A stretch of DNA of 32,912 nt from Bacteroidota bacterium. GTDB lineage: Bacteria > Bacteroidota > Ignavibacteria > UBA10030 > SZUA-254. Each line of letters begins with the position of its first letter. Within the stretch, counting starts at the first letter, position 1. The translations under genes were made by a program, and so were the position numbers. This document shows, piece after piece, positions 1-32,912 of the stretch. Under the pieces are notes generated by a model. It saw only the letters and a program-made list of their open reading frames with translations, searched no databases and was not told where the DNA came from. Location: contig JAGVIE010000053.1 in assembly GCA_020056225.1 (NCBI GenBank), positions 1 to 32,912 of the forward strand. Direction: 5' to 3'.

Positions 1-109
1 GAGACATTCTGCTATCGGTTATCAATCACCGGTGCAATTTGAATTAAATAATTTTTTGTCTTAACTTGTTGTCCAGAAAATCGGGACAAGATCAAACATC
101 GTCCGTTAT

Positions 110-859
110 TTATTGTACGACGTTGTTCTCTTTTGTATTTATGCTTGAAAGTACACGGAAAATTGCAGAACGCCAGTCTTGAAGTGTTTCAACTGTTGTG
201 TTCTCAATTTCCCATTCAAGTGAAATCACTTGTTTAGGAACAAGGGTGCGATCATTGGGTAACTCCGTAATAGTTCCCCAATATGCCGAGGGAAATATTT
301 GTGCCTGTGAGTTAACGTGGGGATTCTCTACAAGAGAGTCAATGTTGCCGTCAATTATTTCGTTGTCTAAATTAACCCAAGCATGTTCCCATATGAAATC
401 TTTTGTGGAATCAATCGGACTATGATATGTTGCTGATCCTAGTATTGCTTGAGCAGTATATCCAATTTTTACTAATGCATCCCTGAGAAGAATAGCAAAG
501 TACACACACATTTCAGACCTACCCCAAAAATTATCATCAACAACTGATGCGACTAAATCAAGAAGTGCTAAACGAATTTTTGGACTAATTTGACTAGTTC
601 CAAGAATGCAATTTCCGCTGGGACGATGGCGTTGGAGATCTTTTTTTTGTTTAAGTATGAGGTCTAGAATTTTTTTATGCTTTGGTGGCAGTGATTGGAT
701 GTATTTAAAAAGCGATTGATTATCAAGAATAAGTCCATCTTTTTGTAATGGATGAGAATTGGATAAAATATTTTTGTACTCTTTATCTTGATGGCAGTTT
801 TTATATTTTTTCCCACTACCGCACCAACATTTATCATTTCGACTTAGCTTAGTTCTCAT
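110..859 (-). CDS. SEC-C motif protein with transglutaminase-like core
   Basis: This 249-aa protein opens with a SEC-C zinc-binding motif (C11, C13, C22, H23 in the pattern CxCGSGKKYKxCH), like that at the C-terminus of SecA. The middle holds a possible transglutaminase-like Cys-His-Asp arrangement: C118 in 'SEMCVYFAILLRDAL', H159 in 'WEHAWVNL' and D170 in 'IIDGN'. In that superfamily the triad is spaced much like this and supports thiol hydrolase or transferase chemistry. No signal peptide or membrane segment is seen, so it is probably cytoplasmic. It follows ruvA by about 40 bp on the same strand and may be the last gene of the repair operon. The SEC-C call is firm. The enzymatic fold is inferred from spacing alone, and the substrate is unknown. 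Confidence 0.7.
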   Translation of the reverse strand: MRTKLSRNDKCWCGSGKKYKNCHQDKEYKNILSNSHPLQKDGLILDNQSLFKYIQSLPPKHKKILDLILKQKKDLQRHRPSGNCILGTSQISPKIRLALLDLVASVVDDNFWGRSEMCVYFAILLRDALVKIGYTAQAILGSATYHSPIDSTKDFIWEHAWVNLDNEIIDGNIDSLVENPHVNSQAQIFPSAYWGTITELPNDRTLVPKQVISLEWEIENTTVETLQDWRSAIFRVLSSINTKENNVVQ

Positions 860-901
860 CTATTAGGAGTCAAGTTCAATAATTTTGATTCGTTCAATAT
901 T

Positions 902-1510
902 TTACCTCTGTTTCGCCGAATGATGCAACGACTTCTTAATCATTTCTTCTACCGACAGTTCTTTGTTCGTCGATTCGCTCAAGATAGTGCGGAGGGTTTG
1001 TTCGGCATTTGTACGGTTAAAACCAAGCGACATCAATGCGATAATTGCTTCGGAGCGGGCTTTTAATTGCTGGCTTGTTGGAGTAACCATTTGCTCTGTA
1101 AACTCAATCTTTCCAAGTTTACTGCGGAGTTCGAGAACAATCCGCTCTGCTGTTTTTCTGCCGACACCGGAAATAGACGTCAGCGCATCGATGTTATTTA
1201 TCAAAACTGCTTCACGAAGTTCGCTTGTGCCGATGCCGGAAAGAATTCCCTGCGCGATCTTCGGACCTATACCGGAGATCGAGATGAGCATCTTAAAAAT
1301 ATCCCGCTCGGCTTCAGTGGCAAATCCGAACAGTATCATCGCATCTTCGCGCACGTGCATGTGTGTGAGTATGCTGACTTCACCGTCAAGCTTATCGATC
1401 TTTTCGAATGTTGAGAGTGGAATGTGCACCTGATATCCGACGCCGTTTACGTCGATGACGATCTCGGTGGGAGATTTTTGAACGAGTTTACCTCTAAGAT
1501 GTGAAATCAT
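902..1510 (-). CDS. ruvA: Holliday junction branch migration protein RuvA
   Basis: RuvA binds Holliday junctions as a tetramer and loads the RuvB helicase for branch migration in recombination and repair. The 202-aa length matches the family. The N-terminal OB-fold begins 'MISHLRGKLVQKSP'. Two helix-hairpin-helix motifs follow ('ISGIGPKIAQGIL' near residue 80 and 'ISGVGRKTAERIVLEL' near 115). A short C-terminal domain III, which contacts RuvB, starts near residue 150. The start codon lies inside the 3' end of ruvC (4-bp overlap), which indicates translational coupling. ruvB is not next to it, so it must lie elsewhere. Confidence 0.97.
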   Translation of the reverse strand: MISHLRGKLVQKSPTEIVIDVNGVGYQVHIPLSTFEKIDKLDGEVSILTHMHVREDAMILFGFATEAERDIFKMLISISGIGPKIAQGILSGIGTSELREAVLINNIDALTSISGVGRKTAERIVLELRSKLGKIEFTEQMVTPTSQQLKARSEAIIALMSLGFNRTNAEQTLRTILSESTNKELSVEEMIKKSLHHSAKQR

Positions 1511-2064
1511 TTTGTACCCTTCCGCTTTGTTGAGATTTTTTCAGGATGAGCAGAGATGAAAGATTTCCAGCTTTTAAACGAGTGCGGCTGAGATGATTGT
1601 CTCCTCTGAAGATGACAGATTGCAACTGCGAGCGCATCGGTAACGTCGTAGTGTTTTGGCAGTTCTTTAAGTTTGAGGAGTGATTTTACCATGAACTGTA
1701 CTTGTTCTTTTGCGGCGGCGCCGTTGCCTACAATGGCTTTCTTAACTTCACGCGGCGAGTACTCGTGAGTAGGGATTTCTTTTGTAACAGCGGTAAGAAT
1801 CGCTACACCGCGCGCGTGCCCCAACTTCAAAGCAGACTGGGCATTCTTTCCGTAGAACGCAGTTTCAATTGCAAACTCGTCGGGGTGGTAACGTTCGGTG
1901 AGTGTAGTTAATGTTTCGAATATTACTTTTAGACGCAACGGCATGGATGTCCGGCTGTTGTTTTTAATTGCGCCGCAATCAAGAATTTTCATCTTTCCGT
2001 TACGCGTTTCGATGATGCCGTAACCGGTAATTAATGTGCCGGGATCAACGCCGAGTACTATCAT
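1507..2064 (-). CDS. ruvC: Holliday junction resolvase RuvC
   Basis: RuvC is the dimeric endonuclease that cuts Holliday junctions symmetrically after RuvAB branch migration. The 185-aa protein has an RNase H-like fold. The four metal-binding acidic residues are visible: D7 in 'GVDPGT', E67 in 'AIETAF', and D140 and D143 in 'YDVTDALAVAICH'. The first ~155 residues are standard; the basic, Lys/Ser-rich tail to residue 185 is somewhat longer than in E. coli. It overlaps ruvA by 4 bp downstream and follows yebC by about 40 bp, the classical yebC-ruvC-ruvA order. Confidence 0.97.
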   Translation of the reverse strand: MIVLGVDPGTLITGYGIIETRNGKMKILDCGAIKNNSRTSMPLRLKVIFETLTTLTERYHPDEFAIETAFYGKNAQSALKLGHARGVAILTAVTKEIPTHEYSPREVKKAIVGNGAAAKEQVQFMVKSLLKLKELPKHYDVTDALAVAICHLQRRQSSQPHSFKSWKSFISAHPEKISTKRKGTK

Positions 2065-2105
2065 TAATCAAATTAAAATTCAAAAGTAAAAAATATTTAA
2101 TTGTA

Positions 2106-2855
2106 TTATGTATTCAAAGATGCCAGAGTTTTTTCGTCGATATCGAAGTTTGCGTATACATGCTGTACATCTTCGTGTTCTTCCAAAACTTCCAGGAGTC
2201 TGAGTACTTGTTCTGCGTCCTTGCCGTCAACCTTTACCGTATTTTCAGGAATCATTTGAATCTCTGCTTCTTCAGGCTTGATGTTTTTAGATTCGAGCGC
2301 TTGCCTGACCGTTTCGAAGCTGTTCGGTGTAGTGTAGATTTCATACATATCGTCTTCTGTTTTCATGTCATCCGCGCCTGCTTCGATTGCGAGATTCATC
2401 AGATCGTCCTCATTGTGGCTGGCTTTTAAAATACGGATGATTCCTTTCCGGTGGAACATCCATGCAACAGAATTTGAAGCGCCGAATTTACCGTTATGCC
2501 GTTCGAGCAAATGGCGAATTTCGGATACAGTTCTGTTCTTATTATCGGTTACCGATTCGATTATAATCGCTACGCCGCCCGGTCCATATCCTTCATATGT
2601 AACATCTTCGTAAGTGACGCCGGGAAGTTCACCGGTTCCTTTTTGGATGGCGCGCTTGATGTTATCTGCGGGCATATTGGCTGCTTTCCCTTTATCTACA
2701 GCGAGCCGGAGTCGCGGATTACCTTTTGGATCACCACCGCCCATTCGTGCGGCGATTGTAATTTCTTTTATTAACTGTGTGAACGCCTTACCTCTTTTTG
2801 CATCGGTAACAGCTTTCTTACGCTTGATCGTTGCCCATTTCGAGTGACCAGACAT
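2106..2855 (-). CDS. yebC: YebC/PmpR/TACO1 family protein
   Basis: YebC-family proteins were long annotated as transcription regulators; several members are now known to help ribosomes through difficult sequences such as proline stretches. The 249-aa length and the N-terminus 'MSGHSKWATIKRKK' with 'DAKRGKAFTQLIKEI' are diagnostic. So are 'GGGDPKGNPRLRLAVDKG', 'MPADNIKRAIQKGTGE' and the acidic C-terminus. It lies between recJ (14-bp gap) and ruvC. The linkage yebC-ruvC-ruvA is widely conserved in bacteria. Which role this copy plays, transcriptional or translational, cannot be told from sequence. Confidence 0.96.
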   Translation of the reverse strand: MSGHSKWATIKRKKAVTDAKRGKAFTQLIKEITIAARMGGGDPKGNPRLRLAVDKGKAANMPADNIKRAIQKGTGELPGVTYEDVTYEGYGPGGVAIIIESVTDNKNRTVSEIRHLLERHNGKFGASNSVAWMFHRKGIIRILKASHNEDDLMNLAIEAGADDMKTEDDMYEIYTTPNSFETVRQALESKNIKPEEAEIQMIPENTVKVDGKDAEQVLRLLEVLEEHEDVQHVYANFDIDEKTLASLNT

Positions 2856-2869
2856 GCTTACATTCCTTC

Positions 2870-4654
2870 TTATTGATTAGAATTAAAATCTAATTGTTCA
2901 TTTTTAACTGTTGCAGTATCTACAGTATTTCTTCTGATATCTTTCACTTTCAGTTGAGGGAATGCCTCGGGAGTGCCGGAGCCTCCGGATGACCACTCAT
3001 GTTCGTCAACCGAAAAAACCAAATCTAAACTCTTTCCATTCTCGCGGACTTCGTCGATGAGTGAACCAAGCCCGAATCCGATAGCGTCCAGAACAAATTG
3101 ATTTTGACGTACACGGAATCGGAGATGATCTTTGCCCACTATTTTTGGCTGGCTAACCGTTTCAACATTTCGAGCAAGAAAAACAGGGCGCATGTTGCTT
3201 GGTCCGTATGGAGCAAATTCCTTCAGGATCTTTAGAAACCGCGGAGTAAGTTCACCAAGAGAAATTTCTGCATCTATTCTTAATTCCGGTGTGCGAATTT
3301 CTTGCGACATTAATTCTTCAACAGCAACATTGAAAGCTTCGCGAAATTCGTCGACTCTATCGAGTTCAACCGCAAGCCCTGCCGCGTATTTATGCCCGCC
3401 AAACTGTATCAGTTTATCTTCGACGCGTTTTAACGCCTGATGTATATCGAAACCGACGATAGACCTGGCTGAACCTTTCGCGACTCCATCAACGGTAGTC
3501 AGCATGATCGTCGGTCGATAGTACTTTTCAACCAGCCGGGAAGCTACAATACCGATAACACCGGGATGCCATTCCTCGTGGTGCAATACGATTGCGGGAT
3601 CGCTCGCATCGTCCAGCAGATTCTCAACTAACTCCTGTGCTTTAAGAAATGTATCCTCATCTATTTTTCTGCGATTTCGGTTTTCTTCTTCCAGAACTTG
3701 AGCGAGTAGTTTCGCGTCTTCGTAATTTTCGCTCGTAAGTAATTGCACCGCTCTGGTAGCGTCGCCCATTCGCCCGACCGCATTGATTCGGGGAGCTAAA
3801 ACGAAAACTATCTGCCCTGTGGATATTTTGCCGGGCTGAGTTCCGGAGCTTTCAATAAGCGCTCTTATGCCGGGACGCGGCTCAGTATTGATTCGCTGAA
3901 GACCGATTTTTGTAAGGATACGATTTTCTTTTACCAGAGGAACGATATCGGCGGTAGTAGCAAGTGTTGCAAAATCTATGAAGTCGTTTGCAAGCTGTCC
4001 GTTATCACGGCGTTGTTCAAGCGCCTGTATTAATTTAAAAGTAACACCACACCCGCAAAGATATTTAAAAGGATACTTGCAGTTCGGGATAAGCGGATCT
4101 AGAACTGCATGAGCGTTTGGCAGTGACTGTCCTGGTTCATGGTGATCGCAAATGATTACATCTATGCCGAGAGATCGGGCATACTCAACCTGGTCGATTG
4201 CAGTTATTCCGCAATCGACTGAAATCAAGAGTGTGGCTCCAAATTCCTTTCCTTTATTTATACCTGTCAGCGAAATGCCATAACCTTCAATAATACGGTC
4301 GGGTATATGGATAATAGATTGGCACCCTAATTTTTTCAGGTAAAGAAATAACATCGCCACACTTGTTGTTCCATCGACATCATAATCGCCGAATATTAGA
4401 ATTCGTTCGTTTGTTTCGATTGCTTTCATGATGCGATCAACTGCTTTTTGCATTCCATCCATTAAAAATGGATCGTGAAGATCACTAAGTTGAGGCCTGA
4501 AATATTCCTTTGCTTCGGCGTATGTTGTAATTCCGCGATAAATTAGAATCCTTGCAATAGTTTCAGGGACATTTATTTCCTTGGCAAGTTGTGTGGTTAG
4601 TTGGTTATCCGGTTTTGAGGCGACCGACCAACGGTATGTTTTTTTGGTTGTCAT
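2870..4654 (-). CDS. recJ: Single-stranded-DNA-specific exonuclease RecJ
   Basis: RecJ degrades single-stranded DNA 5' to 3' in RecF-type recombination, mismatch repair and base excision repair. The 594-aa protein is of normal length. The DHH phosphoesterase core is intact: 'FGDYDVDGTTS' (D90, D92, D94), 'SVDCGI' (D147) and 'ICDHHEPG' (D170, H171, H172). The DHHA1 domain carries 'GGHKYAAGL' in the second half. The C-terminal OB-like region that grips DNA follows. It is the first gene of the minus-strand block recJ-yebC-ruvC-ruvA and begins about 30 bp downstream of the RNase P RNA 3' end. Confidence 0.96.
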   Translation of the reverse strand: MTTKKTYRWSVASKPDNQLTTQLAKEINVPETIARILIYRGITTYAEAKEYFRPQLSDLHDPFLMDGMQKAVDRIMKAIETNERILIFGDYDVDGTTSVAMLFLYLKKLGCQSIIHIPDRIIEGYGISLTGINKGKEFGATLLISVDCGITAIDQVEYARSLGIDVIICDHHEPGQSLPNAHAVLDPLIPNCKYPFKYLCGCGVTFKLIQALEQRRDNGQLANDFIDFATLATTADIVPLVKENRILTKIGLQRINTEPRPGIRALIESSGTQPGKISTGQIVFVLAPRINAVGRMGDATRAVQLLTSENYEDAKLLAQVLEEENRNRRKIDEDTFLKAQELVENLLDDASDPAIVLHHEEWHPGVIGIVASRLVEKYYRPTIMLTTVDGVAKGSARSIVGFDIHQALKRVEDKLIQFGGHKYAAGLAVELDRVDEFREAFNVAVEELMSQEIRTPELRIDAEISLGELTPRFLKILKEFAPYGPSNMRPVFLARNVETVSQPKIVGKDHLRFRVRQNQFVLDAIGFGLGSLIDEVRENGKSLDLVFSVDEHEWSSGGSGTPEAFPQLKVKDIRRNTVDTATVKNEQLDFNSNQ

Positions 4655-4955
4655 TTTTATTTTATCGTATTAAGTAAAGATAAGGCTGCGCATCTATAAG
4701 CCGAATTCTGTTCCCGGTTGATGTATTCCATCAGTCGGGATGCAATCATTTCTCTGGACCCGTTCTCACGAGCGGGTTCTAGCGACCTACCCATTCCGTC
4801 TTCATGTTCCCGATGGGAATATAAAGTTGAACGGACCACTCTTCTCACGTTTTCCGTGAAACGGAATTTACATGGTCTTGCTCCGAACAGGGTTTGTCAA
4901 GCTTCAACATTACTGCTGAACTGGTGAGCTCTTACCTACGCCTTTTCACCCTTAC

Positions 4956-4982
4956 CCCGTCTCGACCAAAGATCGAGACGGG
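4956..4982. repeat. Palindrome forming an rnpB stem (probably P12)
   Basis: A perfect 10-bp inverted repeat (CCCGTCTCGA / TCGAGACGGG) with a 7-nt loop lies inside the RNase P RNA. Its outer 7 bp are identical to those of the second rnpB stem at 5082-5108. Helix assignment is by position only. Variable helix P12 tolerates insertions in other bacteria. Confidence 0.7.
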
Positions 4983-5081
4983 ACGGTATATTTTCTGTTA
5001 CACTTTCCGTTGCCATAAGCTTTCGCTTATAACACCCTTCTGTTAGGAGGTGCTCTGTCCTGTGGAGTTCGGACTTTCCTT

Positions 5082-5108
5082 CCCGTCTAACTCATTGAGT
5101 TAGACGGG
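5082..5108. repeat. Palindrome forming an rnpB stem (probably P3)
   Basis: A perfect 12-bp inverted repeat (CCCGTCTAACTC / GAGTTAGACGGG) with a 3-nt loop sits just 5' of the conserved GGAAAGTCCG block of the RNase P RNA. It shares its outer 7 bp with the stem at 4956-4982. Confidence 0.7.
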
Positions 5109-5264
5109 ACGATTGCACGATGCGCAGCCTTGATTCTGTGATTTAAAATCTTATTTTTCTGCTCGATTCCGTAGATTATGTGTCGACCGGATATTGGCAG
5201 TATATCCACCTGGGATGCTATTGCTATGTTTTTACACGATAGCCTTGCAAGTAATGCAGGAGGA

Positions 5265-6011
5265 TCACTTCATCTCGATGCTGATTGAAACGATGTGATC
5301 CGATACGAGTATTCGTCCACAATGTTCACATGCATATAATTTCGAGTTTTGCCTGATTTCCAAGATCTTCTGCGGTGGAACGCGACTGAAGCATCCGCCG
5401 CAAGCGCCACGCTTGACGGCTACAACCGCAGTTCCATTTTTTGCTTTTCTTATTCTCTCGTATTTCTCGATCTCAATTTTATCTAATCGGACAAGAAGTT
5501 TTTCGCGTTGATGCTGCAGAGATAGTTCTTCTTTTTCATGTTCTTTATTTACTTCCCGCAATTCTTTCTTCCTGTCGCTCAGCTCACTATTCGATTCATC
5601 CAATTGTACTGTGACAATCTCCAAATCTCTTTTTGCAATTTCAAGTTTTCCTTCAGATAGTTCCATTTCTTTTTCAAGCCCTGTCGATTTCTTTTCTGCT
5701 GCATCGATTTCTCTTGTCAGAGCGTCATATTGTTTGTTAGATTTGACGTTCAATTGCTGGCTCTTGTATTTTTCAACTTTTTCGGCAAGATCTATGATAT
5801 CTACATCGGCTTTATCGCGGTCGATTTTCGATTGCTTGATGATATTATTGAGTTCTTTTGTTTTTGATTTCAACGCATCGACTTTGCTGCTAAGTTCATC
5901 AACGATCATAGGTAGATCGCCTTTTAGCTCGTGCACTTCCTGCAAACGTGAATCAACTTGCTGGAGAGCATATAAAAATTTTAATTTATTTTCCACAGTT
6001 GTTTCCTTCAT
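5265..6011 (-). CDS. Coiled-coil protein with C4 zinc ribbon (zf-RING_7 type)
   Basis: The 248-aa protein is almost all helical coiled coil from residue 10 to about 190, rich in Glu, Lys, Leu and Asp. It ends in a zinc ribbon with two CxxC pairs ('GACGGCFSRVPPQ' and 'YACEHCGRILV'). This is the architecture of the C4-type zinc-ribbon family (PF02591, CT398/HP0958-like). Characterised members act as scaffolds or chaperones for RNA polymerase sigma-54 or secretion and flagellar components; the role here is unknown. It overlaps the NIF3-family gene by 4 bp, so the two are almost certainly co-translated. This pairing is common in Bacteroidota and relatives. Confidence 0.88.
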   Translation of the reverse strand: MKETTVENKLKFLYALQQVDSRLQEVHELKGDLPMIVDELSSKVDALKSKTKELNNIIKQSKIDRDKADVDIIDLAEKVEKYKSQQLNVKSNKQYDALTREIDAAEKKSTGLEKEMELSEGKLEIAKRDLEIVTVQLDESNSELSDRKKELREVNKEHEKEELSLQHQREKLLVRLDKIEIEKYERIRKAKNGTAVVAVKRGACGGCFSRVPPQKILEIRQNSKLYACEHCGRILVSDHIVSISIEMK

Positions 6012-7120
6012 GGTATAAAATACTGAATATTGTTACTCGGGACTTTTGATTCGAATATCTTGATATCGTCTGAATGTTTCATGAATTCATTTTTTAAGCG
6101 AACGGCAATTTTATGAATTATCGGGTGTTCGGTTTCAAAATGGCCTGCATCGATCATAATAATTTTATCTTCAGTCTCTTCGAAGCGATGGTAAGAAATA
6201 TCACCGGTTATAAATGCATCCGCATTATGTCGTATGGCTGCTGAAAGCAAATCCGATCCGCCGCCGCCACATACAGCAACACGTTTGATTTTTGCATTAC
6301 CGGTTCCACAGTACTTGACTACGGGAAGTTTTAAAGAATACCCGATATGTTTGAGGAATTTATTTTTATTCATCCTGCCGGGAAGAATACCAATAGCGCC
6401 TGCGCCGTAGTCGTTGCTAAAATTTGATAGTTCATAAATATCGTACGCGACTTCTTCATAAGGGTGAACCGCCTTCATTGCAGACACGACGCTGTTTACC
6501 TTCCAGCTCGGGGCTGTCATTTCAAGCCGTGTTTCAGTTATGTGCTCCAGATTGCCCGCTTTACCTTTGAAAGGAGTTGAGCCAATGCCGGGTTTATACA
6601 TTCCGACGCCATCGGTTTCGAATGCGCAACTTTCGTAATTTCCGATGATACCCGCTCCTGCATCAGCCATAGCCGATGAAACACGCTGTGTATATTCCGG
6701 CGGGACAAAAACCGCAATCTTTTTTTGCGTCTGCTTATCCTTGTACAGAAAATCGATATCTTTCAATCCGATTTGCTCGGCGAGCGTGAAGCTGACGCCA
6801 TCCTTTGTGAAATCTAAATTTGTATGAATGGAATAAAGTGCGATTTTGTATAGGATTAATTTCTGAACCAGGTTGCCATTTCTCTGGTCGAAATTAACTG
6901 ACTTCAGAGGTTTGTAGAGAAGAGGATGATGACTGATTATCAGGTCGGTCTTTTTTTTGCGAGCTTCTTCTACAATTTCGTTATTGACATCCAGCGTAAT
7001 GAGAATGTTTTTTACATGTTGATTGGGCGAACCAATTTGTAACCCTGTATTATCTTGTTCCCATGCTATATCTTTCGGAGCCCATGTCTCAAGTATATTT
7101 TGAATGTTTTGAAGAATCAT
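6008..7120 (-). CDS. Nif3-like dinuclear metal center protein
   Basis: This belongs to the NIF3/YbgI/YqfO family. These proteins form hexameric toroids with a dinuclear metal site and have been described as GTP cyclohydrolase I type 2-like, although their cellular function is uncertain. The 370-aa form is the long version, with a PII-like insertion in the middle (roughly residues 130-235). Metal-binding positions are recognisable: 'IISHHPLLYKPLK' near residue 65, 'SIHTNLD' near residue 100 and 'DAGHFETEH' near residue 330. It is the first gene of a two-gene unit with the zinc-ribbon gene downstream. A terminator lies just upstream at 7142-7169, so transcription of this pair starts separately. 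Confidence 0.93.
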   Translation of the reverse strand: MILQNIQNILETWAPKDIAWEQDNTGLQIGSPNQHVKNILITLDVNNEIVEEARKKKTDLIISHHPLLYKPLKSVNFDQRNGNLVQKLILYKIALYSIHTNLDFTKDGVSFTLAEQIGLKDIDFLYKDKQTQKKIAVFVPPEYTQRVSSAMADAGAGIIGNYESCAFETDGVGMYKPGIGSTPFKGKAGNLEHITETRLEMTAPSWKVNSVVSAMKAVHPYEEVAYDIYELSNFSNDYGAGAIGILPGRMNKNKFLKHIGYSLKLPVVKYCGTGNAKIKRVAVCGGGGSDLLSAAIRHNADAFITGDISYHRFEETEDKIIMIDAGHFETEHPIIHKIAVRLKNEFMKHSDDIKIFESKVPSNNIQYFIP

Positions 7121-7141
7121 TTATTAACAGCGGTACGGAGA

Positions 7142-7169
7142 AAAAAAATGTCCCGTTTTTTGGCGGGAC
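7142..7169 (-). terminator. Rho-independent terminator
   Basis: Read on the minus strand, GTCCCG pairs with CGGGAC across an 8-nt loop (7169-7150) and is followed at once by a run of Ts (7148-7142). It ends whatever is transcribed leftward from about 7230, before the NIF3-family gene starts at 7120. The stem belongs to the GTCCCG/CGGGAC palindrome set seen elsewhere in the window. Confidence 0.75.
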
Positions 7170-7181
7170 GTTTATAAAATC

Positions 7182-7229
7182 TTATCTATGTTTAATCGCT
7201 TTTTTAAGCCTTTTATCGATATTTGCCAT
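7182..7229 (-). CDS. Possible 15-aa basic peptide ORF
   Basis: An ATG preceded by AAAAAGGGG (a plausible ribosome binding site 1-2 nt upstream, so the spacing is tight) opens a 15-codon frame encoding MANIDKRLKKAIKHR. It stops 12 bp before a clear rho-independent terminator. The peptide is strongly basic (Lys/Arg/His make up 7 of 15). A start, a purine-rich leader and a dedicated terminator together resemble a very small gene. Chance cannot be excluded at this length. It is also possible that the transcript is a small RNA. I do not recognise the peptide. Confidence 0.3.
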   Translation of the reverse strand: MANIDKRLKKAIKHR

Positions 7230-7441
7230 ACCCCTTTTTCTGATTGTTTGCTGAAAGCATAATTTTAATTCAGTACATGGATATAACAATAGGCAATTCA
7301 TAACGTTAACAATATAGAGAATTTCGGATAGAAAATCAAGGTCTTCAAATAATTTGACACTATCGGAGACAAACTTCTTTTATTTAGTAAACAAAAAAAT
7401 GAATTGTAAATTCGAACACCAAAAAAGGGTTCTGAATACTT

Positions 7442-8092
7442 TCAATATTGCTTCTCTGTGTTTATATCACGCAATTTCACGATCTGTTTTTCAAGATGTG
7501 TGATATTGGCGTTGAGATTGGCAAGGATCTCCTTCTGTTCGGGTGTAATTGACTGCCGATTTAGTATGTCTGTGCTTATTTTTATCGCAGCAAGAGGGTT
7601 ATTGAATTCATGGCACATTGTGACAACCAGTTCTTGTACTGCTTCCATTTTTTTCTGTGTTATTAATTTTTCTTTTTCAATATTTAATAACTTCTTGTTC
7701 AATTGTACACGTTCCAATACATTTATTATCGTGCGCGGAAGCATTGTATCTACTGCCTCTTCTTTAATCAGGTAATCTTCAACGCCGTATTTCATTGCTT
7801 CAATTGCGATCCGGAAATCTTTATTTGATGTTAACAGAATAATTGGAATTTCGATTTTTTCTTCGAATATTTTCTTAATGCACTCCAGTCCATTGCCGTT
7901 TTGGAGGAAATAATCCATCAGAACGAGATCGACTCTCGATGAAGATTTGAGCTGCGCGATCACCTTAGAAGTATCGCTGATCCAAGAAATCTCGAACCGT
8001 TTATCCTGAAATGGTTTTAGAAGATGTCTTATAACATTAGCATAGCCCGCATCATCATCGACCAGAAGTATATTTATTGTTTCTTCTTTCAT
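7442..8092 (-). CDS. Response regulator receiver with DHp (HisKA-like) domain, no ATPase
   Basis: Residues 1-125 form a CheY-like receiver with the acidic pocket D12-D14, phospho-acceptor D60 in 'LVLMDYFLQNGNG', T88 and K110. A short coiled linker follows, then a histidine kinase dimerisation segment with the H-box 'MCHEFNNPLAAI' (H161). The protein ends at residue 216, directly after the second DHp helix. No N, G1 or G2 box of a HATPase domain exists, and no homologous frame continues downstream. It could act as a phosphotransfer module fed by a separate kinase or as a dimerising regulator; an old truncation of a hybrid kinase is the alternative. It is divergent from the GAF-GGDEF gene and may share signalling with it. 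Confidence 0.85.
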   Translation of the reverse strand: MKEETINILLVDDDAGYANVIRHLLKPFQDKRFEISWISDTSKVIAQLKSSSRVDLVLMDYFLQNGNGLECIKKIFEEKIEIPIILLTSNKDFRIAIEAMKYGVEDYLIKEEAVDTMLPRTIINVLERVQLNKKLLNIEKEKLITQKKMEAVQELVVTMCHEFNNPLAAIKISTDILNRQSITPEQKEILANLNANITHLEKQIVKLRDINTEKQY

Positions 8093-8258
8093 AATCTCTT
8101 TTATTTCAATTATACCATTTGTATTTCAAAATAGCAATATCCATCAGTAAAGTATGGAATATTTCACTCATATTGTATGATTTAGGCACTGCAATTTTAG
8201 GCACACGATAAGTCAACTGAAGTCAATTAGGCGATTCTGTAGAAACCGCGCTTTTTCA

Positions 8259-8289
8259 TTGACTTTTATTGCGATAATCACTAAATTTA
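8259..8289 (+). promoter_or_regulatory. Candidate FCB-type promoter
   Basis: TTG at 8259-8261, a 20-nt spacer and TAAATTTA at 8282-8289 match the Bacteroidota sigma-A pattern TTG-N20-TAnnTTTG with one mismatch. Transcription would start near 8296. This favours the ATG at 8329, rather than the in-frame TTG at 8296, as the start of the next gene. Confidence 0.4.
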
Positions 8290-8328
8290 AACACTTTGAG
8301 AAAAACTTACTACGATATTCGGGCACGA

Positions 8329-10323
8329 ATGGCAAATTTATCGATAACAAGATGGTTTGAAACACATTTATCGAAAATTATTTTGGGAGAAACCGTCATT
8401 CTTGCAATCGGTATTTGTGCTATGATCGCTGGCGTTTTAATTGACTTGTTCTTTGTTAGAATTATTTGTTTGGTAATAGTTATGGGTTCCGCTCTGATGA
8501 TATTCTCGTCTCTGCGCGCCAAACACCTTCAGATTCGATCGGGTACCAGGGAATCAAATAATATAAACCACTCACAAATCGGAAATGATATGATGAAAAA
8601 ACTTATCTTCGATGATTTCCAACCAAATATGAACGGCGATATCCGGCTCGAAGAAGTTAATGAGGAAGAGAAAATTGTGGAATCAACCGACTCGCCCACG
8701 AAACCCGCTACCGAGATTGCAAAACATCGTGGTGATCAATATTACAAACCGATGAGAGAGAACGAACAACCGGTAACGAGGGAATATCATCTGTCCGATT
8801 TTTTTGATGTTGACTCAGCAATTTTTAAGGAAGATGCTGAGCCTCGGACCGAATTTGATTTTCTATTAAACAAAGTCCTTGCGGTTATCAAGGAAGTTCT
8901 ATTTGCTCATAGTGTCGCATTCTTCTGGGCAAACCGAGAGAAGAATCAGATGATAATGGAAGCTCACGTTACTGATTCCGCAGATTTTTTTTCATCCCGC
9001 AGGTTTGTGATCGGGCACGATTTGGTAAGTAAGGTTGCGTTGACAGGAAAGCCGGAATTTATTTCGGAAGTGAATCCAATCTCCGAAAGCGAATTGTTCC
9101 AGTATTATGAAAAGCCGATAGCAATAAAATCATTCGTCGGTGTGCCGGTCTTTTTCTCGCAAAGCTCCGCTGAGAAAGTATTGGATCAACCGGTTGCCGT
9201 TCTTGCTATCGATAGCAAAGCCGGTGATGAATTTGGGCCAGAAACGCTCTCGCTGCTTGGGCAATTCACAAAACTGATCTCCGCTTTGATAAAAAGCTAT
9301 AACGATAAGTATGATCTTCTCCTTAATTCTGAGCTATTACGCTCGATTCGCCGATTGCAGGAACGTATCAGAAATAATTTTTCGCTAAATACCATCGTTC
9401 AGGCATTAGCTGAAGAGTCGTCGAAACTCATCAATTGGGATTTTCTTTCGATAGTACTATACGATGAGGCTAAGCGTGCGTGGGTTGCGAAAAAAATAAC
9501 AAATCGAGCGCATGAAGGCTATATTGTAACCGAGCAGGCGGTGGATTTTCCGGAAAGTATAGTCGGGCAAACGATAAAACACAATTCACATAATTTGATA
9601 GATGATCTGAGTGCGCTTACTATTCCCAGATATTTTTCGGAAGAAAAACTTGAAAAAAGAGGTTCGTTCCTATCGGTGCCTATCAGCTCGCTCAACAAAT
9701 GTTATGGAGCGATAAGTTTGGAGAGCCGCGAGAAACTTAATTTTTCTCGCCAGGATCTGGAAATGGTATACCGGCTCTCGGAAAATATTGCTTCTGCCCT
9801 GGAAATATTCTATATGCAAGAGGTTATTAATGAGTATGTTATCATAGATAATGTTACCGGCACATACTCAAAGAAATTTTTCATGCAAAGAATGGAAGAA
9901 GAACTACAGCGTGCGGACGATACCGGAACCGAACTATCTTCTCTCTTCGTTACGATCGATAAAGCTGACGATATAACACATCGCTTCGGTGTCGATGGAT
10001 TTGAGCGTGTAATACTTGCGCTGGCAAAAGCAATACGATCGAGCATTAGGCATTATGATCTTGTGGGCAGATATGAATCGGATCGTTTCGGCATTCTTCT
10101 CATTAACACAGCGGCTAATGAAGCATATTTATGGGCGGAAAAAATCCGGAAAAATATTGCTGGTCTTGTCATCAATCTTGACGGCAAAACATTTTCGATC
10201 ACCATCAGTGTCGGGGTTGCAGGCGCTCTTGAGGGTATGAAAAAAGAAGAGCTTCTTGGCAACACAATCGCCGTTTTGAGCAATGCTTCGAATGCCGGTG
10301 GGAACGTTGTAAGAGTTTTTTAA
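8329..10323 (+). CDS. Membrane GAF-GAF protein with degenerate GGDEF domain
   Basis: Two N-terminal membrane helices (about residues 15-60) are followed by a charged linker. Two GAF-like sensor domains come next (about 165-330 and 340-500), and then a C-terminal domain with the diguanylate cyclase fold. The signature GG(D/E)EF loop has become 'RYESDRFGILL' near residue 580. The usual metal and GTP-binding FKxxND...GH..GD segment is also lost ('TIDKADDITHRFGVDGFE'). Cyclase activity is therefore unlikely; the domain may bind nucleotide or serve in oligomerisation. I chose the ATG at 8329 (664 aa). A TTG at 8296 would add 11 residues but falls at the predicted transcription start. Confidence 0.85.
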   Translation: MANLSITRWFETHLSKIILGETVILAIGICAMIAGVLIDLFFVRIICLVIVMGSALMIFSSLRAKHLQIRSGTRESNNINHSQIGNDMMKKLIFDDFQPNMNGDIRLEEVNEEEKIVESTDSPTKPATEIAKHRGDQYYKPMRENEQPVTREYHLSDFFDVDSAIFKEDAEPRTEFDFLLNKVLAVIKEVLFAHSVAFFWANREKNQMIMEAHVTDSADFFSSRRFVIGHDLVSKVALTGKPEFISEVNPISESELFQYYEKPIAIKSFVGVPVFFSQSSAEKVLDQPVAVLAIDSKAGDEFGPETLSLLGQFTKLISALIKSYNDKYDLLLNSELLRSIRRLQERIRNNFSLNTIVQALAEESSKLINWDFLSIVLYDEAKRAWVAKKITNRAHEGYIVTEQAVDFPESIVGQTIKHNSHNLIDDLSALTIPRYFSEEKLEKRGSFLSVPISSLNKCYGAISLESREKLNFSRQDLEMVYRLSENIASALEIFYMQEVINEYVIIDNVTGTYSKKFFMQRMEEELQRADDTGTELSSLFVTIDKADDITHRFGVDGFERVILALAKAIRSSIRHYDLVGRYESDRFGILLINTAANEAYLWAEKIRKNIAGLVINLDGKTFSITISVGVAGALEGMKKEELLGNTIAVLSNASNAGGNVVRVF

Positions 10324-10362
10324 TATATTAAGATGAATATTTAATAAAAAGAAAGAATAGTT

Positions 10363-10557
10363 ATGGCAAAACAACAAACGTTTGCAGATAAAGCGACAAA
10401 AGCAGCAATGCAGCATGGTAAAAAATGTCAAACATGCGGATCGATTAAACAGCCGGTTCTTTATGTAGTATCGGAACCGTCGAAACACGGAAGTGTTCGG
10501 TTCAGCCATCGCCGTATGCAGGTGTGTAAATGTAACGAGAAAGAGATTTACGCTTAA
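10363..10557 (+). CDS. Small CxxC/CxC putative zinc-binding protein
   Basis: The 64-aa basic protein has 'KCQTCG' near residue 22 and 'VCKCNEKE' near its C-terminus, separated by about 30 residues. The paired cysteines suggest a zinc ribbon or knuckle. The N-terminus, 'MAKQQTFADKATKAA', is charged and probably helical. A purine-rich leader (AAAGAAAG) precedes the ATG. I considered a zinc-containing ribosomal protein such as bL28, but the sequence lacks that family's hallmark pattern. The family is unrecognised. It lies about 40 bp after the GGDEF gene and upstream of the EutN pair, on the same strand. Confidence 0.7.
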   Translation: MAKQQTFADKATKAAMQHGKKCQTCGSIKQPVLYVVSEPSKHGSVRFSHRRMQVCKCNEKEIYA

Positions 10558-10650
10558 GAGTTTCTGAAAGTATAATCGAACAAGACGATCTGGAAATTTT
10601 TGCGCTGTAATCAAACAGTATTATCGAACACTTCTTGAGATCGATTGGAG

Positions 10651-10761
10651 GTGACAGTTTACGATGTCATCGTGCGTAATGTTGTCGGAATGGTTTCGAA
10701 AGAAAAGCAACATCAAATCACCGTATTCGTACATAAAGACAGGATTCTGATATGTTTTTAG
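10651..10761 (+). CDS. Possible 36-aa ORF overlapping the first EutN gene
   Basis: A GTG-started frame (a TTG two codons earlier is an alternative) encodes 36 residues starting VTVYDVIVRNVVG with alternating hydrophobic residues, like beta strands. It ends 10 nt inside the first EutN gene in another frame, an arrangement that permits translational coupling. The ribosome binding site is poor (GGAG abuts the GTG). It is the only open frame of note in the 194-bp gap between the CxxC gene and the EutN pair. It may be chance. Confidence 0.2.
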   Translation: MTVYDVIVRNVVGMVSKEKQHQITVFVHKDRILICF

Positions 10762-11021
10762 GAAAAGTTATCGGTACAATATGGGCAACAAGGAAAGACG
10801 AGGAATTGGTCGGTATGAAGTTCCAGCTCGTCAAACATGTAGGCTTAGATTATAAAGTTAAAGATACATTCGTTGTCGCAGTTGATACAGTTCAAGCCGG
10901 CGTTGGTGATGTTGTGCTTGTATGCAGCGGAAGCTCTGCCCGCCAAACAGCATTGACTAAAAATAAACCCGTTGATGCCGTCATCATGGCAGTCGTTGAC
11001 AAATTAGATATTACTGAATAA
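10752..11021 (+). CDS. EutN/CcmL-family microcompartment vertex protein, copy 1
   Basis: EutN/CcmL (BMC-P) proteins form pentamers that cap the vertices of bacterial microcompartment shells. The 89-aa protein shows the family pattern throughout: 'GKVIGTIWATRKDEELVG' at the N-terminus, 'VAVDTVQAGVGDVVLVCSGSSAR' in the middle and 'KPVDAVIMAVVDKLDI' at the C-terminus. A Shine-Dalgarno AGGA lies 7 nt before the ATG. A second family member follows after 19 bp. No hexameric BMC-H shell gene or encapsulated enzyme is nearby. The pair may supply a compartment encoded elsewhere, or may have a shell-independent role. Confidence 0.93.
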   Translation: MFLGKVIGTIWATRKDEELVGMKFQLVKHVGLDYKVKDTFVVAVDTVQAGVGDVVLVCSGSSARQTALTKNKPVDAVIMAVVDKLDITE

Positions 11022-11040
11022 CTAAAACAATAATCTGCTT

Positions 11041-11322
11041 ATGTTTTTTGGAAAGGTCATCGGAACGATCTGGGCAACAAGGAAGGATGAAAGTTTGATG
11101 AATTGCAAGCTTCAATTCATTCAACCCCTTAATGCGCATCGTGAAACCGTCGGCGACCCGATTGTGGCTGTCGATACTATTGGTGCAGGACCCGGTGAAA
11201 CAATTTTCTATATTACAGCGCGTGAAGCGACTATACCGCTACCGGTTGAAATGGCTCCGGTCGATGCCAGTATCGTCGGTATTGTTGATAGAATCGATGT
11301 ACAGAAAACTCGAAGCGCATAA
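11041..11322 (+). CDS. EutN/CcmL-family microcompartment vertex protein, copy 2
   Basis: This 93-aa paralogue repeats the family N-terminus ('GKVIGTIWATRKDESLMN') and the core 'VAVDTIGAGPGETIFYIT'. It also has the C-terminal strand 'APVDASIVGIVDRIDV'. The central GSSAR loop of copy 1, near the pentamer pore, is here 'AREATIP', so the two copies differ where the pore would be. It starts 19 bp after copy 1 and ends about 40 bp before rpoD on the same strand. Tandem vertex paralogues could form mixed pentamers or serve distinct sites; this is inference. Confidence 0.92.
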   Translation: MFFGKVIGTIWATRKDESLMNCKLQFIQPLNAHRETVGDPIVAVDTIGAGPGETIFYITAREATIPLPVEMAPVDASIVGIVDRIDVQKTRSA

Positions 11323-11359
11323 CAGGATACGTATGAAGTTTACCTTGTAAGGAAACGCT

Positions 11360-12217
11360 ATGCCGAAAATGACAAAGCAATATACTAACCGTGAGAGCCA
11401 ATCGCTCGACAAATATCTTCAGGAGATTGGTAGGGTTGAACTACTCGACCCCGAAGAAGAAATCGATCTTGCCCGGCGGATCAAGAAGGGCGATCAAAAA
11501 GCGTTGGAAAAACTCACGAAAGCCAATCTTCGATTTGTGGTTAGCGTTGCAAAACAATATCAGAACCAGGGATTATCACTCGGTGATCTGATCAATGAAG
11601 GTAATCTCGGCCTTATAAAAGCTGCCAAGAGATTCGATGAAACACGCGGCTTCAAATTTATTTCTTACGCTGTGTGGTGGATCCGGCAGTCGATTCTGCA
11701 GGCACTCGCCGAACAATCGAGAATCGTAAGGTTGCCACTTAACCGGGTAGGCGCACTGAATAAGATCGGGAAAGCGTTTAGTACCCTGGAGCAAGAATTC
11801 GAGCGCGAACCGAGCGCAAGCGAACTTGCTGAAGAACTCGACATGTCGCTCTTCGAAGTCGCAGATACTCTAAAAATTTCCGGACGCCATCTCTCGATGG
11901 ATGCTCCGTTTATTCAAGGCGAGGATAACCGGCTGCTTGATGTTATACAGGACGAGCGTACGCCCATGCCTGATCATCTTCTGGTACGTGAATCACTAAG
12001 TAAAGAAGTGGAACGCGCGCTCGGTACTTTAACCGAACGCGAAGCCGAAGTTATCCGATTGTATTTCGGACTCGGCCGCGAACATTCTCTCACGCTTGAA
12101 GAGATCGGCGAAAAATTCCAACTTACCAGAGAACGTGTTCGCCAAATTAAAGAAAAGGCGATTCGACGATTGCGTCATGCGTCTCGCAGTAAACAATTGC
12201 GGGCATACCTTGGTTAG
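11360..12217 (+). CDS. rpoD: Primary RNA polymerase sigma factor RpoD (short FCB form)
   Basis: This sigma-70 factor directs RNA polymerase to housekeeping promoters. The 285-aa length, without region 1.1 and without the large non-conserved insert, is typical of Bacteroidota and relatives. Region 1.2 starts '[20 protein letters not shown]'. Region 2 includes '[18 protein letters not shown]' and the -10 recognition helix '[13 protein letters not shown]'. Region 3 has '[15 protein letters not shown]'. Region 4 ends in the helix-turn-helix '[20 protein letters not shown]'. AAGGAA lies 6 nt before the ATG. It closes the block of small genes that includes the EutN pair and is followed by a strong terminator. 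Confidence 0.95.
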
Positions 12218-12222
12218 TACGA

Positions 12223-12260
12223 TGAGCCATCCGGCAAAAAGGATGGCTCAAAAGTTTTTT
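12223..12260 (+). terminator. Rho-independent terminator after rpoD
   Basis: GAGCCATCC (12224-12232) pairs perfectly with GGATGGCTC (12241-12249) over an 8-nt loop, flanked by one more T-A pair, and is followed by AAAAGTTTTTT. It begins 6 nt after the rpoD stop codon. Confidence 0.88.
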
Positions 12261-12275
12261 ACCCGCGTTTGCTTG

Positions 12276-12887
12276 ATGTTGCGAAGCATATGGGGGATTA
12301 TCTTTTTGGTATGCATTCTAAATATTTCCATACCCGGCTGTTCGTCATCTTCGCGCATTACAACAATACATGAACAGACAGTCGCAGACACGATCGATCA
12401 AGCTGAAGATCTTTCCGATGATTCTGAAATGGATGAGGAAGAACTGCTCGAAGATGAGATACCACCCGTTTTCAGTACGGCACTAAAATCGCCGGCAATC
12501 GAGAATAATCCGGTAATCGACAGGCAGAAATTTCTAACCAAAATCATGGGATTGATGGGGATCCGGTATCGGCGCAGCAGCGACGATAGCACGGGATTCG
12601 ATTGTTCCGGATTCGCGGTAAACATTTTTAACGATGCCCTGGGCATCACCTTACCGCGCTCGTGCGGCGATCAATATAAAAGCGGCACACCTATCATGCT
12701 GGACAGTTTAAAATTCGGTGATTTGGTTTTCTTTAAAACAAGAAAAAAGCGGCCATCACATGTCGGTATCTACGTCGGTGATGGACTTTTTGCGCATGCG
12801 AGTCTTTCAATCGGTGTTACTATATCGCTGATGGAAAGCGAATATTACCGGAAACGTTTTCTCGGTGCACGCAGGATCGTTGAATAA
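12276..12887 (+). CDS. NlpC/P60 family lipoprotein (peptidoglycan hydrolase)
   Basis: NlpC/P60 enzymes are cysteine peptidases that cleave stem peptides of peptidoglycan. From the chosen ATG the protein is 203 aa with a lipoprotein signal ending at C22 ('ISIPGC'). A long acidic linker covers residues 36-64. The catalytic domain has C110 in 'FDCSGF', H162 in 'HVGIY' and H174 in 'FAHAS'. The open frame extends upstream into the rpoD terminator and rpoD itself, so earlier Met codons are not credible; this start gives a clean signal peptide. It lies only 15 nt past the terminator. Its promoter must be inside upstream sequence, or it depends on read-through. The mature protein is predicted to be membrane-anchored. 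Confidence 0.88.
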   Translation: MLRSIWGIIFLVCILNISIPGCSSSSRITTIHEQTVADTIDQAEDLSDDSEMDEEELLEDEIPPVFSTALKSPAIENNPVIDRQKFLTKIMGLMGIRYRRSSDDSTGFDCSGFAVNIFNDALGITLPRSCGDQYKSGTPIMLDSLKFGDLVFFKTRKKRPSHVGIYVGDGLFAHASLSIGVTISLMESEYYRKRFLGARRIVE

Positions 12888-12951
12888 GCAACTCTTTTGT
12901 TTTTCTTTTTGTTGATATTTATATTAATATTGAAATTTGATGGATAAAGAA

Positions 12952-13509
12952 ATGGCAGTTTTACCAATATATACAGATGGTTCACCGGTTCTTAGAAAGA
13001 AAGCCCTGCCTGTTAAGCAATTAACGGACGATGTGATACAATTAATCATGGATATGTTCGAGACAATGCGTAAGGCAAGCGGCATAGGACTTGCGGCAAA
13101 TCAGGTGGGTGTCTTACAGCGGGTGATCAGTATCGATGTTTCAGAAATTGAAGGGTTGGAAAACATTAAACCATTTGCACTCATCAATCCGGAGGTTATC
13201 GATAAGAAAGACTCGTGGACGATAGAGGAAGGATGTCTGAGCGTTCCGGACGTCCGGGATGAAGTTGAGAGAGCAAAAACAATTAAAGTGCGTTTTAAAG
13301 ATACCGGGTTTCATGATCGTGAAATTGAAGCTGGAGATCTGCTCGCAAGAGTGATGCTTCACGAGATCGATCACCTTAACGGAATTCTCTTCATTGATTA
13401 TCTCACGCCTGAAAAACGAAAGATGCACGCTGAGCTTTTACAAAAAATTCATCGCGGTGAAATAGAAGTAAATTACCCTGTTGTAACTGCGGCAGACATT
13501 CCTTTATAG
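12952..13509 (+). CDS. def: Peptide deformylase
   Basis: Deformylase removes the formyl group from the initiator Met of new proteins. All three family motifs are intact: 'GIGLAANQVG' (residues 44-53), 'EGCLSVP' with metal ligand C95, and 'HEIDH' with H137, E138 and H141. I chose the ATG giving 'MAVLPIYTDG' (185 aa), which fits the common start of the family. An ATG four codons earlier (12940) is possible. fmt follows after about 30 bp, the usual def-fmt pairing, so the formylation cycle is encoded together. Confidence 0.95.
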   Translation: MAVLPIYTDGSPVLRKKALPVKQLTDDVIQLIMDMFETMRKASGIGLAANQVGVLQRVISIDVSEIEGLENIKPFALINPEVIDKKDSWTIEEGCLSVPDVRDEVERAKTIKVRFKDTGFHDREIEAGDLLARVMLHEIDHLNGILFIDYLTPEKRKMHAELLQKIHRGEIEVNYPVVTAADIPL

Positions 13510-13541
13510 ATCAATTAATGTCAATCAATTACTGAGTGCAA

Positions 13542-14465
13542 ATGCGAATTGTGTTCATGGGTACGCCGGATTTTGCAATACCGAGTTTAAAAATCCTGCT
13601 CGATAATCATTACGATATCGTTTCTGTTGTCACTGTCCCTGATAAACCTGCAGGCAGAGGGCTGCAACTGTCTACTTCAGCAGTGAAGCAATACGCCCTG
13701 AAGCAGGGACTGCAGATTTTACAGCCCGAACGGATGAAGGATGAATATTTTATCCGGCAATTAACCTATCTCAAACCCGACATCTTCGTTGTTGTAGCGT
13801 TCAGAATTCTTCCTCCTGAAGTTTTCCAAATACCAAAACTTGGCTCATTCAATCTTCACGCATCGTTACTCCCGAAGTATAGAGGCGCCGCCCCTATCAA
13901 CTGGGCGATCATCCGCGGGGAAAAAGAAACCGGCGTAACTTCGTTCTTTCTGCAGGAAAAGGTTGACACCGGAAATATTATCCTGCAAGCGCGCGTACCC
14001 ATCGGTCCCGATGAAAATGCAGGAGAACTACATGACAAGCTATCGGATATCGGCGCGGAAATAGTTCTGCATACTGTTCGCTTAATCGAAGCAGGCAAAA
14101 TTTCTCCAAAGCTTCAGGACGATAGTCTTGCTTCTATCGCACCGAAAATATTTAAAGATCATTGCAAGATAGATTGGGATAAACCTTCTGTTCAAATTCA
14201 CGATCTTATTCGCGGATTATCACCAAGACCGGGGGCTTTCACGGTGTATGATGGACGCATATTGAAAATTTATCGTTCTCAATTTGTCGATGTCGATAAG
14301 AAATGCACATCCGGTGAAGTTCTGCAAGCAGATAATAAATTGATTATCAAAACGAATGATGGCGCAATCGAATTATTGGATTTGCAATTAGAGGGAAAGA
14401 AACGAATGTCCGCTGAAGATTTTTTACGCGGCTACCGCTTAACAATTGGCGAGAAATTTTCTTGA
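13542..14465 (+). CDS. fmt: Methionyl-tRNA formyltransferase
   Basis: Fmt transfers a formyl group from 10-formyl-tetrahydrofolate to Met-tRNA(fMet) for translation initiation. The 307-aa protein begins 'MRIVFMGTPDFAIPSL'. It carries the formyl-THF transferase core 'HASLLPKYRGAAPINWAI' (N, H and D catalytic region) and 'FFLQEKVDTGNII'. A C-terminal tRNA-binding OB domain follows from about residue 205. A GTG two codons upstream is an alternative start. The next gene starts 7 nt after its stop, so they are likely co-transcribed. Confidence 0.95.
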   Translation: MRIVFMGTPDFAIPSLKILLDNHYDIVSVVTVPDKPAGRGLQLSTSAVKQYALKQGLQILQPERMKDEYFIRQLTYLKPDIFVVVAFRILPPEVFQIPKLGSFNLHASLLPKYRGAAPINWAIIRGEKETGVTSFFLQEKVDTGNIILQARVPIGPDENAGELHDKLSDIGAEIVLHTVRLIEAGKISPKLQDDSLASIAPKIFKDHCKIDWDKPSVQIHDLIRGLSPRPGAFTVYDGRILKIYRSQFVDVDKKCTSGEVLQADNKLIIKTNDGAIELLDLQLEGKKRMSAEDFLRGYRLTIGEKFS

Positions 14466-14472
14466 GACGCAG

Positions 14473-15084
14473 ATGACAAAAATCACTCCGCTCCTTCGTG
14501 AAATCTTTATGATACTCCTGCTCTCAGTATTTCTGGCGCTTGTATATAATGCTTTCTCAAGCAGAGGAATTTCTTTAATCCGTAAGGAGATCCTGAAAAT
14601 TGCGGCGCCGGATTCGGTTTTGTTCTCTCGGTCTTCGCTCGACGATTCTACGCATGGTGTGAAAGTAATTGCCCCCCTGCACGAGCGCGCTCTTCGCAAC
14701 CAAGATTCTATGGCAAAATTGTACCCGACAATTCATGAATCTGATTTCAAGATAATCTCATTGGTGCAGTTGAAAAAATTACTTGGAGAAAAGCGCGGTG
14801 TAATGCTCGACGCACGTAGCGCCGGGGAATACAAACAAGGACATATTAAGGGGGCGAGTAACATTCCGGCTTTGGATGTTGAAAAATATTTCGATAAGCT
14901 TGTTACTATTCCGCGCGATACTCTGGTGATTATTTATTGCAATAATCCCGAATGCGACCTCGGACAAATGCTGGCAGATTTTTTGAAAGTGATGGAATTC
15001 AAACATCTCCTCATTTATGATGATGGATGGGATGGATGGACACAGGCAAAAATGCCGATCGATACAACTTCGATAAATTATTAG
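14473..15084 (+). CDS. Membrane-anchored rhodanese-like protein
   Basis: One N-terminal membrane helix (residues 10-27) precedes a ~55-residue linker. A rhodanese domain follows (about 95-200) with 'GVMLDARSAGEYKQGHIKGA'. The active-site loop reads 'YCNNPECD', with C156 in the catalytic position and a second cysteine, C161. That CxxxxC form differs from classical sulfurtransferases and is common in homologues paired with DoxX/MauE-like membrane proteins, as here (5-bp gap). I infer a periplasm-facing sulfur or thiol-redox role, substrate unknown. The ATG at 14473 was chosen; the frame opens earlier but overlaps fmt. Confidence 0.87.
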   Translation: MTKITPLLREIFMILLLSVFLALVYNAFSSRGISLIRKEILKIAAPDSVLFSRSSLDDSTHGVKVIAPLHERALRNQDSMAKLYPTIHESDFKIISLVQLKKLLGEKRGVMLDARSAGEYKQGHIKGASNIPALDVEKYFDKLVTIPRDTLVIIYCNNPECDLGQMLADFLKVMEFKHLLIYDDGWDGWTQAKMPIDTTSINY

Positions 15085-15089
15085 TCGAT

Positions 15090-15536
15090 ATGAAAAACAT
15101 TCTCTCTAGTAAATATATTCTCCTTCTTTCCCGCCTGATTCTCGGGATGGTATTCATTGCCGCAAGCGTTGAAAAGATTGTCCTGCCGGAAATATTCGCC
15201 ATCAACGTGCAAGCATATCAAATACTGCCGTTATCGTTTGTGAATTTGGTCGCTTTAATAATTCCGTGGATGGAACTGCTCTGCGGTGTTTTTCTCGTCA
15301 GCGGAACATTTGTTCGCTCAAGTTCTTTTTTACTTTCAGTATTACTATCCTTGTTCATTATTATGTTGGTATCTGCAATAATGAGGGGACTTATAATAGA
15401 TTGCGGCTGCTTTGGTGCGTCGAACGATTCCAAGGTGGGATGGCTGCGTGTTATCGAGGATATCGGACTTCTGTTACTGGGGGTTCATATTATATCCTTT
15501 ACACAGCATGATTCGATACGATTGATCTCGGATTAA
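15090..15536 (+). CDS. MauE/DoxX-like membrane protein
   Basis: The 148-aa protein has four predicted membrane helices and the MauE-type motif 'DCGCFG' (C105, C107) between helices 3 and 4. MauE assists disulfide formation in methylamine dehydrogenase maturation. MauE-like proteins elsewhere are thought to shuttle electrons or disulfides across the membrane. It is coupled to the rhodanese gene upstream (5-bp gap), suggesting a two-part thiol relay. An alternative ATG at 15027 lies inside the rhodanese gene and is less likely. No mau structural genes are present, so methylamine metabolism is not implied. Confidence 0.85.
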   Translation: MKNILSSKYILLLSRLILGMVFIAASVEKIVLPEIFAINVQAYQILPLSFVNLVALIIPWMELLCGVFLVSGTFVRSSSFLLSVLLSLFIIMLVSAIMRGLIIDCGCFGASNDSKVGWLRVIEDIGLLLLGVHIISFTQHDSIRLISD

Positions 15537-15578
15537 CATTCGTAAGGGATATGTGCAGATTATGACTCATCGGCATCA

Positions 15579-15609
15579 TTGCTTTCTGTAGAAAATTATT
15601 TTATATTTG
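15579..15609 (+). promoter_or_regulatory. Candidate FCB-type promoter for parA
   Basis: TTG at 15579-15581, a 20-nt spacer and TATATTTG at 15602-15609 match the Bacteroidota consensus exactly (TAnnTTTG). It lies in the 182-bp gap before parA, leaving a leader of roughly 100 nt. Its spacing equals that of the candidate at 8259-8289. Confidence 0.5.
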
Positions 15610-15718
15610 ACCATCATTAATATGCACATTGTAGAAAAATTGGTTTCTTGTTCGATTTGTTCTCATCAGTATTTCATTAGGAGTTCTCGCTCATCTTTGC
15701 TTAAGGTGGGAAATTAAT

Positions 15719-16513
15719 ATGGGTAAAATTGTTACTCTTGCAAATCAAAAAGGGGGAGTTGGAAAAACCACTACTGCAATCAATCTTGCGGCGGGTGTTG
15801 CCGTAGCCGAGCATTCAACCCTGCTTATCGATATAGATCCGCAGGCAAATTCGACAAGTGGTTTAGGTGTAGATACGAGAAGCGAGGGGAATAACGTTTA
15901 CGATGTTCTAATAAACGATGTTGCCCCCCGCAATGTTATCGTCAAAACACAAATGCCGTATCTTTCGCTTCTTCCATCTCACATTAATCTGGTCGGCGCC
16001 GAGGTTGAGCTGGTTGATATCGAGAACCGCGAGATGGTTCTGAAGAATATTGTCGAAAGGGTAAGAAATGATTACGAGTACATCTTTATAGATTGTCCGC
16101 CGTCGCTCGGTCTACTTACACTCAACGGATTGGTCGCCGCAGACTCAGTTATCGTCCCGGTACAGTGCGAGTATTACGCGCTTGAGGGACTTGGGCAACT
16201 TCTCAACACGATTAACATCATCCGGAAAAATCTAAACCCTGCATTGACAATTGAAGGAGTTCTGATGACGATGTTTGACAGCCGTCTGCGGTTATCAAAT
16301 CAAATAGTGGAAGAGGTAAAAAAGTTTTTCGGGGATAAAGTATTTTCAACTATCATAACGCGCAATGTCCGGCTTAGTGAAGCGCCGAGCTACGGCAAAC
16401 CGATTTTATTGTATGAAGCGGTATCATCGGGTGCGCGTAATTATATGGAACTTGCAAAAGAATTCCTGAAACGTCAACAAACAACAACAGTTCGGCAGGA
16501 AGTTACGGTATAA
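15719..16513 (+). CDS. parA: Chromosome partitioning ATPase ParA/Soj
   Basis: ParA is a Walker-type ATPase that binds DNA non-specifically and, with ParB and parS, segregates the chromosome origin. The 264-aa protein begins '[18 protein letters not shown]', including the deviant Walker A (KGGVGKTT, residues 11-18). Walker B is '[17 protein letters not shown]'. '[16 protein letters not shown]' is typical of the Soj clade. The C-terminus '[14 protein letters not shown]' is diagnostic for chromosomal ParA. It is followed after 6 bp by parB. Chromosomal parAB usually lies near the replication origin. Confidence 0.96.
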
Positions 16514-16519
16514 AACAAT

Positions 16520-17425
16520 ATGTCAAAAACAAAAGGTGGTTTGGGAAAAGGTTTGTCGGCGCTGATACGCACACCCGTTGTGTCGGAGCGACCGTCGAAT
16601 GAAACCATAATTGTCGCGGAGAATAAAGGATCGAATGCAGATATAAATATTTCAAGTATTCGTCCGAATCCTTTCCAGCCTCGCGCCGACTTCGATCAGC
16701 AGGCGCTCGATGAGCTGAAAGAATCGATCAAGCAGAAGGGTATCATCCAGCCGATCACCGTTCGGCAGGCGAAGGATGGAATGTTCGATCTCATTTCGGG
16801 TGAAAGACGCCTTCGCGCATCGACGGAAATCGGATTAAAAACAATCCCGGCATATATCATCGAAGTTAAGAACGATGAAGAGATGCTCGAACTTGCATTG
16901 ATCGAGAATCTTCAGCGCGAGCACCTTAACCCGATTGAAATTGCAATATCGTACCAGCGATTGATGCACGATGTCGGTTTCACCGCCGAAGAGGTCGCAA
17001 AGAAAATAAGTAAAGACCGCACAACGATCGTTAATTTTCTTCGTCTCCTGAAACTGCCGAAGCTTATACAGGACGCGCTCCGGAAAAATCAATTAACGAT
17101 GGGACATGCACGCGCGCTTGTCTCGCTGCCTGATGAACAAACGCAACTCCGGATATATGAACGAATCATCAAGAAAGATTTAAATGTCAGGCAAGTGGAA
17201 AAACTTGTCCGCGATGCCGGTAAAAAATCGAGCAAAAAAACATTCCGCGGCACAAAGAGTCCGGGAACCGTTGAAGAAAGTATAGCCGATAGAATCCAGC
17301 AAATCTTTGCTACTAAAGTCAAGGTCAATGTTCAAGACGGCGGCAGCGGAGAAATTATAATCGAATTTTATAACAGCGACGACCTGGGCCGCCTGTTTGA
17401 TCTAATTTCCTCAATCGAACAATAA
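16520..17425 (+). CDS. parB: Chromosome partitioning protein ParB/Spo0J
   Basis: ParB is the CTPase clamp that loads at parS and spreads along DNA, working with ParA. The 301-aa protein starts '[16 protein letters not shown]', the segment that in the family stimulates ParA ATP hydrolysis. The ParB/Srx domain shows 'IRPNPFQPR', 'GERRLRAS' and '[15 protein letters not shown]'. The helix-turn-helix '[20 protein letters not shown]' recognises parS. A C-terminal dimerisation domain ends the protein. I did not find a convincing parS 16-mer in the window by eye. Confidence 0.96.
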
Positions 17426-17436
17426 TAGGAAAACTT

Positions 17437-17826
17437 ATGGCAAAATCAATTATACTTACTAAAGAAGCTCCGGCGCCAATAGGTCCGTATAATCAGGGGA
17501 TAGTCGCGCAGGGTTCGTTTCTCTTTGTTGCCGGACAGGTGCCCATAGATCCGCACAGCGGACAGGTGATTCAGGGAGATGTTAAAGCGCAAACACGGCA
17601 GGCGATAAAAAACCTTCAGGCGATCATCGAAAAAGGCGGGGCGAAGCTGGATGATGTGGTCAAGACTACAGTTTTCCTGAAAGATATGAATGAGTTCGCC
17701 GGTATGAATGAGGTATATGCAGAGTTCTTTAAGAACGACCCGCCGGCTCGCTCGACCATCGAAGTAGCACGGCTCCCACGCGATGTGAAAGTCGAGATTG
17801 ATGCAATCGTAGTCGTGAATGGCTAA
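17437..17826 (+). CDS. ridA: RidA family reactive intermediate deaminase
   Basis: RidA trimers hydrolyse reactive enamine/imine intermediates released by PLP enzymes such as threonine dehydratase. The 129-aa protein is full length. It carries the family landmarks '[12 protein letters not shown]', 'VAGQVPIDP' and '[23 protein letters not shown]', the last holding the catalytic Arg. It starts 11 bp after parB and is likely in the same transcript. Confidence 0.94.
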
Positions 17827-17837
17827 GTGATAAACGG

Positions 17838-18398
17838 ATGAGGAGAGTTTGCCAACGGTTATTTGTTTTTGGTCAGTTGTTCTTATGGCTCTCACTCGTT
17901 AACGCTCAAACCGATTCAACAATAATTTATCCTGATACATCAATCACCACCGACCCGGAAGCGAAGGATTCGCTTATCGTGAATAATCAAAAACCGGTTG
18001 ATACAACTTTCCATCTATCCAAATCTCCTTTATTAGCTATGGGTCTTTCTGCGGCAGTTCCCGGCTTGGGGCAAATCTACAATGAAAATTATTGGAAGCC
18101 GCCGATAATCTGGGCTGTGGGCGGTTACTGGATATATCAATGGCTGGACTTGAACAAGAGCTATAAAGATTTCCGAGACAAGAATGCGCTAAACCCGAGC
18201 GATCAGTATGTTCGACTGCGGGATTTTTACCACGACGAACGAGATAAATTCGCATGGTTCCTCGGTGTCCTCTATGTATTAAATATCGTCGATGCTTACG
18301 CCGGAGCGCATTTGTACGATTTTGATGTCAGCCCTGACCTCACGCACAACGGCAGGATTGTTCCGAGAGTAACAGCATCGGTGAGATTTCCATTCTGA
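17838..18398 (+). CDS. DUF5683-type membrane protein
   Basis: The 186-aa protein has an N-terminal signal or membrane segment (to 'SLVNAQ', residue ~24) and a Thr/Asp-rich stretch. The domain that follows starts 'SPLLAMGLSAAVPGLGQIYNENYWK', with hydrophobic segments around residues 68-95 and 135-155. 'AVPGLGQIYN' and 'GAHLYDFD' are typical of DUF5683. In Bacteroidota and relatives this family is often encoded next to parA-parB, as here. Function is unknown; the context suggests an envelope role co-expressed with the partition genes. Confidence 0.83.
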   Translation: MRRVCQRLFVFGQLFLWLSLVNAQTDSTIIYPDTSITTDPEAKDSLIVNNQKPVDTTFHLSKSPLLAMGLSAAVPGLGQIYNENYWKPPIIWAVGGYWIYQWLDLNKSYKDFRDKNALNPSDQYVRLRDFYHDERDKFAWFLGVLYVLNIVDAYAGAHLYDFDVSPDLTHNGRIVPRVTASVRFPF

Positions 18399-18431
18399 CT
18401 TTGGGACCGTGTGCTGTAATAGCAAGTAAGA

Positions 18432-18773
18432 TTAACTGCGGATAAAGTGCGGCATCTCGAACGGAATTTCAAGCGATAGCTCGACCAGACCGGCATACTT
18501 TCCATCTTTGAACCACGGCGACTGATAAATCAGTTTTTTGATACCGTTCTTCTCGATGGTGTAAATATTTTTCTTCTGCGATTTTAAAAGCTCCCCGACT
18601 TTCGTGCGGGACGGTTCCGGGTGACATTCCAATAAATTTGTACCGATCAACTTTGCTCCTCCGTCATCTGAAAAAGTATCGATAGCTTTTTTATTCATCT
18701 CGATTATTATCCCCTGAGTATCGCAGACGGTTACAGCGCCGGGGAATTCTTTAATCCATTCGTGCATGTTCAT
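18432..18773 (-). CDS. Single-domain PAS protein
   Basis: The 113-aa protein is essentially one PAS domain: 'FPGAVTVCDTQGIIIEMNKKAI' opens the fold and 'LIGTNLLECHPEPSRTKV' forms the middle. The last strand, 'YAGLVELSLEIPFEMPHF', resembles stand-alone PAS proteins found in many anaerobes. No output domain is attached, so it may sense a ligand or redox state and act through a partner. It is 6 bp downstream of a small membrane protein gene on the same strand and converges with the DUF5683 gene. Confidence 0.8.
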   Translation of the reverse strand: MNMHEWIKEFPGAVTVCDTQGIIIEMNKKAIDTFSDDGGAKLIGTNLLECHPEPSRTKVGELLKSQKKNIYTIEKNGIKKLIYQSPWFKDGKYAGLVELSLEIPFEMPHFIRS

Positions 18774-18779
18774 GATATG

Positions 18780-19226
18780 TTATGACTTTCGTTTTGAGTT
18801 ATGATTGAAAAATTTCATATAGAATAAACTGCTTCCCATAAGTAACGAGCCGCCCATCGCAACGTATAGCACCGAGAGGTAATGTTTCGGGAAAGAAGAA
18901 TTACGGAGCAATATCCCCGCTGTAACCATGAACGCGATGATCAGGTATCCTTTCCATGCCGTAAAAGCGAAAATACATACGCTCTCCGGCAGTGAGTTGA
19001 TGCGGTTAAGATTTTTTCGAGCTATCTTTATGAAGCCGAAGAAATAAAAAATCAGTGAAAGGCCGGCGCCGAGTGAAAGTACAATGATCAACTGTCCCGT
19101 CTCAAGATCGTCTAACCAGCCATAAGCGCGCTCGATCAGGATAAATCCTGCAATACTCCATATGAGTCCCGCGATAGCATAAAGCCACCTACGCGGTACG
19201 GATGGTTTCGGAATAGGAGAATTCAT
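18780..19226 (-). CDS. Hypothetical four-helix membrane protein
   Basis: The 148-aa protein has four predicted membrane helices (about residues 15-32, 43-66, 84-106 and 112-135), short loops and a basic C-terminus ('NHNSKRKS'). I do not recognise a family. It lies between the DUF3052/OmdA-like gene upstream and the PAS gene downstream, all on the minus strand; the close spacing to the PAS gene suggests co-transcription. Confidence 0.65.
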   Translation of the reverse strand: MNSPIPKPSVPRRWLYAIAGLIWSIAGFILIERAYGWLDDLETGQLIIVLSLGAGLSLIFYFFGFIKIARKNLNRINSLPESVCIFAFTAWKGYLIIAFMVTAGILLRNSSFPKHYLSVLYVAMGGSLLMGSSLFYMKFFNHNSKRKS

Positions 19227-19257
19227 GCTAAACTGTGTCGTTGTGGAATGAGTATTT

Positions 19258-19890
19258 TCAGAATGGCTCTTTTAATCCTTGTGCTAACATCACCGCCGTC
19301 TTTGAAACGCGCGCCGCCCGTGTCTCTTCCTTCTTCGCCGTTTCAATCCACCGAACATATTCCTTCCTGTATGTGAACGATAGCGTATTAAAGAATGCCT
19401 CCGCTTTCTTATTTTTCAGAAACTCTGTCTTCAGGTCTTTGGGAATTTTCACTATCCGCTTCACCATATCTACTGATGGAGTTTCTATTTTTTTGCTCAC
19501 AACGTTCGCCGCCAATTTGAAACGCATTGCAGACCAGACTTCATCTATCGATATCTGTGAGACGGGGCGGCAGCCGAACTTCCTCATGATCTCCCGGCAT
19601 TTATCACGGCTCAGGTTTGACTTCTGAGCTGAACTGAGTTTTGGATACGAAACCCACAGAACACCTTCAGGTTGAATGATCCGAAGAATCTTTGGTGTTT
19701 GCCGCTCGAGTTCACGCGCGCTTCCGGCAAAAATCTGAATGAAGTCGAATGAACTCTTCGACTCTTTATGCACTGCGATGTTGCCGGCCGCAGAGCCGAA
19801 CTGGTTTTCATAACCTTCAGGCGGATTGATGATCGCAATCCGCCGGGCAGGTTTCATTTTGAGTTTCTTTATAATCGGATTTTCAGTCAT
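19258..19890 (-). CDS. YdeI/OmdA-family protein with DUF3052-like N-terminus
   Basis: The C-terminal half (residues ~140-210) matches the OmdA/YdeI pattern: 'IPKDLKTEFLKNKKAEAFFN', 'KEYVRWIETAKKEETRAARV'. Those proteins are linked to bacteriocin or phage tolerance in some bacteria, with unclear mechanism. The N-terminal half, 'RRIAIINPPEGYENQFG' and 'PEGVLWVSYPKLSSA', resembles DUF3052, also of unknown role. The two modules are joined in one 210-aa frame. No signal peptide is seen. Confidence 0.72.
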   Translation of the reverse strand: MTENPIIKKLKMKPARRIAIINPPEGYENQFGSAAGNIAVHKESKSSFDFIQIFAGSARELERQTPKILRIIQPEGVLWVSYPKLSSAQKSNLSRDKCREIMRKFGCRPVSQISIDEVWSAMRFKLAANVVSKKIETPSVDMVKRIVKIPKDLKTEFLKNKKAEAFFNTLSFTYRKEYVRWIETAKKEETRAARVSKTAVMLAQGLKEPF

Positions 19891-19946
19891 AAATATTTCT
19901 TTCGAAAGAATAGGCAGTCACACAAATCTTCATAGCATATTCTTGT

Positions 19947-20270
19947 TTATACAATGTGCTTCCTGAGTTCACGCTTGAGGCGGTGGATTTGTTCCCGAAC
20001 GTCATGCAGTTTATCACCGTCTTTCGTTTCCAAAGCAGCTGCCCGCTCTTTCTTAAGCGCTCTGATTTCTTTTTTTATTTTTGCTTTGTTTATACCCTTC
20101 ACTTCATGGTGCGCATGTGCCTCGATGCCAAGAGCCTGACATAATGCGGGCAGAAGTTTATCCTTGTGCATTGTGCTGTGACCTTTGGTTACTTCGTGAT
20201 CGATCCCGTCGGCGATTTGACGAAGTTCGATAACTGTCATTTTACTTAACTGTTCGTATGTGTACGGCAT
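19947..20270 (-). CDS. Small Rho-N/SAP-like helical protein
   Basis: The 107-aa protein starts with a Rho N-terminal-like helical fold ('LSKMTVIELRQIADGI', then 'MHKDKLLPALCQALGI', residues 8-51). A His-rich hinge and a strongly charged helix or coiled coil follow ('KKEIRALKKERAAALE', then to 'RLKRELRKHIV'). Rho-N/SAP folds often bind nucleic acids, and the basic tail fits that. Function is inferred only from fold similarity. It is transcribed alone; the 234-bp gap upstream holds no other clear gene. Confidence 0.6.
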   Translation of the reverse strand: MPYTYEQLSKMTVIELRQIADGIDHEVTKGHSTMHKDKLLPALCQALGIEAHAHHEVKGINKAKIKKEIRALKKERAAALETKDGDKLHDVREQIHRLKRELRKHIV

Positions 20271-20455
20271 AATGTGTACTCCTATTGAGGTTCAAACAAT
20301 GATGGTGAATTTACCGGATTTAAGAATTAAGGAAATATCATTCTGAAGAATGTAACAAGAAAGAAGGAAAGTGTCAAACGGTGGTTATGGTAAGTTCTAT
20401 CTCATATGTATTCGCGGTCCCGCTTGCGTAGATTTTGCTTGCCACTAATTCTCTT

Positions 20456-20517
20456 TTCGGGGACATTTTAGAAAGTGTAACTGCCGTTTTGGTACGATTG
20501 ATTACTAGTCCCCGAAG
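20456..20517. repeat. Inverted repeat, possible IS remnant
   Basis: TTCGGGGAC (20456-20464) is repeated in inverse as GTCCCCGAA (20509-20517), with about 44 bp between. The inner sequence GGGACATTTTAGAAAGTG looks like sequence often seen beside transposase genes. The right arm overlaps the last codons of the next gene, so a relic of an insertion may have reshaped its 3' end. No transposase is present. Confidence 0.3.
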
Positions 20518-21356
20518 TAGAAATAACCGTTTGTGTCCTCTTTATTTTTCAATTTATTCAATACGTCTTCTGACGTTACATCCCATTCGAGCTTCAGGAG
20601 TTTTTTGCGATTGGCTTTTGCTAATTTTAGATACTTGATTGCCTCTTGTCGTAATTCCTCTGGATTTGCTTGTTCCTTTTCTGTTAACATATCGGCATAA
20701 GACCCACGTGAAAATTCCCATAGGTCTTGAAAAGCGCGACCAAGAATGTGAAAGACATCATACTTATAGGTTGAACTGGGATAGCGTGTGAGAAAGGCGG
20801 TGGCACGTTTAATAACCTCATGAGGATCGTTAAAAACTGGATAACCATCGGATTTCACTTCGTCGGTAATAAGATCAAATGTTGCAAGCTCTCCAAACTG
20901 AGTACTTGAAAAGTTCTTGGACAATAACTGGCGGGTTGAAGTGTCTACATTGACACAGTAAGTCTCAAAGTGGGTGATAATTTTCAGTTGGATACCCACT
21001 TCGGCGAAGTTTGTAATATCAAGTTGCAGGATTGAATCGAGTTGTGCTCTCCAGGTTGAGTCACTGTTCATCTCATGAAAACTCTCAGATGTATAATGGC
21101 GAACAGTGAAAGCCTCGGCGGCACGATCTCCACAGGTAACATAACCGTAGAGTGCGTCGGCGATAATTGTTGAATCTTTTGTCCTCGATTGAATGAGTTT
21201 GAATAGCTTGGCCGCGAATAGATAATCTCCTTTTTCTTGAAGCGTATGAGTCTGGGATAATAAGAACAGTAGCTTATCTTGAGCCGGAGCGTAGATAGAG
21301 GACGAACCAAACATGAAAGAAAGGGCGACGAGATATTTTAATATGGAATTTTTCAT
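20505..21356 (-). CDS. Hypothetical secreted TPR-like protein
   Basis: From the chosen Met the protein is 283 aa with a signal peptide ('MKNSILKYLVALSFMFGSSS'). The remainder is largely helical; 'HTLQEKGDYLFAAKLFKLIQ' and 'IADALYGYVTCGDRAAEAF' resemble tetratricopeptide helices, and 'PSSTYKYDVFHILGRAF' resembles another. The frame opens 15 codons earlier, but those residues spoil the signal peptide. I recognise no family. It is probably a periplasmic or outer-membrane associated protein. An inverted repeat overlaps the 3' end. Confidence 0.6.
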   Translation of the reverse strand: MKNSILKYLVALSFMFGSSSIYAPAQDKLLFLLSQTHTLQEKGDYLFAAKLFKLIQSRTKDSTIIADALYGYVTCGDRAAEAFTVRHYTSESFHEMNSDSTWRAQLDSILQLDITNFAEVGIQLKIITHFETYCVNVDTSTRQLLSKNFSSTQFGELATFDLITDEVKSDGYPVFNDPHEVIKRATAFLTRYPSSTYKYDVFHILGRAFQDLWEFSRGSYADMLTEKEQANPEELRQEAIKYLKLAKANRKKLLKLEWDVTSEDVLNKLKNKEDTNGYFYFGD

Positions 21357-21484
21357 CTTAATTGCATGGAGTGCCCAAATGGCGACTAATGTTCGCAACA
21401 AAAATGTCGTTGTGAAACGAACTGCAACAGATAAATTTTTTGTGGGTGGAGCAATGGTTCTCTATGAGTCGACTTGTCTGCATT

Positions 21485-22219
21485 TTACATTTTTATTGGT
21501 GGTTTAAGCCCAAGCTGTATTTTTATAGTCTTCGGTGGAAGAGATTCATCCGATAAATTTAATATTTGTGTTTGAATACCATGCGCGAGAAAGTGATTAT
21601 GGATAATAATACCAAATTGTGCAAGCAGGGCATCGGGCATCAAACCATTGAAATTACCGATAACTTTTGTACCAATCCAGTCAGGGCTTCTTGTTGACGT
21701 CATGATGATTCCTTCCTTGCTCACGCAACCAGCTTTTGCAAGTGCATCACGAAGTTTTTGGGCGAGCAGGCTTGTTTCGAGTTCAGCAAGTTCATCGATT
21801 ATAACGGTAAAACCAGAGAATGGCTTGAGATCTCGTGCAAGAGATTCAATGTCAATTTCCCTTGGCGCAATCGCTTTCTGTAATTCAAGACGTTTAATAT
21901 GTTCCCGCTCTGTTTGTAGGCGGGCCTCTTCGGCTGTTTTATTGGCGGTTGAAACCCCCAACTCTAATTCGGCAATTTGTTTTTTCTGTTCAGAGTTGAG
22001 TTTTGCTCGGTATATTAAGAGGAGCGCACTGAAAATGACGCTAAATAAGATCGCGATAACAACGGCACGATCAAAAATATCTACTTTATTTTCGAGATTT
22101 ACAATAACATTATTTGAAGAGGTGTCCATTATTGTCCTTGCGGTTATGATAACTGTAATAATGGAAATAATAAGAAGAATGGAAGCGGCAGATGGTAGTG
22201 AATTTAATAATTTCATCAT
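21485..22219 (-). CDS. Hypothetical two-helix membrane protein with coiled coil
   Basis: Two membrane helices (about residues 12-28 and 52-70) are followed by a coiled coil (about 74-118, Glu/Gln/Ala rich). A mixed alpha/beta C-terminal domain ('FTVIIDELAELETSLLAQKL' and onward) comes next. It ends 'TIKIQLGLKPP'. Such two-helix plus coiled-coil proteins with a nucleotide- or peptide-sensing tail occur in accessory regions, but I recognise no family. Two adjacent Met codons (22219 and 22216) could start it. Confidence 0.6.
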   Translation of the reverse strand: MMKLLNSLPSAASILLIISIITVIITARTIMDTSSNNVIVNLENKVDIFDRAVVIAILFSVIFSALLLIYRAKLNSEQKKQIAELELGVSTANKTAEEARLQTEREHIKRLELQKAIAPREIDIESLARDLKPFSGFTVIIDELAELETSLLAQKLRDALAKAGCVSKEGIIMTSTRSPDWIGTKVIGNFNGLMPDALLAQFGIIIHNHFLAHGIQTQILNLSDESLPPKTIKIQLGLKPPIKM

Positions 22220-22563
22220 GAGACTTCATAAGGTATTAGACAAGTCATCAGATCTATCTAGAGTCTGTTTATCGTAAAACGTTTTTTCAATAACTGTGAT
22301 TGCATATCAAATATATCAACAAATGGTATAATAGACACATTGTCAACAAATCTAAAGCATCGAATCTTTGAAAAACTCCCGCGTCCGGTTTATTATTATG
22401 ATCTGTTTTCTCCCCGGTTACGCGTGCCATGAATATACTATTCTTGTTCGTTAGTGTCAAGTAATATTTCTGGAAATTCCCAATGATAGTGACCTCACCT
22501 ATAATCGTTCGACTGAGCTTATGACGAAGTCCTCTCCTAAGAGGAGAGGATGTACTGGCTGGG
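22220..22563. other. 344-bp gap with repeats, no gene seen
   Basis: No convincing coding frame is present. The right end holds a REP-like unit (22503-22550); the rest is unremarkable, moderately AT-rich spacer that should contain the promoter of the leftward gene starting at 22219. Confidence 0.5.
22503..22550. repeat. REP-like element with 9-bp perfect hairpin
   Basis: GTTCGACTGAGCTTATGACG is joined to a perfect hairpin, TCCTCTCCT-AAG-AGGAGAGGA (22530-22550). The first part matches, in reverse complement, the element at 32380-32430 at most positions. It lies 14 bp after the stop of the GNAT gene and may help end its transcript, but has no T-tract. Confidence 0.55.
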
Positions 22564-23136
22564 TTACAAATAATACCGCATAATAGGTCGGGCTTTGGAC
22601 CAACGCTTCGCTACTTTGAAGCCGGCACTCTCAAACGAGGATAGAAATCCCGTCCATGCGAACGCCGCAGGCATGTTGTTGTAGTAAGGGAGTATCGGGT
22701 ATGCTTCGAGGATTTTTACTTTCTTTTTCCCGCAATAATCAATAACACCTTTGAGTATCTCAACCGATAATCCCTTACGTCTGAAATCTTTGGCGAGGAA
22801 GAAGCAGGTAATCGACCAGACCGGTTCATCATCGATCCGCTTTAACACGCGCGCATTTTCAAGCTTAATGTATTTCTCCCGCGGCGCAACTGCGCACCAG
22901 CCGATTGGTTTGTTGTCCATGTAAGAGATGATACCGATCTGCTCGCCGTTCACTACCAATTTTTTCATCGCCCGCCTGGTGCCTTCACCTTTTTTCTTAT
23001 CAAAATCGGAACGCGTTAACCGCCACGACATGCACCAGCATCCGCCGCACGCGCCGCGCTCGCCGAAGAGTGTTGCAAAATCTTCCCATGTTTTTGTTGC
23101 GAGAGGTTTGAATGTCAATTCGCTTTTTGGCGCCAT
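22564..23136 (-). CDS. GNAT family N-acetyltransferase
   Basis: GNAT enzymes move an acetyl group from acetyl-CoA to an amine. The 190-aa protein has the acetyl-CoA motif A region 'ITCFFLAKDFRRKGLSVEIL' (about residues 110-128) and the usual C-terminal strand 'LSSFESAGFKVAKRWSKARP'. An N-terminal Cys/Trp segment, 'ERGACGGCWCMSW', marks a subgroup of unknown substrate. The gene starts 1 bp after the stop of the lipoprotein gene upstream, so the two form an operon. Confidence 0.85.
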   Translation of the reverse strand: MAPKSELTFKPLATKTWEDFATLFGERGACGGCWCMSWRLTRSDFDKKKGEGTRRAMKKLVVNGEQIGIISYMDNKPIGWCAVAPREKYIKLENARVLKRIDDEPVWSITCFFLAKDFRRKGLSVEILKGVIDYCGKKKVKILEAYPILPYYNNMPAAFAWTGFLSSFESAGFKVAKRWSKARPIMRYYL

Positions 23137-23137
23137 A

Positions 23138-24214
23138 TTAATTCAATGTTTTAAAAGAAAATAAATAGGGCGTTGCGAGAGTATCTCCAGCCCTTGACCG
23201 CATTGATGATCGAATCGTCACAGTGTATGTTGTATCTGGTAACAAACTTTGATATGGATCGAATATAAATTGCGTATTATATATATCGAACATTCCATTT
23301 ACAGGTGGCGAAATAGTAACTGCATTTCGAACCGATGATGTATCAATATAAGCCGAAAAGAAAGCTGTAATATTCTCCGACCGATTTACATATTGCTGAC
23401 CATCCCACGGGTATGTGCTGGTAACTCTGAATGGAATGGTCTTGAATCTGAAAGTGGCAGGATATGGAAGGTGATTATTGAGTGTATCTTTGATGCCTGT
23501 TGAGAAAGTAATTTCATACCAAGTGTTCCCCCTGAAACTGGAATCGGGATAAAAAGATATATTTTCCAAATTGGAATAATTGGATACCCATGAACCTTTA
23601 ACGTATGGTGAGATAGTTATATTATTGGATAATGAATTGGGATCTACCGGTGAATTAAATGTGGCATATATCGAAGAAATGAAATAAACCGATGTATCAT
23701 TGTTCTCGGGATATGTGGTTCTGATTCGAAGTACCGGTTCAGGTACTAAAACTTTTTGGAAGTTAATTCCTAATTTTCTATTTGTAACATCTGTAGCTTC
23801 TTTGCCAACAGTTACAGTATAGGTATGCCCGAGTTTAAAATAACCATAGATAGGCAATTCAAACGTTTGACCGTCAATTGAAGTTGCACCCCAGGCACTA
23901 AGATATGCATAACCATCTTCTTTGGGAAGGAGGGTTACATTCGGGATTACAGTGTAACTCACCATGATTTTGTTAAATCGGATGAGCAGTCTGCCGGGTA
24001 TATATCCTATCGGTAACGAATCGCTTAGTTTTGAGTAACTATCGCAGATCCAGTAATAAGGTCTCTGAGAGTCTAACCATACCCAAACAACGCGTGGCGC
24101 AATATTGGGATCTGTCGGATCTTCAGCAGGAGGACCGGCTGGTCCCTGTGGACCTTCCTTACAGCTTATTAAAAACAACAGCAGGGCTGAGCAGATTAAT
24201 AGTAATGTTTTCAT
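23138..24214 (-). CDS. Ig-like domain lipoprotein with short collagen-like stretch
   Basis: The 358-aa protein has a lipoprotein signal with lipobox 'FLISC' (C18), directly followed by a collagen-like run 'GPQGPAGPP'. Three beta-rich segments follow. The last two look like SbsA/Big_5 Ig-like repeats: each opens with 'TYP' plus an acidic turn and 'ATFNSPVD' or 'AFFSAYID', contains 'ITISPxV', and ends 'FRFKT' or 'FSFKT'. It is probably a surface or periplasmic structural protein. Bacteroidota and relatives encode many of these. It is co-transcribed with the GNAT gene. Confidence 0.8.
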   Translation of the reverse strand: MKTLLLICSALLLFLISCKEGPQGPAGPPAEDPTDPNIAPRVVWVWLDSQRPYYWICDSYSKLSDSLPIGYIPGRLLIRFNKIMVSYTVIPNVTLLPKEDGYAYLSAWGATSIDGQTFELPIYGYFKLGHTYTVTVGKEATDVTNRKLGINFQKVLVPEPVLRIRTTYPENNDTSVYFISSIYATFNSPVDPNSLSNNITISPYVKGSWVSNYSNLENISFYPDSSFRGNTWYEITFSTGIKDTLNNHLPYPATFRFKTIPFRVTSTYPWDGQQYVNRSENITAFFSAYIDTSSVRNAVTISPPVNGMFDIYNTQFIFDPYQSLLPDTTYTVTIRSSMRSRAGDTLATPYLFSFKTLN

Positions 24215-24331
24215 GATAGACCACCCGTTCTATAAAGAAAGAAACATTTAGTTCGAAATTGAGATTTGACAGAATTTAAATAATTAATAACCAATAATCA
24301 AATTAGAATAGCGTTGATTGTGGTGGGTGAT

Positions 24332-26299
24332 TTACTTATCTTTTTTCTCGATTTCTTCGATTTTACTCATTACCTCATTCCAAAAAAAATATTTATCATT
24401 CAATTTTTGTTGAATCTCTTTAGATTCGCGCGAAATATTCTTTACCTGCTCGCCATTTATATAGAATTCCGGATTTTCCATCATCGTTGCGATTTCATCT
24501 TTTCGCGATTCCAATCGTGATATTTCTTTCTCAGTCAGCTCTAATTTTTGTTTGAAGGGGAGAAGTGTCTTATACAGCCTTTGGCGCTTCTCGGCTTCAA
24601 TACGCTTGCGTTCTTTTTCTGACAGTTGTGTAGTCTGATCCGGAACTGCGGATTTTGAATTTGAGGTTGCAGATTTGTTTACCGCTGTCTCACGTTCTTC
24701 TTTTTTCTTTGTGAGATAATCTGAGACGTTGCCGGGGAAAGTACGAATATTCCCCGAGCTGAACTCAACTACTTTATTAATTATCGGATCTAAAAAGGCG
24801 CGGTCATGCGAGACTATCACGTAAGTGCCCTCGTATTCCGAGAGCGCATCCTGCAAAACTTTCTTCGAGCGCATATCGAGGTGGTTCGTCGGTTCGTCCA
24901 TAATAAGGAAGTTTGCCGGATGTAACAACATTTTGGCTAATGCGAGCCGGCTTTTCTCGCCGCCGGAAAGTACTGAAACTTTCTTGAATACATCATCGCC
25001 ATGAAACAGAAAAGAGCCGAGAATCGTTCTCAGCTTTGTTCTTATTTCACCGATTGCAACATCATCAATTATCTGGATTGCTTCCTTCGAGAGATCAAGC
25101 TCCTCGGCTTGATGCTGACCGAAGTAAGAGAGGATAACATTGTGCCCTATCTTTCGTTCGCCGGACTGGAATGGTTCTGTGCCCGCAAGAATTCTTACAA
25201 AAGTTGACTTGCCCGATCCATTCACGCCTACAATTGCAATTTTATCTTCCCGCTCTATTGTGTAATTTAAATTATCAAAGACTTTTAATATTCCGTAATA
25301 TTTATTGATGTTTTTCAAATCCATCACTATCGCGCCGCTTGAGTGCGGTGACGGGAAATGAAAACGGATTTCTTCTTCGTCATTTTCAATTTCAATCCGC
25401 TCAATCTTATCAAGCTGTTTAACGCGGCTTTGTACCTGACGGGCTTTAGTCGCTTTATATCTAAACCGTTCGATGAACCGTTCCGTTTGCGCAAGCTGGC
25501 GCTGCTGATTTTTATAAGCGTTGACTTGTTGCTCTCTTCTCACAACTTTCTCTTTTTCGTAGAAAGAATAATTCCCGGAATAAACTTCAAACTTGCCCAT
25601 GCTGAGCGCTAAAGTTTTTTTTGTCAGCGAATCGAGAAATGCCCTGTCGTGCGAAACGAGTATGATTGCGCCGTTGTAGTTGCGCAGATATTCTTCCAGC
25701 CATTGCAGCGATTCGATGTCGAGATGATTAGTCGGTTCGTCTAAAAGAAGCACTGATGGTTCTCGCAGTAAAAGTTTTGCTAGAGCTATACGCATCTGCC
25801 AGCCGCCGCTGAATTCTTCGGTCTGCCGTTCGAAATCGGTTACCGCGAAACCAAGCCCCATCAGTACACGTTCGATTTTTGATTTCATCCTGAATGCATC
25901 GAGGTCTTCTAACTTGTGCTGAAGCTCGCCGTACACTTCTAAAGTATCGCTGTAATCTTCCGATAACGGATCAAGAGATGAAAGCAATTGATGCGCTTCC
26001 TCGATTTCCTGCTGTACAAGAATTATATCTTCAAACGCTGTCTCAACTTCTTTGTAAAGTGTTTTGCCTGAGGCAATAACTCCATCCTGAGGCAGATAAC
26101 CGACTGTTACGTAATGCGCTTTGCTGATACCCCCGCTATCCGATTGATTGATGCTTGCGATAACTTTAAGGAGTGTTGATTTACCTGTGCCGTTGGAGCC
26201 GACCAAACCGATGCGGTCATGCGGACCTATAACAAGTGAGACATCATCGAACAGCGTTCTGCCGCCGAATTGGATCGATATGTGATTGAGTGAAAGCAA
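24332..26299 (-). CDS. ABC-F family ATPase
   Basis: ABC-F proteins carry two ATPase cassettes and no membrane domain; they act on ribosomes in translation or antibiotic protection. From a TTG start giving 'MLSLNHISIQFGGRTLF' the protein is 655 aa. The first cassette has Walker A 'GSNGTGKST', signature 'FSGGWQMR' and Walker B 'LLLDEPTNHLD'. A charged linker follows (P-site tRNA interaction motif region). The second cassette has 'GVNGSGKST', 'LSGGEKSR' and 'LIMDEPTNHLD'. A long coiled-coil C-terminal extension completes it (Uup/YdiF-like). Upstream in-frame residues translate an AT-rich repeat, so the longer reading is rejected. Confidence 0.93.
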   Translation of the reverse strand: MLSLNHISIQFGGRTLFDDVSLVIGPHDRIGLVGSNGTGKSTLLKVIASINQSDSGGISKAHYVTVGYLPQDGVIASGKTLYKEVETAFEDIILVQQEIEEAHQLLSSLDPLSEDYSDTLEVYGELQHKLEDLDAFRMKSKIERVLMGLGFAVTDFERQTEEFSGGWQMRIALAKLLLREPSVLLLDEPTNHLDIESLQWLEEYLRNYNGAIILVSHDRAFLDSLTKKTLALSMGKFEVYSGNYSFYEKEKVVRREQQVNAYKNQQRQLAQTERFIERFRYKATKARQVQSRVKQLDKIERIEIENDEEEIRFHFPSPHSSGAIVMDLKNINKYYGILKVFDNLNYTIEREDKIAIVGVNGSGKSTFVRILAGTEPFQSGERKIGHNVILSYFGQHQAEELDLSKEAIQIIDDVAIGEIRTKLRTILGSFLFHGDDVFKKVSVLSGGEKSRLALAKMLLHPANFLIMDEPTNHLDMRSKKVLQDALSEYEGTYVIVSHDRAFLDPIINKVVEFSSGNIRTFPGNVSDYLTKKKEERETAVNKSATSNSKSAVPDQTTQLSEKERKRIEAEKRQRLYKTLLPFKQKLELTEKEISRLESRKDEIATMMENPEFYINGEQVKNISRESKEIQQKLNDKYFFWNEVMSKIEEIEKKDK

Positions 26300-26324
26300 T
26301 CTCGAGTATTGAGTAGTTGAGATA

Positions 26325-26466
26325 TAAAATCCGAAACACGAAATTCTAAATACTAAACAATTTCTAAATATAAATGTACAAATTATTAAAAAACATGACC
26401 CCAACCGTTTAGATTTTAGGGTTTTGAATTTGTTTAGGATTTAGATATTAGGATTTATTATTTAGT
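26325..26466. repeat. AT-rich imperfect inverted repeat of TTTAG-type units
   Basis: The left arm (26325-26371), read on the minus strand, and the right arm (26407-26466), read on the plus strand, are both built from degenerate ATTTAG(A/G) units such as TTTAGAATTT and TTTAGGATTTAG. They face each other around a 35-bp centre and could form a long imperfect hairpin. No coding signal. It lies just upstream of the ABC-F gene. Confidence 0.5.
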
Positions 26467-26523
26467 ATGAATATACGAAAATGTGAAGTGAGAAGGAAAA
26501 TACAAAAACAAATCAAACTGTTA

Positions 26524-26608
26524 TTATATAAACGTCCCACTATTATATTCCTCAAATGCGATCTTCAGTTCTGCTTGCGTGTTCATTGTGATTGGTCCGT
26601 ACCATGCA
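26524..26608 (-). pseudogene. Remnant of a second pirin gene (C-terminal 28 codons)
   Basis: The minus strand here encodes '...AWYGPITMNTQAELKIAFEEY', then NSGTFI and a stop. This nearly matches the C-terminus of the intact pirin gene ('AWYGPIVMNTQAELKIAFEE'). DNA similarity runs from about 26515 to 26608 and corresponds to about 26857-26950. Homology ends abruptly at GCATGG, beyond which repeats follow. The rest of the copy is gone, either by deletion or because only the tail was duplicated. Confidence 0.85.
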
Positions 26609-26633
26609 TTTTTTGGACTCATCCCCTAGCCAC

Positions 26634-26655
26634 TCCCGCCAAAAAAGTGGCGGGA
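26634..26655. repeat. Palindrome TCCCGCCA...TGGCGGGA
   Basis: Perfect 8-bp arms (26634-26641 and 26648-26655) with a 6-nt loop lie between the pirin remnant and the MITE-like element. The arms are identical to those of the palindrome at 31157-31179, 4.5 kb away. Confidence 0.75.
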
Positions 26656-26703
26656 TCTTTAACTTCTATACAGATAGAGAAAGGGTGCAGTCCAAGGAGA
26701 AAC

Positions 26704-26821
26704 GGGGCTGTCTAAAAGAATCAATTACTGTCTGCCTGAGCTTGTCGAAGGCTCAATGCCGCTCAATTTCACATTTCGACAAGCTCAATGTGACACTCTC
26801 TCGGATTTATTAGACAGCCCC
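26704..26821. mobile_element. 118-bp MITE-like element
   Basis: Perfect 12-bp terminal inverted repeats, GGGGCTGTCTAA (26704-26715) and TTAGACAGCCCC (26810-26821), enclose about 94 bp. The interior carries an inner inverted pair with the CTGAGCTTGTCGAA core (about 26736-26749 against 26775-26787). Ends beginning GGGGCTGTCTAA resemble those of some bacterial insertion sequences. No transposase is encoded, so this would be a non-autonomous element. A target-site duplication is not evident. Confidence 0.6.
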
Positions 26822-26861
26822 TATAGGGTGAGTTCAATGAAGTTATTCTGTTTTAAAACTG

Positions 26862-27710
26862 TTATTTAATAAACGTCCCATCATTATACTCCTCAAACGC
26901 GATCTTCAGTTCTGCTTGCGTGTTCATTACAATCGGTCCGTACCATGCAACCGGCTCGCCTATCGGTTTGCCGGAAATAAGGAGGAAGTGCACAGGTTCA
27001 GTGTCAGTGCTGATAACAACCCGTTCTCCATCGTTAAATAAAACCAGATTCTCGCCTGCAACCGTTTTCTTTTCATCACTGAAATATCCCTTGCCGTCAA
27101 TTACATAAGCGAAACAAGTGTGTCCAGGTTTGGTTGGATGAATAAAATCCGTTTTAACCGGAACGGTTACATCAAGATATTCCGAATCGATCACGATATC
27201 CTTAACCGGTCCCTTTGTGCCATCAACCTCGCCGCAAATGATTTTGATCTTTGCGCCCTTTGCTGTCATTATCTCCGGTATTGCAGAGTTTTTCACGTCG
27301 CGATAACGAGGTGGCATCATCTTTTGAGTTTTGGGAAGATTAGCCCACAACTGAAATCCCATATTCCAACCATCATTATCTCCCTTCGGCATTTCCTGAT
27401 GAATAATTCCACTGCCTGCAGTCATCCATTGAACATCGCCTGAACCAATCACACCTTTGTTTCCCATGCTGTCGCCGTGCTCAACATTACCACGAAGGAT
27501 ATATGTAATAGTTTCTATACCTCGGTGCGGATGCCATGGAAATCCTTTAATGTAATCTTGCGGATTGTTTGAGCCAAAGTGATCGAACAATAAAAAAGGA
27601 TCGAATAACGGTACCTCGTTATAACCGAAAGCACGTTTTAAATGAACGCCCGCGCCTTCCCTTGTTGGATTAGCGGAAAAGATTTTTCTTATGGTTCGAT
27701 TTCTAATCAT
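26862..27710 (-). CDS. Pirin family protein
   Basis: Pirins are bicupin, usually metal-binding proteins; some bacterial members oxidise quercetin, others modulate metabolism. The 282-aa protein has the N-terminal cupin signature 'FPWHPHRGIETITYILRGNV' followed by 'HGDSMGNKG' and 'SGIIHQEMP', which supply the His and Glu metal ligands. The second cupin lies in the C-terminal half. It is followed by repeats and a remnant of a second copy. The methyltransferase gene is 12 bp upstream on the same strand. Confidence 0.93.
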   Translation of the reverse strand: MIRNRTIRKIFSANPTREGAGVHLKRAFGYNEVPLFDPFLLFDHFGSNNPQDYIKGFPWHPHRGIETITYILRGNVEHGDSMGNKGVIGSGDVQWMTAGSGIIHQEMPKGDNDGWNMGFQLWANLPKTQKMMPPRYRDVKNSAIPEIMTAKGAKIKIICGEVDGTKGPVKDIVIDSEYLDVTVPVKTDFIHPTKPGHTCFAYVIDGKGYFSDEKKTVAGENLVLFNDGERVVISTDTEPVHFLLISGKPIGEPVAWYGPIVMNTQAELKIAFEEYNDGTFIK

Positions 27711-27722
27711 ACGGTTATCCTG

Positions 27723-28283
27723 TCAGTGAATTGGGCTGAGACGATAAAACTCCATATGTTTTAATTCTATTTTCTCGATTTGTAATCCGGCTTTGCTCGC
27801 GGCATTTTCAATATCTTCAGGTCTCAGACGATGATGCAAGGGCGGTCCCTGATCTTCTTCAATATAGGGCCATTCAAGCACGATGACTCTTTTTCTGGCA
27901 ACACGCTTCGCTTCAATAAGTGTTCTGAATATGTCGTCGGTTTCGTGCAGGACGTGAATTAGAATTACTAAATCGAACGATTCGTCGGGGAATGGAATAT
28001 CTTCAGCGGTACCTTTTAGAAATTCTGCGTCCGGCAGAACGGTTCTTGCGATTTCAAGCAGCTCTGTATTCGGATCGATGCCGGTAACCCGAATTTTGTG
28101 TTTGGCAAATGCCTCAGCAAATATACCGGTTCCAGTTCCGACATCGAGAAGAGTTTTTACTCTTAGACCTTCTATGCTAAGTTCGACAACACGTTCCACT
28201 TCAAGAAGAGCGACTCTCTCGGGGCGGCGCAAACGGTCTGCGTCTCCGCTGAAGCAGCGTTCATGTTTATGTGAACTGATCAT
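27723..28283 (-). CDS. Class I SAM-dependent methyltransferase
   Basis: The 186-aa protein is a single Rossmann-type domain. Motif I is 'LLDVGTGTGIFAEAFA' (about residues 45-60), the acidic residue ending strand 2 is in 'VTGIDPN', and motif II is 'FDLVILIHVLHETDD'. The family resembles methyltransferase-11 enzymes of ubiquinone/menaquinone type, but the substrate cannot be named. It is likely co-transcribed with the pirin gene. Confidence 0.88.
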   Translation of the reverse strand: MISSHKHERCFSGDADRLRRPERVALLEVERVVELSIEGLRVKTLLDVGTGTGIFAEAFAKHKIRVTGIDPNTELLEIARTVLPDAEFLKGTAEDIPFPDESFDLVILIHVLHETDDIFRTLIEAKRVARKRVIVLEWPYIEEDQGPPLHHRLRPEDIENAASKAGLQIEKIELKHMEFYRLSPIH

Positions 28284-28322
28284 ATGGTTTTCTAATTATC
28301 GGTGCCGGTAAAATTCTTTGCA

Positions 28323-29678
28323 TCATTTATTCAACTCTCGATTCAAAGGGGTGGAGGCGTCTAAAAAAAGTTGTCCGCTCCGGTTTGCTTTTACCCAATA
28401 ACCGCGACACGGTAAAAGCGTGTCAGCAGTATAATAATTGCCATTGAAGCCGAAGAAATCGCTCAATGTAATATCGGGCGTGCTCACACTGATGTTATTC
28501 AAAGAAACCGGAACGCCCAGAGTTCCAACAAGATTCCATCCCTCCTCAATGTTGATGGTATCGGCGTGGAGGTCATATCCTGTAATGAATAGATCGTGTT
28601 CCGGACCAAACTTCATCCAATAACCAACGCCAGTTTCCAGCGTTTCTTTTTCAACATAACTGCCGTTATAGATGAATGCCGGTGAGATTGCGGTGGGGAA
28701 AAGGAGCGCTTTATCCTTGGTGCTTGTTTGCCGGGGAATCGAAATTAAATTCCAGCCTTGTTCCATACGGTAGGCTTCCATCCCCGGGATTATAAATGCA
28801 GACGGGATAATGGTGCCGGTTGCAAGAAGAGTATGAAATTTCAATAGCTGTGCTAAACTCGGCGCGATATCGATTTGGGTTTGCCGGGTTGAATCAATTT
28901 TGTCGATGGGTGTATCGGGTCCGATAATTAGCATTGTGATATGCCGGCATCCGTCGCATCCATCTCCGTGCGATCTGAAATCGGTTGTATGCCGTCCATG
29001 ATCATTAGTTACAATCAGCGTTGTTTTATCTTTATAGCTTTGATCTGTTTGTATGAGATTCCATAATGCGTTTACTATACTATCGGCGCGCTGAAGTTTG
29101 GTAATATAATTCAACCACGGTCCATCGTGTCCGGCTCTATCAGTCCCGGCTAAATTTGTGATCATCAGTCGAGGGTGATATGTCGCGATCACATCTTTTA
29201 CATTTTCAAGTGTATAAACGTCATCGTACTGAAAGTTGGTTGTATCAACAGTCGCGCCGTACGATGCACCATAATCGGGATGATCGCTATGAGAGAGAAT
29301 ATCGAGTTTAGTTTTACCGAGGACCACATAATTTTCAGCGGCGGGAGAGTTTCTTTCCTTCCGGTGATATTCGAAGATGGTTGGTTTGTGTGGCAGTTCG
29401 CTGCCGTCATTCAGAATTGATTGCCATGTTCCGGTGAGGATGCTTGCGTGTCCTGAATTAGTTTGAGTTATCCCGTCGTTATAGAACGACGTATAGATTG
29501 TTCCGAGAGGTTTAAGTTGATTCCAAATGTTAGGTATGTACTGATGTGCCGGATCGCCGAAAGTTTCTGTATACCTAGCACCGTCGATTACGACGATAAC
29601 AACATTTTGGGTGGATTGCGAGAGGAGAACTCCACGCAGTAATAACAATATGCAGGCAGTCAGAAATATTTTTTTCAT
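28323..29678 (-). CDS. Secreted alkaline phosphatase superfamily protein with GWNL repeats
   Basis: The 451-aa protein has a signal peptide (to about residue 20). A phosphatase/sulfatase-type catalytic domain covers residues 24-290. Metal-binding candidates are D32 in 'VVIDGARY', a Thr nucleophile within 'GITQTNSGHASILTG' (71-73), D and H in 'HSDHPDYG', and 'VTNDHGRHTTDF'. The C-terminal third has two repeats, 'GWNLISIP' and 'GWNLVGTLG', each followed by a 'GYW(M/V)K' segment. Such modules are common in secreted FCB proteins. A palindrome lies just upstream (29699-29728). Substrate unknown. Confidence 0.85.
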   Translation of the reverse strand: MKKIFLTACILLLLRGVLLSQSTQNVVIVVIDGARYTETFGDPAHQYIPNIWNQLKPLGTIYTSFYNDGITQTNSGHASILTGTWQSILNDGSELPHKPTIFEYHRKERNSPAAENYVVLGKTKLDILSHSDHPDYGASYGATVDTTNFQYDDVYTLENVKDVIATYHPRLMITNLAGTDRAGHDGPWLNYITKLQRADSIVNALWNLIQTDQSYKDKTTLIVTNDHGRHTTDFRSHGDGCDGCRHITMLIIGPDTPIDKIDSTRQTQIDIAPSLAQLLKFHTLLATGTIIPSAFIIPGMEAYRMEQGWNLISIPRQTSTKDKALLFPTAISPAFIYNGSYVEKETLETGVGYWMKFGPEHDLFITGYDLHADTINIEEGWNLVGTLGVPVSLNNISVSTPDITLSDFFGFNGNYYTADTLLPCRGYWVKANRSGQLFLDASTPLNRELNK

Positions 29679-29698
29679 ATATAATCAAAGATAAGAAA

Positions 29699-29728
29699 TA
29701 CAATCGATTCGCAGTCGAATCAATTGTA
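29699..29728. repeat. Near-perfect 30-bp palindrome
   Basis: Arms of 13 bp (TACAATCGATTCG and CGAATCAATTGTA) pair with one mismatch around CAGT. It lies between the stop of the VOC gene and the start of the phosphatase gene, both leftward. It could be a terminator for the former or an operator or leader hairpin for the latter. The minus strand just downstream reads TATCTTTG (29693-29686), a match to the FCB -7 box. Confidence 0.5.
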
Positions 29729-29749
29729 ATGTAATAAAAATATTTCAAA

Positions 29750-30208
29750 TCATTTCGACCATGATTGAAGCTCGATTATATTTCCTTCCGGATCGGTAAC
29801 ATAACACCAGGTAACTTTGGTTTGCGGTGACGGTTGAAGGGTAACAATTTCACCAACGGATATTCCGCCTGCGGCTAAAACTTCTTTCTGTGCTTGCGTT
29901 ATATTGTCTACGATAAAGGCGATATGCCCAAATCCCGGACGATTCACCGCGGTTGCCTGTTTATCCTGTAAGATATTGTAATTGAAGATTTCCAGAGTTG
30001 GTCCGTTCTCATCATACCCCGGCAAGCGTAGATGTACGCCATCAAGTTCGGCGTTAGGAATGCCGGTACCGCATTCTAATTTTGTTCCTTTATAATGACG
30101 CTCAGGAGGAACGGGCACACAGCCAAACACATCTTGATAAAAGCGCGCAAGCTCGCGCCAGTTCTTTGCGATGAGATTTGTGTGAGTGTATTTTGATTTG
30201 ATTGGCAT
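29750..30208 (-). CDS. VOC family (glyoxalase-like) protein
   Basis: The 152-aa protein has the vicinal-oxygen-chelate fold in two halves: 'YTHTNLIAKNWRELARFYQDVFGC' at the N-terminus and 'GFGHIAFIVDNI' in the middle. 'VTDPEGNIIELQSW' closes the second half with the usual metal-ligand Glu. Members include glyoxalase I, dioxygenases and resistance proteins; the substrate is not predictable here. It is probably the last core-like gene before the cassette region. Confidence 0.88.
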   Translation of the reverse strand: MPIKSKYTHTNLIAKNWRELARFYQDVFGCVPVPPERHYKGTKLECGTGIPNAELDGVHLRLPGYDENGPTLEIFNYNILQDKQATAVNRPGFGHIAFIVDNITQAQKEVLAAGGISVGEIVTLQPSPQTKVTWCYVTDPEGNIIELQSWSK

Positions 30209-30248
30209 CAGTAACTTTTATTAATGATAACAACTAACATATAATTCA

Positions 30249-30476
30249 TCAAATCTTAGATAGTGATTGTTTTCTTAATCTTATTATTAACCATACACCC
30301 AAACCAAAAAGTAATATTCCAAGAAGGATTAGTCCGGCGGAATATATCATAGGTTCTACAAAAATAGACCATCGTAAAAGTGGATTACTGGATGATAAAT
30401 CAGCATATACAAAACTATAATTGATAACAAGAAATGTCCCGATAGTTATCAACAAGTAGGGAATTATATTTTTCAT
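30249..30476 (-). CDS. Small two-helix membrane protein
   Basis: The 75-aa protein has two predicted membrane helices (about residues 5-25 and 40-67) and a basic tail ('IIRLRKQSLSKI'). A strong Shine-Dalgarno, AAGGAG, lies 6 nt before the ATG, unlike most core genes here. It follows the attC-like half site at 30521-30539 and an AT dinucleotide run. Family not recognised. Confidence 0.6.
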   Translation of the reverse strand: MKNIIPYLLITIGTFLVINYSFVYADLSSSNPLLRWSIFVEPMIYSAGLILLGILLFGLGVWLIIRLRKQSLSKI

Positions 30477-30520
30477 GATAGCTCCTTTTGATATATATAT
30501 ATATGATTATTTTTTTATTT

Positions 30521-30539
30521 GCCTTGCTATTGGTTAGGC
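30521..30539 (-). repeat. attC-like half site (GCCTAAC core)
   Basis: Read on the minus strand, GCCTAAC fits the RYYYAAC integron core exactly. It starts 15 bp after the stop of the gene at 30555 and is followed by CAATA and GCAAGGC. No matching GTTRRRY core exists before the next gene, so the site looks truncated. GCCT and AGGC on the plus strand also form a small hairpin. Confidence 0.4.
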
Positions 30540-30554
30540 AGTTGATAATCCTTG

Positions 30555-30971
30555 TTACAAATGGCGCTCTCGGTTTGACATGACAATTACTCCTACAATA
30601 CCGACCAACATACCAGATGGACAAACCAGAATCGCGATCATGAAGAATGCAACACTAGCGCCATTTAGCAAATCGTAAGCCATGCTTGTTTCCGCTACTT
30701 TAGAAGCAATACCCTCAAATACATTGTGAAGGACAGCAAAAAAGATAACTCCAATGCCCGATGCGTATATGAGATAACGAAACTGCTTCGAGGTTCTCCA
30801 TTGATGGACGAAAGCAAGAACCACTGCAATGGATGAAAGAAACGCTAGCACTATGCCAAGCTGGTTATCGCTGATGCCCACTGCAGAAGCAGCGAGTGCG
30901 AATACGCAACAAGCAACGAGGAGTATTAACGAGGCGATGATGTTACGAGGTGACGTAAGTTCTCTAAGCAT
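30555..30971 (-). CDS. Hypothetical four-helix membrane protein (cassette-like)
   Basis: From the Met at 30971 the protein is 138 aa with four predicted membrane helices and short loops. It opens 'MLRELTSPRNIIASLILLVA' and ends 'IVMSNRERHL'. A ribosome binding site, GGAAG, lies about 8 nt upstream. A longer frame to 31070 lacks a comparable site and enters the upstream repeat. It is bounded by a degenerate attC upstream and a half attC 15 bp after its stop, so it may be a captured gene cassette. Family not recognised. Confidence 0.65.
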   Translation of the reverse strand: MLRELTSPRNIIASLILLVACCVFALAASAVGISDNQLGIVLAFLSSIAVVLAFVHQWRTSKQFRYLIYASGIGVIFFAVLHNVFEGIASKVAETSMAYDLLNGASVAFFMIAILVCPSGMLVGIVGVIVMSNRERHL

Positions 30972-31048
30972 AACAAACTTCCTATCCAAAAGATAGTTAT
31001 TTTCTGTTGTCAAACGAATGGCTGTTAAGTCCCGGTAAAAATGCGGGA

Positions 31049-31201
31049 CGCCAACAACGCGCTGCCGCACTGATAACTTTGCGCCAGTGGCGCATGAGCC
31101 TTTAACTCACAAAATATACGAAACCGCTTCCATCCATGCAATATGTGTCGAAGTTTATCCCGCCATTTTCTGGCGGGATCAGCTTGAGCCACTGGTTAGG
31201 G
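31049..31201 (-). repeat. Degenerate attC-like site
   Basis: On the minus strand the site starts 13 bp after the stop of the upstream gene with CCCTAAC (31201-31195), then CAGTG and GCTCAAGC, as R'' and L'' boxes would be. The far end reads GTTGGCG (31055-31049), a poor R' box. The interior holds a TCCCGCCA palindrome (31157-31179), and the end abuts a GTCCCG...CGGGAC hairpin (31029-31049). I find no L' box. It looks like an attC damaged by palindrome insertion. The outer TTTGCGCC can pair with GGCGCAAA inside. Confidence 0.45.
31157..31179. repeat. Palindrome ATCCCGCCA...TGGCGGGAT
   Basis: Perfect 9-bp arms with a 5-nt loop. The inner 8 bp equal those at 26634-26655. It sits within the degenerate attC-like spacer. 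Confidence 0.75.
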
Positions 31202-31214
31202 CGCAAATTATTCT

Positions 31215-31589
31215 TCACCTTTTTCCTCGAGTCTCTATAAGTTCCTTAAATGGTATCAACTCTACTCTTTCAACCTTCACAATATCACCTTGCGGTCCCA
31301 CATGCACCCGTCCGAGAATATGCATAGTCGTAGGATTAGACTGCCGCCATTCATATTTCTGTGCGACAAGGGCGGTATACTGGCACCCTGCATAACCACA
31401 CATTGAACTATAGAGCACAACTTTAGGAGTGTCAAGCTTAGTTCCCTTTGCAAACTCCTTTTGTGTTCCGATAATTTCAGGGCATTTCAAAAAAGCTTCG
31501 ATGAGCTCCTTCTCGCTCACTCGTTCCTGTGCATTTGCGATTGAGACAAACAGCATAACTGCCAAAGCAAACGTAATCATTATTCTCAT
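31215..31589 (-). CDS. Hypothetical secreted protein (cassette-like)
   Basis: The 124-aa protein has a clear signal peptide, 'MRIMITFALAVMLFVSIANA', with a likely cut near residue 20. The mature part carries 'YSSMCGYAGCQY', a Cys pair that could bind metal or form a disulfide, and a beta-rich C-terminus. A strong AAAGGAG precedes the ATG. A complete attC lies just upstream (31627-31733) and a degenerate one starts 13 bp after its stop. This is the arrangement of an integron cassette. I do not recognise the family. Confidence 0.7.
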   Translation of the reverse strand: MRIMITFALAVMLFVSIANAQERVSEKELIEAFLKCPEIIGTQKEFAKGTKLDTPKVVLYSSMCGYAGCQYTALVAQKYEWRQSNPTTMHILGRVHVGPQGDIVKVERVELIPFKELIETRGKR

Positions 31590-31626
31590 GTCGTGTTTAT
31601 CTCCTTTAGCTACATAACAGTATTGC

Positions 31627-31733
31627 GCCTAACACGCTGCCTAAGAACAGACTGCTAAGTTTTTTTCAACCCAACTTAAGCGACTCTATCGACTAGTTCG
31701 GAAGAAGCGATCGTGTTGAGGCTCGGGTTAGAT
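31627..31733 (-). repeat. Integron attC site
   Basis: Read on the minus strand, the 107-bp spacer starts with R'' ATCTAAC (fits RYYYAAC), then CCGA and L'' GCCTCAA. It ends with L' CTTAGGC, then AGCGT and R' GTTAGGC (fits GTTRRRY). L'' and L' pair with an unpaired base on one side, as in known attC sites. The middle is imperfectly self-complementary (CTTAAGTT and AACTTAG). It lies 15 bp after one gene's stop and 37 bp before the next ATG, in the orientation gene-attC-gene expected for cassettes. Confidence 0.72.
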
Positions 31734-31748
31734 GTAATATAATTTACT

Positions 31749-32330
31749 TTATAATTTTTCTCTTTTATGAAGTTTTATAAAACTATAACTTAAATATGAA
31801 AACCAGACTGACCAACCGATGTGAAAAAACCTCTGTTTTAATCCAAGGTAGTCACTTAATAAGTTTGGGAAATAAGACAAAAAGCCGAGTGACATCAGTA
31901 ATAAACTTAGTATCGACATTTGATTTAACATTGCTAATTCTCTTTTCCATAGAAATAAGCCCAAGAAAGGTGAGAGGAATAAGAGTATTGAAGGCATTCC
32001 CATGATCAGATGCAATCTCAACGGTAAGGGAAATATTCCGGCTCCAGCTATTGATAGCGAATATGAAAATATTATAAGTACCGGGAATATATTCAGTTTA
32101 AAAATCTTACATGTCTTGTAAAGTCCAACAATAAATAACATGCTCAACACCGCACACACAATTAGACCGATAGAAAATAAAATCTGTGTGCTCGTTCCAA
32201 TTGCCCCTAATTCACTGACCATTCTGGCTAGATGATTGTAGTCTCCTAAGAGAAGACCACATACAACAGTTGTAATCCAGAACATTATTGGAATAATAAA
32301 TCCAAGATATAGAAAATGTTTTGTACGCAT
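31749..32330 (-). CDS. DUF998-type membrane protein (cassette-like)
   Basis: The 193-aa protein has about six membrane helices. The family hallmarks 'HLARMVSELGAIGTSTQILF', 'IFPLPLRLHLIMGMPSIL' and the Pro/His pattern fit DUF998, an integral membrane family of unknown function. Its stop lies 15 bp before the R'' box of the attC at 31627-31733, so it is the first cassette-like gene of the cluster. No attI or attC is visible upstream; a REP-like element lies at 32380-32430 instead. Confidence 0.75.
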   Translation of the reverse strand: MRTKHFLYLGFIIPIMFWITTVVCGLLLGDYNHLARMVSELGAIGTSTQILFSIGLIVCAVLSMLFIVGLYKTCKIFKLNIFPVLIIFSYSLSIAGAGIFPLPLRLHLIMGMPSILLFLSPFLGLFLWKRELAMLNQMSILSLLLMSLGFLSYFPNLLSDYLGLKQRFFHIGWSVWFSYLSYSFIKLHKREKL

Positions 32331-32379
32331 CTTTTTAATATTTACTTGACTTTGTAATCATGGTCGTAAAGCGTAACCT

Positions 32380-32430
32380 GTCACCCTGAGACTTCGGCGT
32401 GAGCTCAGTCGAACGCTTGTCGAAGCGTGA
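32380..32430. repeat. REP-like element, CTGAGC/GTCGAA family
   Basis: GACTTCGGCGTGAGCTCAGT followed by CGAAC nearly matches the reverse complement of 22508-22531. CGCTTGTCGAAGCG (32413-32426) makes a small palindrome at its right side. The same GCTTGTCGAAG core occurs inside the MITE-like element at 26704-26821. Confidence 0.55.
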
Positions 32431-32521
32431 TTTTTGAGTCAATAAGTAATGGTTCGTCATCCTCACCATGACACTTATTTTATTTTTCAGATGATTCAAG
32501 TAATTAATTTTGTTTGTTTGC

Positions 32522-32827
32522 TTATTTACTGTTCAGATCAAATTTCCATATACAATTCGTCCATGTGCTATCTGGTTCAACGTATTTCAATGTTACAGGG
32601 AAATCCGGAGAAATACACATGGATGATATTATCAACGTACCATCTTTGACATAGTTGGTGGTTGGATCCATAATTCTCTGCTTTGATCCTCCTCCGTATG
32701 TTGAATACTCAATATTCTTCAGTGTTTTGTCCAGTATAAGTATCACCAAATCCATTCCGCCATCGATAGATTGGTATAGCGCATCTTTAGTAACCGGAAA
32801 GTCTTTTGATACGGTATGATCTTCCCC
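32522..32827 (-). pseudogene. SBBP beta-propeller protein, 5' end lost
   Basis: The minus-strand frame is open from a stop at 32828 but has no start codon before the Met at 32755; it encodes about 101 residues. The sequence shows SBBP-type repeats: 'KDFPVTKDALYQSIDGG', 'MDLVILILDKTLKNIEYSTY', GGGS, then a second 'SPDFPVT'. These are blades of a secreted propeller as found in FCB bacteria. The frame is cut at the edge of an insertion sequence, so only the last one or two blades remain. The Met at 32755 would start mid-blade. Confidence 0.7.
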
Positions 32828-32828
32828 C

Positions 32829-32912
32829 TAATTTTCGGACAGAGAGAAAAGCCAGTATATTAGAGAAAAGGAGAAGTCCGAAATGGAAGCAGAACAAGTC
32901 AGAAGAAGAAGA
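32829..32912 (+). mobile_element. Left end of an insertion sequence (runs off the window)
   Basis: Directly at the break of the SBBP gene begins TAATTTTCGGACAG, a plausible terminal inverted repeat. After about 55 bp come AAAAGGAG and a start codon. The exact outer boundary (between 32823 and 32830) and the family cannot be fixed without the other end. Orientation follows the short frame at 32883. Confidence 0.55.
32883..32912 (+). CDS. Start of a probable transposase ORF (partial)
   Basis: An ATG preceded by AAAAGGAG opens MEAEQVRRRR and runs off the window. A short basic N-terminus after a strong ribosome binding site and a terminal-repeat-like sequence suits orfA of an IS3-type element. 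Ten codons are too few to be sure. Confidence 0.4.
   Translation, partial: MEAEQVRRRR

Follow-up and report, generated by a model that had tools for sequence, protein, structure and literature searches.

A probable decaying cluster of integron gene cassettes in a genome of the Ignavibacteria without a recognised integron integrase

Introduction

The consensus attC site of a gene cassette has an R'' motif of the form RYYYAAC and an R' motif of the form GTTRRRY, which pair with each other, as was also observed in the arrays of this analysis. Two or more attC sites without an integrase nearby are termed a CALIN, and a single attC site a SALIN. Cassettes can outlast the integron that collected them: reports on Treponema (PMC3607928) and Xanthomonas (PMC12444791) describe integron loss within a clade, in which an integron was gained, its integrase was then lost or became inactive, and the cassettes remained. 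The locus described here probably resembles these cases in that sequence of events, but belongs to another lineage. Its own order contains chromosomal integron arrays (in the genomes G024 and G029; attC sites also in G036 and G052) with the same R'', 5' arm with an extrahelical base, L' and R', and with the loop sequence of one of our sites. Unlike our genome, G024 and G029 carry an integron integrase (IntI) over the profile cut-off. Cassette arrays had been thought little described in this lineage, a view that does not hold, as such integrases were found in 84 of the 296 genomes sampled from the phylum and integrons have been reported in Chlorobi and Ignavibacteriae. Here we describe a small cluster of putative cassettes in which the attC sites seem to have decayed to different degrees.

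Results

The window, by which we mean the whole stretch of DNA analysed, is the entire contig C35 (32,912 bases) of a genome assembled in 62 contigs (G000). Three consecutive minus-strand genes, at 31749-32330, 31215-31589 and 30555-30971, are followed 15, 13 and 15 bp after their stops by ATCTAAC, CCCTAAC (31195-31201) and GCCTAAC (30533-30539) on the same strand; coordinates and spacings were exact on recheck. The contig ends close to the cluster, so that upstream of gene 1 only 0.6 kb can be seen, the final ~100 bases of which are a repeat. The features are as follows.

31749..32330, minus strand: putative cassette gene 1, 193-aa membrane protein, Pfam DUF998 (PF06197, E 3.4e-15)
31612..31733, minus strand: attC-type site 1, nearly complete; best match in the window with two covariance models
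31727-31733, minus strand: site 1 R'', ATCTAAC
31712-31722, minus strand: site 1 L'', GCCT-C-AACACG, with an extrahelical C
between L'' and L', minus strand: site 1 loop, 75 nt
31627-31636, minus strand: site 1 L', CGTGTTAGGC
31612-31618, minus strand: site 1 R', GTTATGT
31215..31589, minus strand: putative cassette gene 2, 124 aa, signal-like N-terminus; AAGGAG ribosome binding site just past site 1
31063..31201, minus strand: attC-type site 2, decayed; 5' arm intact (31178-31201), 3' arm lost after ...GCAGC
30555..30971, minus strand: putative cassette gene 3, 138 aa, four helices in a low-confidence model; probably a membrane protein
30526..30539, minus strand: attC-type site 3, a stub of R'' GCCTAAC and the start of L'' (CAATAGC); 3' half absent
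30249..30476, minus strand: small gene 4, 75 aa, hydrophobic stretches; AAGGAG ribosome binding site

The preliminary description had noted cores behind these three genes and none behind their neighbours. From the open reading frames of the window we picked 38 genes by hand and searched the 25 bases past each stop for the relaxed core N-YYY-AAC. It followed precisely the three cluster genes and none of the 35 others, the chance per gene being about 4.6% at the motif density of the window. Gene 4 was without a core within 25 bases, as judged with approximate gene ends (30242-30478 used; the frame is 30249-30476). The AAGGAG motifs remarked on earlier were likewise found as described, lying in the 20 bases ahead of two of the 38 genes, namely genes 2 and 4. 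Searched with Rfam at the gathering threshold, the window yielded RNase P only.

We scored the sites with two covariance models, R1 and R2, for which most of the input was attC sites from the phylum of this genome; paired positions in the attC models vary on both sides. R1 was made from alignment A3, which keeps 12 of the 27 rows of A2; L088 was left out as misaligned, one G024 row as a near-duplicate, and the others so as to keep to the order. Of the 12 rows, six came from loci fetched for their resemblance to site 2, so that R1 and an earlier profile are not independent of that site, and the test was repeated without them. At E <= 1, a search with R1 found 88 matches, spread over 68 sources. 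R2 comprises all 51 matches at E <= 0.002 from 19 of these sources, with L039 380-531 included on both strands. Alignment A5 is biased towards the R1 structure, to which it was fitted. We discarded A1, in which class 1 and lineage sites had been aligned jointly, because its 3' arm was misaligned.

Site 1 was the top match in the window with both R1 (14.4 bits, E 0.012) and R2 (19.2 bits, E 0.0057), which bears out the expectation of a significant attC score at one spacer at least. This score exceeds the background in the window; over the whole genome, 19 bits would correspond to an E-value of about 0.7. The genome-wide scans scored 150 first-look candidates, out of 478 or 765, and site 1 is not among their listed matches. 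An L arm of 10 bp with one extrahelical base arose in 2 of 20,000 shuffles when the place of the bulge was fixed and in 1 of 10,000 when it was free. L'' and L' pair around this base in the minimum free energy (MFE) fold of the bottom strand, which as DNA did not exceed shuffles in stability (z -0.13). Pairing between R'' and R' extends to 5.5 of 7 positions, G-T counting as half; ATCTAAC fits the R'' consensus and GTTATGT is off the R' consensus at one position. The 5' arm by itself scored 10.4 bits with the 5'-arm profile, which is not exceptional.

A strict RYYYAAC/GTTRRRY scan placed R' at GTTAGGC (31627-31633), a possible register and the best place of the site under the 3'-arm profile, though not an exceptional one, 15 of 200 simulations being equally high. 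We dropped it since both covariance models favour L' CGTGTTAGGC with R' GTTATGT, and adopted the latter register for its better arm although the 3'-arm profile prefers GTTAGGC. A strict-scan match at 32575-32667 was supported by neither model.

At site 2, the 5' arm scored 24.5 bits with a profile built without any locus picked for likeness to the window; this was the best score in the window, and none of 200 simulated windows reached it (maximum 18.9). The site contains the internal hairpin ATCCCGCCAGAAAATGGCGGGAT and a loop homologous to attC loops. About 71 nt (31136-31206) match an attC-type site on contig C9 of the same genome, itself incomplete, at 85% identity (E 1.5e-15), and BLAST matches of site 2 fall within attC sites that the models support in G036, G052 and G024. 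The C9 identity, the alignment and the 5'-arm profile thus show common descent with attC sites. Scored as a whole site with the covariance models, site 2 was not significant (8-10 bits, E 0.15-4.6), and its MFE fold did not form the attC arms. Site 3 gave no match with R1 or R2, and its 24 bases scored -15 with the 5'-arm profile. Thirteen of its bases, CCTAACCAATAGC, recur exactly in an attC-like site before the gene 3 homologue of G376, a genome of another family; the match is one genomic place carrying three locus labels (L136, L141 and L146). Thus, the cores on which the proposal of cassettes had been based are real, but only site 1 extends into a nearly complete attC, sites 2 (3' arm decayed) and 3 (a 5' stub) being partial.

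The three genes share one orientation and are sporadic. Among 98 genomes of the order, this one included, gene 1 was found in three, gene 2 in one and gene 3 in three, and the only genome common to them is the one studied here, unlike the flanking genes on the glyoxalase side, which are kept in the relatives that were compared. The 98 genomes therefore gave no sign of synteny fixed between distant relatives, which had been named beforehand as an argument against cassettes. The other homologues of gene 1 are in G344 (58% identity) and G360 (46%, a fragment). The fragment lies directly downstream of an attC match (L144 2006-2075, 28.5 bits), while the model scan found no attC match adjoining the G344 copy. 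Gene 2 is present in its genome as two copies with 62% amino acid identity, the second on contig C32 with two attC matches 1.9 and 3.3 kb off. Pfam, PADLOC and PHROG searches gave no match for it, and the best NCBIfam row was at noise level (E 0.065). Its AlphaFold model (pLDDT 69) is uninformative as to fold and had no match in the PDB at E <= 0.001.

Gene 3, whose model is equally uninformative (pLDDT 61), had weak family matches to CASP_dom (E 0.0025, under the cut-off), TIGR04286 (E 0.024) and a PHROG (E 0.091). Across genes 1-3, PADLOC returned nothing and PHROGs one noise-level row. Of the small membrane or secreted products ascribed to the cluster, that of gene 1 is a DUF998 membrane protein, that of gene 2 has a signal-like N-terminus and that of gene 3 is probably a four-helix membrane protein. 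Homologues of gene 3 were found at nine loci among database genome contigs with varied phylum titles. At L149, in a metagenome-assembled genome titled Acidobacteria, the stop of the homologue overlaps the R'' of a 38.8-bit attC, the first of a six-attC array, and on contig C384 of G376 the homologue lies between the attC-like site and an R''. Loci L145, L146, L147 and L150-L153 had no R2 match at E <= 1. Gene 3 is thus found with attC-type sites at different places and in different genomes, as a mobile gene cassette is. Gene 4 is possibly a fourth cassette without an attC of its own.

None of the 62 contigs had a TIGR02249 match above the curated cut-off, in agreement with the initial remark that the cluster lacks an integrase. 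Xer-like genes on contigs C59 and C52 were considered and rejected as candidates; the Xer-like proteins nearest to the profile leave its positions 180-232 uncovered, where the IntI-specific insertion lies. The genome has at least five other attC-type sites (30.6-71.5 bits) on four contigs, C4, C6, C9 (two) and C32, in differing gene surroundings; a second C32 site scored 32.6 bits. At least 9 of 15 genomes of the family had R2 matches at E <= 1, and IntI over the cut-off was found in one of the 15, which is not ours. On 20 integrase-side stretches, the strict scan found 5 matches where 1.3 were expected; a looser scan found 56, compared with 2.0 in shuffles, across the loci it covered, some sites being counted on both strands.

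Discussion

We consider it likely, at a probability of roughly 0.87 based on sequence comparison, that the genes and sites together form a small, decaying group of integron gene cassettes, all oriented alike, whose genome has no recognised integron integrase. This reading rests on the anatomy and homology of the sites, the sporadic genes, the occurrence of gene 3 as a true cassette elsewhere and the lack of IntI over the cut-off. The modest E-values of site 1, and the failure of sites 2 and 3 as whole attC sites, count against it. Each gene would have been captured as a circular cassette, its attC recognised by the IntI recombinase as a folded bottom strand, as the family suggests. The integrase would later have been lost, or have acted from elsewhere. 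Unequal decay would then have left site 1 nearly whole, site 2 without its 3' arm and site 3 as a stub, and the genes are probably fixed by now, with expression from promoters of their own or by read-through.

By name, the locus is probably a small decayed CALIN; with no intI over the cut-off found in the genome it does not appear to be a complete integron. The earlier label SALIN would apply if site 1 alone were counted, but homology reveals two more remnants in line with it. As in known CALINs, several small genes in one orientation each have an attC-type site. Unlike in them, the sites amount to one by model score, one by homology and one stub, so that IntegronFinder at its default settings might call a single site or no site at all.

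A variant compatible with a decaying cluster, and a realistic though tentative one, is that the cassettes were never in a local array but were inserted in trans by IntI at attG-like chromosomal sites, giving scattered single or paired cassettes. The attC-type sites on four other contigs, and a family in which such matches are far more widespread than IntI, are in keeping with it, and insertion at attG sites has been reported (Loot et al. 2024). We sought an empty site, but at C9 relatives carry other DNA between matching flanks and at C4 they hold scattered pieces only; three same-orientation cassettes in a row also fit a shortened array.

We regard as unlikely an intact integron with its integrase and attI in a gap or past the contig end. 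The fragmented assembly, the repeat at the nearby end of C35 and the several contigs of relatives that stop within a few kb of their integrase would suit it, but the genome is given as 100% complete, its nearest proteins to IntI are Xer-like, and two of the sites are decayed.

It seems improbable that the broken sites were retained for another use. The 5' arm hairpin is kept where the 3' arm is lost in the window, on C9 and C12 of the same genome and on C55 of G013, twice directly ahead of one same gene, presumably SRPBCC-like; hence the arm with its internal hairpin (ATCCCGCC...GGCGGGAT) may be a transcript end or stability element and not a recombination site. No T-run follows the hairpin, however, and the C12 copy of the stem has mismatches.

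It is very improbable that the motifs arose by chance or are part of an ordinary repeat among normal chromosomal genes: the core is short (123 relaxed matches over both strands of the window) and the scores of site 1 are modest, but cores follow three consecutive genes and none of the others, the L arm of site 1 is rare among shuffles, and the 5'-arm score and homology of site 2 and the gene 3 homologue in the L149 array stand against it.

Read as a decaying cassette cluster, the locus shows integron decay at a late stage, in a family where attC-type matches persist in most genomes and an integrase in one. One of its gene families, that of gene 3, spans genomes titled as several phyla and once heads a six-site array. 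This spread and position make gene 3 a good candidate for cassette cargo.

Three cores follow consecutive genes near a contig end

The preliminary description had placed an integron-type core after each of three successive genes on the minus strand, 15, 13 and 15 bases past the stop, and these positions are as it gave them. The genes and sites of the cluster are:

31749–32330, minus strand, gene 1, DUF998 membrane protein
31612–31733, minus strand, site 1, attC-type site after gene 1
31215–31589, minus strand, gene 2
31063–31201, site 2, attC-type site after gene 2
30555–30971, minus strand, gene 3
30526–30539, site 3, attC-type site after gene 3
30249–30476, small gene 4

It had also stated that no core follows the flanking genes and that two genes carry AAGGAG. 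Both statements held among 38 window genes picked by hand from the ORF list: N-YYY-AAC lies within 25 bases of the stop in three, genes 1–3 only (chance expectation about 0.046 per gene, from the motif density of the window), and AAGGAG lies upstream of two, gene 2 and small gene 4.

The window spans the complete contig C35 (32912 bases) of genome G000, and one end of this contig lies 0.6 kb from the start of gene 1. The last ~100 bases (32804–32912), with 96–100% copies on contigs C7, C25 and C23 of G000 and 81–85% copies in G030 and G055, may be an insertion-sequence end at which the contig breaks. A dispersed repeat at 32375–32493 has copies in G001, G007, G009, G020 and on contig C32 of G000, where it adjoins a second copy of gene 2. 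Elsewhere, two neighbouring small ORFs (10752–11322) look like genes for EutN/CcmL microcompartment proteins.

attC covariance models

The attC sites for the models had two sources, sequence next to integrases and stretches resembling site 2. Model R1 was built from 12 attC sites of the host's order, and model R2 from 51 R1 matches, three class 1 plasmid sites included. Six of the 12 R1 rows (from L048, L049 and L050) derive from stretches that were retrieved because they resemble site 2, so R1 and that site are not independent of each other; site 1 played no role in choosing the rows. In alignment A3, both-sided pair changes occur in 5 of 19 pairs, a count reached by 46 of 500 shuffles, and the covariation score was equalled in 1 of 500; in A5, which was fitted to the structure, they occur in 12 of 19. 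On nine plasmid loci (L076–L084), R1 at E ≤ 1 reported three sites and no others (aadA16, catB3 and the spacer at the DUF1010 gene behind blaOXA-2), and it recovered one (catB3) of ten hand-located class 1 attC sites. Thus, R1 is specific yet not sensitive on these loci.

Three sites in different states of preservation

An attC model score at one of the spacers was obtained for site 1, the top window match with both R1 (14.4 bits, E 0.012; runner-up 10.4 bits) and R2 (19.2 bits, E 0.0057; runner-up 10.9 bits). Its parts read:

minus strand, R'' ATCTAAC, spacer CCGA, L'' GCCT-C-AACACG, 75-nt loop
minus strand, continued, L' CGTGTTAGGC, spacer GCAATACT, R' GTTATGT

The L arm pairs as a helix over 10 bp, with a single extrahelical base placed as in the order's sites; the arm was matched by 2 of 20,000 shuffles with the bulge place fixed (chosen afterwards) and by 1 of 10,000 with it free. 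R''/R' pairing is 5.5 of 7. When the bottom strand was folded as DNA, the L arm formed, at a stability no better than that of shuffles (z −0.13). The 5' arm alone scored 10.4 bits with a 5'-arm profile, fourth in the window, and the window's best 3' arm (31627–31650), a score reached in 15 of 200 simulated windows, is the other register of site 1. Site 1 was not among the matches listed in two genome-wide scans, each of which scored 150 of its first-look candidates (478 in one, 765 in the other); 19 bits corresponds to E of about 0.7 per whole genome. Its support is local: it lies at the place already indicated, after a stop.

The 5' arm of site 2, CCCTAACCAGTGGCTCAAGCTGAT, reached 25.4 bits with the first 5'-arm profile (maximum of 200 simulated windows, 20.2). 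Because that profile included sites selected for resembling the window, the test was repeated on alignment A4 reduced to 59 of its 88 rows, none from window-like stretches; the arm scored 24.5 bits, and none of 200 simulations was as high (maximum 18.9). An attC-type region on G000 C9, itself incomplete (30.6 bits, model positions 21–134), shares 85% identity with positions 31136–31206 (E 1.5e-15). Parts of site 2 match G036 C15, G052 C8 and G024 C1 and C9 within R1-found attC sites, and also G013 C55 and G024 C3 and C16, where R1 finds no attC; the alignment to attC sites extends into the loop. As a whole site it scores 8–10 bits (E 0.15 to 4.6), and its 3' arm is decayed. The fold is stable through internal hairpins (z −3.0), with the attC arms, which the intact G036 attC forms, left unformed.

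Truncated attC sites consisting of a 5' arm plus hairpin were seen on G000 C12 (L172 4242–4298) and G013 C55 (L044 706–749). Both directly precede the same gene, presumably SRPBCC-like, and their upstream genes differ.

Site 3 is reduced to R'' and the beginning of L''. It was matched by neither R1 nor R2, and the 5'-arm profile gives −15; its CCTAACCAATAGC recurs exactly in the attC-like site before a gene-3 homologue in G376, a genome of another family.

G000 holds further attC-type sites:

C4, R1 71.5 bits, E ≤ 1.1e-4
C6, R1 50.9 bits, E ≤ 1.1e-4
C9, two sites, R1 48.3 and 30.6 bits, E ≤ 1.1e-4
C32, R1 37.7 bits, E ≤ 1.1e-4
C32 9496–9708, second site, R2 32.6 bits

At L122 5494–7894, G000 has two attC-type sites where G007 and G013 have 3–4 kb of other DNA, in which R1 found no match. 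The place is a variable spot, flanked by what we take to be a 2-oxoacid oxidoreductase operon and a CBS-domain gene.

Sporadic genes and their homologues

Genes 1–3 are cassette-like in behaviour. Among 98 genomes of the order, own included, genes 1 and 3 are each present in three and gene 2 in G000 alone, as two copies 62% identical; besides G000, none has two of the three genes. Fixed synteny, named in the preliminary description as an argument against cassettes, was not what we found: the genes are sporadic, and the ORFs upstream of the glyoxalase gene in G013 and G007 differ from those in the window. In the three stretches compared, the pirin, methyltransferase, sulfatase and glyoxalase neighbours are present in G013 and G007 (glyoxalase in G007 as a 35-aa piece only), and G001 has pirin and glyoxalase pieces.

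Gene-3 homologues stand at nine loci whose MAG titles read Chlorobiaceae, Bacteroidetes (two), Actinomycetota, Acidobacteria, Gemmatimonadetes, Holophagae (two) and Ignavibacteriales. At the Acidobacteria-titled locus, the homologue's stop overlaps R'' of a 38.8-bit attC, the first of six. At the Actinomycetota-titled one, GCCTAACC lies 15 bp past the stop, with two attC matches further up (27.3 and 17.6 bits). On G376 C384, the homologue is flanked by GCCTAACCAGTG and a canonical-looking attC that reaches only 11 bits with R1 (E 0.48) and has no R2 match at E ≤ 1. Loci L145, L146, L147 and L150–L153 gave no R2 match at E ≤ 1, which counts against a cassette origin; whole-genome searches of six of the gene-3-homologue genomes gave R2 matches at E ≤ 0.1 in four. 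A fragmentary gene-1 homologue in G360 comes after an attC of 28.5 bits, and no attC match lies ahead of that in G344.

Integrases in the phylum, family and genome

The integron-integrase family TIGR02249 was found above cut-off in 84 of 296 sampled phylum genomes, 8 of them in the host's order; at a limit of 1e-60, none of 14 control genomes had a match. The G024 integrase shares 47% identity with IntI1. In G000, no TIGR02249 match rises above cut-off. Its nearest matches, which leave profile positions 180–232 uncovered, are related to IntI and distinct from it:

L001 146–1054, near the start of C59, Xer-like tyrosine recombinase
L002 193–1089, near the start of C52, Xer-like tyrosine recombinase

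Comparable partial Xer-like matches occur in eight other family genomes. Of 15 family genomes, 9 gave R2 matches at E ≤ 1 and one (G005) carries an integrase above cut-off. The contig with this integrase (L085, G005:C201) starts with a kilobase of 43% GC and has 56–63% further on, so it may have been acquired recently or be a stray. On it, an attC match lies at the 3'-end side of the integrase on the same strand, an inverted integrase arrangement.

Discussion

We conclude, with a probability of about 0.87, that the locus is a real, partly decayed cassette cluster without an integrase, of a kind already known. IntI would have captured the genes as cassettes, the integrase would have been lost or absent, and the attC sites would then have decayed.

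The cassettes may have been inserted outside any array, as published for attG sites (Loot et al. 2024, as cited in part of PMC12444791), rather than left by a shortened array. We consider such insertion possible, somewhat against the odds; no empty insertion site was found in relatives compared at C9 and C4. That the integron is intact, with its integrase unseen beyond the contig end or in a gap, is quite improbable; because the cluster stands at the contig end, we raised this alternative slightly and lowered the integrase-less reading from 0.88.

Passages of PMC9024848 and PMC12690207 separate CALIN from SALIN by the number of attC sites. Integrons are reported from Chlorobi and Ignavibacteriae in a section of PMC9024848, and integron loss inside one genus is described for Treponema in part of PMC3607928. 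According to a passage of PMC9668308, CALIN cassettes can be mobilised by an IntI located elsewhere.
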